Shown piece by piece: positions 1 to 64,000 of a DNA stretch of 64,000 nucleotides (positions within the stretch are counted from its first letter, which is position 1; each line of letters begins with the position of its first letter). Position numbers and translations under genes: made by a program. The notes beneath the pieces were generated by a model. The model was not told where the DNA came from and made no database searches. It worked only from the letters and a program-made list of their open reading frames with translations. The stretch is from the NCBI GenBank assembly GCA_009838175.1, contig VXSB01000056.1, positions 1-64,000 of the forward strand. The letters are read 5' to 3'. Source of the stretch: Chloroflexota bacterium (GTDB lineage Bacteria; Chloroflexota; Dehalococcoidia; Lucifugimonadales; Lucifugimonadaceae).

Positions 1-1
1 G

Positions 2-41
2 TTCACCCTCACCCTGACCCTCTCCCATCGAGGGAGAGGGA
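2..41. repeat. Dispersed palindromic repeat, family A, copy 1
   Basis: A C-rich stretch (CCCTCACCCTGACCCTCTCCC) is followed by its inverse GGGAGAGGG after a short loop. The same unit recurs at 43706-43745, 52436-52528 (twice, in opposite orientations) and 59763-59801, always between or at the ends of genes. Any transcript crossing it would form a hairpin. It may act as a bidirectional terminator or REP-like element; the function is inferred. Confidence 0.7.
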
Positions 42-69
42 CTGTTGCTGCCTCTCGTCTCCTCCCTCT

Positions 70-95
70 GGATACCCGCCTGCGCGGGTATGACG
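70..95. repeat. Dispersed palindromic repeat, family B, copy 1
   Basis: Short imperfect palindrome of the form GATACCCGCC-tgc-GCGGGTATGACG. Related units (inverted CCCGC arms followed by AATGACG or its complement) occur at 201-227, 1026-1050, 18803-18831, 44761-44786 and 60471-60500, all intergenic. They look like a small REP-like family. Confidence 0.55.
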
Positions 96-145
96 AATGA
101 TGGGCGGGCATCCCCCGCTCGTGTTTTCGATCTTTTTGGGCTCGC

Positions 146-176
146 GCCCCCTTACGCTTTGCGAAGGGGGCTTTTT
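146..176 (+). terminator. Terminator-like hairpin
   Basis: An eight-base-pair GC-rich stem (GCCCCCTT with AAGGGGGC) has a loop that can itself pair three further bases, and is followed by TTTTTC on the plus strand. This is the layout of an intrinsic terminator for a gene lying to the left of the window. A sequence-related hairpin without the T-run lies at 59925-59949, so it may also be part of a dispersed repeat. Confidence 0.55.
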
Positions 177-200
177 CATCTTCTCACCCCTGTATCGGGT

Positions 201-227
201 ACAGGGCAGGCCCTGCGGGAATGAGGG
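201..227. repeat. Dispersed palindromic repeat, family B, copy 2
   Basis: ACAGGGCAGG-CCCTGCGGGAATGAGGG, an imperfect palindrome just downstream of the PIN-domain gene stop. It is closely matched by the unit at 1026-1050, so the VapBC-like pair is bracketed by two copies of the same short repeat. Confidence 0.5.
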
Positions 228-238
228 AGTGGCAGTGG

Positions 239-700
239 TTACGGACGTGGCTGTTGGTGATGGGTGTCGGGGATTGGGTTACTTGTCCGCAGTTCTGGGA
301 ATAGTGAGAAATCGCGGTCGCGAGTGAGGAGCGCATCGACTCCGTGTGCGACGCAGATGGCGGCTATTCGGGCGTCATGCACGACTCCACCGATCACTCT
401 AGGACGTAGCACGAATCTCTCTAGTATCTGAGTAAAGTCCTCGGTCTCACCAATCAATCGCACTGAGGGCGAAGAGGTCCAAGCGGTGAGTTGACGCCAT
501 GATTGTTCTTGGCTAGTGGCGTTTTCCTTCCAGATACGACGATTCGTCACCACGCTTAGAAATTCGTAACAACAGGGCCAAGGAATTGCCCAAACATCGT
601 TTCCTTCCGCTAATCCACGCATGATTGAAGCCGCGGCTCCGTGGTAGCGCGACTCGCGGCGATGGGCGTAGACAAGCAGATTGGTGTCAACAGCGATCAT
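239..700 (-). CDS. PIN-domain toxin, VapC-like ribonuclease
   Basis: A 153-residue PIN-domain protein, probably the RNase toxin of a type II toxin-antitoxin pair. The N-terminus reads MIAVDTNLLVYA with the first metal-binding Asp at residue 5. A central glutamate follows in CCYEFLSVV, and a C-terminal acidic cluster in HDARIAAICVAHGVDALLTRDRDF completes the usual four-acid site. Length is slightly above the usual 125-145. It overlaps the antitoxin gene upstream by four bases (697-700), the normal coupling for VapBC. PIN enzymes cleave tRNA or other structured RNAs, but the target here cannot be read from sequence. The two family B repeats at 201-227 and 1026-1050 flank the pair. Confidence 0.85.
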   Translation of the reverse strand: MIAVDTNLLVYAHRRESRYHGAAASIMRGLAEGNDVWAIPWPCCYEFLSVVTNRRIWKENATSQEQSWRQLTAWTSSPSVRLIGETEDFTQILERFVLRPRVIGGVVHDARIAAICVAHGVDALLTRDRDFSLFPELRTSNPIPDTHHQQPRP

Positions 701-945
701 TGGACAGTCGGATTCGCGTAGATCTCATCGCGCAGATCTTGCCACGAGTAGGTCTCCAATGGATCGTGTCCACCAGCTTCACCAACACTAAGGTCTGGAA
801 GCACGTAGCGTTCTCGCCGGGTAGGAGATGCTAACACTTGACGCAGTCCTTCTTCAACTACGGCCCTGAGTGGTCGTCCGGTCAGCTTGGCGTGCCGCTT
901 TGCTCTCGCAAATAATTCATCTTGGATTTCAAGCGTGGTCTTCAT
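697..945 (-). CDS. VapB-like antitoxin
   Basis: An 82-residue protein starting MKTTLEIQDELFARAKRHAK, typical of ribbon-helix-helix antitoxins: an N-terminal beta strand (TTLEI), then an Arg/Lys-rich amphipathic helix (residues 9-20) and a second helix (about 25-38). The acidic, aromatic C-terminal tail would wrap around the PIN toxin. It should neutralise the downstream toxin and repress the operon by binding its own promoter. The gene ends in a four-base overlap with the toxin start. A TAATAT -10-like box lies only eight bases upstream of the ATG, so the mRNA may be almost leaderless. Exact antitoxin subfamily is uncertain. Confidence 0.8.
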   Translation of the reverse strand: MKTTLEIQDELFARAKRHAKLTGRPLRAVVEEGLRQVLASPTRRERYVLPDLSVGEAGGHDPLETYSWQDLRDEIYANPTVQ

Positions 946-978
946 ATATACCCATATTAGCCATATGCATATTTATGG
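946..978 (-). promoter_or_regulatory. Probable promoter/operator of the first toxin-antitoxin pair
   Basis: AT-rich stretch directly before the antitoxin ATG. On the minus strand a TAATAT box sits eight bases before the start codon. An imperfect palindrome, CCATATGCATATTTATGG, covers 961-978, and CCATATTAG just beside it repeats the left half. This fits autoregulation by a ribbon-helix-helix dimer; no binding data support it. Confidence 0.4.
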
Positions 979-1025
979 TCAAGCAATATCAACATTCTAC
1001 ATGTCATTGCCTCGCCCTTTGTCCA

Positions 1026-1050
1026 TGGGCAGGCCCCGCGGGAATGACGA
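1026..1050. repeat. Dispersed palindromic repeat, family B, copy 3
   Basis: TGGGCAGGCCCCGCGGGAATGACGA, nearly the same as the unit at 201-227. It lies directly next to the stop codon of the MFS gene that begins at 1053. Confidence 0.5.
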
Positions 1051-1052
1051 AA

Positions 1053-2213
1053 TTACCCTGACCGATACCTCGGGATGCTACGCAGATACTTTCGCCAGAT
1101 TAGGAGGGGGATGATGGTTAGGACCATTCCGACGATGGCGATGGCTAGGACGGCGGTGTCGGTGCCGATTTGGGTGGCTAACCAGCCTATGTGGAGGGCG
1201 CCGATGGGTCCGGATCCGATGGCTACTGCTAGCACGCCGAGGACGCGGCCGCGCATTTCGGGTCGGGTAGAGGAGACAACGATGATGGATTGCATGGTGC
1301 CGAAGCCGGACATGCCAAAGCCGCCAATGAAGAGTAGGGGGATGGCGAGCCAGTACCAGGGTGCGAGGGCAAAGGCGGCGATTACTAGTAGGAATCCGAG
1401 GGAGGCGTAGGTGTATATGCGGGTGAAGTGCCGCGGTTGTGCGGCGGCGGCGATGGTGAGTGATCCGAGGGTTGCGCCGAGTCCTTCGATGCTGATGAGC
1501 GCGCCGACGAGGACGGGGTCGATCATGAGTTTTTCGGCGCCAAGCACGGGGACCATTTGCTGGTAAGGGAAGGCGAATAGGTTCATGGTGATGGTGATGA
1601 TGATGGTGACGAGGAGGACGGAATCGCCTAGGATGTGTTTGACGCCGCTGCGTAGGTCAAAGTTGCTGCTTGTGGTGGGTGTCCGCGTTGCGGTGGTCGG
1701 TGTTTTGCGGATGATGAGCATCGAAAAGGCGAGTGCGGATGCGACGATGAAGAGGCCGGTGCCGAGGAAATAGACGGCCTGCATGCCAATGGTTTGGAGG
1801 AAGGCACCTCCGACGATGGGTCCGATGACGCGTGAGAAGTTGCTGGATGCCATGTCGACGCCGAATGCGGATGAGACGCGGTCGGCGGAGACGATGTCGG
1901 CGATCATGGCGCGTCGGACGGGGAAGTCAGTGGCCCATACGACACCGGAGACGAGTGCTCCGGCTGAGACGTGCCAGAGTTCGATGCGGTCGGTGAGTAT
2001 GAGAAGGCCGAGTGTGAGGTAGACGCTAGCGAGGAAGATGTTCGTGGCGGCGAGAATGGCTCGACGATTGACCCGGTCGGAGAACGCTCCAATGAAGGCA
2101 CCTAGGAACAGCATGGGGGCCATGCGTAGGAATCCGACGAATCCGACTAGGAACGCCGATTCGGTGAGGTCGTAGACGTATACGCCGAGTGCTACCGTCT
2201 CAAGCCATCGCAT
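1053..2213 (-). CDS. MFS transporter (MFS_3/EntS-like exporter)
   Basis: A major facilitator transporter. The stretch shown is 386 residues from the first ATG, but homology with the neighbouring paralogue (3244-4599) continues upstream in the same frame: the deduced residues before the ATG include FGNP, DYARLW and GIGVST, matching FGNP, DYVRLW and SIGVSL there. That upstream frame contains no ATG, GTG or TTG; a CTG at 2391-2393 overlaps the stop of the upstream gene and has GGGGGAG four bases before it. Starting there gives about 446 residues, close to the paralogue's 451. The conserved loop DRVNRRAILA, between helices 2 and 3, marks the MFS fold. Substrate unknown; drug or metabolite export is typical for the family. 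Confidence 0.85.
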   Translation of the reverse strand: MRWLETVALGVYVYDLTESAFLVGFVGFLRMAPMLFLGAFIGAFSDRVNRRAILAATNIFLASVYLTLGLLILTDRIELWHVSAGALVSGVVWATDFPVRRAMIADIVSADRVSSAFGVDMASSNFSRVIGPIVGGAFLQTIGMQAVYFLGTGLFIVASALAFSMLIIRKTPTTATRTPTTSSNFDLRSGVKHILGDSVLLVTIIITITMNLFAFPYQQMVPVLGAEKLMIDPVLVGALISIEGLGATLGSLTIAAAAQPRHFTRIYTYASLGFLLVIAAFALAPWYWLAIPLLFIGGFGMSGFGTMQSIIVVSSTRPEMRGRVLGVLAVAIGSGPIGALHIGWLATQIGTDTAVLAIAIVGMVLTIIPLLIWRKYLRSIPRYRSG

Positions 2214-2389
2214 TGTGCTGGTTGAAACGCCGATGCCCCAGAGTCGGGCGTAGTCGCGGTCGAGTACGACTTTGAAGCGCGTCAGGGGATTGCCAAAGCC
2301 CGATCGATGTCGTCTGGGACGTCGTCTGGTTGCTGCGCGCGGTGTTGTCGTCTCACCCGACGCAGCGTTGCGAGCAGGCGAAGGGATTT

Positions 2390-3109
2390 TCAGTTCACTC
2401 CCCCGTCGTTGTTTGTGAATTGCGGGGGTGTGCCGCTCCAGTGTCCCAGTTGCTCGAATCTTGCCGTTTCTGTCCAGAATTGGAGGTTGGCGTGATGGCG
2501 GTTCAAGCCGTCTTGTTCTTCACCGGGTAGGGCGACGCCATTACGCAATAAGAGGCCGTTGACCATTGCGCGGTCGGCGTAGACGTAGCGCAGGAGTCGC
2601 CCGAAGTCGTCGGTGTCGACCTCGTCTGCTTCTAATAGGACCTCGCTGTTGCCGACGAGTTGTTGATGTGCCAGTATGCTGATGTCGTACCAGGCGCTCT
2701 CCAGGGGCAATGGTTCGACACCGATGTAGCGGACGGTGGCAAGTTCGCCGTCGATATCGACGATGATGGTGCGGACATCGACTACTTCGACTACTTGTGC
2801 GGGCACGTATTCGATGCGTTCCGGTTCGTCAGATCCGAATGATCCGAGGAAGGGTCCTGCTAGGCCGGCAACTAGTCCGAGGACGATAAGGATTGAGATG
2901 ACGGCGATTCCGGCTTTGATCCACCATGGGCTAGTGGATTCGGATTCGGTGCTCCAACCGTCAACGGCGCGACGCTGAGGAGGTTCGTAATCGTCGGTGT
3001 GGTTCTCGTCTTCGTCGATTTCGTAGTAGCGATATCGGAGATCGATCTCATCGTCTTGCGCCCGACGCGCATCTTCGTCGTGCTCTGGTCCTTGTCGGCG
3101 GGTGCTCAT
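2390..3109 (-). CDS. Membrane-anchored thermonuclease-like (SNase-fold) protein
   Basis: A 239-residue protein. Residues 1-60 are very acidic and polar (many D, E, R, Y), residues 63-88 form one membrane helix (WWIKAGIAVISILIVLGLVA), and the rest resembles a staphylococcal-nuclease (OB-type) domain. The strand with VRYIGVEPLPLES lines up with the family VRLxGIDTPE region, and DDFGRLLRYVYAD with the second catalytic Arg. The usual DGDT calcium/active-site motif is replaced by DVRT, so nuclease activity is doubtful. Its stop codon overlaps the proposed CTG start of the MFS gene, so the two are probably co-translated. A second, catalytically complete SNase-domain protein lies at 36472-37716. Confidence 0.65.
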   Translation of the reverse strand: MSTRRQGPEHDEDARRAQDDEIDLRYRYYEIDEDENHTDDYEPPQRRAVDGWSTESESTSPWWIKAGIAVISILIVLGLVAGLAGPFLGSFGSDEPERIEYVPAQVVEVVDVRTIIVDIDGELATVRYIGVEPLPLESAWYDISILAHQQLVGNSEVLLEADEVDTDDFGRLLRYVYADRAMVNGLLLRNGVALPGEEQDGLNRHHANLQFWTETARFEQLGHWSGTPPQFTNNDGGVN

Positions 3110-3243
3110 CTTTGATCGTCGCGCGAGTGTTTGACAATTGCCAATATCGCAACTCTATTCTCTTTGAGCATGTGGAAACATGCCGTCAATCGCAACTGAA
3201 ACGTAGATGGCTGCATAGCTGATGCTGATATTGCATCGTTTCA

Positions 3244-4599
3244 TCATGGCGATCTAGGGATGCTACGCAAGTAACGCTGGCTTGACAGAACCGTCGCTGT
3301 GGTCAATGCCAATCCGATTGCCGCGATGATGAATACGGCTTTATCGGCGCCGAACTGTGTGCCGAGGAATCCGACGAATAGCGCACCGATCGGCCCGGAG
3401 CCGATCGCTACCGTGAGTACACCTAGAACTCTGCCACGCATCGCTGGGCTGGTTGAGATCACGACGATCACCGATTGCATCGTGGCGAATCCTGACATAG
3501 CAAAACCGGATACGAATAGCAACGGGATCGCGAGCCAGTACCAAGGGACGAGTGCAAATGCCATCAAAAGCGCCAACAAACCTACCGACGAGTATGTGAA
3601 GACGCGAGTGAAGTGCCTGGGTTGTGCCATTGCCGCAACCACGAGTGCGCCTAATGTTGCGCCTACTCCTTCGACGCTGAATAAAAGCCCGACCAACACC
3701 GGATCGACGTGCAGCTTGTCGGTGCCGATCACTGGGATCATGAGTTGATAGGGGAACGCGAAGATGTTCATCACCACCGTGACGATGATGGTCACGAGTA
3801 GGATTGCGTCGGTCCTCACATGTCGCAAACCGCTCCGCAGATCGTAGGTTCGACCGTTCCCAGTCTCATCTATTGCAGCCGTCTCGTTGCGTCCGGTCTT
3901 TGTGAACAGCATTGACAACGCAATCAGCGACGCCATTGTGAACATTGCCGCACCGAGGAAATAGACGCCCTGCATCCCGATCGCCTGAATGAAAACGCCG
4001 CCCACCAACGGTCCGAAGATGCGGGCGAAATTGCCGGATGCCATGTCGACGCCGAAAGCCGCGGGGAGTCGATCAGGCGGCAGACTGTCTCCGATCATTG
4101 CCCTCCGAACTGGGAAATCGGTTGCCCATAAGACACCGCCGATGAATGCCCCTGCCGAGACGTGCCACAACTCGATGCGACCGGTCACAACCAGCACGCC
4201 GAGAACCAGATAGATGATTGCGGATGTGAAATTGGTCGTCGCGAGCATCACGCGCCGATTAACCCGGTCGGCGATGGTGCCGATGAACGCGCCTAGGAGC
4301 AACAATGGCACCAACCGCAGGAAACCGATGAATCCCACGGCGAACGCCGATTGTGTCAGTTCGTAGACGTATATGCCGAGAGCGACGGTTTCGAGCCAGA
4401 AAACGATGTTGAGAGATACACCGATGCTCCATAGCCGCACGTAATCGGCGTTCAGAAGCAGCTTGAAGAGCAACAGCGGGTTTCCAAAGCTGACACGTCG
4501 CTGTACTGCGACTTTACGCACCGTAAGCCCGCGTCGGTGTCTTTGATCGCTACGGAGAGGTCGGATGTTCAACTGGCTCCGACGCTCCGAGATAGACAC
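3244..4599 (-). CDS. MFS transporter (MFS_3/EntS-like exporter)
   Basis: A 451-residue major facilitator protein, full-length for the family, with a basic cytoplasmic N-terminus (residues 1-40), about 12 hydrophobic segments and the loop motif DRVNRRVMLA after helix 2. It is a close paralogue of the 1053-2213 protein over its whole length; blocks such as AFPYQ, EGVGATLGAL and GSGPIGAL are shared. The listed start is GTG with no clear Shine-Dalgarno; a downstream GTG is possible. Two related exporters and a membrane nuclease-like protein on one strand suggest a duplication with an intervening gene. Transport substrate cannot be inferred. Confidence 0.85.
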   Translation of the reverse strand: MSISERRSQLNIRPLRSDQRHRRGLTVRKVAVQRRVSFGNPLLLFKLLLNADYVRLWSIGVSLNIVFWLETVALGIYVYELTQSAFAVGFIGFLRLVPLLLLGAFIGTIADRVNRRVMLATTNFTSAIIYLVLGVLVVTGRIELWHVSAGAFIGGVLWATDFPVRRAMIGDSLPPDRLPAAFGVDMASGNFARIFGPLVGGVFIQAIGMQGVYFLGAAMFTMASLIALSMLFTKTGRNETAAIDETGNGRTYDLRSGLRHVRTDAILLVTIIVTVVMNIFAFPYQLMIPVIGTDKLHVDPVLVGLLFSVEGVGATLGALVVAAMAQPRHFTRVFTYSSVGLLALLMAFALVPWYWLAIPLLFVSGFAMSGFATMQSVIVVISTSPAMRGRVLGVLTVAIGSGPIGALFVGFLGTQFGADKAVFIIAAIGLALTTATVLSSQRYLRSIPRSP

Positions 4600-4848
4600 G
4601 AAAGGGAATCGCAGAGATGAGCAACGCGTTCGGGTTTGATTGGGTTGCGGAAAGAGTGTGACCGCGCACCAAAGCGATGCAATCCGTCTAACGGACCACT
4701 GGTCTCGGCGATGCAGTTCCTAACGAGCGGTACATTGGCCATTTCCTGACCCCTGTGTTCTTGAGCTCTTGAGCTACCTAGGTTGTAGGCCTCGAATCGG
4801 TATCTACAGTTGGAATTCTAATTTCCACAAGGTGTTCTAGAACGTGAG

Positions 4849-4854
4849 TAAAAT
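4849..4854 (+). promoter_or_regulatory. Candidate -10 box for a leaderless uvrB transcript
   Basis: TAAAAT ends six bases before the uvrB ATG, which places the expected transcription start at or next to the A of the ATG. There is no purine-rich Shine-Dalgarno before the start. Similar TAAAnT boxes preceded by GCG or CG occur upstream of five other plus-strand genes in the window. No convincing -35 hexamer was seen. Confidence 0.4.
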
Positions 4855-4860
4855 CGGGAT

Positions 4861-6909
4861 ATGACCACTATCGCAGAGCCAGCAGTCGTTCCGATCACCG
4901 CACCGACGACGGGCGAGTTCAAAATCGAGCACGAGTTCACGCCGCAGGGCGACCAGCCGCGCGCAATCGAGAAGGTCGTCAAAGGGATCGACGATAGGAA
5001 TCTCAAGCATCAGACGTTGCTGGGTGTGACGGGATCAGGTAAGACGTTTACGATGGCTAGCATCGTTGAGAAGGTGCAGCGTCCGACGCTCGTGATCGCT
5101 CATAACAAGACGCTGGCGGCGCAGTTGGCGACCGAGTTTCAGACGTACTTTCCGAACAACTCGGTGCAGTATTTTGTGTCGTACTACGACTACTATCAGC
5201 CGGAGGCGTACATCCCGCGCTCGGACACGTACATCGAGAAAGAGACGGATATTAACGAGGAGATCGATCGTTTAAGGCACGCGGCTACGCGATCGCTGAT
5301 GACGCGGCGAGACACCTTGATCGTGGCTAGCGTGTCGTGCATCTACGGTTTGGGATCGCCACAGGAGTATAACCAGATAACGTTGCGGCTTCGTGTGGGA
5401 GATGAACCGGGGTTGACTCGGGTGACGCGTCGGCTTGTGGGGATGTATTACGACCGCAACATGATGGATCTGCGACGGGGGACGTTCAGAGTGCGGGGAG
5501 ATTCGCTGGAGATCATGCCGGCAGACGAGGAGTTGGCGGTGCGTATCGAGTTTTTCGGCGACGAGATTGAGCGCATCACTGTTATCGACCCGCTGACCGG
5601 TGAGATTCTGAACGAAGCGGAAGAGTACGACATCTATCCGGGCAAACACTTCATCACTCCAGAGGAAGAGTTCGCTGATGCGTTAAAGGACATTCGGACG
5701 GAGCTCGAGGAGCAGTTGGAACTGTTCCGCGGCGAAGGCAAGCTGCTGGAGGCGGAGCGATTAGAACAGCGGACATTGTTCGATCTTGAGATGATGCACG
5801 AAACGGGGACTTGTCCGGGTATTGAGAACTATTCACGTCCACTTGGGCGACGGCCTGCTGGTTCTGCGCCTTGGACGCTGCTCGACTACTTCCCTGAAGA
5901 CTTTTTGCTGTTCATCGACGAGTCGCATATGACGTTGTCACAGATTCGTGGGATGTATCACGGGGACTACGCTCGGAAGACGAACTTGGTCGAGTACGGT
6001 TTCAGGCTGCCGTCGGCGATCGACAACCGACCGCTGACATTTGAGGAGTTTGAGGATCGGGTCAATCAGGTTGTATATGTGTCTGCAACGCCGGGTCCGT
6101 ATGAAGGGGCGCATGAGGAGCAGCGGATCGAACAGATTATCAGGCCAACTGGTTTGATCGATCCTGAAATCGAAGTGTTGCCGACGGAGAATCAGATCGA
6201 CGATCTGATAGAGCGTATTCGAGCGACGACAGCGAAACAGCAGCGGGTGTTGGTTACGACGCTGACGAAGCGTATGGCTGAGGATTTGGCCGATTATCTG
6301 CGCGAGTTGGGGATACGAGTGCATTACCTGCATTCAGAGATAGACACCTTAGAGCGAACCGAGATACTGCGCGATTTGCGTCTCGGGGTGTACGACGTTG
6401 TGGTGGGTATCAACTTGCTTCGTGAAGGGTTGGACCTGCCGGAGGTGTCGTTGGTGGCGATCTTGGATGCGGATAAAGAGGGTTATCTGAGGTCGGGGAC
6501 ATCGTTGATCCAGACGATTGGTAGGGCGGCGCGGCATATCGAGGGCAAGGTGGTGATGTATGCGGACAAGTACACCGACTCGATGACTTTTGCGATCTCG
6601 GAGACCGAGCGTCGTCGCAAGTTGCAGACGGAACACAACTTAGAGAACGAAATCACTCCCTACAGCATCGTTAAAGACATCCGCGATATCAATGACCGGG
6701 TGCGGCAGTTAGAGCCGACGGTGTTAGCGGATGAGGGTGAACCGTTCGGCGCTGAGATGGGTTTGCCGAAGGACGAGTTGACGCGGATCGTGAAGGATCT
6801 GGAGCGTCAGATGAAGCGCGCGGCGCGGGAGTTGGAGTTCGAGACGGCGGCGCAGCTTAGAGATCAGGTATCGGATTTGCGGAAGTTGCTGGCAGAGGCA
6901 GGGGATTGA
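4861..6909 (+). CDS. uvrB: Excinuclease ABC subunit B
   Basis: UvrB, the damage-verifying helicase of nucleotide excision repair, which receives DNA from UvrA and recruits UvrC. The 682-residue length is normal. Visible features: Walker A GVTGSGKT at residues 55-62; the beta-hairpin region with [20 protein letters not shown], which locks the strand; the DEAD-type box FIDESHM; helicase motifs [28 protein letters not shown] and [10 protein letters not shown]. The C-terminal UVR domain ([20 protein letters not shown]) binds UvrC. About 20 extra residues precede the usual start, and the ATG may be leaderless. It stands alone, with no uvrA or uvrC in the window. Confidence 0.98.
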
Positions 6910-7006
6910 GGCGAATCACCGGTAGACGCTCGATCTTTGCTACCCGTCGGCCAACCATATACTTAACGCAGCAAATTCCAGCATCACGCACAGTTGCGAG
7001 GATCCC

Positions 7007-8101
7007 GTGCCCAGAATCAAATCCGGCATCTTCATCATGCCTTTCCACCCTCCGGAGAAGCCGATCGCTCAGACCTACGATGAGGACATGGAGCTTGTGA
7101 TCCGTGCCGATGAGTTGGGTTTCGATGAGTTCTGGATCGGTGAGCATCACACGATGGCGTATGAGAATATGCCGATGCCGGAACTGTTCATCTCCGCGGC
7201 GATGCGAGAAACGGAGAACATACGGATGGGGCCGGCTCCGGTGTGTATTCAACTGCACCATCCTGTCCATGTGGCGACGCGGCTGGCGATGTTGGACCAT
7301 CTATGCAAAGGGCGTTTGAATCTCTGTTTCGGCTTGGGTGGCGTAGCGACAGACTTGGAGATTCTGGGCATTCCGCGTGACGATGCGCCGATGATGGTTG
7401 GGGAAGCGGTTCGGATGGTGATGGAGCTTTGGGCATCGGAAGGGCCCGTGAATATCGAAGGAAAATACTGGAACATCTCGATGGAGGAAAATGTCGACGA
7501 TGCGGTGGGGCTCGGTTACGTGCACAAGCCTTATCAGAAGCCGCATCCGCCGATAGCGATGCCGATAACGTCGATGAATTCGGGGACGGCGAAGGCCGCC
7601 GGACGGATGGGTTTTCAGCCGTTTGCCCATAGTTTGATCGCCAACAATGTGGTTGCGAACATTTGGGAGACTTACGCGACGGCCGCTGATGAGGTGGGCA
7701 ATGAAGCGGATCGATCGGAGTTCAAGATTGCACGCGCGGTGTTTCTTGCCGACTCCAAGAAGGAGGCACAGAAGCTGGCTAGGACCAACTCCGTGGCTGG
7801 TGGTTTCCAATACATCTGCGATTTGATGGACCGATCAGGTCGCGACCGGGGTATGTTCAAGCGGGATCCGAACACACCAGACAGCGAGGTCGATGTCGAC
7901 TACTGGATGCGGGAGCACATTATCGCTGGTGACCCCGACTACGCCCTGGAACGGATTCTCCAGATGACTGAGGAGACGGGCAAGTTCGGCACGCTGGTGA
8001 TGATGGGTTACGACTGGGACGATAAGGATGCTTGGGTGAACAGTTTGGAGTTGTTTGCGAACGAGTTGATGCCTAAAGTCAATGTCGCCTTTGCGGATTA
8101 G
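7007..8101 (+). CDS. LLM-class flavin-dependent oxidoreductase (luciferase-like)
   Basis: A 364-residue luciferase-like monooxygenase, a TIM-barrel enzyme that uses reduced FMN or F420 for oxygenation or hydride transfer. The N-terminal IKSGIFIMPFHPPEKPIAQ, the early WIGEHHT strand and the RMGPAPVCIQLHHPVHVATRLAMLDHL block are characteristic, as is the GLGGVATDLEILGI turn that contacts the flavin phosphate. The GTG start gives the right N-terminus; the preceding 97 bases after uvrB hold no gene. The last four bases overlap the convergent PIN toxin gene. Such enzymes are greatly expanded in SAR202-type Chloroflexota, where roles in recalcitrant organic matter have been proposed; the substrate here is unknown. 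Confidence 0.9.
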   Translation: MPRIKSGIFIMPFHPPEKPIAQTYDEDMELVIRADELGFDEFWIGEHHTMAYENMPMPELFISAAMRETENIRMGPAPVCIQLHHPVHVATRLAMLDHLCKGRLNLCFGLGGVATDLEILGIPRDDAPMMVGEAVRMVMELWASEGPVNIEGKYWNISMEENVDDAVGLGYVHKPYQKPHPPIAMPITSMNSGTAKAAGRMGFQPFAHSLIANNVVANIWETYATAADEVGNEADRSEFKIARAVFLADSKKEAQKLARTNSVAGGFQYICDLMDRSGRDRGMFKRDPNTPDSEVDVDYWMREHIIAGDPDYALERILQMTEETGKFGTLVMMGYDWDDKDAWVNSLELFANELMPKVNVAFAD

Positions 8102-8484
8102 GCAGGCTCGATGTCGGTTTGAGAGAAGTCATTGCCTTTGAATAGCAGGGGTTCGCCGGTGGTTTTGGCGAGTGCATAGGAAAAGCAATCGCCGAAGTTG
8201 AGACGGGCCGGGTGGTTTCCTTTGCCGAAACGACGCCATGCTACGCGGGCGGCTTCTGCTTGTTCTATAGTCACCGGCACGATCTCGACATCGGTTTGAG
8301 CTATGAGTTCATCGAGTTCATAGCCGGCTCTTGGACCACCCTTGTTTTCCATTACGATAGACAATTCCAAGTACGTCGCCGCCGACATGCGAGGCCGTGG
8401 TACTCCGGTCAGTTTATTGGCGAGATGATCTGCGTCTACTTCGCGGACCAGTATGGCGACGACAGCGGACGAATCGACGATCAC
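8098..8484 (-). CDS. PIN-domain toxin, VapC-like ribonuclease
   Basis: A 128-residue PIN toxin of standard length. It starts MIVDSSAVVAIL (Asp4), has the central glutamate in AATYLELSIVMENKG, and the C-terminal acid pair in LNFGDCFSYALAKTTGEPLLFKGNDF, which is the usual VapC signature. Its ATG overlaps the antitoxin stop by four bases. The stop overlaps the convergent flavin oxidoreductase by four bases. It should be an RNase held inactive by the partner antitoxin. This pair is unrelated in antitoxin type to the first pair at 239-945. Confidence 0.93.
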   Translation of the reverse strand: MIVDSSAVVAILVREVDADHLANKLTGVPRPRMSAATYLELSIVMENKGGPRAGYELDELIAQTDVEIVPVTIEQAEAARVAWRRFGKGNHPARLNFGDCFSYALAKTTGEPLLFKGNDFSQTDIEPA

Positions 8485-8738
8485 TTGGGGATCCCGTATT
8501 CGTCGTATAGGAGGTCGTCAATGTCTGCGGAAGTAAACCCTGGTTCAACCAACTTGGAGCATCGTTCAGCAATTGCTCGTATATCGCGGAGCAATGCCTC
8601 GCGACCGCGTTCACGCTTCAATTGATCACGACGTTGCCTAAGTGCAATTGTGATGGCCCCAGTCATGGTGTCGTCGGTCATCTGGGCGACTTCTCGAGCA
8701 AGGTCGCATGTTTCTTGGTTCTTGATGTTCAGAGCCAT
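8481..8738 (-). CDS. VapB-type antitoxin (Rv0623/PSK-like)
   Basis: An 85-residue antitoxin beginning MALNIKNQETCDLAREVAQMT, the standard N-terminus of the Rv0623-like (PSK) family that partners PIN toxins. The ATG at 8738 is preferred to the TTG four codons upstream because family members begin at exactly this point. The middle is a helical Arg/Lys-rich segment (LRQRRDQLKRERGREALL), and the acidic C-terminus (TSADIDDLLYDEYGIPK) would bind the toxin. A six-base inverted repeat with a 15-base spacer sits just upstream and may be its operator. Confidence 0.88.
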   Translation of the reverse strand: MALNIKNQETCDLAREVAQMTDDTMTGAITIALRQRRDQLKRERGREALLRDIRAIAERCSKLVEPGFTSADIDDLLYDEYGIPK

Positions 8739-8750
8739 GGTTACGGTCAA

Positions 8751-8777
8751 GGTAGACTGATTGCTATGATTTCTACC
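8751..8777 (-). promoter_or_regulatory. Candidate operator of the second toxin-antitoxin pair
   Basis: GGTAGA at 8751-8756 and its exact inverse TCTACC at 8772-8777 lie 12-40 bases upstream of the antitoxin ATG. Arms of six with a 15-base spacer put their centres two helical turns apart, as expected for a dimer of antitoxin dimers. The assignment is by position only. Confidence 0.35.
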
Positions 8778-8872
8778 CTACCATTGTTCATCAGCAACGC
8801 ATAACGATCCGATGCAACATACAAGATCGTGAGCAGCCAGCATTGAACAGGATCTTCTGGTTCTACGAGAAA

Positions 8873-10549
8873 CTAAATCGCATCCTCCGCCGAAGCAATC
8901 GCTGCCAAGTCAGCCCGACTGTACGATCCCAAGGATCGGAAGTTGAACTCGGTGTAGTTTTTGAGCCACTGCATGGAGATTTTGACGGCGTCTTGGTAAC
9001 GCTGAACCATCGACGCTGGGGCATTCGGGCCCAAGAGGCGGATGATGTCTTCACCTTCGTCTGTGATGATCGATTTAAGGAGCGCGAGGCTGTGGGTTGA
9101 TCCGGTATCTTCGGCTTGGGCTTCGTGGATGACGCGTTGGGCCATTTGTGCCACGGAGATGCGGGCGGTGGCGAGGTCTTCCATTAGGGCGGGACGACGT
9201 CCGGGTCTTCCGGCTAGACGATCGATGCCTTTGGCACCGCGACCACCGAGCCAGCCTTCGACGTATTCAATGAGAGTTCGGGCGTTTTGGCGGGTGCCTT
9301 CTTGGGTTACTGGTCCTTCAGGAGTCTCAATGTTGACCGGATAGTTGTCGGGGTTGGCCATGTCAGGCGATGGTTCCCAACCGCTGTTACGGAGTTCCTT
9401 GAACGGATCTCCGGCGGATTTCATGTGGTAGATATGGGCTACCCAGCCGCGGAGGAAACCTTGCTCGGCCTCCCATGTCTTGTCGCCGCGTACGGTTGCG
9501 GCGGCTTCTTCGTTGACTGCTTGGTCGCGGTGTGGCAGGGCAGTGGCCATCCCACCGATGGGGACGGCGTCATGTTTCATGCACACCGCGACGAGGCGGC
9601 GGAATGTGTTGGCGATAAACGGAGTTGTTGGGACGGCGACTCCGAAACGATCGGGCCAGAGGCTCGCACGGTCTGCCATCACGTACTCGAGAAGCGATGC
9701 CTTTAGATCCCAGCGAGCGGCGTTCAAGCCTGCCGCGTAGGGACCTAGAGCGTGGAGGCTCTCTTCCATGGTCCAGACCAAGGGGAGGGATTCGACTAGG
9801 AGGATGCCGCGAATAGTGGCGTCTTTGAGGCGGGGAACACGGTTCTGGATCGAGGCGAAGAGGTCTCTATATAGTGCGGCTTCCTCGGGTGACTCGGTTT
9901 TGGGCAGATAGAAGTAGACACCTTGCCCACGCTCGGTCTGTGCCTGTCCGGCATGGTACAGGGTTAGGAGGGTGCCGAGTATGGTGGCTGAGACTGGTTC
10001 GCCGTCGACCAAAAAATCAGGATCGTCTAAGTGCAGGCCGCGCTCGCGGTGCATGAAAAACGGTATCTCTCCGTCTTGAATAGAGTAGTGACGGTCGCGG
10101 GCTTCGTTGTAGAAGGTGAGAGATCGGTCTACGGCACCTTTACGATTGCGGGCGGCGAGCAGTGTGTCTGCGAGCAGGTGGCTAGCAGAATCTTCGTCGT
10201 CGTCGAGATCGCCGGCGGCCCTTTCGCCTTCAGGACCTGGATTGAGGGCGTTGATGAACATCGAAGTCATGTGCGCCGGCCCTGAAATCTCGATGCCGGG
10301 GTTCCAGAGTTCGTCTGGCATGTCTGGCACCGACCATTCGGACGTCGTTGCTACGCTCGGAGCAAGGTGGCCGGGTTGGACGCCGCGGTGAACCGCCGCA
10401 TCGATCATGTCCAACCGCGCCTCACGTAGACCAGCGATCCGGGAACCGAATTCATCTTGCAGAGATGCGGTTAATCCCTTCACCTCATCGGTCAAGATGT
10501 CATCCCAGTCGCCGTTGATGTTTACTTGCACCCGGTCTGCGTCGGCCAT
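8873..10549 (-). CDS. aceB: Malate synthase
   Basis: Malate synthase condenses glyoxylate with acetyl-CoA to malate. The 558-residue length fits the A-type enzyme. Recognisable family blocks are ATIRGILLVESLPLVWTMEE (strand and loop with the catalytic Arg), ALGPYAAGLNAARWDLKAS, and PIGGMATALPHRDQAVNEEA before the C-terminal helical cap. No isocitrate lyase is present in the window, so the likely glyoxylate source is the glycolate oxidase encoded at 21.9-31.9 kb rather than a local glyoxylate shunt. A perfect ten-base inverted repeat lies between a TATAAG -10-like box and the ATG, implying repressor control. It follows rpoD on the same strand but is separated from it by a terminator. Confidence 0.9.
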   Translation of the reverse strand: MADADRVQVNINGDWDDILTDEVKGLTASLQDEFGSRIAGLREARLDMIDAAVHRGVQPGHLAPSVATTSEWSVPDMPDELWNPGIEISGPAHMTSMFINALNPGPEGERAAGDLDDDEDSASHLLADTLLAARNRKGAVDRSLTFYNEARDRHYSIQDGEIPFFMHRERGLHLDDPDFLVDGEPVSATILGTLLTLYHAGQAQTERGQGVYFYLPKTESPEEAALYRDLFASIQNRVPRLKDATIRGILLVESLPLVWTMEESLHALGPYAAGLNAARWDLKASLLEYVMADRASLWPDRFGVAVPTTPFIANTFRRLVAVCMKHDAVPIGGMATALPHRDQAVNEEAAATVRGDKTWEAEQGFLRGWVAHIYHMKSAGDPFKELRNSGWEPSPDMANPDNYPVNIETPEGPVTQEGTRQNARTLIEYVEGWLGGRGAKGIDRLAGRPGRRPALMEDLATARISVAQMAQRVIHEAQAEDTGSTHSLALLKSIITDEGEDIIRLLGPNAPASMVQRYQDAVKISMQWLKNYTEFNFRSLGSYSRADLAAIASAEDAI

Positions 10550-10581
10550 TTCGTCCTCAATCGACTCTCAGGTCGAGATTC

Positions 10582-10612
10582 ATGTTGATTCAAAGCGAAT
10601 CAACATCTTATA
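10582..10612 (-). promoter_or_regulatory. Operator-like palindrome and -10 box upstream of malate synthase
   Basis: ATGTTGATTC and GAATCAACAT form a perfect ten-base inverted repeat with a five-base spacer (10582-10606). Directly upstream on the minus strand is TATAAG (10607-10612), a good -10 box. The palindrome would therefore cover the transcription start, the classic place for a repressor. It is 32 bases before the start codon and has no following T-run, so a terminator is unlikely. Confidence 0.55.
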
Positions 10613-10660
10613 ACGTGGAGATTCAACTCATCGCGTTCGGATCGGGTTTGCAACAAACGA

Positions 10661-10695
10661 AAACCGGCCCCTCGTCTGACGCTAGGGGCCGGTTT
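10661..10695 (-). terminator. Rho-independent terminator of rpoD
   Basis: A perfect twelve-base inverted repeat (AAACCGGCCCCT with AGGGGCCGGTTT) encloses an eleven-base loop, and on the minus strand is followed by the T-rich TTTCGTTTGTT. It sits 40 bases past the rpoD stop and before the malate synthase promoter, so it separates the two transcription units. Confidence 0.85.
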
Positions 10696-10735
10696 ATCCG
10701 CTGTGCTGGTGCAGGACGAGAGTAAAGCACCCCTT

Positions 10736-12472
10736 TTAGTTGAGGTGTTCTTTCATCTCCCAGACTGCGCGACTGCGCTGGAGCGTCTTGAGCGCGGTTC
10801 GCTCGATCTGGCGGATGCGCTCTCGGGTGAGATCCATGCGGGAGCCGATCTCTTCGAGGGTGTACTCTTTGCCGTCCTTCAGGCCGAAGCGGAGGATCAG
10901 GACCTCGCGGTCTCGCTCTTCCAACTCGTTGAGGATGTTCGAGATGTCGTTGCTCAATAGTCGCTGAGCCGTCTCTTCTGGTGGTGCCAAAGCCTCACGG
11001 TCAGGGAGGAGGTCGCCGAGTTCGTTATCGCCATCTTCGCCGACGGGAGTTTCGAGCGACATCGGCTCTTGGCCGTTCTTGAGAACATCGGTAACCTTCT
11101 CGACGGTCATCTCGACACGCTCCGCGATCTCCTCGATAGTCGGCTTGCGGTCGTACTCTTGGGCAAGTTCGCGAGAAGCGCGGCGCACCTTGTTCAGTGC
11201 CTCGTACATGTGGACTGGGATGCGGACCGTTCGAGACTGGTCCGCAATCGCGCGGGTCACGCCCTGGCGGATCCACCAAGTGGCGTAGGTGCTGAACTTG
11301 AAGCCTTTGCGGTAGTCGAATTTGTCGATCGCACGCATCAGGCCGATGTTGCCTTCTTGGATCAGGTCTTCGAAGGTCAAACCGCGGTTTGTGTACTTCT
11401 TCGCAACGCTGACGACTAGGCGCAGGTTCGCTTTGCCTAGATGGTCGCGAGACTTGTCGCCATCGTGCTTGATCGATGAGAGGTGCGATTCGAGTATGGA
11501 GTTGGCTTCGACCAAGTATGATTCGTGCCAAGGCTCGATGCCGTCTTCGACCGCCAAATCTTCGAGTTTCATCTCCGGTGGTAGGACGAGACTGAGGTCG
11601 GGAGGCAACAGGCTCGAAAGGACGGCTAACTCCCGGACGAGGAGGCTTGCCTTGTCGAGACGGCGCTTGGCGCGAGCGTCCTTGGTGTTCAGCTTCTGAG
11701 CTTTCTTGCCTCGACCCTTCTGTGCAGTCTCGTCAAATACGCCGAAGCGCTCCATGAGATTGGTGTTCTCGTATATCTCGAGCGTGTCAGTCAGGTATCG
11801 GAGCAGCAACTCGTAGGGCGGGAGCTTGCTCATGTCTTTGACTTGAGTGTCGCGCGCCGAGTTGATCATCGAGCGGTACTCGAAGTCGTTGAGCAACTGC
11901 TCAAGCGTTACTGGCTTCGGCTTGGCCATGTACGTTGCGATCTGGTCGGCGATTGGTGCGAGACGGCTGAGTCGGCGCAACACGATCGCAACAACGTCGG
12001 AAGCATGGACCTTGGGAGGGTTGTCCGGCAGCTGGTCGCGGTTACGGGGGTACTCTTTGAAGCCGTATTGCGTCTCAAGAGTGCCGCGGATGTCCCACTC
12101 GATGCGCTCGAGTCGGTTTGCAGATTCGACGCGCTGGGACAGCATCGCTTCGTCGGCCTTGCTCAGTAGCTGGACGTCGCCGATTTCGCGGAGATACATC
12201 CGCACGTTGTCATCGGTAGAGGAATCGTCGGTTACCGCGGCGGCCGGATTGATCTCTGGACCTTCCTCGCGCGCGGCTTCCCATACTTCTAATTCGGACG
12301 AAGCAGAAGTCACTCTCATCGCGGGTGCTCCCTCGTCGTCAGAAGACAGATCCGCGAATCGTAACTCGCCGCTGTCACTCGGCGACATGACAGCGGAACC
12401 GGTCTCGCCGGTAGTCAACTCTGCTTCGTCTTCAGAAGCGTCGTCAATTTGGGTATTGGTAATGGTCACCAA
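10736..12472 (-). CDS. rpoD: RNA polymerase primary sigma factor
   Basis: Housekeeping sigma-70 factor, 578 residues. Residues 1-80 are acidic and Ser/Thr-rich. [18 protein letters not shown] is region 1.2. After a non-conserved insert rich in Lys (about 150-290) come region 2 ([35 protein letters not shown], with the -10-recognition helix [14 protein letters not shown]), region 3 ([19 protein letters not shown]) and region 4 ([20 protein letters not shown] with the -35 helix TRERIRQIE). The start is TTG with AGGA nine bases upstream; a GTG is the next codon. Transcription ends at the hairpin at 10661-10695. A 535-base region lies upstream. Confidence 0.97.
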
Positions 12473-13007
12473 TTGGTGGATTCCTTTTCCTAGCTACTTT
12501 CTGGTCGATATCTGATTGATTTTTGATTTTCCGGGTCGATTTTCGTCTGATCACGTGTATTATTGCGAGACAATCCGTCAGGGTTCGGCATAACGCGCCT
12601 CAGTTTTTGGGCTTGCGTCGGGAGTAGCTGTCGGGTTCCCGATCAAAGTGTCGGATCAGCAAATCGCGGTGTTAGCCACACTTCGCCCATTTTCTAGGTT
12701 TGCAGGTACCCTCTTCTAGGTATTACGACGCGTGTTTCTGTGAAGTTTCGTTTCGTTTTCGGGTCATTCCGAGCGCCGCGAGTGTAAAAATCTTGCAATC
12801 TCGTCAGGCGCGGAAGTTTTAAGGTTAGCACCATTCACAGAATCGTGTGAATTCGGAATCGCATTCTTGGCGATCGGTGAAATTGATCCAACAAAAGGCG
12901 TAGAGGCACCTTATTTCAGTATGCAAAGGTGCTTTCGCACAAACCGACTGAAACGTTATATCAAATAGGATAGTTTGCCGTTGTTACAAGTTCGCCTGGT
13001 GAAGAAC
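12473..13007. other. Long intergenic region upstream of rpoD
   Basis: No credible gene in 535 bases. It must contain the rpoD promoter and a leader (minus strand). Two exact copies of TTCTAGGT (12692-12699 and 12714-12721) lie 22 bases apart, two helical turns, and could be paired protein sites. A seven-base inverted repeat, GCACCTT with AAGGTGC (12906-12932), can form a hairpin near the end of the convergently reached region. No strong TTGACA/TATAAT pair was found. Confidence 0.5.
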
Positions 13008-14039
13008 TCAGTCCCAATTGATGACGAACTTGCCGGGTGCGCCTGCTTCGAACTCTTCGTAAGCCGCCGGCACATCCTCGATCCCGCATCGACCCGTTAT
13101 CAGTGATTCCAACGGCACATTTCGCCGCGCCGTGTATCTTGCCGCTTCTTCAAGCCCGAAAGTGCTGAACGTCCACGACCCGACTAGCGTCAAATGCCGA
13201 TGGATGATGTCTGGACTTGGTTCAACGTGGAAATCTCCGCCTTCGCCCACGAAACAGCAACGCCCGAATATCTTCGTAGATTGCACCGCGTCCAGACGAG
13301 TTTGATGGATGCCGATCGCTTCTAGACTTGCGTCGGCACCCTCACTATAGGTCAGGTCGAGTATCTGTTCGACCGCGGTCCCATCGCTGTTATCTACTAC
13401 CTCCGATGCGCCTGCCGACTTTGCCATCTCCAGTCGCTCCCCAGAGATATCGACCGATATCACACGCGCTCCCATCTCCGCGGCGAACATCACTCCCGCC
13501 AAACCGACAGGTCCGGCACCGAATATCGCGATCGTGTCGAGTCCTGACAGTTGTAGCTTCTTTAGTCCGTGAAACGCTGTGCTGGCTCCACAGGCGAGAA
13601 ATGCGCCGACTTCGTAGCTCAATTCGTCGGGCAACGTCAGGCATGTGTCGGCACGGGCGATCATGTAGTCGCCATGCCCGCCGTGCCTGCCGTAGCCGTG
13701 CGTCAAACGCTCCATCCCTGTGCAAAGCTGTGACCAGCCTTCCCTGCACATCCGGCAATTTCCGCAACCTTCGTAGTGGTGCTGCAAGATACGGTCCCCG
13801 ATCTGTAGACCCTCGACTCCTTCACCCAAAACCGCCACTTCGCCGCACGGCTCGTGACCCGGTCGCACAGGATCGCGTTCTACCTCTTCCTTTGGCAACG
13901 GCACACGGTACCGATGCAGATCGGACCCGCACATCCCGGACGAACGCATCTTCAGCAAAACATAACCGGGATCCGGCTCCTCATCGGGGTAGTCGATGAC
14001 TTCAGAGCGTTTGTCACCTAAAAATCTGATTCCGCGCAT
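13008..14039 (-). CDS. Zinc-dependent alcohol/polyol dehydrogenase (MDR family)
   Basis: A 343-residue medium-chain dehydrogenase, using NAD(P) and catalytic zinc to oxidise an alcohol or polyol. Catalytic zinc ligands are in CGSDLHRYR and GHEPCGEVA; the structural zinc site is CGNCRMCREGWSQLC (four Cys). The Rossmann motif is GAGPVGLAGVMFAAEMGA, followed by the acidic VISVD that favours NAD. The ATG at 14039 is chosen because GAGGTGA lies just upstream and the reading frame upstream of it is not family-like. It is not a close copy of the three dehydrogenases at 38-41 kb. It stands alone, divergent from the aminotransferase at 14194. Confidence 0.9.
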   Translation of the reverse strand: MRGIRFLGDKRSEVIDYPDEEPDPGYVLLKMRSSGMCGSDLHRYRVPLPKEEVERDPVRPGHEPCGEVAVLGEGVEGLQIGDRILQHHYEGCGNCRMCREGWSQLCTGMERLTHGYGRHGGHGDYMIARADTCLTLPDELSYEVGAFLACGASTAFHGLKKLQLSGLDTIAIFGAGPVGLAGVMFAAEMGARVISVDISGERLEMAKSAGASEVVDNSDGTAVEQILDLTYSEGADASLEAIGIHQTRLDAVQSTKIFGRCCFVGEGGDFHVEPSPDIIHRHLTLVGSWTFSTFGLEEAARYTARRNVPLESLITGRCGIEDVPAAYEEFEAGAPGKFVINWD

Positions 14040-14193
14040 TGCTTCACCTCTGAGGTACGACGCCGTCGCAACCCTCAAAAACATTGACTTTGCATGTGTC
14101 GATGCGTGAAGTCTACCCTGCAAATTACAATCGGCACACGTTTGGAAATAGAATGCGTTGAAGTTGACGTATCAGAACGGAGATAGCCGCCAA

Positions 14194-15405
14194 ATGACAG
14201 CAACCACCACGCGCTTCAGTTACGAGGGATTGTTCTCGGAGAGGTCGGAGGACACCCCTATCAACACGGTCCCTCATGCGGAGTACGACTTCGCAGTCGC
14301 GTACCCGGCTCCTGAGACTTCGCCAATGGACGGCTTGATCGGGGCGTTGCAGACGGCGATGGATTCCCGCGGCGATGAGATTGCGCGTCATATGGCCTAC
14401 TACCCGCAACCCGCCGGTTCGCCCGAACTACGAGAATACGTGGCTTGGAAACTCGAATACGACCGTGGGTTCAAGGTCGGCATTGATGACATCCTGCTGA
14501 CCGCAGGCTCGGGGGAATCTATCGGTTTGGCGATTCAGGCGTTGACTAATCCCGGCGACACCGCGATCACTGAGCATTTTGTCTACAGCGGCACGCTCGG
14601 ACAGTTGCAGCGGTTCGGAAACACCGTTTACGGTGCCGAGACCGACGATGAAGGCTTGGTTCCAGAAGCCGTGGATGAACTCATCACAAAGCTCGATGCC
14701 AAGGGCAAGAAGCCGAAGATGATCTACACCATCGCGGAGCATCAGAACCCGATGGGTCCGACGTTGCCAGTCGAGCGCCGCGAAGCCCTTTTGGAGATTG
14801 CGCATCGTCATGGCGTTCCGATACTCGAAGATGAGTGCTACGTTGACCTCCGGTTTGAAGGCGAGATGCAACCCGCGTTCCGAACTCTGGACGATTCAGG
14901 TATCGTCATTCACGTTGCTTCGTTCTCCAAGTTGTTGGCTCCAGGTCTGCGTATGGGTTACATCACTGCTGCGCCGGAGGTTTTGCGTAGGTCGATGAGC
15001 TGCAAAGTTGGATCTGGTCCCAACCAGTTCGCCAGCTACGCCATTGAGGGATTCCTGCGTAATAGCCTCGACGAGCATCGGGCGCGTTTCAACCCGTTGT
15101 TGAAGCAGAAGCGGGATGCGATGGATCGGTCGCTGAACGACCACTTCTCGGATATTGGTGCTTCGTGGTCGAGGCCGGAAGGTGGCTGCTATACGTGGTT
15201 GACGATGCCGGAAGGTACCGATATTACATCGCCGCGTGATGAGATATTCGCTGAAGGTGTCGGATACAACGGCGGAGTGGGGTTTGCGCCTAACGGAGAT
15301 GGTCAGAACTGCGCCCGGTTATGTTTCGCGTTTGAGACGCCGGAGAAGTGCTACGACGGTATCGAGAAGCTGGCGGGCCTGTTCAAGAAACGCGGGTTGA
15401 TGTAA
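14194..15405 (+). CDS. PLP-dependent aminotransferase (class I/II, MocR/2-aminoadipate type)
   Basis: A 403-residue fold-type I aminotransferase resembling 2-aminoadipate or aromatic/branched-chain aminotransferases (LysN/ARO8-like). Marks: YYPQPAGSPELREYVA near the N-terminus, the cofactor loop TAGSGESIGLAIQAL, AEHQNPMGPTLPVERREALL (Asn-Pro pair contacting PLP), the Asp in ILEDECYVDLRF, and the Schiff-base Lys in VASFSKLLAPGLRMGY. The ATG at 14194 has GGAGA upstream and is preferred to the TTG at 14158. It is divergent from the zinc dehydrogenase. The substrate cannot be fixed from sequence; amino acid or 2-oxo acid interconversion is expected. Confidence 0.88.
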   Translation: MTATTTRFSYEGLFSERSEDTPINTVPHAEYDFAVAYPAPETSPMDGLIGALQTAMDSRGDEIARHMAYYPQPAGSPELREYVAWKLEYDRGFKVGIDDILLTAGSGESIGLAIQALTNPGDTAITEHFVYSGTLGQLQRFGNTVYGAETDDEGLVPEAVDELITKLDAKGKKPKMIYTIAEHQNPMGPTLPVERREALLEIAHRHGVPILEDECYVDLRFEGEMQPAFRTLDDSGIVIHVASFSKLLAPGLRMGYITAAPEVLRRSMSCKVGSGPNQFASYAIEGFLRNSLDEHRARFNPLLKQKRDAMDRSLNDHFSDIGASWSRPEGGCYTWLTMPEGTDITSPRDEIFAEGVGYNGGVGFAPNGDGQNCARLCFAFETPEKCYDGIEKLAGLFKKRGLM

Positions 15406-15417
15406 GAGGCAAAACCT

Positions 15418-16398
15418 CTACAGCTTGTGGAAACCCTCAAGCAGAGCGACCTCCCCCGAGTTGCCGATGTACATCGGGGTGCGGTGGTGGAGCTGGTCTG
15501 GATAGATATCGCGGATAGGGGTAGTGCCGTCGCTTGCCGCGCCGCCGGCTTGTTCGGCTACGAAGGCTAGTGGCGCACATTCGAAGAGTAGGCGAAGTTT
15601 GCCGTCGGGACTGCTTTTGTCGCCCGGGTATGCGTAGATGCCGCCTTTCATAAGGTTGCGATGGAAATCAGCGACTAAGGCACCGATGTAGCGTCCGGAG
15701 TAGCTTTCGGATTTGACGTGTTCGACCCAGTTAAGGTCAGGGACGTTCCATTTCCCGGAGTTGCCTTCGTTTGCGGAGTAGACGTGTGACGAACCGTGCG
15801 AGCGGACATTCTCGTTGGTCAAGAGGTAGTCGCCGAGTGATGGATCTAACGTGAAGAAATGGACGCCATCGCCTGATGTGTAACAGAAGATGGTGGATGA
15901 GCCGTAGAGGACGTATCCCGCTGCGAGCATTTCATTGCCTGGTCTCAGGATGTCAGTATCCCCGGCTGGGCTTCCTTCGCTGAGTCGACGGTAGATGCCG
16001 AAGATGGTACCGATTGGTGCAGCAACGTCGATGTTGCTGGAGCCGTCTACAGGATCGAAGACGACAGTGTACTCGCCGGTGATTGCTGCATCGCCGCAGT
16101 CGATCATGCCAGCGTTCTCTTCGGAACTCATCGCACAGACCAAGCCAGTAGAGAGCAACGCCTCGGCCACGACGTTGTCGCCGATCACGTCGAGCTTCTG
16201 CTGTTCGTCGCCCGTGACGTTTGCTGCGCCTGCGGATCCGAAGAAGTCTCGCAACGCCGCCCGGTTGATCTCTGAAGAGATGAATTTACCTGCTGAGCCG
16301 ATGGCGTTGAGCAGCACTGCCAGATCAGACGGATTGGCGAACTCTTCGTTCGAGTGGTCTGAAGCGAATTGGAAGAGATTCGGAGGTGTGACTGACAT
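15418..16398 (-). CDS. fbp: Fructose-1,6-bisphosphatase class 1
   Basis: FBPase class 1 removes the 1-phosphate from fructose 1,6-bisphosphate, the committing step of gluconeogenesis. The 326-residue protein carries the metal site VVFDPVDGSSNIDVAAPIGTIF, the upstream acidic SSEEN loop, and the substrate motif GKLRLLFECAPLAFVAEQAGG; these are diagnostic. ATG at 16398 is taken as start in place of the TTG three codons before. It is transcribed away from the class I aldolase gene at 16560, so the two consecutive gluconeogenic enzymes share a 160-base divergent control region. No allosteric domain is added. Confidence 0.96.
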   Translation of the reverse strand: MSVTPPNLFQFASDHSNEEFANPSDLAVLLNAIGSAGKFISSEINRAALRDFFGSAGAANVTGDEQQKLDVIGDNVVAEALLSTGLVCAMSSEENAGMIDCGDAAITGEYTVVFDPVDGSSNIDVAAPIGTIFGIYRRLSEGSPAGDTDILRPGNEMLAAGYVLYGSSTIFCYTSGDGVHFFTLDPSLGDYLLTNENVRSHGSSHVYSANEGNSGKWNVPDLNWVEHVKSESYSGRYIGALVADFHRNLMKGGIYAYPGDKSSPDGKLRLLFECAPLAFVAEQAGGAASDGTTPIRDIYPDQLHHRTPMYIGNSGEVALLEGFHKL

Positions 16399-16559
16399 GG
16401 CTAGCAAATCCAGATTCGGTGCGTATCAACCGATGTTTCGTGCCTGCATTATATGTGGCGAAATGACCAGTTGAAGCGGTCTGTTTTTCAACCATTTAAT
16501 GAACATGCCGTATCATTGCCTACAACTTGACGAAGCACTGAATTGGAGGATTTTCGAGT

Positions 16560-17564
16560 ATGGGCAACGAGCTTCACTCCATCGCCAAAGCAATGGTCGC
16601 GCGCGGCAAAGGCATCCTCGCCGCGGATGAATCCACTGGAACTATCGGACGTCGTTTGGCATCCATAAACATGGCGAATGAAGAGCCGAACCGCCAGGCT
16701 TGGCGTCAGCTCCTGTTGACTTCTGAGGGTTACGGCAAATACATCAGCGGGGTCATCCTCTACGATGAAACGCTACGGCAATCTACCGACTACGGAACGC
16801 CATTCGTGGATATCTTGGAATCCGAAGGGGTCATTCCCGGCATAAAAGTCGACAAGTCTACTAACCCGCTGGCCGGCGCTCCCGGAGAATTGACCACCGA
16901 TGGACTCGATGGGCTAAGAGATCGGTTGAACGAGTATTACGAACTTGGAGCGCGCTTTACGAAGTGGCGTGCGGTTATCACGATCGGCGACCACATTCCG
17001 TCAGAATACTGCATCAACGTCAATGCCCACGCGCTAGGGAGGTTTGCCGCTCTTTCACAGGAGGCGGGGTTGGTGCCGATCGTCGAGCCAGAGGTGTTGA
17101 TGGATGGGGATCATTCGATCGAGATGTGTGAGTGGGTGACGGAGCGAACGCTCAATAAGACTTTCGCAGAATTGAAATCGCAACGTGTCGATCTTGAGGG
17201 CATGGTCCTCAAGCCCAACATGGTCCTTAGCGGTGCTGATGCTGAAGACCGTGCAGACGCAGAGACGGTTGCTCGTGCAACAGTTGACTGTTTCCGACGG
17301 ACGATCCCTGCAGCTATGCCAGGCATCGCGTTCCTGTCAGGAGGGCAGGGCGACGAAGAGGCGACGGTCAACCTAGACGCCATCAACAAATTGGCACAGT
17401 CGGAAGGTGCTCCTTGGGAGTTGACATTCTCGTACGGACGCGGACTCCAAGCGACTCCTCTAAGCACATGGGGCGGCAATCCCGAAAACGTGCCAGCGGC
17501 CCAGAAGGCCTTCATCGAACGCTCGATCGCAACTGCCGCGGCGCGCGAAGGCGAGTACGTCTAG
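16560..17564 (+). CDS. Fructose-bisphosphate aldolase class I
   Basis: Class I (Schiff-base) fructose-bisphosphate aldolase, 334 residues, the eukaryote-like type rather than the metal-dependent class II. Family blocks: GKGILAADESTGTIGRRL near the N-terminus, FTKWRAVI (Lys and Arg of the active site), PIVEPEVLMDGDH, and GMVLKPNMVLSG, whose Lys is the Schiff-base residue. PGIAFLSGGQ and LTFSYGRGLQ bind the phosphates. Translation starts at an ATG with TTGGAGGATTTTCG before it. It interconverts fructose bisphosphate with triose phosphates, and its divergence from fbp points to gluconeogenesis. The M20 amidohydrolase gene starts two bases after its stop. Confidence 0.96.
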   Translation: MGNELHSIAKAMVARGKGILAADESTGTIGRRLASINMANEEPNRQAWRQLLLTSEGYGKYISGVILYDETLRQSTDYGTPFVDILESEGVIPGIKVDKSTNPLAGAPGELTTDGLDGLRDRLNEYYELGARFTKWRAVITIGDHIPSEYCINVNAHALGRFAALSQEAGLVPIVEPEVLMDGDHSIEMCEWVTERTLNKTFAELKSQRVDLEGMVLKPNMVLSGADAEDRADAETVARATVDCFRRTIPAAMPGIAFLSGGQGDEEATVNLDAINKLAQSEGAPWELTFSYGRGLQATPLSTWGGNPENVPAAQKAFIERSIATAAAREGEYV

Positions 17565-17566
17565 TC

Positions 17567-18736
17567 GTGCGAGATGAAATCTCCCGCCTGGTGGCGGAGC
17601 GTTCGGACGAGATCGTTGCAACTCGTCGATACCTGCACGCTCGCCCCGAAACTGGCTTTCAAGAAACTGAAACCGCAGCCTATATCGCCGATCGCCTAAG
17701 CAAGTCCGGACTCGAAGTGCATGAAGGTCTCGGTAAAACGGGAATCGTAGCCAAACTTGAGGGTGGAAGACCCGGTAGGACGTTGGCTGTACGAGCGGAT
17801 ATAGACGCATTGCCAATCGAAGAGTTGACGGGGCTGGAGTTCGCATCGACGAACGGCAACATGCATGCCTGCGGTCACGATGGTCACATCACGATGGCGC
17901 TTACTGCTGCCGAGATACTGGCCGCAAACCGAGATCGAATCGCCGGCAACGTCTCGTTCATCTTTCAACCGTCAGAGGAGATTGCCCAAGGTGCCTTGGC
18001 GATGATCGCTGACGGTGCGATGGAGATTGCGAACGCCGATGTCGTGATCGGTACGCACTTATGGAACCAGATGCCGATGGGCTACGTTGGCGTCAATCAA
18101 TCGACCGTTTTCGCCGCTGCCGACATGTTCAAAATGACCGTGCGCGGGCATGGTGGGCATGGTGCGATGCCACATCTGACCGTTGATCCCGTTGTTGCTG
18201 CCGCGAACGTCATCAACGCATGCCAAACCGTCGTTGCCAGAGAGATTTCTCCTCAAGCTATGGGAGTTGTGACATTTGGCAGTGTCCAAGGGGGATCGGC
18301 TGGCAATGTCATCGCCGACGAGATCGAGATACTAGGCACCATTCGCGCATACACGCCTGAAAACCACCAGATCATTTCGGAGGCGGTGCCGCGCATCGCG
18401 GCGAACGTCGCAGAGGGTTTGAGGTGCGAAGCTAAATTCGAACGACTAGCGGGGACGCCAGCCGTAGTTAACAATCCCGACGTGGCGAATTGGGTGTCAG
18501 GACTGGCAATGCAGACGATAGGCGAGGATTCCGTCGGCGAGTACGAACCGATCTCAGTCGGCGACGATATGGCCGAGTTCATGAACCGCGTACCGGGCAC
18601 CTACTTCATCCTCGGTGCGTCCAAAGAGGGCACAGAAGGCCACCATAACGCCAAGTTCGACTACGACGAGGCGTGTCTGCCGATCGGGACAGAGATATTT
18701 GTGAGGGCGGCGTTGGATATTGGGGGGATGCCGTAA
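17567..18736 (+). CDS. M20-family amidohydrolase (IAA-amino acid/hippurate hydrolase type)
   Basis: A 389-residue metallo-amidohydrolase of the M20D group, which hydrolyses N-acyl or conjugated amino acids. Metal ligands are visible in MHACGHDGHITMAL (Cys102, His104), the Glu pair in FQPSEEIAQGA, the His in VIGTHLWNQMP, and a C-terminal His in GHHNAKFDYDE. The dimerisation (lid) domain begins near GHGGHGAMPHLTVDP. The GTG at 17567 gives the standard N-terminus (LVAERSDEIVATRRYLHARPE) and follows the aldolase stop by two bases, implying co-transcription. Upstream in-frame codons lie inside the aldolase gene and are not family-like. The exact substrate is unknown. Confidence 0.92.
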   Translation: MRDEISRLVAERSDEIVATRRYLHARPETGFQETETAAYIADRLSKSGLEVHEGLGKTGIVAKLEGGRPGRTLAVRADIDALPIEELTGLEFASTNGNMHACGHDGHITMALTAAEILAANRDRIAGNVSFIFQPSEEIAQGALAMIADGAMEIANADVVIGTHLWNQMPMGYVGVNQSTVFAAADMFKMTVRGHGGHGAMPHLTVDPVVAAANVINACQTVVAREISPQAMGVVTFGSVQGGSAGNVIADEIEILGTIRAYTPENHQIISEAVPRIAANVAEGLRCEAKFERLAGTPAVVNNPDVANWVSGLAMQTIGEDSVGEYEPISVGDDMAEFMNRVPGTYFILGASKEGTEGHHNAKFDYDEACLPIGTEIFVRAALDIGGMP

Positions 18737-18802
18737 AAGGGATACTCGACCAAATGTTGGTATGACATTTGCCCCTATTTCCAGTTCCTCCGCCCGATCC
18801 CC

Positions 18803-18831
18803 TCTAGTTTCCGGCTTTCGCCGGAATGACG
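18803..18831. repeat. Dispersed palindromic repeat, family B, copy 4
   Basis: CTAGTTTCCGGC-tttc-GCCGGAATGACG lies between the convergent amidohydrolase and SDR genes. The position suits a bidirectional terminator, though T-runs are short. Confidence 0.55.
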
Positions 18832-18844
18832 CTGGCCCATCAAA

Positions 18845-19636
18845 TCAATAAACCGGTGCCGCTCCGCCGTCGACGTTGACTGCTGCGCCTGAAACGTAGC
18901 TCGCTGCGGGTGAGCACAGGAAGGCGATCACGTCGCCTGCTTCTTGGGCTTCTCCGATGCGGCCTAGCGGAACGCCTGGACCGAAGGTTGCCCAGTGGTC
19001 TTCAAGGGTGTAGGACGGCTCTTTCGCGTTCGCAGCTTCCCAACGGATTCGGTGCTGCCGACTCTTCAGAACTCCAACACAGACTGTGTTCACGCGGATG
19101 CCGTACTCGCCGAATTCCTTCGACCACGCCTTCGTGAGCGAAATACCTGCAGCGCGAGAGAGCGAGGTGGGTTGGCTTGATCCCGCCGCCGCCTTACCTC
19201 CCGGCGTCGTCGTGTTGCATATGGCGCTGCTGTCGGACTCCTTGAGATAGGGCAGAGCGTAGCGGGTCATGTAGATCGCGCCTTTGACTTTGAGCGAGAA
19301 GTCGATATCCAGCTGCTCGTTCGTCATATCCTCGAAACTTGAGGCCGACGATGTTCCGGCGTTGTTGACCAGGATGTCAATGCCACCCAATTGTTCCGCC
19401 GCCGACTCCACCGCGTTCTTTACTGCGTCCTCGTTGGAAACATCGGCTGGTGCTGCGATGACAGTGCTGCCGGTCTCCCCGCTAATCTCAGCAGCTACAG
19501 CCTCCAGATCGGACCGAGTCCTCGAAACCAGCGCGACACTTGCTCCCTCAGCCGCCATCCGATATGCAGCAGCTTTTCCGATTCCATCGCTCGCACCGGT
19601 TACTATCGCGGCCTTCCCGCTTAGTCCAAGATCCAT
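18845..19636 (-). CDS. SDR-family oxidoreductase with altered catalytic site
   Basis: A 263-residue short-chain dehydrogenase/reductase. The Rossmann motif TGASDGIGKAAA is at residues 12-23, NNAG in DILVNNAGTSS near residue 90, and the C-terminal YVSGAAVNVDGGA is typical. Where classical enzymes have Tyr-x-x-x-Lys followed by AAxxxxTKALAKE, this one reads TSLSRAAGISLTKAWSKEFG: Thr and Arg replace Tyr and Lys. The same substitution is in its neighbour at 19728-20519, to which it is closely similar, so it is not a sequencing error. It may be a divergent reductase subfamily or a cofactor-binding non-enzyme. Confidence 0.88.
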   Translation of the reverse strand: MDLGLSGKAAIVTGASDGIGKAAAYRMAAEGASVALVSRTRSDLEAVAAEISGETGSTVIAAPADVSNEDAVKNAVESAAEQLGGIDILVNNAGTSSASSFEDMTNEQLDIDFSLKVKGAIYMTRYALPYLKESDSSAICNTTTPGGKAAAGSSQPTSLSRAAGISLTKAWSKEFGEYGIRVNTVCVGVLKSRQHRIRWEAANAKEPSYTLEDHWATFGPGVPLGRIGEAQEAGDVIAFLCSPAASYVSGAAVNVDGGAAPVY

Positions 19637-19727
19637 ATCGCCAGTTTCCTTTCTTGATGCCGGACCGCATCGATCCGTTCTGAAGCCGAGTTCTTTAGGC
19701 TAAATTGCAATTGTCGGTTTTCGACGC

Positions 19728-20519
19728 TCAATAGACAGGTGCAGCACCACCGTCTATATTGATCGCCGTACCGGAAACATAGCTCGCGGCTGGTGAGCAC
19801 AGAAACGCGATCACATCGCCGGCTTCTTCCGATTCGCCGACCCGACCAAGCGGTATGCCCGGTCCGTAAGACGCCCAGTGGTCTTCCAATGTGTACGATG
19901 GGTCTTTTGCGGCAGCCACTTCCCAGTGTCGGCGATTCTGTCGGCTCTTGATAGAGCCGATGCAGACCGTATTGACCCGTATGCCATGCTCACCGAATTC
20001 CTTGGACCACGCCTTAGTTAGCGAGATACCAGCGGCTCTCGATAGTGAAGTCGGCTGCGCACCACCGGGCGCGGCTTTACCCGCTGCCGTCGTTATGTTG
20101 CAGATGGCACCGCAATCGGATTGTTTGAGATAGGGCAGGGCATACCGTGTCATGAATATGGCACCTTTGACCTTGACCCCAAAATCGTTGTCGAGAAGCT
20201 CGTTGGTCACGTCTTCAAAGCGATTGGCGTTACCTTGTCCCGCGTTATTGACCAGAATATCGATGCCGCCAAGATTCTCGGCGGTTTCGTTGACCGCGCT
20301 CTTGACGGCTTCTTCATCTGACACATCAGCCGAAACAGGTATTACCTTGCTACCCGTCGCGCTGCTGATTTCCGCCGCGACCGCCTGCAGGTCAGACATG
20401 GTGCGTGCGAGGATAGCTACGCTTGCGCCCTCTATCGCAAAGCGCATAGCGGCAGCTTTGCCGATGCCATCGCTGGCTCCGGTCACTAAGGCGACCTTTC
20501 CAGATAGTCCTAAGTCCAT
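19728..20519 (-). CDS. SDR-family oxidoreductase with altered catalytic site
   Basis: A 263-residue short-chain dehydrogenase/reductase of exactly the same length as its downstream paralogue (18845-19636) and nearly colinear with it. It has TGASDGIGKAAA, DILVNNAGQGN and YVSGTAINIDGGA. The catalytic Tyr and Lys are again replaced (PTSLSRAAG before the TKAWSKEFG helix). It is transcribed divergently from the aminotransferase at 20647, and the 127 bases between them contain a nine-base inverted repeat whose arms sit at both promoters. The pair arose by tandem duplication; the substrate is unknown. Confidence 0.88.
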   Translation of the reverse strand: MDLGLSGKVALVTGASDGIGKAAAMRFAIEGASVAILARTMSDLQAVAAEISSATGSKVIPVSADVSDEEAVKSAVNETAENLGGIDILVNNAGQGNANRFEDVTNELLDNDFGVKVKGAIFMTRYALPYLKQSDCGAICNITTAAGKAAPGGAQPTSLSRAAGISLTKAWSKEFGEHGIRVNTVCIGSIKSRQNRRHWEVAAAKDPSYTLEDHWASYGPGIPLGRVGESEEAGDVIAFLCSPAASYVSGTAINIDGGAAPVY

Positions 20520-20563
20520 TAGGGCACGTTCCTTTCAGGGTTTTGTGTGATTACAATTGGCAC

Positions 20564-20627
20564 GTTGTCTCATTTTCATTTGCCGAAGTAGCCGTTATAC
20601 ATTATCGTGAATTCTCAGTGAGACAAC
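20564..20627. promoter_or_regulatory. Divergent promoter region with paired regulator sites
   Basis: GTTGTCTCA (20564-20572) and its exact inverse TGAGACAAC (20619-20627) lie 46 bases apart between the divergent SDR and aminotransferase genes. One arm is just upstream of a minus-strand TTGTAAT box (20550-20556), the other just downstream of a plus-strand TATACA/CATTAT box (20596-20605). One regulator could act on both genes. Confidence 0.45.
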
Positions 20628-20646
20628 TGTCCAGAGGCGGCGAACC

Positions 20647-21891
20647 TTGACAACCACTCAGTCTGAAAACGGGAAACCTTCGGACCCGAACTACTTGGCG
20701 ACGCGGTCGCGGTCAGTGCCGCGCCGCTTGATCCTTGGGCCTGGTCCGAGTTCAGCTAGCCCACGCGTTCTGCGAGCGATGTCTCAACCGATAATCGGTT
20801 ACCTCGACCCCGCATACTTCGAAATACTCGCCGATGTCCAATCGATGTTGGCGAAAGTATTCATCACCGAGCAGACGACGATGGCGGTCGCTGGGGCTGG
20901 ATCGGCCGGCATGGAAGCGGGGCTTTCGAGTCTGTTGGAGCATGGTGACAAAGCCATCATCTGCGTCAATGGATTCTTCTGCGAACGTCAGATTCTCATG
21001 TGCGAGCGTCTTGGTGTGGAGGTAGTTCGTGTCGATGCGCCGTACGGCAAAACAGTCGATCCGCAACTATTGGAAGACGCGTTGAAAGCCAACCCTGACA
21101 CCAAGCTGGTTTCAGCTATCCATGCGGAGACTTCGGCGGGCGTACTTCAAGACATCGGCATCCTATCGGGTCTCGCTCACGACCATGGCGCGCTCTTCAT
21201 GACTGACGTCGTCACTTCGTTGGCAGGTACGCCATTCGAGTTCGACGCATGGGAGATCGACTATGCGTACGGCGGTTCGCAGAAGTGCTTTGCCGCTCCT
21301 CCAGGGATAAGTCCGGTGGCGATTTCGGACCGGGGTTTAGAGCACATCCGCAACCGCAAGACGTTACCAAGTTCGTGGTACTTGGATCTGAACCTAATCG
21401 CCGATTATTGGGGTCCCAACCATGTTCATCATCACACCAGCCCAGTGAGCATGATCTACGGGCTCCGCGAAGCGTTGGTGCTGGTGCATGAAGAAGGGCT
21501 TGAAACTCGGTGGATGCGACACGAGAAGGTTGCTCAGGCACTACGGGCAGGCTTGGAAGCTTTGCATCTAGATTCACCAGTCTCGCCTGAGCATCGATTG
21601 AACCAACTAACCGTCGTCTCGCTTCCAGAAGGCCTAGATGATGGCGAGTTACGATCGGCGCTACTAAACGAGTATTCGATTGAGGTCGGACGTGGGCTAG
21701 GGCAGTTCGCGGGCAAGGTGATCCGAGTAGGTTTGATGGGTGAATCTTGCGTGCCAGCAAATGTGTTTGCGCTACTCAGTGCGCTGGAGCGCATCTTGCC
21801 GCGATTGGGTTACGAGGTTCCGCGTGGTGAAGCGGTGGCTGCGGCTTCGCAAACGCTTGCCGAGGATCCGTCACCGGTTGCGGTGATCTAG
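20647..21891 (+). CDS. Alanine/serine-glyoxylate aminotransferase family protein
   Basis: A 414-residue class V PLP aminotransferase. The N-terminal LILGPGPSSASPRVLRAMSQPIIG, the helix start GAGSAGMEAGLSSLLEHGDK, the PLP-ring Asp in HGALFMTDVVTSLAGTPFEFDAW, and the Schiff-base Lys in YGGSQKCFAAPPGISPVA are the signature of alanine- or serine-glyoxylate aminotransferases. It would convert glyoxylate to glycine, or work in the reverse direction on related 2-oxo acids. The start is TTG with an AGAGGCGG upstream. It converges on glcF with a four-base overlap, next to the glycolate oxidase genes that should make its glyoxylate. Phosphonate transaminases are a less likely alternative. Confidence 0.88.
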   Translation: MTTTQSENGKPSDPNYLATRSRSVPRRLILGPGPSSASPRVLRAMSQPIIGYLDPAYFEILADVQSMLAKVFITEQTTMAVAGAGSAGMEAGLSSLLEHGDKAIICVNGFFCERQILMCERLGVEVVRVDAPYGKTVDPQLLEDALKANPDTKLVSAIHAETSAGVLQDIGILSGLAHDHGALFMTDVVTSLAGTPFEFDAWEIDYAYGGSQKCFAAPPGISPVAISDRGLEHIRNRKTLPSSWYLDLNLIADYWGPNHVHHHTSPVSMIYGLREALVLVHEEGLETRWMRHEKVAQALRAGLEALHLDSPVSPEHRLNQLTVVSLPEGLDDGELRSALLNEYSIEVGRGLGQFAGKVIRVGLMGESCVPANVFALLSALERILPRLGYEVPRGEAVAAASQTLAEDPSPVAVI

Positions 21892-23198
21892 TTGTAATCC
21901 CCGCCTGTGCGGTAGGCTTCGTCCAGCAGATCGACGACGTAACGAACCTTAACATCTGCTTCCGCACGTCCCAGCGCGTTCGTTAGTTGCAACGCACAAC
22001 CCGGATTGCCCGTCGCCATGTAGGCCGCGCCTGTCGCGACGATATTGCGAGCCTTGCGATCACCCAGTCGCATTGACATGTCGCGTTGCGAGATCGAGTA
22101 TGTGCCGGCGGACCCGCAGCAAACCGTCGGCTCGTCCATGTCAACCAACTCCACTCCCGGAATGGACTTCAGAATCTCTCGCGGCGGATCGCTGATGCGT
22201 TGTGTCGACAAAAGGTGGCATGGGTCTTGGAAGACGATCTTGGCATTCATCCGACCGCTAGGTGCACTCCATCCGTACTCGGCTAGCAGTTCGTGGATAT
22301 CTCGAGTCTTGCTGGCTAACTCCTCAGCCATGTGATCGCCATCTAGCAACTCACCGTACTCCTTCATCGTCGAGCCGCAACCAGCGGACGATGAAACGAC
22401 GGCGTCTGGATTCATGGAGAGCAGGGCGGAGGTATTATTTGCCGCCATCTCTCCTGCAGTAGCCCGTTCCCCGGCGTACATATTCAATGAGCCGCAGCAT
22501 CCCTGTTCCGCCGGGAGGTGAACTTCGAACCCGTTGTGGACAAGCACCCGAAGAGTCGCGTTCATCGTGTCGGCATGCATCATCGACATCACGCAGCCGC
22601 CGAGTAGGGAGACTCTTGCCTTGATCCGTCCCTTGGGCTTCACAACCCTACCATCCGCTTCAAAGAAATTGGTGCCCATCGTTGGCAACGACTCGTCGAG
22701 ATAGGTATAGCGCTTCGGCAATGCCTTCATCACGCCGATCCTTTTGGTGATGTCGCGGGCGCCTGATCGCTGATAGAAACGCGTCATTTTCCCAAACGTC
22801 CGCATAAGTTTGGGCTTCGGCAACAGGCGGTTGAAACCCACCTCGCGCGCCAAGCGCTCGCGTAGCGGACGTTTGACGCGCGACTTCATCTCCGCACGAG
22901 TCGCCATCATGATCCGGCCGTAGGGGACGCCTGAAGGACAGGCGACCTCGCAGGCCCGACACTGAAGACACAGATCCCAGTGACGCGTAACGGTCGGTGT
23001 CATCTCGACGCGTCCTTCGTTCACCGCCTTCATCAGCGTCAAGCGACCGCGCGGCGACTCCGCCTCAAGTCCAGTCTCCAAGTAAGTGGGGCAGGCATTC
23101 AGGCAGAAACCGCACTGCACACATTTGTAAAGATCGTCTTCAGAAGGAGCATCATCGGTGATGAAGCCTCGTTCAGACGGTTTGTGCGTCGATTTCAA
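21888..23198 (-). CDS. glcF: Glycolate oxidase iron-sulfur subunit
   Basis: GlcF-type subunit, 436 residues, passing electrons from the flavin subunits to the quinone pool. Two [4Fe-4S] clusters are bound by CVQCGFCLNACPTYLE and CLQCRACEVACPSGVPYG near the N-terminus. Two CCG domains follow, with GCCGSLNMYAGE and VCCGSAGTYSIS as their cysteine pairs, and DPCHLLSTQRISDPPREIL between. It starts at TTG with AGGAT upstream, 16 bases after the glcE stop, so E and F are one operon. The usual third subunit gene, glcD, is 7 kb upstream on the same strand. A lactate utilisation role is possible for this fold, but GlcE beside it favours glycolate. Confidence 0.93.
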   Translation of the reverse strand: MKSTHKPSERGFITDDAPSEDDLYKCVQCGFCLNACPTYLETGLEAESPRGRLTLMKAVNEGRVEMTPTVTRHWDLCLQCRACEVACPSGVPYGRIMMATRAEMKSRVKRPLRERLAREVGFNRLLPKPKLMRTFGKMTRFYQRSGARDITKRIGVMKALPKRYTYLDESLPTMGTNFFEADGRVVKPKGRIKARVSLLGGCVMSMMHADTMNATLRVLVHNGFEVHLPAEQGCCGSLNMYAGERATAGEMAANNTSALLSMNPDAVVSSSAGCGSTMKEYGELLDGDHMAEELASKTRDIHELLAEYGWSAPSGRMNAKIVFQDPCHLLSTQRISDPPREILKSIPGVELVDMDEPTVCCGSAGTYSISQRDMSMRLGDRKARNIVATGAAYMATGNPGCALQLTNALGRAEADVKVRYVVDLLDEAYRTGGDYN

Positions 23199-23214
23199 TC
23201 TGTGTATCCTGCGT

Positions 23215-24498
23215 TCAAATCCTGAAGGCGAACCTGCCAGGGTTCAATGTTCGGTTCGGATCGAACTGTTCCTTCATTCTCTTCATGATCTTGGCCGAAG
23301 ATACGTCAATGCCGAAGACGTCGATGCCCTCCTTGACCGCCGCGGGGCATCTTTCAATCGTGACGGAACCGTTTGCGTCGAGAATCGTTTGTTTGGCTCC
23401 CGCGACGAACTTCACTGCTGATTGATCGTCGATCTCCTCAACATTGAATTGCAAAGAACCATATCCAACGTCAAAAGTCGACGATGTCTGCGATGCTTCG
23501 CTTCGTCCGAGCAATCTCTCCAATCTGCCCATCAGATCTAAAGATGTAGTCGGTTTCGCCGCCACCCGTAAACTGACTGCCGCCGCATCTCCTGTCTCAC
23601 CCGCGTACGACCAAATGTCGGTCTCATGCGCTCCTGACAACACTTCATAGCCCGTAGCCGGGACCGTGCCAGCGAGTCCGGTGAGCTCGTCAACCTGACG
23701 CCTCAGCGCGGCTTTCGAGCCTGCAATCTGAACCAGCATCAGATAACCGGGATCACCCGGCGTTACGTCCAAATCCATGTGTCGGTCAGCCGCCAACTCT
23801 CTTATCGCACCTACTGCGCGAGAACCGGAAAACAATTGGGCAGCCTCAACCGTCACGTTGGTTTGATCGACATCGAGTGCGGCGTTCGCCGCGGAACCCA
23901 GCCGATCGAACCACATGGCAACCGTCTGCGTATTTTCGGGAATGGGGACTAACTTTAACGCCACACTGACGATCACTCCAAGCGTGCCGAACGCCCCTGT
24001 GTGCAATCGATGAAGATCGTAGCCTTGAACGTTTTTTACCACGCGCCCACCGGTTTTAGTCGGCGTCCCGTCCGCCAGCACGATCGACATCCCGATCACC
24101 CAGTCTCGTATGCCACCAAATCGTGGAGCTAATCTGCTGGGTGCGTTCGATGCCACCGAACCACCTATCGTTGCTTCGCTAGGATGAGGTACCTCGAACG
24201 GCAGCCTCTGATGAGATTCTGCCAACAACGATGCCAGATCAGAGATCTTGGCGCCAGCATCACAGACTACAGTCATATCGCCCGCTACGTGCTCGATTTC
24301 AGATGACAGACTCTTCAGGTCCAGGGCAACGTCATAACCCTTGGGTGTGTTGCCGATTCCCATCCGTGTCCCGCCTCCCCAAGGAACAACCGTCTTGCCT
24401 TGACGGCAAAGCTCCGAAAGATAGGATGCCACGTCCGACTTTGTTGTCGGGCTGATGACCTCGCTGGGCATCAATCCGTCGACTCGGTAATCGGACAA
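23215..24498 (-). CDS. glcE: Glycolate oxidase FAD-binding subunit
   Basis: GlcE-type FAD-binding protein, 427 residues. The PCMH-type FAD domain is marked by VVPWGGGTRMGIGNTPKG, the central ATIGGSVASNAPSR, and GGRVVKNVQGYDLHRLHTGA, a GlcE hallmark; the C-terminus (MKRMKEQFDPNRTLNPGRF) is the conserved FAD-oxidase tail. It assembles with GlcD and GlcF to oxidise glycolate to glyoxylate. The start is TTG with GGAG eight bases before, seven bases past the VOC gene stop. Other FAD-linked oxidases share the fold, but the glcF neighbour supports this assignment. Confidence 0.92.
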   Translation of the reverse strand: MSDYRVDGLMPSEVISPTTKSDVASYLSELCRQGKTVVPWGGGTRMGIGNTPKGYDVALDLKSLSSEIEHVAGDMTVVCDAGAKISDLASLLAESHQRLPFEVPHPSEATIGGSVASNAPSRLAPRFGGIRDWVIGMSIVLADGTPTKTGGRVVKNVQGYDLHRLHTGAFGTLGVIVSVALKLVPIPENTQTVAMWFDRLGSAANAALDVDQTNVTVEAAQLFSGSRAVGAIRELAADRHMDLDVTPGDPGYLMLVQIAGSKAALRRQVDELTGLAGTVPATGYEVLSGAHETDIWSYAGETGDAAAVSLRVAAKPTTSLDLMGRLERLLGRSEASQTSSTFDVGYGSLQFNVEEIDDQSAVKFVAGAKQTILDANGSVTIERCPAAVKEGIDVFGIDVSSAKIMKRMKEQFDPNRTLNPGRFAFRI

Positions 24499-24505
24499 TT
24501 GGGTT

Positions 24506-24919
24506 CTACTCCTGCAACGAGTAGTTGAATTGCCAGCTTATCCCGAATTTGTCGGTGCACGATCCGTGGTATGCGCCCCAAAACTGCTTTTCCAACGGTG
24601 TGATTACGTTTCCACCGTCAGACAGTTTGGCAAACTGTTCTTCCGTATCCTCAACACTTGTAGGTTCGACCGAGATCGAGAAATTGTCGCCGACTACTGG
24701 CGGCGGCCTAAAAGATGCCGGAACGTCACTGCCCATCAGAAAACCGGAACCCAGCGGGAAAGAGATGTGCATTATGTTGTCCAACTCTTCCTCTGTCACA
24801 TCCATATCGCCCGGGCCTTCCCGAAAAGTCGTGACAAACGCGAAATCACCGCCAAATACTGACCGGTAGAACTCGAAGACCTCACGACAGTTGCCGTTGA
24901 AGAAGAGATAGATGTTCAT
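24506..24919 (-). CDS. VOC-family (PhnB-like) protein
   Basis: A 137-residue vicinal-oxygen-chelate protein of the PhnB-like type. YLFFNGNCREVFEFYRSVFGG at the N-terminus, HISFPLGSGFLMGSD in the middle, and the C-terminal FWGAYHGSCTDKFGISWQF are typical of this glyoxalase-fold group, of which most members have no proven activity. It is closely related to its neighbour 24972-25385; both are 137 residues. It lies seven bases upstream of glcE, so it is probably in the same operon. A function in binding or isomerising small metabolites is only a guess. Confidence 0.85.
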   Translation of the reverse strand: MNIYLFFNGNCREVFEFYRSVFGGDFAFVTTFREGPGDMDVTEEELDNIMHISFPLGSGFLMGSDVPASFRPPPVVGDNFSISVEPTSVEDTEEQFAKLSDGGNVITPLEKQFWGAYHGSCTDKFGISWQFNYSLQE

Positions 24920-24971
24920 GTCTTACGCTCCCTAGATCGAGATGGTAGCGAGGCAATCTCGTCTGCGGCTA

Positions 24972-25385
24972 CTAGTGCTCCGTGTTGAGTTGCCAGCTTA
25001 TCCCGAATTTGTCGATACAAGACCCGAAATACGCGCCCCAGAACTGGTCCTCCATCGGCATGGTTACGGTTCCGCCATCGGAGAGCTTGGCGAACAGTTC
25101 ATCTGCGGCTGCTTTGCTCTCGGGTTGATACGAGATGGAGAAATTGCTACCTTGAACTGGTGGTGGGGCAAACTGCTCCGGAACGTCGGAACCCATCAGC
25201 ATTGACGATCCGATCGGATATGACACGTGCATTACCTGGTCCAAGACGTCTTCCGGCAACGGCATGCCTTCTGGGCCTTCTCGGAACGTGCTGATCATCT
25301 CAAACTCGCCACCGAATATCGAGCGATAGAACTCGAAGGCCTCTCGACAGTTGCCGTTGAAGTGTAGATAAATAGTTAGGCTCAT
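24972..25385 (-). CDS. VOC-family (PhnB-like) protein
   Basis: A 137-residue PhnB-like VOC protein, tandem paralogue of 24506-24919. It shows the same layout: YLHFNGNCREAFEFYRSIFGG, HVSYPIGSSMLMGSD and FWGAYFGSCIDKFGISWQL, with differences mainly in the loop residues. Both copies keep the Glu/His-type positions expected of the fold but metal binding cannot be judged by eye. It starts 18 bases downstream of the aldo/keto reductase stop in the minus-strand run and is probably co-transcribed with it. Confidence 0.85.
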   Translation of the reverse strand: MSLTIYLHFNGNCREAFEFYRSIFGGEFEMISTFREGPEGMPLPEDVLDQVMHVSYPIGSSMLMGSDVPEQFAPPPVQGSNFSISYQPESKAAADELFAKLSDGGTVTMPMEDQFWGAYFGSCIDKFGISWQLNTEH

Positions 25386-25403
25386 TTGGTTCTCCGCGGT
25401 GTT

Positions 25404-26414
25404 CTAGCGCTTAGCACTGATCTGATCCTGATTGTAAGTACTCGTGACTTCGGAGTAAGTCGTCCTGACGGCCTCGCTCGCCGCGGTCGCCTCATCGAGA
25501 GCCTCTTGCGGGACATCCTCGTGCCACGCCTCCAGATTCGAGTGAATGTGCTCGACCGTGTGGGCGCCCATGATGCACACAGTAACTGCGGGATTGCTGA
25601 TTACCCAGCGCGAGGTCAGAGCGTTCATCGAAATCCCGTGTTTCTTTGCGATGCCGACAATCTTCTCGACGACGTCGAAATTAGCTTGTGACCAGTAGGT
25701 GTTACGGAAAGATTGATAGTGCCGGAAATCGGGCGAAAACCGGCTACCTGGTTCGGCCTTAAAGTGGAGGTCTTGCCCGAGAAGGAGCCCGCCAGCTCTA
25801 GGCGAGAACGCCATGACACCGAAACCGTACTCTTTAGAGACCGGGAACAGCTCGCGCTCGGGGTCTCTAGCCAACAGACTGTACCGAGTTTGCAGACAAT
25901 CGAAACGACGGGCTCCTAGCTTCTCCGCTTGCCACAACGCCTCTACGAGTTGAAACGCAGCGAAGTTGGCTACGCCGATGTAGCGCGCCTTCCCAGCCTG
26001 GATGATGTCGCTGTACGCAAGCACGAATTCGTCGATCGGCACGTCAAGAGGGAAGTCGTGGATCTGGTAGAGGTCGATGTAATCCGTGTTTAGACGCCGC
26101 AGCGAATCGTCGATCGCATCCATCGCGTACTTACGACTGACCTGCCGATCATTTGGTCCGAGTCCAAGACGCCCGTTCCCCTTGGAGGCCAAAATGACAT
26201 CGTATCGTCGTCCCTGCATGAACTTGCCGACGTACGTCTCTGATCGACCTTCCTCATAGACGTTGGCGGTGTCGATGAAGTTCACACCGCCATCGAACGC
26301 GGCAGCCATGACGCGCAACGACTCCGCCTCATCCATCTGCCCGCCGAAGTTGTCGCCACCCATGCAGTATTCGGAGACCTTGAGGCCTGTTCTTCCTAGT
26401 CTGACGTAGTTCAT
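25404..26414 (-). CDS. Aldo/keto reductase
   Basis: A 336-residue aldo/keto reductase, a TIM-barrel NADPH enzyme reducing aldehydes or ketones. The catalytic tetrad is visible: Asp and Tyr in FIDTANVYEEGRSE, Lys in ILASKGNGRLG, His in DLYQIHDFPLD. The C-terminal NADPH site is VCIMGAHTVEHIHSNLEAW. The ATG at 26414 follows a TTG and gives the same N-terminus (MNYVRLGRTGLKVSEY) as its paralogue at 26477-27448. Both carry DNFGGQ after the first strand, marking a shared subfamily related to YajO/L-glyceraldehyde-3-phosphate reductases. It is part of the 33.3-21.9 kb minus-strand run. Confidence 0.9.
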   Translation of the reverse strand: MNYVRLGRTGLKVSEYCMGGDNFGGQMDEAESLRVMAAAFDGGVNFIDTANVYEEGRSETYVGKFMQGRRYDVILASKGNGRLGLGPNDRQVSRKYAMDAIDDSLRRLNTDYIDLYQIHDFPLDVPIDEFVLAYSDIIQAGKARYIGVANFAAFQLVEALWQAEKLGARRFDCLQTRYSLLARDPERELFPVSKEYGFGVMAFSPRAGGLLLGQDLHFKAEPGSRFSPDFRHYQSFRNTYWSQANFDVVEKIVGIAKKHGISMNALTSRWVISNPAVTVCIMGAHTVEHIHSNLEAWHEDVPQEALDEATAASEAVRTTYSEVTSTYNQDQISAKR

Positions 26415-26476
26415 CAATTTTCTTTTCGACCCCGCTCGAACAGACCTTCACATTCCACTGGGATTGGACTCAAAGT

Positions 26477-27448
26477 CTAAACCTCTGCGAACGTCGTTCT
26501 GACGGCTTCGCTCGCAGTTGTAGCCTCGTCAAGTGCCTCTTGCGGGACATCTTCCTCCCAAGCCACCAGATTAGACCTCAACTGCTCTTCGGTCCGTGCA
26601 CCAACAATGCACGAGGTTACGACCGGGTTACTGATGACCCAACGCAACGCTAGCGCGTTCGCTGAAACTCCGTAACGTTCACCGATAGCGATGATCTTTT
26701 CCATCGTGTCGAACATCGGATCCGACCAGTAAGTGTCGCGATACCATTGCGATGCCCGGAAATCGTCGGAGAAGCGACCACCCGATTCGGCTTGGTAATT
26801 CCGATGCTTGCCCAATAGGAATCCACCCGCTTGCGGTGAGTAGGGGATTACTCCGATTCCGTATTCGGCGCATACCAGGAATAACTCCCGCTCCGGGTCA
26901 CGCATCAATAGGTTGTATTTGGGCTGAACACAGTCAAAGCGACGTGCGCCGAGTCGATCAGCCTCCCACAATGCCTCGACCAGTTGGTAACCGTTGAAAT
27001 TCGATACACCTATGTAACGCGCTTTGCCGGATTCAATTACGTCAGAGTAAGCCTGCACAAATTCGTCAATGGGCACATCGGGCGGGAACGAGTGGATCTG
27101 GTACAGGTCAACGTAATCGGTGTTCAACCGACGCAGGGAATCATCGATTGCCTGCATCACGTACTTTCGGCTTACGAACTGATCATTCGGACCGTCCCCG
27201 ACACGGCTATTCCCTTTAGTAGCAAGAATCACATCGTATCGACGATCTTGAATGAACTTCCCAACGATCGGCTCCGAACGTCCGTCCATGTAGGAGTTAG
27301 CTGTGTCGATGAAGTTAACTCCGTTATCAAAGGCTGCGCCCATGATCCGCAATGCCTCCGCTTCGTCGGTCTGGCCGCCGAAGTTATCAGCACCAACGCA
27401 GTACTCCGACACCTTCATCCCAGTTTTTCCTAGTCTGACGTGGTTCAT
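26477..27448 (-). CDS. Aldo/keto reductase
   Basis: A 323-residue aldo/keto reductase, tandem paralogue of 25404-26414, sharing DNFGGQ, NFIDTAN and the C-terminal EDVPQEALDEAT. The tetrad is in FIDTANSYMDGRSE (Asp, Tyr), LATKGNSRVG (Lys) and YQIHSFPPD (His). The cofactor site is CIVGARTEEQLRSNLVAW. ATG at 27448 is chosen over the upstream TTG because its product matches the paralogue N-terminus. The substrate is unknown; the surrounding sugar-acid and glycolate genes suggest a small hydroxy-aldehyde or sugar. Confidence 0.9.
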   Translation of the reverse strand: MNHVRLGKTGMKVSEYCVGADNFGGQTDEAEALRIMGAAFDNGVNFIDTANSYMDGRSEPIVGKFIQDRRYDVILATKGNSRVGDGPNDQFVSRKYVMQAIDDSLRRLNTDYVDLYQIHSFPPDVPIDEFVQAYSDVIESGKARYIGVSNFNGYQLVEALWEADRLGARRFDCVQPKYNLLMRDPERELFLVCAEYGIGVIPYSPQAGGFLLGKHRNYQAESGGRFSDDFRASQWYRDTYWSDPMFDTMEKIIAIGERYGVSANALALRWVISNPVVTSCIVGARTEEQLRSNLVAWEEDVPQEALDEATTASEAVRTTFAEV

Positions 27449-27488
27449 GGTGATTTGATGCCGCAATTATCGGTAGCCGTTGCCGACG

Positions 27489-28175
27489 TTAGTTCAGGCA
27501 TAAAGCCGCGTTCCAATCGGGTCCTCGAGGTTCAAACGGTTCAGTTGCTTCCACACAACGTTCCAAATCGTCGAGGAATTTCGGTTCATACCCTTTGGTA
27601 ACAAAATTGACGTTCCAAAGCCCGGATCTCTCAACTTTGCGTTGTTTATGTTGCCGCCAGTTTCCCAGCCATTCGTCTGAAGGTCTACCCAGTGCGTCTT
27701 TGCGCCAAAAACTCAAGAGCGCAATCGCGTTTCGCTCCATTGCCTTGCGAAGTTCGTGACCGTTTTCACCTTCGGCTTTGAGCCAAAGCAAAGGCATCTG
27801 GTCAACATAGCGGCTCACGCACGTCTGGTGGTTGTGACGTGAATATGAGTTCCCATTGGCGCAGGATCGGTTACGCAAAGCCATAGCCAGATGGTCACGC
27901 AACGATGATCGTCCAACATCGTTTTTGTGTTGAGTCAGACGCCACCACAAAGTGCTGGGAGAACCGAAATTAGTCCCGTGGGTGCCGACGTAGACCACGC
28001 GAAGGTCGGTCGGTGTTCCTCTGCGCAACTCTCCGCGTTCGAAGAAGAAATAGACTCCTTGCGGCCATTTTTCATGGCCGTCGCAATCGTCCAACACGAT
28101 TTTGCCGCCGACACGGTCCTCAAGGCGCGTCAGCAAGCTGTAGAACCGTTCGATATCTTTTGCCCGATCTACCAT
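27489..28175 (-). CDS. GIY-YIG-like nuclease superfamily protein
   Basis: A 228-residue protein of unknown function with a GIY-YIG-like core. GVYFFFERGE stands for the GIY strand and RVVYVGTHG for the YIG strand, followed by STLWWRLTQHKND, where an Arg and His fall where the family has catalytic residues. The rest (SSLRDHLAMALRNRS, the Cys/His-containing segment CANGNSYSRHNHQTC) does not match a domain I know. It overlaps no conserved part of the aldo/keto reductase gene upstream, whose stop lies just inside the longer TTG-start version (28190). A nuclease between metabolic genes is out of place; it may be a late insertion. Confidence 0.6.
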   Translation of the reverse strand: MVDRAKDIERFYSLLTRLEDRVGGKIVLDDCDGHEKWPQGVYFFFERGELRRGTPTDLRVVYVGTHGTNFGSPSTLWWRLTQHKNDVGRSSLRDHLAMALRNRSCANGNSYSRHNHQTCVSRYVDQMPLLWLKAEGENGHELRKAMERNAIALLSFWRKDALGRPSDEWLGNWRQHKQRKVERSGLWNVNFVTKGYEPKFLDDLERCVEATEPFEPRGPDWNAALCLN

Positions 28176-28182
28176 CGCCAAT

Positions 28183-29268
28183 TCACGCAACCCTCGCCAA
28201 AGTCACCCCGGCCTGCCCAGATTGTGGCGGGTAGTTCATCGGTTCGACGGCTTGGAACTCGTCAGCGATAGCACGCACTTCGGACATTGCTTCTTCGCTC
28301 GCTGGCTTGCTCCACGCATCCAGAATGCCGTCGAGTTGATCAATCCTGCGCGCTCCAAATATCGGAGCGGTGACGCCGTCGTGCTCGGAAACCCACTGAA
28401 GCGCCAATCTGATAATTGGCTCGCCGTAACGCTCAGCAACTGACACCAGCTTCGCAACCGTCTCATGCCGCAAATCGTCGCCATAGCGTCGCTTCAACAC
28501 GCCTCCTCGCGAATCGTCCCGCACGCCGAATTTCGAATCGGCGACGTAGGAACCGCTGTGCTTGCCGGTCAAAAACCCGCTTGCTAACGGACTGTAGGGC
28601 ACTACCGCGATACCGTGCTTACGTGCAAACCGGATCATCTCTACTGCTAGACCAGGCTGCAAGATGTTGAACACGCTCTGGATCGCTTCGATCCGGTAGA
28701 GATTGCGCAGGTCTGACGTCCACAGGGCGGATGCCAACACCCACGTAGGGAAGTTGGACGCGCCAGCGTAGAGGACTTTGCCTTGATGAATCAAGTCGTC
28801 GACGGCTCGCAGCGTCTCCTCAATTGGTGTCTCCGCATCCCAGGAATGGCAATAGAGCAGGTCGATCCGGTCCGTCTTCAATCGTTTCAGCGAGCCCTCG
28901 ACAGTTCGGACGATGTGATACCGAGACGCCCCGATATCATTTACTCCGTCACCCACCTGCGAACGATACTTCGTTGCCAACACGACCTGATCGCGCCAGC
29001 TGGTCGAACGGAAAAAGTTACCGATGACCCGCTCGGAGTCGCCGATTGAGTATGAATCCGACGTGTCGATGAAGTTGATGCCGGCGTCAAAGGCCTTCGC
29101 CATTATCTCGTGCGAAGTAGACTCGTCACACCCGTAAGGGTTTCCAAAGTTATCCGAACCCAAGCACAGGTTCGAGACTTTGGTACCCGTCCGTCCGAGG
29201 TTCACGTATTCGATTGGGATGGCGGCACCTCCAAGGTTCGTGTTAGCCGTATTCGATGATAGACCCAC
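28183..29268 (-). CDS. Aldo/keto reductase
   Basis: A 361-residue aldo/keto reductase, more distant from the two at 25-27 kb and closer to the Kv-beta/YdhF-like group. The tetrad is in FIDTSDSYSIGDSE (Asp, Tyr), VLATKYRSQVG (Lys) and LLYCHSWDAETPIEE (His). AVVPYSPLASGFLTGKHSG and APIFGARRIDQLDGILDAW complete the barrel and cofactor site. The start is GTG; the first 15 residues are not conserved, so a slightly later start is possible. It sits 16 bases downstream of the Gfo/Idh gene and is likely to be co-transcribed with it. Confidence 0.9.
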   Translation of the reverse strand: MGLSSNTANTNLGGAAIPIEYVNLGRTGTKVSNLCLGSDNFGNPYGCDESTSHEIMAKAFDAGINFIDTSDSYSIGDSERVIGNFFRSTSWRDQVVLATKYRSQVGDGVNDIGASRYHIVRTVEGSLKRLKTDRIDLLYCHSWDAETPIEETLRAVDDLIHQGKVLYAGASNFPTWVLASALWTSDLRNLYRIEAIQSVFNILQPGLAVEMIRFARKHGIAVVPYSPLASGFLTGKHSGSYVADSKFGVRDDSRGGVLKRRYGDDLRHETVAKLVSVAERYGEPIIRLALQWVSEHDGVTAPIFGARRIDQLDGILDAWSKPASEEAMSEVRAIADEFQAVEPMNYPPQSGQAGVTLARVA

Positions 29269-29284
29269 GGCGAGTTGGTCGAAA

Positions 29285-30325
29285 TCATCTGTCTATATCC
29301 ACCCAGCGTTTCTCTTTCCAAGAAAGGTGCGCTGCATCAACGATCTTGGCCGCTTCCAAACCCGCCTCGAAGCTGGTATCGATCAACGATTGGTCGCCTG
29401 CCAATGCCCCAGCGACGAACTGCTCGTAAGGCATTGGGTAGGGAGGACCCGGATCAATGTCGTTCATCGGCAGGTTCTCGCCCGATGAACCTATCAGGCC
29501 GAAAAGGCAGTTCAAAGCTATCCGACCATTCGAACCGGCTACATCGACCAAGATGCCGCGCCTCGGCACCTCGCCGCGTTGAACGAAGCTGGTGTGTATG
29601 ACAGCGTAGGCGCCGTTGAAGTATTCGAGCAGGAATGCGGATGAGTCGGGGACATTTACATCGAAACCATCGGGCGCGTCGATAAACTGTCTACGTTTCT
29701 CCGCCGTATTCAAGACCGCCGAAACCCGAGCGACTTCCCCGTTGAGTAGGCGCGCCATATCGAAAACGTGTATCAATTCATAGACTGTGCCACCGCCATG
29801 CTCTGGCATGAATCGCCATGAGCCCACATCGGGACGGACATCTCGCTGCATCGACATGCCCCATCGGATGTTGACGTGGTAGACACCTCCAATGTAACCA
29901 TCAGCGATGTACCGGCTCATCCGACCAACTGGAGTTCGGCCACGCTGATTGAAGTTGACCGCGTGGATCACACCAGCGTTCTCTGCCGCATCCAACATCT
30001 CCTGGCATTCACTTGCAGTTAGCGCCAGCGGTTTCTCGCACAAAACCGGGCGACCGCTTGCGATGGCTTCCAAAGCGTAAAACTTGTGAGAATCGGTCGG
30101 TGTAATGATGTCGATGGCATCTATATCAGGATCATCGAGCATCTCTCGATGATCCGTGAATCCCTTCTCCACACCAAACCGCTCCTGCATCTCACGCAAC
30201 GGCTCTTCTGAACGCCGCATGAACGCCACCACCTCTACCTCTGGGATCTCCGCGAACGCCTCCATATGTTGCATCGCGAAGCCACCTGCACCGATAATGC
30301 CGATTCTGAGTTTTCGAGATGCCAT
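29285..30325 (-). CDS. Gfo/Idh/MocA-family oxidoreductase
   Basis: A 346-residue NAD(P)-dependent sugar or cyclitol dehydrogenase. The Rossmann fold starts at once with RIGIIGAGGFAMQHMEAF, the cofactor/catalytic EKP motif is CEKPLALTASECQEML near residue 100, and the C-terminal domain has GGGTVYELIHVFDMARLL, whose His is in the usual catalytic position. Members oxidise inositols, glucose-type sugars or reduce keto sugars. With GlcD, an HpcH aldolase and aldo/keto reductases on both sides, it fits a sugar-acid or polyol catabolic run. No signal peptide is present, so it is cytoplasmic. Confidence 0.92.
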   Translation of the reverse strand: MASRKLRIGIIGAGGFAMQHMEAFAEIPEVEVVAFMRRSEEPLREMQERFGVEKGFTDHREMLDDPDIDAIDIITPTDSHKFYALEAIASGRPVLCEKPLALTASECQEMLDAAENAGVIHAVNFNQRGRTPVGRMSRYIADGYIGGVYHVNIRWGMSMQRDVRPDVGSWRFMPEHGGGTVYELIHVFDMARLLNGEVARVSAVLNTAEKRRQFIDAPDGFDVNVPDSSAFLLEYFNGAYAVIHTSFVQRGEVPRRGILVDVAGSNGRIALNCLFGLIGSSGENLPMNDIDPGPPYPMPYEQFVAGALAGDQSLIDTSFEAGLEAAKIVDAAHLSWKEKRWVDIDR

Positions 30326-30404
30326 AATCTCCCTTTATCGTTTGGCAAATTAAGCATTCGCAGAGTTGGAAGGCGATAACGAAGCGTCAACGCGCTTGTC
30401 GCTT

Positions 30405-31859
30405 TCAAACCGCTTGCAAACCACCCGGTCCAGTAGCTCTAAACGCTTCTTCCGATATCCCATACGCGCTCCCGTGGACCGCGCCACCCGGGAATACCTT
30501 GCCCGGATTGAATCGCTCTCCCGCGCCGAATGCAGGGCGCAACTTGGCCATCGTAGCTAGGTCTTCTTCGGTGAAGACCAACGGCATGTATGCCTGCTTC
30601 TCGATGCCTATGCCGTGCTCGCCGCTTAACGCACCACCGGCCTCGACACATGCCGCCAATATCCGCTCACCACACTCAATGACGCGCCTCACCTGCGCCT
30701 TGTCGCGCCCGTCAAATAGGATGCACGGGTGCAGGTTTCCGTCGCCAGCGTGAAACACATTACCGATAGTCAGTCCCAACTCCTCGCCGATCTCTCGAAC
30801 TTGCCGCATGATGTCTCTGAGTTTGGTCCGTGGCACGACTCCGTCGACTAAGTAGTAGTTCGGTGCGATCGTTCCAAACGCACCGATCGCTCCCTTCCTA
30901 GTGGCCCACAATTCAGCGCGTTTCGCATCATCTTCCGCTTCGCGAATCTCCGAAGAATTGTTGGCGCGGCATATCTCTCGAACCCGTTGTCCCTGTTCAT
31001 CGACCGTTTCGCGCAAACCGTCGAGCTCAACGATTAGCACCGCCTCAGCATCGTCGGGATAGCCCGGATGGTAAACCGGTTCGCAAGCCTGTATCGTCAC
31101 CCGGTCCATCATCTCGATTGCTGAAGGCACCATGCCCGCTCCGATGATGTCTGATACCGACTGCGAAGCATCGTCCAAAGAGCGGAACGCTGCCAACATT
31201 GTCAGCACGGCTTCGAGCTTCCGCATCAATCTGACCGCCACCTTAGTAACGATCCCCAACGTTCCTTCCGATCCGATGAACGCGCCTCTCAAGTCATATC
31301 CGAACGTATCTCTTGAAGTTCCGCCTAACCAAACCTTCTCTCCATCAGCCAGCACAACCTCGATGCCCAACACGTGGTTAGTGGTGACTCCCAAAGCCAG
31401 ACAGTGCGGACCACCAGCGTTCTCCGCAACATTGCCGCCAATCGTGCATGCACGTTGCGAAGAAGGATCCGGAGCGTAATACAGACCGTACTGGGCAACC
31501 GCTTCGGAGAGTTCGATGTTGACAAGACCGGGTTCTACGATCGCCACACGGTTTTCTACATCAACCTCTAAAACCCGATTGAGCCGAGTCACCGGCAACA
31601 CAACCGAATCGTGCAGCGGAACAGCGCCGCCGCTTAATCCTGTTCCAGCGCCCCGTGGCACGATATTCGCGTCGCGCTCGTAGGCTGCCTTCACACACTC
31701 CGCGAGCTCGTCTGCGTTACCCGGCAGCACCACCGCGCCGGGAGGTGAACGATCTATCGAGCCGTCATACTCATACAGCAGCAAGTCATCTGAACCCCAG
31801 ATGACGTACTCTTCGCCGACGATTTCACGCAGGCGCTGTATCAGTGTCTCGTCAATCAT
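30405..31859 (-). CDS. glcD: Glycolate oxidase subunit GlcD / FAD-linked oxidase
   Basis: A 484-residue FAD-linked oxidase of the GlcD/D-lactate dehydrogenase type. The FAD-binding PP-loop is NIVPRGAGTGLSGGAVP (about residue 60), with GGNVAENAGGPHCLALGVT and YDLRGAFIGSEGTLGIVT in the same domain. The C-terminal half has the HAGDGNLHPCILFD and GALSGEHGIGIEKQAYMPL motifs that hold the catalytic His residues. It should oxidise glycolate (or D-lactate/related 2-hydroxy acids) with the GlcE and GlcF subunits encoded 6-10 kb downstream. It starts at ATG and lies between an HpcH-type aldolase and the Gfo/Idh gene. Confidence 0.92.
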   Translation of the reverse strand: MIDETLIQRLREIVGEEYVIWGSDDLLLYEYDGSIDRSPPGAVVLPGNADELAECVKAAYERDANIVPRGAGTGLSGGAVPLHDSVVLPVTRLNRVLEVDVENRVAIVEPGLVNIELSEAVAQYGLYYAPDPSSQRACTIGGNVAENAGGPHCLALGVTTNHVLGIEVVLADGEKVWLGGTSRDTFGYDLRGAFIGSEGTLGIVTKVAVRLMRKLEAVLTMLAAFRSLDDASQSVSDIIGAGMVPSAIEMMDRVTIQACEPVYHPGYPDDAEAVLIVELDGLRETVDEQGQRVREICRANNSSEIREAEDDAKRAELWATRKGAIGAFGTIAPNYYLVDGVVPRTKLRDIMRQVREIGEELGLTIGNVFHAGDGNLHPCILFDGRDKAQVRRVIECGERILAACVEAGGALSGEHGIGIEKQAYMPLVFTEEDLATMAKLRPAFGAGERFNPGKVFPGGAVHGSAYGISEEAFRATGPGGLQAV

Positions 31860-31883
31860 CAGATCGGACAGGGCGTACCGTTG

Positions 31884-32624
31884 CTAAGAGTTCTCGTCCA
31901 TGAATTGCTGTGCGCTATTCAATAGCAACTCGTGGATCCAGACCGAACCCATGATGTCGCCGCTCATGTAACAGCCCTTGCTGCGGATGTAGTCGGATAA
32001 CTCATCAGCCGCTTTTACGACATCCGGATGCTCCGGTTCGCCGGGATATCCGATGCCTTGCGCGAAGTCGTTCATACCGATGCCAAAGTAGTGGATGCCG
32101 TCGACTGCCAAAATGTCGTCGATGTTGTCGATCGATCCTTGGTCTTCGAGTAGGGCACCCACAAGCATGTTGTCGTTCGCCTGCTGATAGAAGTCTCGCT
32201 TGTCGCCCCAAGCATCTGGTGTGAACGAGTAGTTGGTTCCTCGATTGCCACCGAACGAACGATGGCCGATCGGACCGAAGTAGCAAGCGTCCACTAGCTT
32301 CTCAGCATCCTCGCCGCTAGCGATGTGAGGCCCCATGATGCCTTGAATACCGCGGTCGAGATACTGCAAGATGTGCGATGCTTCGACGTTCTCGACTCTT
32401 GCGACCGCAGTTGCTCCCGCCGCTTCAACCGCGCGTGTCATCTCCTCTAATTCGGTATATCCAAACGGGCCATGCTCACCATCCAACCAGACGTAATCGA
32501 AGTCCAGACGCCCGAGTATCTCTACATCCCACACCGATGGGAACGTCATTTGATACCCCAGAGCCTTACGACCCTTCTTCATCGCTTTCAGCACCCGGTT
32601 TTCGCGGACCATCATTTCAGCCAT
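31884..32624 (-). CDS. HpcH/HpaI-family aldolase
   Basis: A 246-residue class II pyruvate aldolase of the HpcH/HpaI/citrate-lyase beta fold. Marks: FDYVWLDGEHGPFGYTELEEM (acid/His region), RGIQGIMGPHIASGEDAEKL, and ALLEDQGSIDNIDDILAVDG followed by FGIGMNDFAQGIGYPGEPEHP; the metal-binding Glu and Asp fall in the last two blocks. Such enzymes cleave 2-keto-3-deoxy or 4-hydroxy-2-oxo acids into pyruvate and an aldehyde. ATG at 32624, with GGGAG seven bases upstream, is preferred to the adjoining TTG. It is 24 bases upstream of glcD on the same strand. Confidence 0.87.
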   Translation of the reverse strand: MAEMMVRENRVLKAMKKGRKALGYQMTFPSVWDVEILGRLDFDYVWLDGEHGPFGYTELEEMTRAVEAAGATAVARVENVEASHILQYLDRGIQGIMGPHIASGEDAEKLVDACYFGPIGHRSFGGNRGTNYSFTPDAWGDKRDFYQQANDNMLVGALLEDQGSIDNIDDILAVDGIHYFGIGMNDFAQGIGYPGEPEHPDVVKAADELSDYIRSKGCYMSGDIMGSVWIHELLLNSAQQFMDENS

Positions 32625-32654
32625 CAATCAACTCCCTTGCGGACTTATCGTCCT

Positions 32655-32984
32655 CTATTTAATCTTGCTAACGCCTTGTTCCATCTCGCTCTTAAGTTTG
32701 ACCGCAGTTCCGTAACAGAAAATACTGTAGTTCTGATCAGAACCGTGCTGGCCCGCTGGTTGAACCGGATTGATCCTTAGATCGATAACCGCGTCAGCCT
32801 CAATATTCTGAGCCGCAGCCGTAAGACGCTCAATCGCCTCTGCCGTCTTCTCTTCAATGTTGTTCGTTCCCCCACGCCCGAGTTTCTCGGCACCCGAGAC
32901 CAACCCGAGTACGTTGTCTATCTCACGTCCCGGTATGAAGTTCGTCGTGGTCAGTATCACAGACGGTTCTCTCCCCCAAGTCAT
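32655..32984 (-). CDS. YbjQ/UPF0145 family protein
   Basis: A 109-residue protein of the YbjQ (UPF0145, putative heavy-metal-binding) family. The family start VILTTTNFIPGREIDNVLGLVSG, the middle TAEAIERLTAAAQNIEADAVIDLRI and the C-terminal YSIFCYGTAVKLK are recognisable. These small proteins form pentameric rings; no activity is established. It has a strong GGAGG before its ATG. The upstream neighbour (33019-33333) belongs to the same family, so this is another tandem pair, placed at the head of the minus-strand catabolic run. Confidence 0.87.
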   Translation of the reverse strand: MTWGREPSVILTTTNFIPGREIDNVLGLVSGAEKLGRGGTNNIEEKTAEAIERLTAAAQNIEADAVIDLRINPVQPAGQHGSDQNYSIFCYGTAVKLKSEMEQGVSKIK

Positions 32985-33018
32985 CTCTTCAATCCTCCAG
33001 TTTGATCAGCCTTAAGGC

Positions 33019-33333
33019 TTACTTGAGCTTGACCGCTGTTCCATATGCGAGGATCTCAGCGAAGCCCTGACCTACCGACGAGGTGTTGTAGCGAGTGCTC
33101 ACGATTGCATCCGCGCCCATCGCCATAGCTTCACCAATCATGTTCTGAGTCGCGTCTTCTCTGGTGTCTCGCAGAAGACTCGAATACTCCGACACCGCAC
33201 CTCCGGTGATGTTCTTGATGCCCGCCATGAAGTCGTACCCGATGCCGCGGGCACGCACCGCGTTGCCGCGCACCAAACCCAAGACCTCGGCTGTCTTTTT
33301 GCCTTCCACGTTTTCTGTCGTAACGACGATCAT
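33019..33333 (-). CDS. YbjQ/UPF0145 family protein
   Basis: A 104-residue YbjQ-type protein with the classic pattern VVTTENVEGKKTAEVLGLVRGNAVRAR, then TREDATQNMIGEAMAMGADAIVSTRYNT and the closing EILAYGTAVKLK. It is a fuller match to the family than its downstream paralogue, whose loop after the first strand is shorter. GAGAGG lies before the ATG. It is the first gene of the minus-strand run ending at 21888 and is divergent from the HpcH-type aldolase at 33502, with a 168-base shared upstream region. Confidence 0.9.
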   Translation of the reverse strand: MIVVTTENVEGKKTAEVLGLVRGNAVRARGIGYDFMAGIKNITGGAVSEYSSLLRDTREDATQNMIGEAMAMGADAIVSTRYNTSSVGQGFAEILAYGTAVKLK

Positions 33334-33501
33334 TTCGATTTGCCTCTCACGATGCCAGTTCCGATTTCTCTTGATTGCTTCAAAGTTAACACTTCAACCG
33401 TCTTGGTTCGTCTCGACGATGGATGTTGTTAGTATCCTGTTTACCCGGTCAAGATCACCACTTAATGGTCAACCGCCGTACATCACAAGAACTGGAGAAC
33501 C

Positions 33502-34278
33502 ATGTACCCGAGCACAATCAGATCGAAACTGGCAACTGGTGGAGCAGTCCTCAGCACCAGCATGTTCTCACGTGAACCCCACGTGGCGCACACCATCTAC
33601 AGCAGCATCAAACCCGATTGGGTATGGATCGATCAGGAACACAGCCCGTGGGGCACCGAGAGCATCGGCACAATCTGCGTGCAGGGCCGAAACCTCGGCG
33701 TCTCCCCAGTCATCCGAGTCACCTGGAACCACCCTGGCGAAATCAAGAAGGCTTACGACGTGGGCGCGGTTGGCGTAATGGTTCCTCAGGTCGACAACCC
33801 AGAAGAGGCCGCAGAAGCCATCAGCTACTCGAAATACCCACCCATGGGCGAGCGGGGTGTCGCCCCGTGGTTCGCGTCGTTGCTCGACATCACGCAAGAC
33901 GACGTCCTGAAGCATGCCAACAACGAAACGCTTCTCATCATCCAGATGGAGAGCACCGAAGCGTATGAGAAGGTCGACGACACCCTTGCGCTGGAAGGCT
34001 TCGAAGTCCTCCTTGTCGGCCCTACTGACCTCTCGTGCACTCTCGGCATCCCCGGACAGATCCATCACGACAAGGTCGAGCAGATCATGTCCGACGTCGC
34101 CCAACGCGTCAAAGGAACTGGCAAGTTCCTCGCCACGACCTTCCAAGACCCCGAAGTCGCCCGCCGCTGGATCGCCGAAGGCTACACGATGATGAACATC
34201 TCGAGCCCGCTAGCTCTGGGCTGCGGCCCCATGGCAAACCTCTTCGCCGAACTCCGCGAACAGTTCCCCTGCGAATAG
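33502..34278 (+). CDS. HpcH/HpaI-family aldolase
   Basis: A 258-residue aldolase of the HpcH/HpaI fold. SIKPDWVWIDQEHSPWG is the acid/His region, GAVGVMVPQVDNPEEAAEAIS the phosphate-binding-like turn, and LLIIQMESTEAYEKVDDTLALEGFEVLLVGPTDLSCTLGIPG carries the metal-binding Glu and Asp. It should release pyruvate from a 2-oxo-4-hydroxy acid. It differs clearly from the aldolases at 31884 and 42.8-44.8 kb. In its promoter region, GGTCAA occurs twice (33447 and 33467) as direct repeats 20 bases apart just downstream of a TAGTAT box, possible regulator sites. Confidence 0.87.
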   Translation: MYPSTIRSKLATGGAVLSTSMFSREPHVAHTIYSSIKPDWVWIDQEHSPWGTESIGTICVQGRNLGVSPVIRVTWNHPGEIKKAYDVGAVGVMVPQVDNPEEAAEAISYSKYPPMGERGVAPWFASLLDITQDDVLKHANNETLLIIQMESTEAYEKVDDTLALEGFEVLLVGPTDLSCTLGIPGQIHHDKVEQIMSDVAQRVKGTGKFLATTFQDPEVARRWIAEGYTMMNISSPLALGCGPMANLFAELREQFPCE

Positions 34279-34343
34279 CGATTTCAAATCTCCTCACCTC
34301 GCAAACCTAAGAAAATCAGTCGCGAACTTGCGAATTCTCTAGG

Positions 34344-35084
34344 TTGGTTCGCGGCTGCACGCTTATCCCGGCTCACACCGCCGACTTACTATTGATTCAT
34401 GTCGTCTGCGTCAAAACTTGGGATGTCGAAGATTTGACAACCATTTACCTCGTCCGCCACGGAGAAACCGAAGGCAACGCATCCAACTTGGCCCAAGGGT
34501 TTTCCGATGTGCCTCTCAACGACAAGGGCAGAGCACAGGCCAAGCTAGTTGGCGAACGCTTAAAAAACTGGCATCTCAACGCCATTTACTCCAGCGACTC
34601 ACAGCGCGCAATCCAGACCGCTGAACCGCTCCTCAAACTGCGGCCAGATTTCGAAATCGAAACGACGCCCGATCTCCGGGAAAAGAACTACGGCGTTTGC
34701 GAAAACTACTCGTGGCAGCAACTTCGGGACGAGTACCCTGAACTCTTCGCGAAGATGCTTGACGTAAAAACCGGCTCAGATACGAAATTCCCCGAGGGCG
34801 AATCCGACCGCGAACAGAGCGATCGAGTCGCGAAATTCACGGACGCGGTAGTTGAGAAACACGACGATGACGAGACCATCCTGTTCTTCGGTCATGGCGG
34901 ATCAATCAGATCCGCTGCCGCCTATCTGTGCAAGTTCAGATTGGAATACAAGTGGCGACTCCAGACCGATAACGCCAGTATCAGCGCCATAAGCTCCGCA
35001 CCGACTTGGCGGGATGACGGTTGGCGAATCGAACGCTGGAACGACACCAATCATCTATCTCTCGCGCAATTGGACCTCGCATGA
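34344..35084 (+). CDS. Histidine phosphatase family protein
   Basis: Phosphoglycerate-mutase-like histidine phosphatase, 246 residues from the longest start or about 216 from the TTG at 34434 that immediately precedes the fold ([14 protein letters not shown]). The first catalytic His is in LVRHGE, SSDSQRAIQTAEPLL is the second half of the pocket, and the other His is in ILFFGHGGSIRSAAAYL. It is the first of three consecutive paralogues whose genes overlap by 4 and 8 bases, so they are translationally coupled. Family members act on sugar phosphates, phosphoglycolate-like molecules or cofactors; nothing here fixes the substrate. Confidence 0.87.
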   Translation: MVRGCTLIPAHTADLLLIHVVCVKTWDVEDLTTIYLVRHGETEGNASNLAQGFSDVPLNDKGRAQAKLVGERLKNWHLNAIYSSDSQRAIQTAEPLLKLRPDFEIETTPDLREKNYGVCENYSWQQLRDEYPELFAKMLDVKTGSDTKFPEGESDREQSDRVAKFTDAVVEKHDDDETILFFGHGGSIRSAAAYLCKFRLEYKWRLQTDNASISAISSAPTWRDDGWRIERWNDTNHLSLAQLDLA

Positions 35085-35776
35085 GTACGCTGTCTCGGTC
35101 AAACGTTTTCGGGACCGGCCCAAACCCGAACCGGCGCAATATCATCTTGGTTCGTCATGGCGAAACTCAAGGAAACATTGGGGATAGATTGCAAGGCCAA
35201 TTCGATGCTCCCCTGACGGACAAGGGTGTTCGGCAAGCCCAAGCACTTTCGAGGCGACTCGCCAATACTGATTTCAACGCCGTATACGCTAGCGACCTCC
35301 AAAGGGCGGTGCATACCGCTCAATCGATACTCAACAACCGATCCAACATCGAAATCCAACTTCGCCCGGAACTGCGCGAACTTCACTACGGCACCTACGA
35401 AAATACCTCTTGGTCAGTGGTTCAAAATGAAGACCCAACGTTTTTCAAACGATTTATCGAATGGGAAACCAGGCCCAGCGCCAAATATCCAGGCGGCGAA
35501 TCAGTAACGGATTTGTGGCAGCGAGTCGGCAATTTCGCGAACGAACTCCTCACTAATCACTCCGAGGAAGCAACCATCTTAATCGTTGCTCATGGGGGAT
35601 CGCTCCAAGCTCTCTTAGCTCAGTTCTTGGCCCTACGCATCACAGACCAGTGGCATTTTCATTTCGACAATACCAGCGTCTCAATCATCAAAGAACACCC
35701 AATGGCGCCGCGCGTATGGCAAGCCACGTTGTTCAACGACACCAGCCATCTTGAAAGTTTCAACTCACATGAGTGA
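35081..35776 (+). CDS. Histidine phosphatase family protein
   Basis: A 231-residue histidine phosphatase, second of three tandem copies. The ATG at 35081 overlaps the upstream TGA as ATGA. IILVRHGETQGNIGDRLQGQF is the catalytic His region, YASDLQRAVHTAQSIL the central helix, LRPELRELHYGTYENTSW carries the acid, and ILIVAHGGSLQALLAQFLALR the second His. Similarity to the third copy is greater than to the first (both have GGSLQA and ITDQW with NNTSV/DNTSV). It is predicted cytoplasmic. Coupled synthesis suggests the three work together or as a hetero-oligomer. Confidence 0.9.
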   Translation: MSTLSRSNVFGTGPNPNRRNIILVRHGETQGNIGDRLQGQFDAPLTDKGVRQAQALSRRLANTDFNAVYASDLQRAVHTAQSILNNRSNIEIQLRPELRELHYGTYENTSWSVVQNEDPTFFKRFIEWETRPSAKYPGGESVTDLWQRVGNFANELLTNHSEEATILIVAHGGSLQALLAQFLALRITDQWHFHFDNTSVSIIKEHPMAPRVWQATLFNDTSHLESFNSHE

Positions 35777-36512
35777 CCACAACTCGACCAACACACCACG
35801 CATTTTCAACCCTTCGCCGCGAACCATCATCATGGTTCGCCACGGTGAAACCGAGGGCAATTTGGACGATAAATCGCAAGGGCATTTCGACGCGCAACTC
35901 ACTGAACGGGGCCGAATTCAAGCCGAAGCGGTAGCGGAACGGCTATCCGATACCCAGTTCGACGCCGTCTACTCCAGCGATCTACAACGCGCATTGGACA
36001 CAGCCAAAGCGATCGTCGCGCATCATCCCGAACTCCAGATCCACACCCGGTCTCAACTTCGCGAGTACCACTTCGGAGATTATGAAGACAAAGATTGGGA
36101 TTCCGTTGGTGACGCCGATGCAGACCTCTACAAGCGCTGGAAGAACCTGAACACTAGGGCGAGCATCAAATTTCCCGGCGGCGAATCGATGCTGGATGCG
36201 TGGGAGAGAGTAGGGCGCGTCGTAGAAGAGATACTGACCACCCATCACAAAGGCAACGAATCTCTATTGGTCGTCGGACACGGCGGTTCGCTCCAAGCTG
36301 TATTAGCCCGGTTGATGAACCTGCGAATCACCGATCAATGGAGCTTTGTATTCAACAACACCAGCGTTACAGTACTCCACGAACATCTCTACACCCCAAA
36401 CGGCTGGCGCATGATCCAATTCAACGACACCAGTCATCTCAACGGTATCGGCTTCACCGACAACCGACATGTCACCGCTCGCAAACCACACCATCACCGT
36501 CTCCATCTCTAG
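35769..36512 (+). CDS. Histidine phosphatase family protein
   Basis: A 247-residue histidine phosphatase, third of three. The ATG at 35769 lies eight bases inside the end of the upstream gene. Catalytic parts: [48 protein letters not shown], and [21 protein letters not shown]. The last 41 bases overlap the end of the convergent nuclease gene, and the C-terminal residues there (about [16 protein letters not shown], His/Arg-rich) have no match in the sister proteins. The tail is therefore probably a by-product of the overlap. Confidence 0.88.
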
Positions 36513-37716
36513 CGCTTGGAACTTGCCACGCAGGAAAACCGCGGCCATCCCCGCTGTCACCTTTGATACGTTCCAATCCTGCTTCAATCGCGGCATCGCA
36601 ATTGGGATAGATTTCGCCCGCTTCGGGAGGAATAGCGGTTGCAACGGGAGTCGGTTCAGGCGTGGACTTAGGACTATCTTCGACCTTCGGTGAAGTAGAA
36701 GATGAGCCACTTTCCTCGCAGACGTATCCATCGCCATCACCATCTCGTTCGCCAGTTACGATTTCGACTGGAAATCCCCAACCAGGGCCCTCTGTGCCGG
36801 GTTCTCTCTTTAATCCAGCCGCCTCAGCTTCCTCACAGGTTTCGTAGGTAACGTCGGTCTCGTCACTTTCGACGGTTACTATCGGCTCTTCAGTTGCAGT
36901 CGCAGTAGGCGATGGAACCCTATCGTCTTCAGGCGTGACGGTTGGCTCTTGAGTTGCCGTTGCTTCGGATGGGGGTTCAGGTGTTGCCGTTGGATCTTCA
37001 CTTGCGGTGGCTATCGCCTCAGTCTCCGGTCCTGCGATGTGTCCTGCCTCGACCAACGATTCGCAATTTTCTCGATGGTCCTCAAAATCCCTTGTACCGC
37101 CTTCGTACTGGACCGCCAAGCTCTCGGCCAACATAAACTCCGACAACATCACACCTTCTGGAGATCGAATATCACCCAAAATCCTGCTGAATCCGCCGTC
37201 CTCAAACTCCGTCACCAAGACGTACTGCCCATCAGATGAAACAAAGTCGTTTGCGCGTTTTTTCGACCAGTTGCCACAAGCCTTTTCGAAAGCGTTAGTC
37301 GTTCGCGTCTCTGGCGTATCAATCCCGAAAATTCTTACCGTTTGGTTCTTCAAACCTTCAACTTGAATCTCGTCAATCTCGACCTCCAACGTATCGCCGT
37401 CCATCACTCTGAGAATTTCAACTGGATACTCCCCATCGACTGTAGTCGCTGTAGGAGTCAGTGCAGGCACCGGCGTAGGGGTCGGAAACAGCAATACGGC
37501 CTTCGCAGTCGGCGTCGCAGTTAGTTGAGGTGCTTGTGTCGATGTGGGTGCAGTAGAAGATGTCGCCGTGGGAACAGGCGAAGGGTGCATCGTCGGAGTG
37601 GCTTCTGCGACGGAGCATCCGATCGCGATGAGTCCCGTAGCGATAACTACTACCGAGATTACCGCCAACTGCTTTCCAATCATAGGCAACAGTATGGTTA
37701 GAGTGAGCTTCGGCAT
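36472..37716 (-). CDS. Secreted lipoprotein with thermonuclease and two excalibur domains
   Basis: A 414-residue exported nuclease. The signal segment ends in the lipobox LIAIGC (Cys34), then a Thr/Pro-rich stalk (about 40-95). The SNase domain follows with [21 protein letters not shown] and the catalytic Arg in [12 protein letters not shown], so all key residues are present. A second Thr/Pro/Glu linker leads to two excalibur calcium-binding repeats, each with a C-(x)n-AGL start and RDGDGDGxVCE end. The ATG at 37716 is preferred to the longer frame to 37827 because AGGGGG is eight bases upstream and the signal peptide begins there. A folded leader with an anti-Shine-Dalgarno segment precedes it. 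Confidence 0.9.
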
Positions 37717-37721
37717 GAAGA

Positions 37722-37851
37722 ATGCCCCCTTTGACCGATGAGCATGGTTACCTGCGACGGTTTCCACATCATTCGAGTGCCAAACAGGGGGCATGGGGAA
37801 TCCATGCCCCAAGTGCCAAATGGCCACTCGTAATGGGAAACCGTCGCGGTT
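37722..37851 (-). promoter_or_regulatory. Structured leader, candidate cis-regulatory RNA for the nuclease lipoprotein
   Basis: Three nested inverted repeats: outer GCGACGGTTTCC (37754-37765) with 37836-37847, twelve pairs; middle CGAGTG (37774-37779) with 37825-37830; inner GGGGCATGG (37788-37796) with 37802-37810, five-base loop. A small GCCA-AA-TGGC lies on one side. In the minus-strand RNA, AUGCCCCC (37794-37787) also matches GGGGGCAU (37729-37722), the Shine-Dalgarno segment, over eight bases, so it could switch between inner hairpin and ribosome-site blocking. The rest of the 37717-38018 gap holds no gene. A MITE is the main alternative. Confidence 0.5.
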
Positions 37852-38018
37852 AATCAGGGTACAGCAGGATCATAGAAATGCGATACGAACACGATGAGAT
37901 TCCCAAAGAAACGGTGCCGAATGGGGCAGCTTCATAGGCTCGCTGTTGTGATGCCTAGGTTGTTGCTGACTAGATACAGAAGGGTGCGGTAGTCACGGCT
38001 AAGTAACGCCATAAATTC

Positions 38019-39119
38019 CTACATCGTCAACGCAACACGATTCGCCGTGGTCCCCCCTTCACGCCCCTGCCATTCTGCAAACTCGAAAGCCTCGTTGATC
38101 TCCTCAAGCGGATACTTGTGGGAGATCACATCTGCAATCGGGATATCGTCCTGCACACGTACTAGGAACTGCAACGCCGCTTCGATGATCCACGGATCGT
38201 AGTGCGTCGTACCCAGCCACTGCGTCTGCCCACCGATGACCTTGGACGCCGGTATCGTGATCGTGCCATCGCCGATATTGCCGATATCGATGTACTTGCC
38301 GTTCGTACGAACCATATCCAAACCCTCCAACGCCGCGGCGGCAATTCCAACGACCTCGACCACTACATCAGCACCGATACCATCGGTTAGTTCCATTACC
38401 CGCTCGACGCGCGCCTCAGGCGTCGGATATTCGACCAGAGAAACTGTGTCAGTTGCGCCACACTTCATCGCGAGATCGAGACGCGGCTGTTGACCGTCAA
38501 TGACGATCACTCTCGATGCGCCTTTCTCGGCCGCCACCGCCGTTGCGTAGATTCCTAGTCCACCGGCACCTTGGATCACGACTCGATCTCCGAAATCCAT
38601 CTTCGCCCGTTCCAGACCAAACAGCACCTGCGATAGGGCACAGTTCACCGGCGGGATCGCGTCGCTAGGCAGCTCGTCCGGCACCTTGAATGCGTAGTGC
38701 CCCTGCGGCAGATAGTAGTAGTCGGCGTACCCACCGTCGCAATACGGATATGAGTCGAGATCCTTCCGCCTCGAACGGTGCGGGCAAGCGTGAAACTCGG
38801 CCCGGATGCACCAGTAGCAACGATTGCACGGGTTAAAGAATGGGAACGCCACACGATCGCCCTCTTTGAGCGGACGCCGCATCGAGTCTGTCTCGATGCC
38901 CTTGCCGAGAGAGTGAACCACACCTGTAAACTCGTGACCGACAATGCGGTTCGAATGCGTCGACATATCGCCCCGCCAGATGTGCAGGTCGGAGCCGCAG
39001 ATCACCGCGTGCGTGTTCTTGATGAGCAACCCGCCCGGTTCCACCTCTGGTGTCGGGAGTTCTCCGATCTCGAACGGCACTCCCGGTGCGTCGAATACGG
39101 TCACTTTTCCGATAGGCAT
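38019..39119 (-). CDS. Zinc-dependent alcohol dehydrogenase (MDR family), copy 1 of 3
   Basis: A 366-residue medium-chain zinc dehydrogenase. Catalytic zinc ligands: CGSDLHIWRGD and GHEFTGVVHSLG; structural zinc: CNRCYWCIRAEFHAC (four Cys). Rossmann motif: GAGGLGIYATAVAAEKGA with VIVIDGQQPR after it, the Asp favouring NAD. ATG at 39119 begins MPIGKVTVFDAPGVPFEI, the same N-terminus as the other two copies. The block FGLERAKMDFGD is identical in all three. Probably oxidises a polyol or hydroxy-acid derivative. Organised head to tail with its sisters at 39164 and 40319. Confidence 0.92.
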   Translation of the reverse strand: MPIGKVTVFDAPGVPFEIGELPTPEVEPGGLLIKNTHAVICGSDLHIWRGDMSTHSNRIVGHEFTGVVHSLGKGIETDSMRRPLKEGDRVAFPFFNPCNRCYWCIRAEFHACPHRSRRKDLDSYPYCDGGYADYYYLPQGHYAFKVPDELPSDAIPPVNCALSQVLFGLERAKMDFGDRVVIQGAGGLGIYATAVAAEKGASRVIVIDGQQPRLDLAMKCGATDTVSLVEYPTPEARVERVMELTDGIGADVVVEVVGIAAAALEGLDMVRTNGKYIDIGNIGDGTITIPASKVIGGQTQWLGTTHYDPWIIEAALQFLVRVQDDIPIADVISHKYPLEEINEAFEFAEWQGREGGTTANRVALTM

Positions 39120-39163
39120 GTCTGACTTCTTTCTAGATTTCGATGCGAACGCAAACTCGTCGG

Positions 39164-40273
39164 CTACATCGTAAGTGCGACCCGGTTCGCGGCTGTACCG
39201 CCCTCGCGACCATGCCACTCGGCGAACTCGAACGCTTCATCGATCCGATCCAAAGGGAACGTGTGTGACACGACGTTCGCGACTGGCATCCGATCCTGTA
39301 CTCGTACCAAGAACTGAAGCGCCGCTTCAATGATCCACGGATTGTAGTGGACCGTGCCCAACCATTGCGTCTGGTTGCTGATGACCTTCACCGCTGGGAT
39401 CTCAATGCTGCCCGGACCGATATTCCCGATATCGACATACTTCCCGTTGAAACGCACCATATCCAAACCCTCCAACGTCGCCGCAGCAACGCCCACGACT
39501 TCCACAACGATGTCAGCACCAACACCGTCCGTCAACTCCCGAACGCGTTCGACCCTCGACTCCGGAGTCGGATAATCGACCATCGAAATCGTGTCTGTAG
39601 CTCCGCAACGCATCGCCAAATCCAATCGTGGCTGCTGGCCATGGATCACGATCACCTTTGATGCACCCTTCTCCGAAGCCACCGCGGTCGCGAAAACACC
39701 CAATCCGCCCGCGCCTTGGATCACGACGGTATCACCGAAGTCCATTTTCGCCCGTTCCAAACCGAACAGCACCTGCGACAGGGCACAGTTGACGGGCGGC
39801 ACCGCATCCGTCGGCAACTCATCTGGCACCTCGAAAACGTAGTGTCCTGGCGGAAGGTAATAGTAGTCTGCCATCCCCGCATCACAGTACGGATGCTCAT
39901 CCAACGTGTACCACCTACCACGATGTCGGCATGCATGATGCTCACCGCGAGTGCACCAATAGCATCGGTTGCACGGATTGAAGAACGGGAACGCCACGCG
40001 ATCGCCCTCTATCAACGGACGCCGCAACGAATCCGTCTCAACTCCTGCACCCAAAGAATGAACGACACCAGTGAACTCGTGACCCGTTAGCCTGCGCACG
40101 GGCGGTATCGGAACGTCTCCATCACCTCTCCAGCCGTGCAGATCAGAGCCGCAGATCACCGCGTGCGTGTTCTTTACAAGCAACCCGCCCGGTTCAACTT
40201 CAGGCGCAGGCAACTCGACAATGTCGAACGGAACCCCCGATGTCGTGAAGACTGCAACTCTGCCGGTGGGCAT
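39164..40273 (-). CDS. Zinc-dependent alcohol dehydrogenase (MDR family), copy 2 of 3
   Basis: A 369-residue zinc dehydrogenase, middle gene of the triplet. Zinc ligands: CGSDLHGWRGDGD, GHEFTG, and the structural CNRCYWCTRGEHHAC. Cofactor: GAGGLGVFATAVASEKGA with VIVIHGQQPR, where His replaces the Asp of copies 1 and 3; since this residue reads the adenosine ribose, cofactor preference could differ. The insert GDVPIPPVRRL before GHEFTG is longer than in copy 1 and shared in kind with copy 3. Start ATG at 40273. Likely the same operon as both neighbours, with gaps of about 45 bases. Confidence 0.92.
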   Translation of the reverse strand: MPTGRVAVFTTSGVPFDIVELPAPEVEPGGLLVKNTHAVICGSDLHGWRGDGDVPIPPVRRLTGHEFTGVVHSLGAGVETDSLRRPLIEGDRVAFPFFNPCNRCYWCTRGEHHACRHRGRWYTLDEHPYCDAGMADYYYLPPGHYVFEVPDELPTDAVPPVNCALSQVLFGLERAKMDFGDTVVIQGAGGLGVFATAVASEKGASKVIVIHGQQPRLDLAMRCGATDTISMVDYPTPESRVERVRELTDGVGADIVVEVVGVAAATLEGLDMVRFNGKYVDIGNIGPGSIEIPAVKVISNQTQWLGTVHYNPWIIEAALQFLVRVQDRMPVANVVSHTFPLDRIDEAFEFAEWHGREGGTAANRVALTM

Positions 40274-40318
40274 AAATCACCCAGCTCTCGCAACAGTTCC
40301 CACTTGAATCACCAAATC

Positions 40319-41434
40319 TCACATCGTCAACGCGACGCGGTTCGCTGGCGATCCGCCTTCGCGTCCATGCCATTCCGCAAACTCGAACGCATCGTTGATC
40401 TCTTCGAGCGGATACTTGTGCGAAATCACGTTCGCAATCGGCATCCGATCCTTCGTCCGAACCAAGAACTGTAACGCAGCCTCAACAATCCACGGGTTGT
40501 AATGCATCAAACCCTGCCACTGAGTCTGATTGTTAATAATCTTCCGTGCTGCAAACTCGATGCTCCCACCACTGATGTTCCCGATGTCGACATATTTGCC
40601 ATTAAAGCGCACCATGTCTAGGCCTTCCAGAGTCGCAGCAGCAACACCCACAACTTCGACCACGATATCGGCACCAACACCGTGGGTCAGCTCTCGAACC
40701 CGCTCTACTCTCGACTCAGCTGTAGGGTAGTCAACCATCGAAACGGTGTCCGTAGCGCCGCACTTCATTGCCAAGTCCAAGCGCGGCTGTTGACCATCGA
40801 TCACGATCACCTTCGACGCACTTTTCTCAGCTGCGATCGCCGTCGCGAATATCCCCAGTCCACCGGCTCCTTGGATCACTACCGTGTCACCGAAATCCAT
40901 CTTGGCGCGCTCCAACCCGAACAACACTTGGGATAGAGCGCAGTTCACTGGCGGCACAGCATCGGTCGGTAACTCATCCGGCACCTTGAACGCGTAGTGA
41001 CCGGGAGGGAGGTAGTAGTAGTCCGCCATCCCTCCATCACAGTACGGATAGGCATCTAATCCCTGATGATTCGCCCGGCCCCGATGTGGGCAAGCATGAT
41101 GCTCGCCGCGGATGCACCAATAACACCGGTTACACGGGTTGAAAAACGGAAACGCGATCCGATCGCCTTCCTTCAAAGGTCTCCTTAACGAATCCGTATC
41201 CACACCCCTGCTCAGCGAATGCACAACGCCCGTGAACTCGTGACCAGTCAACCGACGTTTGGGAGGCGGTTTCTCGTCGCCGTCACCCCTCCATCCGTGC
41301 AAGTCGGAACCGCAAATGACCGCGTGTGTGTTTTTGACGAGTATGCCGCCAGATTCAATCTCAGGCGTCGGCAACTCCTCGATCTCGAACGGCACGCCCG
41401 ATGCGGTGAAGACAGCAACTTTTCCGATAGGCAT
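40319..41434 (-). CDS. Zinc-dependent alcohol dehydrogenase (MDR family), copy 3 of 3
   Basis: A 371-residue zinc dehydrogenase, the promoter-proximal gene of the triplet. Zinc ligands: CGSDLHGWRGDGD, GHEFTG and CNRCYWCIRGEHHAC. Cofactor: GAGGLGIFATAIAAEKSA and VIVIDGQQPR. ATG at 41434 with AGAAGAGG upstream gives MPIGKVAVFTASGVPFEI, matching the sister proteins; the frame extends to 41512 but those residues are not conserved. The divergent Ldh-type gene begins at 41642. Long identical blocks with copy 2 imply recent duplication or gene conversion. Confidence 0.92.
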   Translation of the reverse strand: MPIGKVAVFTASGVPFEIEELPTPEIESGGILVKNTHAVICGSDLHGWRGDGDEKPPPKRRLTGHEFTGVVHSLSRGVDTDSLRRPLKEGDRIAFPFFNPCNRCYWCIRGEHHACPHRGRANHQGLDAYPYCDGGMADYYYLPPGHYAFKVPDELPTDAVPPVNCALSQVLFGLERAKMDFGDTVVIQGAGGLGIFATAIAAEKSASKVIVIDGQQPRLDLAMKCGATDTVSMVDYPTAESRVERVRELTHGVGADIVVEVVGVAAATLEGLDMVRFNGKYVDIGNISGGSIEFAARKIINNQTQWQGLMHYNPWIVEAALQFLVRTKDRMPIANVISHKYPLEEINDAFEFAEWHGREGGSPANRVALTM

Positions 41435-41641
41435 ATCTAACCTCTTCTCGATGTTCGCGGCGAAGAATTGATACTCCCCGCTTGTTGCACGCGAATATAC
41501 CCCATCAACCACGATTTTGGACGGCGCGCTTGTATACTTTCGACTCGATTAAATTCAGTGCGGCGCAACTAGGCGTTAACCACACGCAGGATCGACGTCA
41601 CAGGCGCGCCCAATTACGTCAAAAACGAAAGGCAGATCCGA

Positions 41642-42718
41642 TTGCTCGAACGATTCCACGTCCCACATGACATTGCCGTGCATGTCGAAATCGACGACAT
41701 GCGCGCAACCGTCGAAGACATCTTCCGAAAGATGGGAATGCCTGAAGATGATGCCGTCCAATCGGCCGATGTCCTCGTCTACGCCGACGCTCGCGGCATC
41801 GAATCCCATGGTGTCTCCAATATGCTCCGCTCTTATGTCGCTTCCTTCGGCGAAGGCGGCATCAATCCGACCCCCGAACCCAAAATCATCCGCGAACTAC
41901 CCGCCGCTGCGACTATCGACTGCGATGGTGGCCACGGCCTCGCAGTTGGTCCGATGGCCATGCGAATGGCCATGGACAGGGCAGAGGTCTACGGCATCGG
42001 CACTATCACCGCCATTAATGGCCGACACTTCGGTGCCTGTGCCTACCACGCGGCGATGGCACTCGAACGCGACATGATCGGCATCGCTATGACCACCGGC
42101 GGCGTAAACGTCGCACCCGTACACGGAGCCGAACGCTTGGTCGGCTTGAACCCCCTCGGCATCGCCGCGCCAACTCGCGATGAACCCCCATTCATCTTCG
42201 ACGCTTCAATGAGCAGCGTCGCCGGGAACAAAATAATCCTTGCGAAACGCATCGGCGTTCCGGTCCTGCCCGGATGGGTCGCCAAATCCGACGGCACGCC
42301 CGTCATGGAGGAGAGCGATGTCCCAGAAGACTTCATGATGCTCCCCGCCGGTGGCACTCGTGAACTCGGAGCCCACAAAGGCTATTCAATGGCCGTCATG
42401 ATCGAGATCCTCTCCGGCATACTCGGCGGCAACGGTGGCGGACCCAACCGGCGACAAGGCGCATCGCACCACTTCATCGCCTACAACCTCGAAGCCTTCA
42501 CCGACATCGAAGACTTCAAGACCGATATGGACGAATACATGCGTGCGCTCTCCAATAGCAAACCCGCCCCGGGACAAGAGCGCGTCGTATACGCCGGACT
42601 ACCCGAACACGAGGAAGAGATCGAACGCCGCGAACACGGCATCCCGTATCACCCCGAAGTAATCGACTGGTTCCGCCACATCACTGCCGAACTCGAAATC
42701 CCGTGGAGGCTTACATAA
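41642..42718 (+). CDS. Ldh-family malate/L-lactate/ureidoglycolate-type dehydrogenase
   Basis: A 358-residue NAD(P)-dependent dehydrogenase of the Ldh2/type 2 malate-lactate family, which is unrelated to classical lactate dehydrogenase. Marks: DARGIESHGVSNMLRSYV near residue 50 (substrate-site His), HGLAVGPMAMRMAMDRA, GTITAINGRHFGACAYHAAMA, NPLGIAAPTRDEPPFIFD and GAHKGYSMAVMIEILSGILGG. It would reduce or oxidise a 2-oxo/2-hydroxy acid. The start is TTG with a modest AAAGGCAGA upstream. A TATACT box preceded by TG lies at 41532-41537. Two aldolase genes follow on the same strand, so 2-oxo acids could pass between them. Confidence 0.88.
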   Translation: MLERFHVPHDIAVHVEIDDMRATVEDIFRKMGMPEDDAVQSADVLVYADARGIESHGVSNMLRSYVASFGEGGINPTPEPKIIRELPAAATIDCDGGHGLAVGPMAMRMAMDRAEVYGIGTITAINGRHFGACAYHAAMALERDMIGIAMTTGGVNVAPVHGAERLVGLNPLGIAAPTRDEPPFIFDASMSSVAGNKIILAKRIGVPVLPGWVAKSDGTPVMEESDVPEDFMMLPAGGTRELGAHKGYSMAVMIEILSGILGGNGGGPNRRQGASHHFIAYNLEAFTDIEDFKTDMDEYMRALSNSKPAPGQERVVYAGLPEHEEEIERREHGIPYHPEVIDWFRHITAELEIPWRLT

Positions 42719-42772
42719 CCGAATCCATCCATCGAACCAAACGACGACCACCATCCCATAAGGAATCACAAA

Positions 42773-43660
42773 ATGGGCATCAACAAATGCATTGACCTAC
42801 TTAAAGAAGGCCAACCCTTCTACGCAACCCACACACCTGAACTCACCTACGACGCCGGCGTCGAATTGGCTCAAACCTGGGCCGATATGATCCTCATCGA
42901 CTTCGAGCACCGCCACTTCGATGTCGGAGGCTTGGGCGATTTTATGAAGGGGTTGAAGGCAGGCGGTCCAACCCCCAGCGGGCACCTCACGCCCACCGTC
43001 GTCACTACGCTTCCGCACAATGCAATCTCTGTCGATGAAGTCCGACATAACGCATGGCAGATGCGCCACGCGCTCACGACGGGCGTCCACGGTCTCCTTC
43101 ACACTCACGCACGCGATCCCGAAGCAGTGAAGTGGTTCGTGGCTGCTTGCAGATATCCATTCCAGAAACTCGCCCGCGACGTCATCCCTGAAGGTCTACG
43201 CGGCGGTGGAGGGCAGGGCATACCCGCAGAGATATGGGGCCTCTCTCCACGCGAATACGTCGAGATCGCTGATCCGTGGCCGCTCAACCCAAACGGTGAG
43301 CTTCTCCTCGGACTCAAGATCGAAGACCGACACAGCCTACCTAACGCTGACGAGATCGCATCAGTGCCCGGCATCGGCTTTGCAGAATGGGGTCCCGGCG
43401 ACATGGGAATGTCACACGGCAACCCCGACGCGCACGACCCGCCGTACCCCGACTATATGGACCACGCCCGCGACACCATTAAAGGTGCTCTCGACAAGGC
43501 CGGCGTTGGCTTCTACTCCAGTTGGGCTGACGACAACATGACGCAAGAAGAGCGCATCGACCACCTCATCGACAACGTCGGCGTAAAAATGATGGGCGCA
43601 CCCAACAAAGAATGGGCCGACTACGGACGCGCTAAGACCGGACGGACGATGCCGGTTTAA
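42773..43660 (+). CDS. HpcH/HpaI-type aldolase, copy 1 of 2
   Basis: A 295-residue aldolase-like protein of the HpcH/HpaI superfamily, longer than the usual 250. ADMILIDFEHRHFDVGGL is the acid/His region, GVHGLLHTHARDPEAVKWFVAACRYPF the middle turn, and GLKIEDRHSLPNADEIASVPGIGFAEWGPGDMGMSHG the metal-binding Glu and Asp block. An extra segment (VIPEGLRGGGGQGIPAEIWGLSPREYVEIADPWPLN, in pieces) distinguishes this subfamily. A 204-base gap with a repeat separates it from its near twin at 43865. It probably cleaves a 2-oxo-4-hydroxy acid to pyruvate. Confidence 0.83.
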   Translation: MGINKCIDLLKEGQPFYATHTPELTYDAGVELAQTWADMILIDFEHRHFDVGGLGDFMKGLKAGGPTPSGHLTPTVVTTLPHNAISVDEVRHNAWQMRHALTTGVHGLLHTHARDPEAVKWFVAACRYPFQKLARDVIPEGLRGGGGQGIPAEIWGLSPREYVEIADPWPLNPNGELLLGLKIEDRHSLPNADEIASVPGIGFAEWGPGDMGMSHGNPDAHDPPYPDYMDHARDTIKGALDKAGVGFYSSWADDNMTQEERIDHLIDNVGVKMMGAPNKEWADYGRAKTGRTMPV

Positions 43661-43705
43661 GGTGAACCGCGAACTCTTCACCGCCTACTGTCAAATGCCA
43701 TTTGT

Positions 43706-43745
43706 TCCCTCTCCCTTGTTGGGAGAGGGTTAGGGTGAAGGTGCG
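43706..43745. repeat. Dispersed palindromic repeat, family A, copy 2
   Basis: TCCCTCTCCC-ttgtt-GGGAGAGGG followed by TTAGGGTGAAGGTG, the inverse orientation of copy 1. It lies between the twin aldolase genes, so each may have its own transcript; a TAAAGT box at 43805-43810 follows. Confidence 0.7.
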
Positions 43746-43864
43746 CCTTAAACTCACGCCTTCTCATAAACGCACCCAAATCAACCGTACAGCCCATAAC
43801 CCGTTAAAGTATGGAAACGCGCATCCAAGCGCATTGCAAAATCCGTACCGAAGGAATCACACCT

Positions 43865-44752
43865 ATGGGCATCAACAAATGCATCGACCTCCTCAAGGAA
43901 GGGCAGCCTTTCTACCACACTCCTACGCCCGAACTCAGTTATGACGCCGGACGCGAGATGGCCCAGACTTGGGCAGACATGGTCCTCATCGATTTCGAAC
44001 ACCATCATTTCGATATCGGAGGTCTTTATCAGTTCATGAGAGGTCTCAAAGACGGCGGCCCCACACCGAGCGGTCACCCCACACCTGCGGTCGTGACTTC
44101 TTTGCCTCACAGCGCATACTCGGTCGAAGAGGTGCGGTACAACGCCTGGCAGATGCGCCACGCCCTCACCACCGGCATTCATGGTCTGCTCCACACCCAC
44201 GTACAAAGTCCCGAAGCAACTAAATGGTTCGTCGCCGCCTGCCGATACCCCTTCCAGACCATCGGCACCGACATTATCCCCGAGGGGATCCGTGGAGGAG
44301 GAGGGCAGCGCCAACCCGCAGAAATTTGGGGCGTCGCCCCCCGGGAATACGTCCAAATCGCCGACCCCTGGCCAATGAACCCCAACGGCGAACTCATGCT
44401 CGGCCTCAAGATCGAAGACCGCCATTGCCTACCGTTCGCCGAGCAGACCGCCGCCGTCCCGGGCATCGCCTTCGCTGAGTGGGGACCCGGAGACATGGGA
44501 ATGTCGTTCGGTGACCCGGATGCACACGACCCGCCGTACCCCGACTTCATGGATAACGCCCTCAACATCGTCAAGACGGCGTTGGAAAACAACAACATTG
44601 CCTTCTATGCCGCATGGCAAGACGAAGAGATGAACAACGAGCAACAGGTCGACCAGCTCATCGATGGACTCGGCTGCAAGATGATCGGTGCATTGACCAG
44701 AGACATCGCCGACTACGGACGCGCCAAAACCGGCCGCACAATGCCGGTCTAG
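43865..44752 (+). CDS. HpcH/HpaI-type aldolase, copy 2 of 2
   Basis: A 295-residue twin of 42773-43660, with the same N-terminus (MGINKCIDLLKEGQPFY), the same catalytic block (GLKIEDRHCLPFAEQTAAVPGIAFAEWGPGDMGMS) and the same last residues (ADYGRAKTGRTMPV). ATG at 43865 is chosen since it reproduces the twin's start and has GAAGGAATC upstream; the earlier ATG at 43811 adds 18 unmatched residues. A TAAAGT -10-like box lies 55 bases upstream. The two may act on related substrates or as one mixed oligomer. Confidence 0.85.
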   Translation: MGINKCIDLLKEGQPFYHTPTPELSYDAGREMAQTWADMVLIDFEHHHFDIGGLYQFMRGLKDGGPTPSGHPTPAVVTSLPHSAYSVEEVRYNAWQMRHALTTGIHGLLHTHVQSPEATKWFVAACRYPFQTIGTDIIPEGIRGGGGQRQPAEIWGVAPREYVQIADPWPMNPNGELMLGLKIEDRHCLPFAEQTAAVPGIAFAEWGPGDMGMSFGDPDAHDPPYPDFMDNALNIVKTALENNNIAFYAAWQDEEMNNEQQVDQLIDGLGCKMIGALTRDIADYGRAKTGRTMPV

Positions 44753-44760
44753 CACACATT

Positions 44761-44786
44761 CGTCATTCCCGCGAAGGCGGGAATCT
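44761..44786. repeat. Dispersed palindromic repeat, family B, copy 5
   Basis: CGTCATTCCCGC-gaag-GCGGGAATCTAG, a good eight-base inverted repeat, eight bases after the aldolase stop. It may end the aldolase transcript before the structured leader that begins near 44845. Confidence 0.65.
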
Positions 44787-44846
44787 AGTGCGGTGGTAGT
44801 TCTCGAACCCCATCGCACCTGCAGAAGCGTGGTAAACTTCAAGCCA

Positions 44847-45014
44847 TCTGAACCAAGCCGCCGATATAGACGAGACATCTGCAAAACCCACCTCCTTGCG
44901 CTGATAAGGAGGAGCACTTCATTAAATCGGCTGTAGGCGAAGGTTCAGACACCCTCTTGCTTGCATAGCCCAGGCGGGGAGACTGGAGTTTTGTAACGAT
45001 CTCAGCAAAGGAGG
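44847..45014 (+). promoter_or_regulatory. Structured mRNA leader, candidate riboswitch-like element
   Basis: TAAACT at 44833-44838 predicts a transcript starting near 44845. Helix 1: TCTGAACC (44847-44854) with GGTTCAGA (44942-44949). Helix 2: GCC+GCCGAT (44857-44865) with ATCGGC+GGC (44926-44931, 44936-44938). Helix 3: CCTCCTT (44891-44897) with AAGGAGG (44906-44912), loop GCGCTGAT. The strand CCTCCTT plus GCTGA (44900-44904) also pairs with TCAGC (45002-45006) plus AAGGAGG (45008-45014), twelve pairs covering the Shine-Dalgarno of the next gene. I do not recognise a known riboswitch class. Confidence 0.55.
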
Positions 45015-45022
45015 TTGAGGAA

Positions 45023-45502
45023 ATGACAACTCAATCTACCGGAAGCCTGAAAGGCCGCATCGCGGGCATTCTGATCGTCCTCATCGCCCTGCCGGTACTC
45101 GCATTGGCGCCAGCATATTTAGCCTCCCGCTTTATGATGCAATCGCCAAGCTTGGACATCGAGCAGATAAGTTTTCAGCCGTCGGCGGCAGATTTATCTG
45201 ACGAGAAGAGCATCCAGAGTAGTATCACGACTGTCGACGAAGAGCCTATTCTGCCAGATGAAGGATTTGCGATAATCGTCGACTCTGTGACGTCTGATGA
45301 TCCTGCCTTTGGCGATTTTTCGGGAGAAGTTGTGTTTCTGGACACACTATCGGACGATGATTGCATCTTCACGCTCCGTTTTTTTGAATCGAGCAACGGC
45401 GAAGCAGAGACCTTTACGGGGCACATCAAGATCGCCGACGAAGTCAGGTCAGACGATCGCAACTGCGGCATCTTTTTCAAGGACGACTGGGAAGCGCAAT
45501 AA
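45023..45502 (+). CDS. Small membrane-anchored protein of unknown function
   Basis: A 159-residue protein I do not recognise. Residues 1-12 are polar, residues 13-36 form one hydrophobic segment (IAGILIVLIALPVLALAPAY), and the rest is acidic and should lie outside the cytoplasm. The C-terminal half, with FTLRFFESSNGEAETFTGHI and two cysteines (DDDCIFTLRF, DRNCGIFF), has the same pattern as the protein at 46212, where CGLTLHL and CALKF hold the cysteines. A possible disulfide is implied. It has a strong AAAGGAGG Shine-Dalgarno, which the upstream leader can mask. Confidence 0.75.
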   Translation: MTTQSTGSLKGRIAGILIVLIALPVLALAPAYLASRFMMQSPSLDIEQISFQPSAADLSDEKSIQSSITTVDEEPILPDEGFAIIVDSVTSDDPAFGDFSGEVVFLDTLSDDDCIFTLRFFESSNGEAETFTGHIKIADEVRSDDRNCGIFFKDDWEAQ

Positions 45503-45557
45503 GCCAACGTCATCGTGATTACCGCAGTTGCGATTATGAACTGCAGAGAAACCCTAC

Positions 45558-46154
45558 ATGCTTAGGCGATTGGGCAAAGTGATCGCTTCCATAACTGCGA
45601 CGGCGGGAATCGTCATCGCACTTCTGGTCGTCATAGCAGCTGTCGGACAACGACATTCGTCACAGCTGGCTCGGTCAGGCGCTAATGCCGACATCTACGT
45701 GATGAGCGGCTACACCGGATCTCCGATAACTTGCCACCGAGACAACAACGGGATCACGATCGAGACCGACAATGGCCAGCTCCGCGCTGTCATGGTAGGA
45801 CGCGAAGGATTAGAACAATGCATTGAGGGGTATAAATCTGGACGCATCCCATTCGATCCTAGGAACTACATTGGACGCTATGAAGCCGGATACGTCATTT
45901 GGGAAGGCGTCGATCACGAGAACATCTACCACTGGGGCGTCCCCGACGAATGCGCGCCACACTACCAATTCAAGCAGAAGAGCCATCCTTGGTTAATTGA
46001 CGCCTTAGGTCTAGTCGAGACCATAGAAGTGACTTTCGCATGGACCGGCACAGACGCTGAATGGGGTACATGTTCGGTTGCCCGCGAAAAACAGATCGCC
46101 GAGATTGACCTGTCCGAATTCGAAATCGCCACGACAGATAACGCTCCAAACTAA
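45558..46154 (+). CDS. Small membrane-anchored protein of unknown function
   Basis: A 198-residue protein I do not recognise. Residues 9-31 are a hydrophobic anchor (VIASITATAGIVIALLVVIAAV) and the remainder looks extracytoplasmic, with four cysteines (ITCHRDN, LEQCIEG, DECAPHY, WGTCSVA) that could form two disulfides. It contains a conserved-looking aromatic block, GYVIWEGVDHENIYHWGVPDE. It lies 55 bases after 45023-45502, with a weak Shine-Dalgarno (GAGA). It shares the single N-terminal helix plus cysteine-pair plan with both neighbours, so the three may form one surface complex. Confidence 0.72.
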   Translation: MLRRLGKVIASITATAGIVIALLVVIAAVGQRHSSQLARSGANADIYVMSGYTGSPITCHRDNNGITIETDNGQLRAVMVGREGLEQCIEGYKSGRIPFDPRNYIGRYEAGYVIWEGVDHENIYHWGVPDECAPHYQFKQKSHPWLIDALGLVETIEVTFAWTGTDAEWGTCSVAREKQIAEIDLSEFEIATTDNAPN

Positions 46155-46211
46155 CGCGCTAAAATACAGACATCTCGCCACTATCTATGCCGATCAGAGG
46201 ACTAAGCCACG

Positions 46212-46739
46212 ATGAAATCGGGCTCCAACGCCCCCAGGCTTCGCCGTTTCACAGCGGTCTTGGCAGTGATTGCCGCGTTAATAGTCACCGCATTGACACC
46301 CTCATTGGTCGTCTCGCTGGTACTCACACAAGATACCGTCGACCAGGTCAAGCCCACGGAACAAGCTAAAACCATCGACGTTACCGACATCGATGAAAAC
46401 GGCACAGTGATGTATGCCGTTTCATCTAGCTATAGGCAACCTGGGTTTGAGACAGAATCTCTCACAGAAGCCTTACGCGGCTCGGATCTGATTAAAGTTA
46501 CGTTTCAGGACTCCGATTCATCTTCACACCCAGTGAACCAAGGAGCCAACGAAGGATGCGGTTTGACATTGCACCTGAGTTCAGACGATCGATATGATGC
46601 TGGCACCAAAACTTACGTCGGATACATCAGAGTAGAAGACGGGGAACCCGAAGCCATTATCTCAACCAACATCAATTGCGCCTTGAAGTTTGTCGAGAGC
46701 GAAACTGATTACGAATTGGAACCAGTCGATCTCCCATAA
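46212..46739 (+). CDS. Small membrane-anchored protein of unknown function
   Basis: A 175-residue protein I do not recognise. A basic start (KSGSNAPRLRRF) is followed by one hydrophobic helix (about residues 14-38) and an acidic extracytoplasmic domain with two cysteines (EGCGLTLHLS and NINCALKFVES). The order of motifs (hydrophobic strand with Cys, a threonine-glycine strand YVGYIRVEDGE, Cys strand) matches the 45023 protein (FTGHIKIADE, NCGIFF), so they are probably distant paralogues. A TAAAAT box at 46160-46165 gives it a possible own promoter, and GAGGAC precedes the ATG. Confidence 0.73.
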   Translation: MKSGSNAPRLRRFTAVLAVIAALIVTALTPSLVVSLVLTQDTVDQVKPTEQAKTIDVTDIDENGTVMYAVSSSYRQPGFETESLTEALRGSDLIKVTFQDSDSSSHPVNQGANEGCGLTLHLSSDDRYDAGTKTYVGYIRVEDGEPEAIISTNINCALKFVESETDYELEPVDLP

Positions 46740-46860
46740 AACTCCAGACTCGTTGCTTAGAAACGCAGAGGATGCATTTGGACAACCGACATGCCACTGA
46801 AAACTAGCATTTCAAAATAGGGTCCAAGCCTCGCAGTACGGATACTCCACCACATTCCTC

Positions 46861-48009
46861 ATGAAACTAATCCTCGCAACTACCGTCATCCTCACCGCCG
46901 CAACCTTCCTCCTCACTGCCTGCACCTCCGATAGCGGTGCCAATGAGATCGCTGTCGAACGCGCCCAAGCCACTGCAGAGGCTGCAATCATCGATCGCAA
47001 CAATGCCATCTCGGAACGAGACGCAGCCATCCAACGTGCCGACCAAGCCGAAAGGTCCGCGAACCGCCTCGCCGCCATCAAGGAACGCGGGGATGTCGTC
47101 TGCGCAACTGGCAACGACACTCCCGGATTTCACTCGCTCGACGCATCAGGGAAGAGCATCGGTTTCGATGTAGACCTCTGCCGTGCCGTCGCAGCTGCAG
47201 TCCTCGGTGATGCCGATGCCGTCGAGTTCAGGTTCACTGACCTCGTTGAACGCGGTCCCGCGTTGCAATCCGGCGAGATCGACCTCATGAACCTCACAAC
47301 TACATGGACATCGACTCGCGACGTAGCCTGGGGCAACTTCGCGCCCGTAATGTTCTACGACGGGCAGGGATTCATGGCGACGAAAGCGTCTGGAGTAACG
47401 TCCGCCCTCGAACTGGGAGGTGCAGCAGTATGCGTAACTGCTGGAACCACCACAGAGCTGAATCTAGCTGATTACTTCCGCCAGAACAATTTGGACTACT
47501 CCCCAACAGTCTTCGAACAATCGGATGTCGCTTTCGACTCCTACACAGCAGGGCAGTGCGACGCGTTTACCACTGACCGATCGGCGTTGGCATCGCTGTT
47601 GACGACGCTTCCCAACCCGGACGAACACTTAATCCTCCCCGAAATCGTCTCTGAAGAACCGTTGACCCCTGTCATCCCCCACGGCGACGAAGCCTGGTTC
47701 GACGTCGTCAAGATCGTCATGGCCGGAATCATCTACGCCGAGGCATACGGTATCGACAGCACTAACGTTGATGCCATGGCCGCCGGCGACAACATCAAGG
47801 CGAAACGACTGCTAGGTTCTGAAGGCGACTTTGGCCAAGAAGCTCTCGGCCTCGAGAAGACATTCATGCAAGACGTGATCAAGCAAGTGGGAAACTACGG
47901 GGAAATCTACGAGCGCAACCTAGGCGTAAACGGGATTGGGTTGCCACGTGAGGGCCGCAACGACCTATGGATCAATGGCGGCCAGATATACGCCGCACCA
48001 TTACGGTGA
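46861..48009 (+). CDS. Polar amino acid ABC transporter substrate-binding lipoprotein
   Basis: A 382-residue extracytoplasmic binding protein of the AapJ/general amino acid type. The lipobox is FLLTAC (Cys21). Residues 28-70 are a charged, Ala-rich helix (AQATAEAAIIDRNNAISERD and onward), probably a stalk, before the binding domain starts at IKERGDVVCATGND. Family blocks: GKSIGFDVDLCRAVAAAVLGD, LVERGPALQSGEIDLMNLTTTWTS, GQGFMATKASGV, AVCVTAGTTTELNLADYF. It binds amino acids and delivers them to the permeases at 49600-52429. Its closest relative is the next gene. Its own Shine-Dalgarno is weak. Confidence 0.92.
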   Translation: MKLILATTVILTAATFLLTACTSDSGANEIAVERAQATAEAAIIDRNNAISERDAAIQRADQAERSANRLAAIKERGDVVCATGNDTPGFHSLDASGKSIGFDVDLCRAVAAAVLGDADAVEFRFTDLVERGPALQSGEIDLMNLTTTWTSTRDVAWGNFAPVMFYDGQGFMATKASGVTSALELGGAAVCVTAGTTTELNLADYFRQNNLDYSPTVFEQSDVAFDSYTAGQCDAFTTDRSALASLLTTLPNPDEHLILPEIVSEEPLTPVIPHGDEAWFDVVKIVMAGIIYAEAYGIDSTNVDAMAAGDNIKAKRLLGSEGDFGQEALGLEKTFMQDVIKQVGNYGEIYERNLGVNGIGLPREGRNDLWINGGQIYAAPLR

Positions 48010-48244
48010 TGTCCGTTTCCCAACTCGCTTTATCCTCTCAGTACTGCCCGAACTTACCTCCGATATCCCTCTCCTACAAAGCAGATAACGCTCGATTCGC
48101 CTCGTCTAATCAGCCAGCGATTATTTCGCGACCATGTATCACTGATTAACCCTCACTTCGCGTAAACTTGATTCCATAAGCGTGCATCGATATGTTTCTG
48201 AGAACATTGCTCGCGAAGCAAAAAACGGAAGGGACACACATCAC

Positions 48245-49480
48245 ATGAAAACAAAACTGCTGATCGCAATGCTCGCGATGGTATCGGTCTTCGCAGTCGC
48301 ATTCAGCGCCTGTACCGATGACTCGGGACCAACCGACGCCGATCTCCAGAACGCGCAAGCTACCGCTTCAGCCGCACAGTCGGCACTTAGTGACGCTAAC
48401 GCACGAGCGGATGCTGCCGAAGCCCGCGCTGACGAGGCCGACAAGATGGCCGAAGACGCCAAAATGATGGCCGATGAAGCAATGATGTCGATGGAAGACA
48501 CCGCCGGTCGACTCGCCCAGGTCCAAGACCGTGGACATATCATCTGCGCCAGCCGTAACGATGTTCCGGGATACGGCTCTCTAGACGACGCCGGACGAAA
48601 CGTCGGCTTTGACATCGACCTCTGCCGAGCACTAGCAACCGCCGTCCTAGGCGATCCTGAAGCGATCGAGATCCAGTTCATCACCGCTGCTGAGCGTGGC
48701 CCGACCATCCAGTCCGGTGAAGTCGACATGCTTGTCCGAACCGTCACCTGGACCACCAGCCGTGACGCGCAGTGGGGCAACTACGCTCAGACCATGTTCT
48801 ACGACGGACAGGGCTTTATGGTCCCAGCCGACCTCGGCGTCACATCCGCGTACGAACTCGGCGGCGCCGCCGTCTGTGTAACCAGCGGTACCACCACCGA
48901 ACTCAACATGGCTGACTTCTTCCGCCAGAACAACCTCGAATACAACCCCAACGTCTTCGAGGACACGGATGTCGTCCTTGACGCATACGAGTCCGGCCAA
49001 TGCGACGTCTTCACAAATGACCGCTCGCAGCTTGCCGCACTTAGAACCGCTCTGCCGAACCCCGATGACCACGTCATCCTCCCGGAGACGATCTCCGAAG
49101 AGCCTCTCGGCCCCGTAGTGCCCCATGGTGACGACCAGTGGTTCGACATCGTCAAGACCGTCATGTCCGGCTTGATCTACGCCGAGGCCTACGGCATCAA
49201 CAGCGGAAACGTTGGATCTGTAGCTGCTGGCGACAACGTCAAAGCCAAGAGACTGCTCGGTACTGAAGGAACGATCGGCCAAGAGGCCCTCGGACTCTCC
49301 GAGACCTTCATGCAAGACGTGATCAATGCCGTCGGAAACTACGGCGAGATCTACGACCGCAACCTCGGACCCGACGGAATCGACCTCCCCAGAGAGAACG
49401 GTCGTAACGCTCTCTGGTCCAACGCTCCTTGCACCGACTGCCCCAAAGGCGGCCAAATCTACGCAGCACCACTGCGCTAG
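48245..49480 (+). CDS. Polar amino acid ABC transporter substrate-binding lipoprotein
   Basis: A 411-residue paralogue of 46861-48009. ATG at 48245 has GGAAGGGA upstream and begins a signal peptide ending in AFSAC (lipid Cys). The Ala-rich stalk is longer than in the sister protein and strongly helical (ADAAEARADEADKMAEDAKM, then MMADEAMMSMED). The binding domain has GRNVGFDIDLCRALATAVLGD, RGPTIQSGEVDMLVRTVTWTT and AVCVTSGTTTELNMADFF. A C-terminal pair of cysteines (APCTDCPKGG) is absent from the sister. A strong hairpin terminator follows, so binding-protein mRNA should exceed permease mRNA. Confidence 0.93.
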   Translation: MKTKLLIAMLAMVSVFAVAFSACTDDSGPTDADLQNAQATASAAQSALSDANARADAAEARADEADKMAEDAKMMADEAMMSMEDTAGRLAQVQDRGHIICASRNDVPGYGSLDDAGRNVGFDIDLCRALATAVLGDPEAIEIQFITAAERGPTIQSGEVDMLVRTVTWTTSRDAQWGNYAQTMFYDGQGFMVPADLGVTSAYELGGAAVCVTSGTTTELNMADFFRQNNLEYNPNVFEDTDVVLDAYESGQCDVFTNDRSQLAALRTALPNPDDHVILPETISEEPLGPVVPHGDDQWFDIVKTVMSGLIYAEAYGINSGNVGSVAAGDNVKAKRLLGTEGTIGQEALGLSETFMQDVINAVGNYGEIYDRNLGPDGIDLPRENGRNALWSNAPCTDCPKGGQIYAAPLR

Positions 49481-49504
49481 AACCCGGTCAAACCGGCCAA
49501 CTCG

Positions 49505-49536
49505 AAGGGGGATGCACACGCATCCCCTTTCTTTTG
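49505..49536 (+). terminator. Intrinsic terminator/attenuator after the binding-protein gene
   Basis: AAGGGGGATGC (49505-49515) pairs with GCATCCCCTTT (49520-49530) through an ACAC loop, eleven pairs including one G-T, followed by CTTTTGTT. It lies between the binding-protein genes and the permeases. A TAAACT box at 49546-49551 just beyond may restart transcription. Confidence 0.82.
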
Positions 49537-49599
49537 TTACGCGGTTAAACTACACCAAAGTCGTCTTGTGCATCACGACGCGTTAACGAGAGATCAGCA

Positions 49600-50778
49600 G
49601 TGCAGAGCATCCTATACCCCGGCGGCATTCCCCTGTGGCGCAACGTCGTCTTCATCCAGTGGGTCGTCCAGATCATCTCTGCCATCGTTGTCATCGCTAT
49701 CGTCTCTGGATTCATCTTCAACGTCGCAAACGAGATCCAAGACCGCGAGATACCCTTCGGATTCAGCTTCCTAGACGAAGCTGCTCAAATACCCATCGGC
49801 GAATCCGTCATCCAATACGACCCATCGCAGTCGTACCTTTACGGCTTCACCGTCGCCGCACTCAACACGGTCAAAGCATCCGTTCTCGGGGTCATCCTTG
49901 CCACTATGCTCGGCATCATCATCGGTGTCTCGCGACTCTCATCGAACTGGCTCCTCAGTCGACTCGCCCTCGTCTACATCGAGACCTTCCGCAATATCCC
50001 GCTCCTGATCCAGCTACTCTTCTGGTTTCTCATCATCCTCGAACTCCCAAACGTCCGTGAAGGATACGTCTTTTTCGACGCCTTCTACCTCAACAACAGC
50101 GGTTTCTATCTGCCATGGGCAACACCCCTCGGAGGCTTCTGGCCATGGGCCGTCCTTACCGTCGTAGGCATCGTCGGCGCGGTGCTCGCCTTCAACTACC
50201 TCCAGAAACGAGAAACCGAGACCGGACAGCCAAGCTACCCCATCATCGCCGGATTCGTCATCTTCGTCGTCGTCACCATCATCGGACTCATCATCTTTAC
50301 ACCGCTCGAACTCGTTATCCCAGAACGACAAGAGGGCCCATTCGGACGCTTGCAGGGCGGAGCCCGATGGTCCGGCAGCTTCTTCGCACTACTCATCGGA
50401 CTCGTGGTCTACACCTCCGCATTCATCGCCGAGATCGTCCGCGCCGGCATCCAAGCCGTCAACCGCGGACAGACTGAAGCCGCACGATCACTAGGCCTCA
50501 ACACGAACAACTCTCTACGTTTCGTCATCTTCCCGCAAGCTCTCCGCGTCATCATTCCGCCGCTAATCAGCCAGTACCTCAATCTCACCAAGAACTCCAG
50601 CCTCGCTGCCGCCATCGGATACCCGGACCTAGTCAGCGTATCCACCACCATGACCCAGATCGCACCCGCAATCTCCCTCATCGGCATGGTCATGGTCACA
50701 TACCTCGCAATGAGCCTCTTCTACTCCCTAGTAGGAAACATCTACAACCGCATCACCAGATACGCCGGTGTCGGATAG
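49600..50778 (+). CDS. Amino acid ABC transporter permease (AapQ-like)
   Basis: A 392-residue inner-membrane permease of the polar amino acid (HisM/AapQ) type. A first membrane helix (VVFIQWVVQIISAIVVIAIV, about residue 16) is followed by an extracytoplasmic loop, then TVKASVLGVILATMLGIIIGVSR and the core helices. ETFRNIPLLIQLLFWFL and the cytoplasmic EAA loop GQTEAARSLGLNTNNSLRFVIFPQALRVIIP identify the family. The start is GTG. The second permease gene begins at a GTG inside the end of this one, so the two are translationally coupled and should form the heterodimer. Confidence 0.93.
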   Translation: MQSILYPGGIPLWRNVVFIQWVVQIISAIVVIAIVSGFIFNVANEIQDREIPFGFSFLDEAAQIPIGESVIQYDPSQSYLYGFTVAALNTVKASVLGVILATMLGIIIGVSRLSSNWLLSRLALVYIETFRNIPLLIQLLFWFLIILELPNVREGYVFFDAFYLNNSGFYLPWATPLGGFWPWAVLTVVGIVGAVLAFNYLQKRETETGQPSYPIIAGFVIFVVVTIIGLIIFTPLELVIPERQEGPFGRLQGGARWSGSFFALLIGLVVYTSAFIAEIVRAGIQAVNRGQTEAARSLGLNTNNSLRFVIFPQALRVIIPPLISQYLNLTKNSSLAAAIGYPDLVSVSTTMTQIAPAISLIGMVMVTYLAMSLFYSLVGNIYNRITRYAGVG

Positions 50779-52429
50779 CTACTCATCCATGAACCAGCAG
50801 TCCACAAGACCAAACCCCGCACCGCCAGCGATGACTGTCGGCGTGCCCGGATGGATCCGCGCCAACCTATTCAGCTCGCCCACCGACGGCATCATCACGA
50901 TCATCCTTGGATTCGTCGTCGCACTCGCCATATTCCAATCCATCAACTGGGTATTCTTCACCGCTTCATGGGAAGTCGTAACCTCCCGCATTCCCCTGTA
51001 CGTCATCGGACGCTACCCCCAAGAGTTCTACTGGCGACCCGAGACCGCCTTGTTACTCATCAGCATCCTCCTCGGAATGGCTTGGCGACTCTGGGGCGGA
51101 ATAGCCCGCGGATTCGCTATCGCAATCATCATCGTCACTCTCCTCGCCGGTACCCTCCCATACCTCGGAGTCGACCTCGGAGCACCCAGATACGACGCTA
51201 CAGTCGCACCTGATCCACCGCCAGTATCCCTTAGGGAGAAGAACCGCGACATCTCCGACGCCCAGCGTGCAAACGCAATCGACCAAAAGGACATCACCAC
51301 GCTTACCGGCACCACCTACCTAGCCGGCACTCTTGACGGCGACGAAGACCGCTCCGACTATTACAGCTTCACCATCACCGATGCGATGAAGTTCAAAACC
51401 ATCCTCGCCCAACAAGACGCCAACGCCAACCTCTTCCTCGAAGACGTCAACGGCGCAGTCATCCAATCCAGCGATAATTCCGGCACCTCCGACGACTCCA
51501 TTACCACCACCATCGATCCCGGCACCTACTATATCCGCGTCGATTCTCAACAGACCGCCGACAACGCATACGTCCTCTCATATAGCGTTACCGACCCACC
51601 TGACCTCCTCGTAAACCTCCTCTTCATCATCAACTTCCTAGCCGTCGCCATCGGTTACGGACTTGCCACAATACGCGCTATAGGAACCTTCCGAAACTTC
51701 CTCATCCTATCCCTCGTATTTTTCATCGTCTCCGCCATCCTCGTCATCGGAACGAGCTACATTCCCGGACTCGACCCTGTTGCCACTCAAGACCTCGGCG
51801 GACTGACTCTGAACCTCCTCCTCGCCGCAATCGGTATCGTCTGCTCCATACCCATCGGCATCGCACTAGCCCTTGGACGCCGCAGCCATCTCCCAGTCCT
51901 AAAATACGCCTGCGTCGTTTTCATCGAAGTCATCCGCGGCGTCCCGCTCATCACGCTCCTCTTTATGTCGAGGCACATGCTGCCGCTCACATTCCCCGAG
52001 ACCGTGAGCATTGACGAGCTATACCTTGCCATGATCACGATTACGCTATTCAGCTCTGCCTACATGGCTGAAAACGTTCGCGGTGGCATGGCAGCCGTCG
52101 CCACCGGTCAGACCGAAGCCGCACACGCCCTCGGACTCCGCGGGTGGCAGACCACAGTATTGATCACCCTCCCCCAAGGCCTACGCAACATCATCCCAGC
52201 TATAGTTGGGCAGGCCATATCCCTCTTCAAAGACACATCTTTAGTTTTCATCATCGGCATGCTCGACCTCGTCGAAATGGGCCGAGTAACCATCCAAGGA
52301 AACCTCGATTTCGTCGACGACGGACACGAAGTCTACATCTTCATAGCCGCCGTCTTCTGGGTCTTCACCTTCGCAATGTCCTACATCTCACGCCGAATAG
52401 AAAGAGCCCTAGGAGTAGGCCGAAGATAA
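50768..52429 (+). CDS. Amino acid ABC transporter permease (AapM-like) with inserted PPC domain
   Basis: A 553-residue permease, much longer than usual (about 360-400). Residues 38-135 hold helices as in AapM. Residues 178-277 are a pre-peptidase C-terminal (PPC) beta-sandwich: GTLDGDEDRSDYYSFTIT, then ANLFLEDVNGAVIQSSDNSG and IDPGTYYIRVDS are diagnostic. Membrane helices resume at LVNLLFIINFLAVAIGYG, and the transport core has EVIRGVPLITLLFMSRHMLP and the EAA loop GQTEAAHALGLRGWQTTVLI. The PPC domain should lie outside the cytoplasm. The GTG start overlaps the upstream gene by eleven bases; ATG at 50789 is the alternative. Confidence 0.92.
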   Translation: MSDSYSSMNQQSTRPNPAPPAMTVGVPGWIRANLFSSPTDGIITIILGFVVALAIFQSINWVFFTASWEVVTSRIPLYVIGRYPQEFYWRPETALLLISILLGMAWRLWGGIARGFAIAIIIVTLLAGTLPYLGVDLGAPRYDATVAPDPPPVSLREKNRDISDAQRANAIDQKDITTLTGTTYLAGTLDGDEDRSDYYSFTITDAMKFKTILAQQDANANLFLEDVNGAVIQSSDNSGTSDDSITTTIDPGTYYIRVDSQQTADNAYVLSYSVTDPPDLLVNLLFIINFLAVAIGYGLATIRAIGTFRNFLILSLVFFIVSAILVIGTSYIPGLDPVATQDLGGLTLNLLLAAIGIVCSIPIGIALALGRRSHLPVLKYACVVFIEVIRGVPLITLLFMSRHMLPLTFPETVSIDELYLAMITITLFSSAYMAENVRGGMAAVATGQTEAAHALGLRGWQTTVLITLPQGLRNIIPAIVGQAISLFKDTSLVFIIGMLDLVEMGRVTIQGNLDFVDDGHEVYIFIAAVFWVFTFAMSYISRRIERALGVGRR

Positions 52430-52435
52430 AAACAC

Positions 52436-52528
52436 CCCTCACCCCAGCCCTCTCCCACAAGGGGAGAGGGAGCAAGATGCCACTAAAATCCCCTCTCCCT
52501 CGATGGGAGAGGGCTAGGGTGAGAGTGA
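52436..52528. repeat. Dispersed palindromic repeat, family A, inverted pair
   Basis: Two copies of the family A unit in opposite orientation (52436-52471 and 52491-52528) separated by about 19 bases: CCCTCACCCCAGCCCTCTCCC at the left, GGGAGAGGGCTAGGGTGAGAG at the right. The whole can fold into one long hairpin or two small ones. It lies between the permease and ATPase genes of one transporter, so it may modulate rather than stop transcription. Confidence 0.72.
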
Positions 52529-52547
52529 CCCAGCAAGGAAAACCGCC

Positions 52548-53345
52548 ATGACTACCTCCCTCGAAGAAACGACCGTAACCAATCCTGATATCCGCAAAAT
52601 CCCACTCGAGGACCGTGACGACATCATCGTCTGCGAGAACGTCTACAAGTGGTTCGGAGACTTCTGTGCTGTCAACGATGTCACTATGTCGGTGAAGAGG
52701 GGAGAGGTGGTTGTCATCTTTGGACCTTCAGGCTCGGGGAAGTCCACATTCATCCGCATGATTAACCGGCTCGAGGAGCATCAGCAGGGGAAGATCGTGG
52801 TTGATGGTATCGAGATGACGAACGATTTGCGCAACCTCGATGCCATCCGACGCGAGGTTGGGATGGTATTTCAGCAGTTCAATCTATTCCCGCATCTTTC
52901 CGTAATGAGCAACATCACGCTTGCACCGCAACGAGTCCGACACTTGCCGAAGGCTGAGGCCGACGAATTGGCGATGTCGCTACTCGAACGTGTCGGCATA
53001 CCTGAACAGGCTGAAAAGTACCCGGCGGAGCTTTCAGGTGGGCAGCAGCAGCGCGTCGCGATTGCACGAGCATTGGCGATGCAGCCCGAAATTATGCTGT
53101 TCGATGAGCCGACTTCGGCGCTGGATCCGGAGATGATCAAGGAGGTGCTGGATGTTATGCGGGAACTGGCTGATACGGGGATGACAATGCTGTGCGTAAC
53201 GCACGAAATGGGGTTTGCAAGGGAGGTTGCTGACCGCATGGCGATGTTTGACGAGGGACAACTGGTGGAAATCGACACGCCTGACCACATCTTCACGAAT
53301 CCGACTGAGGCGCGTACGCAGCTGTTTTTGGACCAGATTTTGTAG
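52548..53345 (+). CDS. Amino acid ABC transporter ATP-binding protein (AapP/GlnQ-like)
   Basis: A 265-residue ABC ATPase for polar amino acid uptake. Walker A is [21 protein letters not shown]-loop [15 protein letters not shown], signature [17 protein letters not shown], Walker [16 protein letters not shown], and the switch His is in [17 protein letters not shown]. The first 27 residues are an unconserved extension; a later start is possible but the ATG has AAGGA before it. With the two permeases and two binding proteins upstream it completes one importer. Codon style changes from C-rich third positions in the permeases to more mixed here. Confidence 0.96.
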
Positions 53346-53381
53346 GTCGGTTCATGCCGCTCATGCCGGAGTTTTGCCGCT

Positions 53382-53578
53382 CATGCCGCGAAATTGCCGC
53401 TGGAGCGGCAAGTTCACGGTGAGGGGGTTTTACAGTGTCATTCGTAGGCTAGATGTAGGGGATGGATCGGATGTCGGCGCGTATTGGGTGTGAGAGTCTG
53501 ATTTCGTAGGAAATGGGTTTGTGTTTGGAAGTGGAATTTAGAACAAACTTGCCGCTGGAGCGGCAATTTCGCGGCATG
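53382..53578. repeat. Inverted-repeat element, MITE-like
   Basis: A 33-base segment at 53382-53414 (begins CATGCCGCGAAATTGCCGCT) recurs inverted at 53546-53578 with 31 of 33 bases matching; the only difference is GG to CC at the centre, which is itself a hairpin loop (GCCGCT-GGA-GCGGC-like). The pair encloses 131 bases with no reading frame. Partial copies of TGCCGCTCATGCCG stand at 53354-53367 and 53375-53388. It looks like a miniature mobile element or a multi-site binding region. The rest of 53346-53741 has no gene. Confidence 0.55.
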
Positions 53579-53741
53579 TTTATTTTTTGAACAAGTTCAA
53601 AAAAGGCGGTAGGTGCTGATGTCGGGTTTTTCGGTTCGCTCGCTGTGGGGGCGAAAGAAAAATCGACTCACGCGGACTCCTGGCATTTTCGGTTATCCAC
53701 GCGACTTGCCGTCTCGGTTTCTACGAACAATTCCCTAGCTG

Positions 53742-53933
53742 TCAAGGCAACATCGTGCGACGTGACACCGCTTTGGGCTGTCGGTACTTTCCGCCATACG
53801 GTTGCCGGGCATCAACGACTCTTCTTTTGATGATCTGCGGTGCGCGGCGACGATTACGCTTGGGTTTCTGAGCTGCGCCGTGATCCACAAGGTCGGCAAG
53901 CAGATTGGACATATCATTCGGTTGGGAAGTCAC
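53742..53933 (-). CDS. Possible small basic protein coupled to the protease gene
   Basis: A 63-residue frame starting at a GTG that overlaps the protease stop as GTGA. The N-terminal 20 residues (TSQPNDMSNLLADLVDHGAA) could form an amphipathic helix, and the remainder is strongly basic (KPKRNRRRAP, KRRVVDARQPYGGKYRQPK). I do not recognise it. The stop-start overlap is the main reason to think it is real; composition alone cannot exclude a chance frame. If real, it would be made only with the Clp-fold protease, as a substrate, adaptor or nucleic-acid-binding partner. Confidence 0.35.
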   Translation of the reverse strand: MTSQPNDMSNLLADLVDHGAAQKPKRNRRRAPQIIKRRVVDARQPYGGKYRQPKAVSRRTMLP

Positions 53934-54856
53934 GACATCTCCTCGGTTTCATAGTCGACTGCGCTCCTGAGATACTTGAAGTCTCTCATGGTGTGTAGCA
54001 CTACGTCTACATCCTTCAGCGACTGATGATTGGAAAGTAACTTGTCGTACTTTCTAATTCTCTCACGAAGGCTAGGCTCTTTGCCGAAATCCACAATCGA
54101 GAGTTTGAATTCAGATTTCAGAATGTCCATCGAAATCGCGTGCGAGTGACTGTGCCATCGCTCAGGATCGCTAAGCGTTTTGGCGATCCAAGCAGCGCGT
54201 TCCTTCGTAGCGGACTGGTCGGAACTGTCCCTAAACATGAATTTCGGTAGCCAATCCGACAACAGCTGAATTGATCGTCGATGCTCATGTGACATCTGAT
54301 CCAGTGTTCCAAGGTCTATAGATTCCAACAACAAATCTTGCTCGATTGGAGATAAACCGGAAGTCGCAGACTTCTCTACGAATTTTGCGTACTGCGACAA
54401 CACTCCCGAAGCAGAAACTGGGTTGCCTCCACGTTCCGTTTCGATTTGGGGGTCGATCGGGCCCAAACGCGAATAATAGTCCATGTAAATTGAATCCCCA
54501 GACATAACGAAAATCGTGCCCGCCGAATACGCATGCGTGGGAACCACAAAGTCTACGATGTCGTAGTGGTGCCTCAAAGTTTCAACCATCCGCTGCACCG
54601 GCTCCAAGTATCCTCCGGCGGTCGACAGTAGTATTACAGCTCGATTTTGTCGAAGGGACCTCTGTCGTCCTTCGACGAGGTCACGCAGTTCGTCATCTGT
54701 GTTGCCCAAGAGTAGCCCATAGATTGAGAAAACGTCCGCGTCGAATATCCTTTCGAACACTTCAAGATGGTAATCAAGCATCCGCTCAGCCAATGCGTCC
54801 ACTTCAGTCAGATCAAGCAATTCCGACACGAATTTTCCGGGGTTGTCAACGTTCAC
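53930..54856 (-). CDS. SDH-family Clp-fold serine proteinase
   Basis: A 308-residue protein of the Clp/crotonase-fold serine protease group named after serine dehydrogenase proteinase (SDH_sah). AVILLSTAGGYLEPVQRMVETL carries the oxyanion-forming GG turn, and PTHAYSAGTIFVMSGDSIYMD has the predicted nucleophile Ser111 in SAGT followed by DYYSRLGPIDPQI. No membrane helix or signal peptide is seen, so it is cytoplasmic. The GTG start has GGGAGG seven bases before it. A promoter with palindrome lies at 54969-54989. A restriction-methylase gene is upstream, on the same strand, 299 bases away, making a defence role possible. Confidence 0.8.
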   Translation of the reverse strand: MNVDNPGKFVSELLDLTEVDALAERMLDYHLEVFERIFDADVFSIYGLLLGNTDDELRDLVEGRQRSLRQNRAVILLSTAGGYLEPVQRMVETLRHHYDIVDFVVPTHAYSAGTIFVMSGDSIYMDYYSRLGPIDPQIETERGGNPVSASGVLSQYAKFVEKSATSGLSPIEQDLLLESIDLGTLDQMSHEHRRSIQLLSDWLPKFMFRDSSDQSATKERAAWIAKTLSDPERWHSHSHAISMDILKSEFKLSIVDFGKEPSLRERIRKYDKLLSNHQSLKDVDVVLHTMRDFKYLRSAVDYETEEMS

Positions 54857-54968
54857 TCAAACGCCTCCCTTAACTAAGCTATTGACCATGTTTAATCTGT
54901 CCGACGCGTCCTAGAAATGCGGACAACCTTGGATAATCACACATCCTCTTTTCCACGACTGACCATGT

Positions 54969-54989
54969 ATTATAACATATGTATTGTTA
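54969..54989 (-). promoter_or_regulatory. Promoter/operator of the Clp-fold protease gene
   Basis: TATAAT on the minus strand at 54969-54974 overlaps the imperfect palindrome TAACATATGTATTGTTA (54973-54989; arms TAACA and TGTTA). The palindrome would sit over the -10 and spacer, where a repressor would block RNA polymerase. No good -35 is present. The gene starts 113 bases downstream. Confidence 0.5.
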
Positions 54990-55020
54990 AAATGACCTGT
55001 GAGGCACATGTGTCTTTTAT

Positions 55021-55057
55021 GAGTTGTGACCGTCGATATCCGTTCGACACACAACTC
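55021..55057. repeat. Inverted repeat in the protease/restriction gene gap
   Basis: GAGTTGTG (55021-55028) pairs exactly with CACAACTC (55050-55057), and inside it TCGA pairs with TCGA. The hairpin lies 99 bases past the restriction-methylase stop. There is no T-run on either side, so it is not a standard terminator; RNA processing or protein binding is possible. Confidence 0.4.
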
Positions 55058-55155
55058 GAAACAAAACAGACTGCCGTTCGCAAGTTTTGACTCCGAACTT
55101 ATCGCAGTACCTGGGTCCGTACTTCAGACCAAGACCGGTCAGAATCCGCCCCCCT

Positions 55156-57978
55156 TCACAACCCCCGATTGCAAACTACTGGCTCCGAGGCTAGTAGCAC
55201 TCTCAACCTGTGCAAGTCGGGCAAGCCGAGAATGTCTGATATGCCGTCGTCTAAAGCTGTTCGCGCTGGACATTGAGCCATCCCCTGGAACGGGTCAAAC
55301 TCCGCATCTACCAACTCATCAAACAGATTGGACATCCCGCTGAGTTGCGACGTCGTAATCTGCCGAGGGTCCAGTACAGGCAGGATTCTAAGTTCTGCTT
55401 TCTTGAACTTAACCCAAGGTCCCCGAGTCGTCGTCCTGATTCCGAGCAACGCAAGAATTCCCAAACTTGAGTTCATCCAGACCGTCAAGGCTTTTTCGGT
55501 TATCTCATCTTCAACGCGTACTGGCCACCATACATTGGACAATACTCTGTCCTCGGAACGCATCGCAACCACCCTAGCGGTTTCTAGCCACAGGCGCTCA
55601 CTGATAAGGAATCGACTGGATTGTTGCCATAGGCGCTCCCCATAACCTAGGCGTTGATTACCCTTCGGCCGTGCTAACGGAGAAAGATAAGTATCCGACT
55701 CACATATCAATGATTTTCGCTCTTCCGTATCATGCCCTGTGACCATCGGATACGCAGTCAATGAAGAAGTCCGTTCAAACCCATCAACCAGTCGCCGCTG
55801 ATCCGGCCCAATCTCGGCGATGTCATCTACGCGACACATCGGGACATTGCCGGTACTAGTCTCGCCGGGTATCCATACTTCGCCATTGTTCAAAAGCCTC
55901 AACGCGCTCCTGACGACATCGGCGCGAGCGAACTGTACACCTATCCATTGCTTGCCCTTGAGTTTCGATTCCGGTATTGAGAACACTTCTCCTACATGTT
56001 CGCCGCCGACCCCTAAAAGCGCACTGCCTGTATCCTCGACATGCGCCGGTTGCGTCATATTCACCGCATCCGCCACCAGATTCGCATCCACAATACCTTT
56101 CGGGTTCTGCCAAAGGTTCACGAAGGTGGTCCGATGGTCTACGCCGTTTCCGTTCTCAGGACGGCGCGTAGCGATCAGCAACGCTTCTGACAGATCCGTG
56201 CTGTCAGAAAAGTTCCATCGATCAGGATCGTGTGACGTTACAACTACGTCTAACGTGTAACCGTTCTCTATCAACGCCCGAGTCTGTGACCAAGACGGGC
56301 CAGTGCAAACCGTTACTGGCAAAACTAGCGCCAAGCGTCCCTCGCCCGGTCGCAACTTTGGCGATGCCGCGGCAACAAACGCCGCGCCAAGCCCGGCCGT
56401 CGATGTCGCCTGCATCGACTTTAGGCGTCGCGACAACTCACTTTGAAGCTTCCTACGCTCCGACTGTTGCAAACTTCCGAACAACAGATTCCCGCCCACG
56501 GACCGCGTGAAAGGGGGGTTCATTATCGCAAGATCCAAATTGGGCAGCGTTGCGGTTACGCCTTCAGTTGCGCCTCGCGTACCGCCGCCAAACACCGCTC
56601 CGGCATCCCGCAATGTAGTGCCAAAATCAGGGTCTGAAAGTGCAAACTGCACTGCCGCCTCATCTGTGTTCAAAAACTCCAAAGATCCAAGCAGCGACTG
56701 ATCACCATTCACGCCCAACGGCATCACATATAGATTCATTCGATCAAACTGAATCGACGGATTCAGCATCGCCAGACTGGTTGCCGCGAAATGAATCGCC
56801 GATAGCTGCACGTCGTAACCGTGCAACGCCTGCTCAACCATTGCTTTGTGTAAAGCAGCCGATTCCGATCCACCTGCATCTCGATGTTTACGCTCCACCT
56901 CTGCAGCGACCGCCATCAAGAGCGTTCCAGTTCCGCAAGCCAGATCAGCAATGTTTAGAGAAGCGGGAAACTCGTGGGCCGACCAGTTAACACCAGCTGG
57001 CCAGTTGTGAAAGACAAGCCGCGATAGCATCGTCGCCGCCGGAACGGATGTGTAGTACGCGCCGGTGAACTTGGCATCCGACAACAGTGTGTGGAACAGC
57101 CGACCGGAAAGATCGTGCCCCTCCAAAGTCCAGGTATCCCTGACGGCTTGAACCAAGGGTTCGATTACGGGAAGGTGAAAATCATTTGGCGCGTCCTTGA
57201 GCACATCTACGATGAATCCAGCCAGTTCGAATACCGGCACATAGTCGACTTCGTCCATAATTTGCGACCACGCGTCACTTAGGCCGTCGAGTCCGCCGAT
57301 TAGGGCTTCATTGACAGTTGCAACATTCGCATCGACAACGGCAAGTCGTTCTTGAAATGCCAACGCATTGAACAACACCAAAGATCCGATACGTAATGCA
57401 GCATCCCGGTCTCTTTCACTATCAGATTTGGCGATTATTGCTGATATTCGCTGCGCGATTCTTGCATGACCAGCTATCACTTTCGCCGAATCTTCGACCG
57501 CGTACCCTACTACCATTGCTGCAACTTGGACACGATCAAATCCTTCGATATCCAACTGAAGCACGCGCAAGTGGTCCGCCAAGTCAACGATCGATCCGCT
57601 TCGCACACGTCGGTTGCCCGCCAAGTCGCCTCGAACACCGTGTAACCACCATTGGATGTCATCAGCATCCTCAAGACAGGATGCAACATCCGAAGCTTGG
57701 CGGAATCGATCGGGATATACGACGCCCAAAACACCCAAGTGCTTGGAAAAAGAGATCAATCGGGCGTCAAGTTGGGATTCCAAATCGCTTAAGGAGCCGG
57801 CGTACTTGCACTCCAAAATGACGTCGTCGCCAGTCCTCAACGCAACCCGAACATCTGGAACCCCTTGCCGACTACGTCGCTCAGCGCGTGCCTTAATGCC
57901 GCGATCTCTGAGCATTCGGGCGAGTTCGATGTTGAACGTCTCTTCGCGGTTAGTCTCGCTGTTGTTTCGTCTGGGCAT
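55156..57978 (-). CDS. Single-chain restriction-methylase (type IIG-like, N6-adenine)
   Basis: A 940-residue protein combining nuclease, methylase and target-recognition parts. Near the N-terminus, GVPDVRVALRTGDDVILECKY (Asp42, Glu56, Lys58) is a PD-(D/E)xK nuclease site. A helical middle follows. GAYYT (307-311) precedes SAM motif I in IADLACGTGTLLMAVAAE (345-352), and the catalytic NPPF is at 487-490, so it is an N6-adenine methylase. The C-terminal 400 residues, with SNVWWPVRVEDEITEK, should recognise DNA. ATG at 57978 is chosen; the frame extends to 58137 but those residues look unstructured. No separate specificity or restriction subunit is nearby. Confidence 0.87.
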   Translation of the reverse strand: MPRRNNSETNREETFNIELARMLRDRGIKARAERRSRQGVPDVRVALRTGDDVILECKYAGSLSDLESQLDARLISFSKHLGVLGVVYPDRFRQASDVASCLEDADDIQWWLHGVRGDLAGNRRVRSGSIVDLADHLRVLQLDIEGFDRVQVAAMVVGYAVEDSAKVIAGHARIAQRISAIIAKSDSERDRDAALRIGSLVLFNALAFQERLAVVDANVATVNEALIGGLDGLSDAWSQIMDEVDYVPVFELAGFIVDVLKDAPNDFHLPVIEPLVQAVRDTWTLEGHDLSGRLFHTLLSDAKFTGAYYTSVPAATMLSRLVFHNWPAGVNWSAHEFPASLNIADLACGTGTLLMAVAAEVERKHRDAGGSESAALHKAMVEQALHGYDVQLSAIHFAATSLAMLNPSIQFDRMNLYVMPLGVNGDQSLLGSLEFLNTDEAAVQFALSDPDFGTTLRDAGAVFGGGTRGATEGVTATLPNLDLAIMNPPFTRSVGGNLLFGSLQQSERRKLQSELSRRLKSMQATSTAGLGAAFVAAASPKLRPGEGRLALVLPVTVCTGPSWSQTRALIENGYTLDVVVTSHDPDRWNFSDSTDLSEALLIATRRPENGNGVDHRTTFVNLWQNPKGIVDANLVADAVNMTQPAHVEDTGSALLGVGGEHVGEVFSIPESKLKGKQWIGVQFARADVVRSALRLLNNGEVWIPGETSTGNVPMCRVDDIAEIGPDQRRLVDGFERTSSLTAYPMVTGHDTEERKSLICESDTYLSPLARPKGNQRLGYGERLWQQSSRFLISERLWLETARVVAMRSEDRVLSNVWWPVRVEDEITEKALTVWMNSSLGILALLGIRTTTRGPWVKFKKAELRILPVLDPRQITTSQLSGMSNLFDELVDAEFDPFQGMAQCPARTALDDGISDILGLPDLHRLRVLLASEPVVCNRGL

Positions 57979-58211
57979 GGCCGATATACCGGTTCTCAAA
58001 CTTGCTGGTTGCAAGTCATTTGTGGTGCTTGCGAGGTGCTGAACAGGGATTCTATTACGTGATGACCATCTCGTAAAAGCGGAATGGCAAAATCTGGTAT
58101 TGCTCGCTGTTTGGGCACTCGATCCAAGCATCATCACTTCAAAACATCAAAAACCAACATCCATCCCTTAAATCTTTACGAATCCTTTATATCCCAGTTC
58201 AACAACGCGCT

Positions 58212-58242
58212 TGACAACCACAACATCAGTAGTAATATAATA
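58212..58242 (+). promoter_or_regulatory. Sigma-70-type promoter for the radical-SAM gene
   Basis: TTGACA (58212-58217) is followed after 16 bases by TAATAT (58234-58239), overlapping TATAAT (58237-58242). This is the best consensus promoter in the window and gives a leader of about 60 bases. It lies in the 328-base gap (57979-58306) between the divergent restriction-methylase and radical-SAM genes, which is otherwise free of recognisable features. Confidence 0.65.
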
Positions 58243-58306
58243 GCTATTAACACATACATGCCATTCTGATGCTGAATCGGCACCTGCCAAGAATCACTCT
58301 CGAATC

Positions 58307-59776
58307 ATGCTCACCAAAACTCGACCTGACCGATGGACAAAGATGTACCACCTCGGCAAGATGGCGACCGATGACATCATCCTGCCGTCTGCACAGGCAG
58401 GGCAGAGCCCGATGCCTGTCAAGGAGCGCGCTCCGTACTCTATCCCGCGCAACAATCCGGGGCCGGGCGTCTACCGATCCCGTCTCCCAAACGGCAAGTT
58501 CACGAACCTCATGCAGGTGATGTTCACCGATTTCTGCAAGATGGACTGCCATTTCTGCCCGAACAGTCACTGGGTGCCGCGCAAACGCTACGGCTTCAAG
58601 GTCGATGAGCTCGCCAAGACCTTCAACGACCTCCTCGAGCGTCAGACCGTCCAAGGGCTATTCCTGAGCTCCGGAGTCGCTGGAACCGGAAGCAAGACTA
58701 CCGAACGAATGGTCAAGGTCGTCGATCTAATCCGCAACAAATACAAGTTCGACGGGTACGTCCACCTCAAAGTGATGCCTGGCACCGAGCGCGACATTGT
58801 CGAAGCCGCACACCTCCTCGGAACCCGCCTCTCGGTAAACCTCGAGACCACCACCGTCGAACACATGGACAAGCTCTCCAAGATGAAGCACTACCAGCGC
58901 GACATCATGGATCCGATGGCGTGGATCGACGAGCTCAAACGCGGTCCGACCAACGGCGCGATCGGACAAGCGACACAGCTAGTCGTCGGCGCGGCTGATG
59001 AGACCGATCTCGATATTCTGAACCGCATGTCACAGCTCTATGCCGACTGGGAGCTCAAGCGCGTCTACTTCTCGCCATTCCGTCCGGTGCGATACACGCC
59101 GCTCGAAGAGCATCCCGCAACTCCGATGCAGCGAACCAACCGGCTCTATCAGCTCGACTGGCTCAAACGCGTCTACAAGTTCTCCGACAACGAGATCAAA
59201 CTCGGATTTGACAAAGGAGGATTCTTGCCACTCGAACTCGATCCCAAACAGACCATCGCGCTCGAAAACCTCGACGCATTTCCTGTCGATATCAACACCG
59301 CCAACCGCGACCAACTCATGCGAACCCCCGGACTCGGACCCGTCAGTGTCGAGCGCATACTCAACAACCGACGTCGGGCCAAGATCACCCGATGGCAGGA
59401 ACTCACCGTCATGGGTGTGGTCCAGAAGTGGGCATGGCCATTCATCACCTTCCCCGGCCATCGCCCCGAGCCTGCCAAGCAGCTACGCCTCGATTCCTTA
59501 CTCAGCCAGGAGCGCAAAACCCGCAGCGACGGCGGCATCGAGCATCTGACGCGCAACAGGGCAGAGGTCAAACGCGAAACGAGAGCATCGATCTTGGCCG
59601 ACCCCGGCGAACCCTTCGGCACTCAAACCACGCTCACGCCCACACCCTGCGGTATACGGTCCAACTGTGATGGCTGCGCCCTGTACAACACGCCTGGGCA
59701 TCCTGGCTCTAGCAAGGGGTTAGTCAGGTATACGCCGTCTCGGAGCTTTGAGAAAGTCGCTTCCCCCTCACCCTAA
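58307..59776 (+). CDS. Putative DNA modification/repair radical SAM protein
   Basis: A 489-residue radical SAM enzyme. The [4Fe-4S] motif CKMDCHFC is at Cys77, Cys81 and Cys84. LFLSSGVAGTGSKTTERM and VHLKVMPGTERDIVEAAHLLGTRLSVNLETTT line the barrel. A helix-hairpin-helix (FPVDINTANRDQLMRTPGLG, then PVSVERILNNRR) follows at about 325-360, the DNA-binding feature of the family described as linked to uracil-DNA-glycosylase-like proteins. The partner is not in this window. The late CGIRSNCDGC may bind metal. The final codons and stop come from a family A repeat (ending SPSP), so the native C-terminus has probably been replaced. Confidence 0.88.
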   Translation: MLTKTRPDRWTKMYHLGKMATDDIILPSAQAGQSPMPVKERAPYSIPRNNPGPGVYRSRLPNGKFTNLMQVMFTDFCKMDCHFCPNSHWVPRKRYGFKVDELAKTFNDLLERQTVQGLFLSSGVAGTGSKTTERMVKVVDLIRNKYKFDGYVHLKVMPGTERDIVEAAHLLGTRLSVNLETTTVEHMDKLSKMKHYQRDIMDPMAWIDELKRGPTNGAIGQATQLVVGAADETDLDILNRMSQLYADWELKRVYFSPFRPVRYTPLEEHPATPMQRTNRLYQLDWLKRVYKFSDNEIKLGFDKGGFLPLELDPKQTIALENLDAFPVDINTANRDQLMRTPGLGPVSVERILNNRRRAKITRWQELTVMGVVQKWAWPFITFPGHRPEPAKQLRLDSLLSQERKTRSDGGIEHLTRNRAEVKRETRASILADPGEPFGTQTTLTPTPCGIRSNCDGCALYNTPGHPGSSKGLVRYTPSRSFEKVASPSP

Positions 59777-59801
59777 CCCTCTCCCACGGTGGGGAGAGGG
59801 G
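59763..59801. repeat. Dispersed palindromic repeat, family A, copy 5, forming a gene end
   Basis: CCCCCTCACCCTAACCCTCTCCC with inverse GGGGAGAGGGG. The TAA inside the repeat is the stop codon of the radical-SAM gene, so insertion of the repeat has set the end of that reading frame. Confidence 0.7.
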
Positions 59802-59924
59802 ACTGTGCGCGCGTTCCCTCAATCCCCTTACAGAGAAGGGGCAGATTAAGAGGCGGTTAGCAAAGAGAGAACGCAGGGGTGCCCGGGGCGCGCATACCCC
59901 GCTCGCATCGCTCCGCTCGCTCGC

Positions 59925-59949
59925 GCCCCTTTCGTTTCACGAAAGGGGC
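59925..59949. repeat. Hairpin between convergent genes, related to 146-176
   Basis: GCCCCTTTCG (59925-59934) and CGAAAGGGGC (59940-59949) form a perfect ten-base stem between the convergent radical-SAM and smpB genes. Flanks (CCCCGCTCG upstream, GCTCGCTCGC) resemble those around 146-176. It could serve as a bidirectional terminator, although T-runs are absent. Confidence 0.5.
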
Positions 59950-59963
59950 ATCGTCGGGTTCAA

Positions 59964-60458
59964 TTACCTCCGCATTGCCCGTGCCATGTCTCGCTCTTGG
60001 TCACGACGTCGGATCGTTTCTCGACGATCTTCGTGCCGCTTGCCGCGAGCCAGTGAAATCGCCACCTTAGCAACGCCTCGAACGATGTAGATCCGCTGGA
60101 CCACGATCGTCAAACCCTGTTGCTCAACCCGTCCCCGTAGAAACTCGATCTCCTTGCGATGCAGCAACAGTTTTCGCTCTCGTAGCGGCTCATGCTGTGT
60201 CCAAATACCCGCCGACTCATACGGAGCGATATATGCGTTCACCAACCATGCCTCACCATCCGAGATACGCACATACGCATTCGAAATGTCAACCTTCGCA
60301 TCCCGGATCGACTTGATCTCCGAGCCCTTCAACACCAATCCCGCCTCAAAGTCGTCTAGCAGGTGGTAGTCGTACCGGACACGTCGATTCGTAGCCATCG
60401 TCCCAGACGTGGCTGCGCCATTGGCAGATGCTTTTTTCTTGCGATTCTTGCGTGCCAT
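59964..60458 (-). CDS. smpB: SsrA-binding protein SmpB
   Basis: SmpB binds tmRNA and is required for trans-translation, which frees stalled ribosomes and tags the unfinished protein. The 164-residue length includes about 25 extra basic and Ala/Thr residues at the N-terminus (KNRKKKASANGAA). The core is typical: YHLLDDFEAGLVLKGSEIKSI, ISNAYVRISDGEAWLVNAYI, the RERKLLLHRKEIEFL helix, and the basic tail HEDRRETIRRRDQERDMARA that inserts into the ribosome's empty mRNA channel. No ssrA gene was recognised in the window. A family B repeat lies just upstream of the ATG. Confidence 0.96.
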   Translation of the reverse strand: MARKNRKKKASANGAATSGTMATNRRVRYDYHLLDDFEAGLVLKGSEIKSIRDAKVDISNAYVRISDGEAWLVNAYIAPYESAGIWTQHEPLRERKLLLHRKEIEFLRGRVEQQGLTIVVQRIYIVRGVAKVAISLARGKRHEDRRETIRRRDQERDMARAMRR

Positions 60459-60470
60459 AACGAGAAATCA

Positions 60471-60500
60471 ACGTCATTCCCGCGAAGGTGGAAATCCGGA
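60471..60500. repeat. Dispersed palindromic repeat, family B, copy 6
   Basis: ACGTCATTCCCGCGAAGG followed by TGGAAATCCGGA, an eroded copy of the 44761-44786 unit. A further unrelated inverted sequence (GGGGCAATCCT and GGTTGCCC region) follows at about 60550-60575. Confidence 0.5.
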
Positions 60501-60600
60501 GGGATGCAGGGCAGAGGTCACTAACCCCATCTACCACAATTATGCGAAAAATCGTAGGGGCAATCCTCGTGGTTGCCCGCATTCCTACAGCCGCTCGCCC

Positions 60601-62046
60601 CTAAGGCCCTACCGCGGTCGTAACCTGCGTCTGGAAGTTCAACTGCTTAATCGCGGCATCCATCTGTGGCTCGACCCAATCGACGTCCCGCTGGTCTGGC
60701 GTCGGATCACCCTCCACGATCACATCGGGAGTCAAACCCACACCCTCAATCACATTGCCCTCAGGCGTGTACCAGCGTCGGATCGTGATGTTTAGACCAG
60801 CGCCATTGGACAAGGTGCGAGTGATGTTGACGCTTCCTTTCCCGAATGTCTTAACACCGATCAGTACTGCGCGCCCATGGTCCTGAATCGCTCCCGCAAA
60901 GAGCTCAGCGCCGCTACCTGACCACTCGTTCACAAGCACGACAATCGGCACGTTCTCGAAATTCGCCTCACCATGGGCATAGAAGTCCCTCCGAGCACCG
61001 TTTCGGTCCTGTTCGTAAGCCAACCGGCCCTCAGGAATGAACTCGCTAGCCGAATCGAGTGTCGCATGTAGCAATCCGCCCGGATTGTTCCTCAGATCGA
61101 TCACGACACCCTCAGCGCCTTGATCCAGAAGCTCATTCATAAGCTCTCGGATCTCCCCGGGTGTCTCATCCGTAAAAGTGCGGATATCCATCTCGCCGTA
61201 CGGCGTATCTGGAATCATTCTCGTGAACACCGACTTCAACGGAACGCGCCCGCGGACTATCTCGACATCTATCGGATCCGTTTCACCAACACGCAGGATC
61301 GTCAGGACCACCGGTACGCCTTCTTCGCCGCGGATCACCAACACCGCCTCGCTGACCGTCCAAGTCGTCGCATCGACACCATCAACCGCCAGTATGCGGT
61401 CACCAGCTTTGATCCCCGCCTTCTCCGCAGGTTGGCCTGGCATCGGAGACTGAATAATCACGCCTTTGCCGTCCGGCGCCTGCGCGACAGTAGCTCCGAT
61501 CCCGAAGAACTCCCCAGCGAGATCATCACGGCTCATTCGCATCTGCTCAGCCGAGATGTATGTCATGTGCGGGTCGCCGAGGGCCTCGATGAAGCCCAAG
61601 ATCGCCTGCTCAGACATCTCACCGTGATCGATGAGGCTGTAGTCCACATACTCATCATTGATGAACTGGAACGCCTCCCAGATAACAGCAACATCTCCGG
61701 GCACCGCATCTGGCAGTTCGCGTGTATTGGGAAGCTCGACAACCTGAGGCACTTCCTCTTCGCCGTTGTTCGAGGCATCGGCTACAGATTCATCGGCTGG
61801 CGTTTCAGGTTCTTCGTCAACAACCTCGACTGCCGGCACTTCAGAGTCCGCATCGTCCTCGGTAGTTTCAGGAGCATCGGAAGAAACCTCGACCTCGGCG
61901 ACCGAAGTCACAGCAACGTTGTCATCTTGAACGACCTCGCTTACCGGCTCGCTTTCTGAAGTGCAGGCGAACGCGAACAGCAGCGTCAGCGACATCGCCG
62001 AGATTACGAACAGGGAAAAGCGGTCGAAGATGGTTTGTCGTTTCAT
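60601..62046 (-). CDS. S41-family C-terminal processing peptidase (CtpA-like), lipoprotein
   Basis: A 481-residue exported serine protease. The signal peptide ends at a lipobox (LLFAFAC), followed by a low-complexity, acidic stalk rich in Glu, Val, Ser (about 30-115). A PDZ domain carries KGVIIQSPMPGQPAEKAGIK and GDRILAVDGVDATTW. The protease domain has GVVIDLRNNPGGLLHATLDSA, the nucleophile Ser in NEWSGSGAELFAGA, and the Lys base in KTFGKGSVN. Such enzymes trim or degrade envelope proteins. It is on the minus strand between hflX and smpB with separate spacing on both sides, so probably its own transcript. Confidence 0.94.
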   Translation of the reverse strand: MKRQTIFDRFSLFVISAMSLTLLFAFACTSESEPVSEVVQDDNVAVTSVAEVEVSSDAPETTEDDADSEVPAVEVVDEEPETPADESVADASNNGEEEVPQVVELPNTRELPDAVPGDVAVIWEAFQFINDEYVDYSLIDHGEMSEQAILGFIEALGDPHMTYISAEQMRMSRDDLAGEFFGIGATVAQAPDGKGVIIQSPMPGQPAEKAGIKAGDRILAVDGVDATTWTVSEAVLVIRGEEGVPVVLTILRVGETDPIDVEIVRGRVPLKSVFTRMIPDTPYGEMDIRTFTDETPGEIRELMNELLDQGAEGVVIDLRNNPGGLLHATLDSASEFIPEGRLAYEQDRNGARRDFYAHGEANFENVPIVVLVNEWSGSGAELFAGAIQDHGRAVLIGVKTFGKGSVNITRTLSNGAGLNITIRRWYTPEGNVIEGVGLTPDVIVEGDPTPDQRDVDWVEPQMDAAIKQLNFQTQVTTAVGP

Positions 62047-62252
62047 TTGGACAGGCGATTAACGCGGCGTATTCAGAATTGCATGGATATCAGGGTATAC
62101 GAAGCCAATGGTTAATCCGATTGCTTACGACTGTCCAACCCCGCCTTCGGCACTCCCAGCTTTACATAACATGTCTAGTGCGAAGTAACCTATTTCCCAC
62201 GTTCCAGTCCCACCGTCAACAACCGCATCGTTTCGCCGTAATCCGTGGGGTT

Positions 62253-63413
62253 TCAGACGACCGCGCCGTTGGTTGAGCCTTCTACAGCGACTTCACGACT
62301 ATTCGTGCTCAATGCGGCATCGATAGCAAAACGCAACTCGTCGATGCCCCACCGCTTAATGGCTGAGGTCATCACAGCGCCGTTCTCCGACACATCGTTG
62401 TCCGTCGTCGGTTCCTTGGCCACGAGGTCTAGCTTGTTCAACACGAGGACCCGCGGCGTCTCACCGAGTCCGAGATCGTCGAGCACGCCGTCGACGACTT
62501 CTGCAGCCTCGGCAGCTAACGGGTTCGAGATGTCCGTCACGTGAATCAGCAAGTCGGCGAACATCGCCTCTTCCAATGTGGCGTTGAACGCGTCGATGAG
62601 TATCGGCGGGAGCTTGTTGATAAATCCCACGGTGTCGCTCAGCGTCGCCGGCGTCCCCGAAGGTAGATACAGCCGTCGTGTCGTCGTATCGAGTGTTTCG
62701 AACGGTCGATCTATAGATCTGATGTCTGCACCCGTCAGGGTGTTGAATAGCGCCGATTTGCCCGCATTCGTGTATCCGACCAAGGAAACGGTCCTAACAT
62801 CGCCACGCACTCTCCGACGCCTCTGAGCGCCTCGTTGATCTCTGACACTGGAGATGGCACGTCGCAGATCACGTGCCTTCAATCGCATCAATCGACGGTC
62901 GGTTTCAATCTGTGATTCACCGGGACCGCGAGTGCCGATGCCGCCGCCTAGGCGCTCCAAGTGTGACCATTGCCCTGCAAGTCTCGGCATCAGATACTCG
63001 ACCTGTGCCAACTCGACCTGCAACTTGCCCTCACGAGTCCGTGCGCGGCCCGCAAAGATGTCGAGGATCAGCGCTGTACGGTCAATAACCTTGACCTTTA
63101 GTCGGTCTTCGAGGACGCGTTGCTGCGCCGGTGTCAATTCGTCGTCGCAGATGACTGTCTCGCAATGAAGCGAACCAACTGTATCTTCGATCTCTTCGAG
63201 CTTGCCTGAGCCCACATACGTCGGTGATGGCGCGTTCAAAGTCTGCGTGATTGTCGCAACCGGATTCGCACCCGCGGCGCGTGCCAGCGCGTCGAGTTCA
63301 GCGACCGAATCTTCGAGCTTCCAACTTTTATCCCGCCTCCGTACCCGTACTCCAACTAGACAAGCTCGTTCCGGTTTCGGTCCCGTCCAATGTGATCGTT
63401 TTCGTCGTGACAA
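62253..63413 (-). CDS. hflX: GTPase HflX
   Basis: HflX, a ribosome-associated GTPase that splits or rescues stalled 70S ribosomes. The 386 residues show the N-terminal HflX domain (AGANPVATITQTLNAPSPTYVGSGKLEEI, VICDDELTPAQQRVLEDRL), a helical linker with GPGESQIETDRRLMR, and the G domain: Walker A GYTNAGKSALFNTLTGAD, switch loop LDTTTRRLYLPSG, G3 LSDTVGFINKLP, and NKLD. The start is TTG. The C-terminal extension after NKLD is short. The adjacent smpB suggests ribosome-rescue functions are loosely clustered here. Confidence 0.95.
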   Translation of the reverse strand: MSRRKRSHWTGPKPERACLVGVRVRRRDKSWKLEDSVAELDALARAAGANPVATITQTLNAPSPTYVGSGKLEEIEDTVGSLHCETVICDDELTPAQQRVLEDRLKVKVIDRTALILDIFAGRARTREGKLQVELAQVEYLMPRLAGQWSHLERLGGGIGTRGPGESQIETDRRLMRLKARDLRRAISSVRDQRGAQRRRRVRGDVRTVSLVGYTNAGKSALFNTLTGADIRSIDRPFETLDTTTRRLYLPSGTPATLSDTVGFINKLPPILIDAFNATLEEAMFADLLIHVTDISNPLAAEAAEVVDGVLDDLGLGETPRVLVLNKLDLVAKEPTTDNDVSENGAVMTSAIKRWGIDELRFAIDAALSTNSREVAVEGSTNGAVV

Positions 63414-63435
63414 TTTATCTCACTCGAATGCCGTA

Positions 63436-64000
63436 TCAGACACTCCAACCAGATATGCGACGAATACCCTCGTCGATCTGATCGTCAGGAATCGTGAGCG
63501 AAAGTCGGATGTAGCCTTCGCCCGACGGCCCGTACGAGGCACCAGGTGTCACCACTACATCTCGCTCTTGAAGCATCTTCTCGGCAAAGCTGGCCGAAGT
63601 ATACCCTTCAGGCACTCTCGTCCAAATATACAGTGTCGCTTTCGGTGTCTTGGCTTCGAGCCCGATCTCATTCAGCGCGGCGACCACCTTGTCTCTGCGA
63701 CGTTTGTAGATCGCATTGTTCCCATCGATCCACTCCTGAGGCAGATTCATCGCCTCGATACCCATCTCCTGAATCGCCTGAGACAATCCAGAGTCGATAT
63801 TCGACTTCACTCGCATCAATGCATCGACCATCTCAGAGTTGCCAACTGCCGCGCCTACTCGCCATCCAGTCATATTCGCGGTCTTCGACAGCGAGTGGAA
63901 CTCCATGGCGACGTCTTTCGCGCCGGGAACCTGCAATATGCTCGGCGCTACATAGCCGTCGAAAGTGACTTCGGTGTAGCACGCATCGTGCAACAGGTAG
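63436..64000 (-). CDS. Aminotransferase, LL-diaminopimelate aminotransferase (DapL)-like, partial
   Basis: The C-terminal 188 residues of a class I aminotransferase; the gene continues past the right edge of the window. HDACYTEVTFDGYVAPSILQVPGA matches the strand after the PLP-ring Asp, MEFHSLSKTANMTGWRVGAAVG contains the Schiff-base Lys, and SYGPSGEGYIRLSLTIPDDQI the substrate-binding Arg. Order and wording match LL-diaminopimelate aminotransferase, which makes the lysine and peptidoglycan precursor in one step, but related enzymes acting on alanine or methionine-type acids share these motifs. It lies 22 bases downstream of hflX's start on the opposite side and does not overlap it. Confidence 0.85.
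   Translation of the reverse strand, partial: YLLHDACYTEVTFDGYVAPSILQVPGAKDVAMEFHSLSKTANMTGWRVGAAVGNSEMVDALMRVKSNIDSGLSQAIQEMGIEAMNLPQEWIDGNNAIYKRRRDKVVAALNEIGLEAKTPKATLYIWTRVPEGYTSASFAEKMLQERDVVVTPGASYGPSGEGYIRLSLTIPDDQIDEGIRRISGWSV

Follow-up and report, generated by a model that had tools for sequence, protein, structure and literature searches.

We evaluated a pair of minus-strand genes in the window (the whole 64,000-nucleotide stretch of a Chloroflexota contig that was analysed), namely an SNase-like gene and, immediately downstream of it, an MFS transporter gene. In minus-strand orientation, the SNase-like gene ends GTG AAC TGA and the MFS frame runs CTG AAA ATC from 2393, such that the two genes meet in the four bases CTGA (Table 1). 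The initial annotation had proposed this CTG as the MFS start, describing a codon that lies in the MFS frame and overlaps the SNase stop, a GGGGGAG four bases 5' of it, a frame open 5' of its first ATG with FGNP and DYxRLW as in a tandem paralogue, and a product of 446 residues, all of which the sequence and its translation bear out. It had also described a frame without ATG, GTG or TTG from the upstream in-frame stop to the first ATG, which holds; its position for that stop, near 2535, does not, being about 13 bases off. As to neighbouring genes, the tandem MFS paralogue upstream of the SNase-like gene is 62% identical to the MFS gene over most of its length, one other genome of the genus (G006) also has such a paralogue, and just 3' of the MFS gene a VapB-like antitoxin gene (697-945, minus strand) and a PIN-domain toxin-like gene (239-700, minus strand) overlap in ATGA.

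Table 1. Features of the SNase-MFS junction and its surroundings in the window.
Feature	Position	Strand	Remark
MFS start codon CTG (proposed, putative)	2391..2393	-	in frame with the MFS ORF; conserved in the genus; orthologous to TTG/ATG
Stop codon TGA of the SNase-like gene	2390..2392	-	overlaps the CTG as CTGA, -4 spacing
Shine-Dalgarno-like element GGGGGAG	2398..2404	-	anti-SD core pairing of -8.6 kcal/mol
MFS transporter gene, from CTG	1053..2393	-	446 aa plus stop; Pfam MFS_1/MFS_3; fold model
SNase-like upstream gene	2390..3109	-	239 aa; PF00565, E 1.6e-7
First ATG of the MFS frame (taken not to be the start)	2211..2213	-	residue 61; falls within the predicted first TM helix
Near-cognate ATC, next after CTG	2385..2387	-	found in 4/7 genus genomes
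Preceding TAG stop in the MFS frame	2520..2522	-	from translation of the frame
Tandem MFS paralogue	3244..4599	-	GTG start as listed; putative start

Both gene products were assigned by their domains. The SNase-like protein matches PF00565 above the curated cut-off (32.2 bits, profile positions 32-106 of 107) and has a hydrophobic stretch, read by eye, in its N-terminal half; it seemingly lacks the DGDT-type motif of active nucleases, and we presume that it may be an inactive relative. The MFS protein scores above the curated cut-offs with 127.9 and 92.5 bits (PF07690/PF05977). Its AlphaFold model, built from a 31-sequence alignment (pLDDT 84.6, pTM 0.82) in place of a useless one from seven sequences (pLDDT 35.4), had VMAT1, G6PT1 and MdfA, all MFS transporters, as its top Foldseek matches. 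The model places a helix at residues 46-77, the predicted first transmembrane helix (TM1), and is of low confidence over residues 1-34.

To place the junction in an evolutionary context, we compared seven genomes of the genus (g1; G000-G006, MAGs of uncultured Chloroflexota, Dehalococcoidia/SAR202). Translated from the CTG, the MFS protein has matches over its length in the six other genomes at 81-89% identity, and in all seven the SNase-like gene lies immediately upstream and the junction reads CTGA. The SNase tail is variable in sequence and, by as much as 14 codons, in length (14 extra codons at the C-terminus in G006, extra codons at the very end in G003 and G004), always ending on the CTGA overlap, and the SNase codon that holds the C is AGC (Ser) in G003 and G004 and AAC in the other five. 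At the level of sequence, the CTGA junction is thus confirmed as real and beyond chance, being the same in seven of seven genomes despite these indels. The initial annotation had allowed for an assembly error, with relatives carrying an ATG one base different; no such ATG was found, and a one-off error is very unlikely because the CTG recurs in six other, different genomes.

What other start codons each genome offers differs across the genus. Taken strictly, no AUG, GUG or UUG gives a full-length protein in four of the seven genomes (G000, G001, G003, G004), where none occurs before mid-TM1; the MFS frame of G003 and G004 is interrupted by a TAG with three codons left before the CTG, and the next ATG, GTG or TTG stands at +168. 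The remaining three hold TTG or GTG nearby (numbered relative to the T of the SNase TGA): G005 and G006 have TTGs 46-88 nt upstream, inside the SNase-like gene, and G002 has TTG 46 nt upstream, TTG at +14, GTG at +38 and TTG at +104. The codon two past the CTG is ATC in G000, G001, G003 and G004, and GTT, GTC or CTC elsewhere.

At the family level, 42 of 76 genomes have an SNase relative; 43 SNase loci were examined, with an MFS gene downstream in 38 and not in five. Apart from the seven of g1, the junctions read TTGA in 15 of 18 cases in the sister genus g12 (the others being TTAATG in two, and TTAG followed by TTG in one), TTGA in the single g8 case and ATGA in five of six in g11, the sixth having an ATG at +10, while all six in g10 are without an overlapping start. 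Since the orthologous junctions carry TTGA or ATGA, the CTG of g1 sits at the position of the orthologues' start codon, and in seven genomes of g12 initiation can only take place at the overlap, the TTG being immediately preceded by an MFS-frame stop. A maximum-likelihood MFS tree (36 rows, two of the 38 being omitted as too short) places g1 as sister to g12, followed by g8 and then g11, with the deep order tentative because the program warns of long branches. The simplest history would be a TTG-to-CTG change along the g1 branch, silent for SNase because it turns AGT into AGC and both encode Ser.

We then assessed Shine-Dalgarno (SD) strength as the pairing, in kcal/mol, of the 20 upstream bases with a generic anti-SD core rather than one read from the 16S gene. 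By this measure, the seven g1 junctions give -8.6, -8.6, -2.6, -9.8, -9.8, -6.4 and -6.4 (median -8.6), such that an SD motif inside the upstream gene, which is typical but not obligatory for NTGA coupling, is found at -6.4 to -9.8 in six of seven genomes, with G002 at -2.6. Sister genera are weaker (medians of -3.4 in g12, 15 junctions, and -2.7 in g11, five junctions; -2.0 in g8), as are, in roughly 824 kb of sequence from g1, 45 other ATGA, GTGA or TTGA junctions (median -3.5). The difference gave p 0.0019 by genome and 0.032 collapsed to four lineages against g12, and p 0.0009 and 0.024, respectively, against the other g1 junctions, values which are only a guide because the genomes are related. 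The duplex of GGGGGAG itself was unmatched by any same-gene control window. As a separate observation, the weak SD at the CTG is confined to G002, and it is this genome that carries the TTG at +14, which may point to a start-site shift in progress (L041/L012).

Taken together, these patterns support the initial annotation's reading of the CTG as the MFS start. We think it probable (roughly 0.8) that the MFS protein is translated from the CTG by reinitiation after termination on the SNase-like gene, at a junction descended from UUGA that became CUGA with a stronger SD. In this scheme the SNase-like gene would be translated and its ribosome would terminate at the overlapping UGA; the G-rich SD four bases upstream would hold the terminated ribosome, which would restart one base back, using fMet-tRNA at the CUG, a case of termination-reinitiation at -4 spacing, giving a full-length MFS protein with an intact TM1, as the structure is predicted. 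The ancestral UUGA would have become CUGA in the g1 lineage by a T-to-C change that was silent in the SNase-like gene (AGU to AGC, Ser), and the stronger SD element would have come along with it. We infer the use of CUG, the coupling and the order of change from TTG to CTG with SD gain from these comparisons, the termination-reinitiation at CTGA specifically from its geometry. Several points weigh against a CUG start, as CUG is reported to be a poor initiator (PMC11497404) and has even served as a non-start (PMC11260477), and in G002, with its weak SD, the TTG at +14 could serve instead.

The conservation of the C speaks less strongly than it may appear to. Although the CTG is unbroken over pairwise four-fold-site distances of 0.22-0.96, 35 of the 73 two-fold codon columns that can be compared are likewise C in all seven genomes, a chance of about 0.48, and we therefore rejected C conservation as proof of selection for the CTG. 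As the C by itself is not unusually conserved, which also counts against the preferred reading, the CTG may have arisen by drift and be tolerated as a start. A compatible addition to reinitiation at the CTG, rather than a competitor of it, is that selection keeps the CUG as a start for coupling only, unusable by free ribosomes, which would hold the transporter low and tied to the SNase-like gene. We offer this tentatively, as possible but on balance unlikely: the unbroken CTG and the strong SD fit it, but retention of the C by chance is about one in two, GC3 of the SNase-like gene is 0.665 in g1 versus 0.523 in g12, such that C is favoured without selection, and a strong SD would invite free ribosomes too.

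Among readings that would replace the CTG, initiation at another codon appears quite improbable. It could draw on the ATC two codons on in G000, G001, G003 and G004, on the TTGs inside the SNase-like gene in G005 and G006 or on the TTG at +14 in G002, but the ATC is missing in three of seven genomes and the TTGs are absent from the other four, leaving the CTG alone common to all seven and at the orthologous start position. It is highly improbable that the MFS protein arises not by initiation at the CTG but as part of an SNase-MFS fusion, made by a -1 frameshift at the overlap or by suppression of the stop there. Stop-codon suppression together with coupling is reported for one M. tuberculosis pair at an NUGA overlap (PMC11260477); in the seven genomes here no conserved slippery heptamer was seen by eye, the MFS-frame stop of G003 and G004 leaves only three codons before the CTG, and in seven g12 orthologues that stop lies directly before the start codon, leaving no room for a frameshift. 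That translation begins at the ATG at 2213 with the open frame upstream untranslated, as its being the first ATG and the one that an ATG/GTG/TTG-limited ORF finder returns would have it, is barely credible, given that this residue 61 falls in the middle of the predicted TM1 helix and would halve it, that it lies 3' of residues 35-60, which are largely invariant across the seven genomes and partly common to the paralogue and sister genera, and that codons 33-60 change as coding sequence does (differences of 0.388 at third versus 0.102 at second positions). A gene finder restricted to ATG, GTG and TTG would make the MFS protein 60 residues too short and lose half of TM1.

A relaxed initiator tRNA (M1-like, without one anticodon-stem G-C pair) was considered as a cause and found unsupported. 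The canonical arm GGGCTCATAACCC occurs once each in G000, G003, G004 and G005, all four called tRNA-Met(CAT) by ARAGORN, with no altered G29-G31/C39-C41 pairs where the arm was found (four of seven genomes); GGGCTCATAACCC was unmatched in the other three.

Asking how widespread such starts are in the genus, we surveyed parts of five genomes, covering 611 genes that had a partner (205 from G004), at a threshold of 20 codons, a design that is blind to fewer than 20 missing codons and to pairs of at least 92% identity. Fourteen of 572 ortholog pairs passed, three of them the MFS gene, one a second gene and ten others; inspection covered eight of these ten, which were set aside as apparent shadow ORFs or as sharing an ATG, GTG or TTG, the remaining two being short (ORF pairs 2205/437 and 1441/2025). 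Among those inspected, two gene families clearly extend well 5' of any ATG, GTG or TTG, the MFS gene and this second gene. Of the eight CTGA rows in the survey, three lie outside the MFS gene, with an ordinary start nearby in two (GTG at -4, ATG at +20) and a 95-aa ORF of doubtful reality in the third.

The second gene (L120:7421-8125 in G005) is conserved, with orthologues L124, L125, L126 and L127 (G000:C23:4664-5344), and had no Pfam match. None of its five full-length genus copies has ATG, GTG, TTG or CTG at its start; they do have an AGGAG, spaced 7-8 nt from a downstream GTT/GTC codon, and an ATA at roughly the aligned position of the sister genera's ATG start. At L125, near position 604300 of G004:C1, the second gene is preceded by a repeat-like insertion in which the end of the upstream methyltransferase-like gene is duplicated. 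The broader idea that this genus tolerates non-canonical initiation beyond that of known bacteria, with the MFS CUG and the second gene as regulated, low-efficiency starts that gene finders miss, we regard as doubtful.

Viewed against known systems, the locus resembles NTGA (-4 nt) coupling (reviewed in PMC12548453; tested pairs in PMC6728339 and PMC10666635) in its four-base geometry, with the start of the second gene sharing two bases with the TGA of the first in seven of seven genomes, in its same-strand gene pair and in an SD within the upstream gene. It differs in that those sources, whose main texts contain no match to CTG or CUG, deal with ATGA/GTGA and with NTGA as a class, without a CTGA example, whereas here the overlap is CTGA and coupling is read from it; likewise, no title or abstract on bacterial CTGA coupling was found in the open-access literature, which is no proof of absence; the one paper listed for a CTG start together with coupling concerns an antisense gene. 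At the protein level, domain scores above cut-off and a predicted MFS fold are what the product shares with MFS_1/MFS_3 transporters. Because one orthologous junction carries ATG, TTG or CTG by genus while its geometry stays constant, it would offer a natural case of an overlap start drifting to a very weak form, and could be used to ask whether ribosomes restarting at overlaps accept a wider choice of start codons than those initiating afresh. Start-codon switches reported across prokaryotes pair a weaker start with a stronger SD (PMC5622118), as at the MFS junction, but switches to CUG are almost absent among them (1 of 2,468 from UUG, 2 of 61,358 from AUG and 1 of 5,080 from GUG), whereas here all seven genomes of the genus share a fixed CUG at a single gene. 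Other literature considered was PMC13245402 and PMC4648390, the latter on a eukaryotic case. Ribo-RET in Salmonella likewise reports bacterial CUG initiation, with CUG at 4 of 26 novel proteoform starts (PMC11005335); those are alternative proteoforms, whereas the CUG here seems to serve as the principal start of a conserved gene at full length.

Follow-up and report, generated by a model that had tools for sequence, protein, structure and literature searches.

The leader studied here lies in a 64,000-nucleotide stretch of DNA (the window) that is carried by an 84-kb contig of the 2.64-Mb genome of a SAR202 member of the Chloroflexota. It is placed between an HpcH/HpaI-like aldolase gene (43862-44752) and a gene for a 159-amino acid protein (45023-45502); the downstream gene and all of the leader features described below are on the + strand. 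A preliminary description of this DNA proposed that the leader is a riboswitch-like element that controls membrane proteins of unknown function. The product of the gene at 45023 agrees with this in having one N-terminal hydrophobic (membrane) helix and no match in Pfam or NCBIfam. It has 52-57% amino acid identity to its orthologue in species G003 (SAR202 bin127), which is in the same genus. An AlphaFold model of the protein had a mean pLDDT of 43, a quality insufficient for a fold search, and a protein search of a genome contig collection gave no match. The gene is one of three small membrane-protein genes (at 45023, 45558, and 46212) that form a variable island at 45023-46739; their products have 52, 58, and 28% amino acid identity to G003, where the neighboring genes mostly have 80-95%. 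Five other genomes of the genus have the same aldolase gene followed by different small genes, or by paralogues with unrelated leaders.

The sole close homologue of the leader that we found is in G003, upstream of the same gene. The two leaders match at 84% of positions over the 180 nt preceding the start codon. Elsewhere in the synteny with G003, the regions that precede orthologous genes, taken as the last 180 nt upstream of each gene or the whole gap where this is shorter, match at 27-77% of positions, and the leader is the most conserved intergenic stretch among those compared. Conservation continues into the gene, where 28 of the first 30 nt are identical, and identity drops further downstream, a pattern which indicates that the leader and the first codons act as a single conserved unit. 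The 35 substitutions between the two leaders fall 14, 11, and 10 per codon phase, no frame is open through the leader in both species, and the two share no ORF with a good start. This absence of three-base periodicity and of a common open frame argues that the leader is not an overlooked coding region.

Searches of more distant genomes gave no further copies. A covariance model of the leader (R1) run on 76 family, 250 order, and 393 class genomes recovered only the genome of the window and G003. DNA patterns from the leader had the G003 contig as their sole relevant match in the genome contig collection, with two others in unrelated organisms, and none in a viral contig collection. In the other five genomes of the genus (G001, G002, G004, G005, and G006), no relative was apparent by eye upstream of the corresponding or paralogous genes, and the best E value from an unfiltered model search of these loci was 0.11, with mere fragments of the model matched. 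The expectation that homologous leaders could be collected, and that the leader would be conserved next to this gene in relatives, was therefore borne out by G003 but by none of these other genomes. Because the leader is missing from the other five genomes of the genus and from all further family, order, and class genomes searched, it may be young and weakly selected.

Near the 5' end of the leader, a -10-like TAAACT (44833-44838) with a TG extension (TGGTAAACT) is part of a block, AGCGTGGTAAACTT, that is identical in G003. A promoter scan of the leader gave no consensus -35/-10 pair, and for this reason we treat the transcription start that had been predicted from the element as inferred. The nested helices described at 44847-44949 do fold as claimed, with a minimum free energy of -34.5 kcal/mol and a z score of -3.6 (-2.3 in G003); 1 of 200 shuffles was equally stable. 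We refer to the fold with this 5' domain as fold L. Helix P1 closes the domain by pairing CTGAACC (44848-44854) with GGTTCAG (44942-44948), and all seven pairs are identical in G003. P2 pairs 44857-44865 with 44926-44931 and 44936-44938 and is less constant. Its inner six pairs are kept in G003, one U-A having become U-G, and its outer three pairs include one G-C to A-U double change (44857:44938) and an adjoining broken pair. Other pairings are slightly favored in this region of G003 (-63.7 vs -60.9 kcal/mol with P2 forced). P3 pairs CCTCCTTG (44891-44898) with TAAGGAGG (44905-44912), and its eight pairs are all identical in G003. It contains the local hairpin of CCTCCTT (44891-44897) with AAGGAGG (44906-44912) that had been noticed earlier as a decoy, since the same AAGGAGG does occur a second time as the Shine-Dalgarno sequence. 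This decoy hairpin is the sole CCTCCTT-N4-14-AAGGAGG in the 2.6-Mb genome, and likewise in G003. None of 20,000 shuffles had the arrangement within 30 nt, and a looser search that accepted either order and spacings of up to 60 nt found it in 0.02%.

The Shine-Dalgarno sequence (45008-45014) is 8 nt upstream of the ATG and belongs to a 14-nt run identical in G003. Hairpins that enclose the Shine-Dalgarno sequence and start codon and are formed with early codons are a recognized kind of structure. We found a 10-bp start hairpin like this (45010-45019 with 45030-45037 and 45039-45040) that is invariant in both species and was not part of the preliminary description. Its 5' strand buries GGAGG, its 10-nt loop holds the AUG, and its 3' strand contains codons 3-6. 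What sets it apart from other hairpins of this kind is the large, bistable, conserved domain upstream of it. The start hairpin has an energy of -11.8 kcal/mol and z scores of -3.5 in the window and -3.2 in G003, none of 200 shuffles was as stable in either species, and it ranks second strongest among the 38 start regions of the window. From this stability and position we infer that the start hairpin restrains translation, acting as a default OFF state, and this is the best-supported step of the mechanism that we propose. A putative protein or small RNA might open or lock the hairpin, which would make the leader a translational operator or sRNA target. Consistent with this, the energy of the hairpin alone would hold translation low, and several unchanged stretches of the leader are unexplained by the core helices alone. 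We consider an operator or sRNA target unlikely.

A second long-range fold, fold X (44872-45003), uses the same bases as fold L and was also missing from the preliminary description. It has four helices (44872-44875 with 45000-45003, 44881-44887 with 44988-44994, 44892-44899 with 44974-44981, and 44901-44903 with 44971-44973), the strands of which are GAGA/TCTC, GCAAAAC/GTTTTGT, and CTCCTTGC-CTG/CAG-G-GNGGAG. Its z score is -3.3, with 1 of 200 shuffles as stable, and -2.4 in G003. The 22 core pairs are present in both species, two of them with one-sided compatible changes and none broken, but such retention, here as in P1 and P3, is partly circular because the core helices were selected as formed in both species. 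The best energies of L and X are -61.3 and -62.0 kcal/mol in the window and -63.8 and -63.7 kcal/mol in G003, which are gaps of 0.7 and 0.1 kcal/mol. Shuffles in which both the 5' domain and X were equally stable numbered 0 of 1000 for the window and 5 of 1000 for G003. In about a fifth of the G003 sampled structures the decoy hairpin occurs together with the GCAAAAC/GTTTTG helix, so exclusion between L and X is less strict in that species. Computed folding of growing transcripts gave L first and X after the 3' sequence appears. The 5' domain may therefore fold first as L during transcription and rearrange to X once the 3' strand emerges. The balance between L and X, perhaps with the anti-Shine-Dalgarno stretches at 44891 and 44952, could then make the start hairpin easier or harder for a ribosome to open. 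Under both L and X, 68-100% of the ensemble has the start hairpin, which leaves coupling of an L/X switch to translation hypothetical.

The alternative structure named in the preliminary description was a different one. There, CCTCCTTgcGCTGA pairs with the Shine-Dalgarno sequence in 12 pairs, which in letters are seven pairs, an interior loop, and five pairs. We reject this helix. Forcing it in the window gave -51.2 vs -62.0 kcal/mol, and forcing its seven-pair core in G003 gave -55.3 vs -63.8 kcal/mol. It falls short of the best folds by 8-11 kcal/mol, none of the 1000 structures sampled for each species contained it, and three of the five pairs in its GCTGA/TCAGC extension are broken in G003. 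What survives of the proposed two-fold switch over the Shine-Dalgarno sequence is the pair of competing folds, now L and X, and a buried ribosome-binding site. As to the on/off control claimed for that site, the start hairpin buries the site and neither L nor X clearly frees it.

If these folds made up a translational riboswitch that senses a ligand or ion and belongs to a new and very narrow class, its aptamer would be the 5' domain and binding would shift L against X. The nested 5' domain, the near-equal energies of L and X in both species, the ribosome-binding site inside a hairpin, and long unchanged runs such as CCCTCTTGCTTGCATAGC are all compatible with this. The leader resembles translational riboswitches with Shine-Dalgarno sequestration (PMC7266159) in that a folded leader precedes the gene, the ribosome-binding site is in a helix, and there are alternative folds. 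It differs from them in belonging to no Rfam family, in being linked to a single gene in just two species, in offering no hint of a ligand from the protein at 45023, and in having a start hairpin that the computed L and X both leave closed; the switch helix first proposed has failed as well. The earlier statement that the leader matches no riboswitch class agrees with our search of the window with Rfam 15, where no family reached its gathering threshold, and a relaxed Rfam search of the leader from the window and G003 gave sub-threshold matches or none. We think a riboswitch rather improbable here. Similarly doubtful is a genus-restricted new class of SAR202 translational switch in which two near-isoenergetic long-range folds, composed of duplicated anti-Shine-Dalgarno (44891 and 44952) and Shine-Dalgarno (44905 and 45008) segments, control the start hairpin of the fast-evolving membrane protein in answer to a putative marine signal. 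A ligand is no likelier a trigger than a trans-acting protein or RNA, and no likelier an explanation than simple constitutive damping.

Temperature might also shift the balance between the folds. The cspA leader has structure that extends into the coding region, and so does the leader described here. Our leader also resembles the E. coli cspA mRNA thermosensor leader (Giuliodori et al. 2010, cited in PMC6239172) in being long and having rival folds. Between 4 and 37 °C, the computed L-minus-X energy goes from -1.2 to +2.2 kcal/mol in the window and from -0.5 to +2.0 kcal/mol in G003. The sign flips between 10 and 20 °C in both species, so L would be favored in the cold and X in the warm, but the parameters are extrapolated and unreliable far from 37 °C and the two sequences are not independent. 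Moreover, cold G003 is dominated by folds that have the decoy hairpin but lack P1, the cost of opening the Shine-Dalgarno sequence is nearly alike in L and X, and the gene at 45023, unlike cspA, is apparently unrelated to cold shock. A cspA-type leader that responds to temperature is thus very unlikely.

The leader has a second stretch, CCCTCTTGC (44952-44960), that is complementary to both the Shine-Dalgarno region and the decoy AAGGAGG and is in an 18-nt run identical in G003. Usage of this stretch differs between the species. In the L ensemble, its pairing with the Shine-Dalgarno sequence amounts to 22% for the window and 0% for G003; in the X ensemble, its pairing with the decoy amounts to 74% for G003 and 0% for the window. 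Each of the pyrimidine stretches at 44891 and 44952 is able to pair with the Shine-Dalgarno sequence or the decoy, which recalls attenuator logic. These repeated Shine-Dalgarno-like and anti-Shine-Dalgarno segments with alternative pairings are like those of erm translational attenuators (PMC5118997). Applied here, ribosome-mediated attenuation would have the first AAGGAGG serve a short leader peptide from an ATT at 44921, with a stalled ribosome freeing the second AAGGAGG. The segment order (anti-SD, SD, anti-SD, SD) suits such a scheme, AAGGAGG is 6-8 nt upstream of the ATT in both species, and the first substitutions past the ATT are mostly at third codon positions. Against it, ATT is rare as a start, the AAGGAGG is inside a hairpin, and the ATT frame is not kept, being 15 codons long in the window and 24 in G003. 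Unlike the erm leaders, this one has no conserved leader peptide: no ATG, GTG, or TTG uORF with a Shine-Dalgarno sequence is common to the window and G003, and there is no overall three-phase bias. We therefore regard an erm-like mechanism as highly improbable. The leader has no intrinsic terminator on the + strand, which a transcription attenuator would have, and one terminator-like match on the - strand.

The leader might also be an ordinary conserved UTR, with folds that are by-products and conservation kept for a promoter, for mRNA stability, or by chance. Its narrow distribution fits this, as do the pairing data. No core-helix pair is preserved through changes on both sides, in a comparison of two sequences, and pairs are kept no better than with random placement of the substitutions (P about 0.26 over the whole folds L and X; P 0.80 for the fold with the 12-pair helix). 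With two homologues and this result, the case for a structured element comes from conservation relative to the baseline and stability relative to shuffles. These are what speak against an ordinary UTR, since each of the three structures is more stable than nearly all shuffles, two of the three compete for the same bases, and conservation extends over some 180 nt and into the first codons. We judge an ordinary UTR to be an unlikely explanation. Our preferred reading, to which we give a probability of about 0.5, is a structured and non-coding 5' leader, about 180 nt long and specific to this lineage, which lowers translation of the gene at 45023. Together, these data show that the leader is real and conserved, and it probably exerts cis-acting, structured translation control, as a candidate of unassigned class. 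If so, the SAR202 bacteria, which are abundant in the ocean and barely cultivated, would have a regulatory RNA here, and its position at a rapidly changing membrane-protein locus would be a clue to the signal that this locus answers. As it stands, the leader is a sound candidate for structure probing and not evidence of a new riboswitch class.

Several other features were seen around the leader. Neighboring duplicates flank the variable island: on one side are two adjacent aldolase-like genes (42773-44752) with 73% amino acid identity to each other, and on the other side are two solute-binding-protein genes (46861-49480). A palindromic intergenic repeat, CGTCATTCCCGCGAAGGCGGGAATC, is at 44761-44788, and a similar one follows the orthologous gene in G003 (at about 1360-1390 of locus L022). 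At about 1285-1320 of the same G003 locus, downstream of the G003 gene, is a different and unrelated CCTCCTT...AAGGAGG palindrome (CCTCCTTGATGCCCCTTGGGCATCAAGGAGG) that is apparently a repeat.
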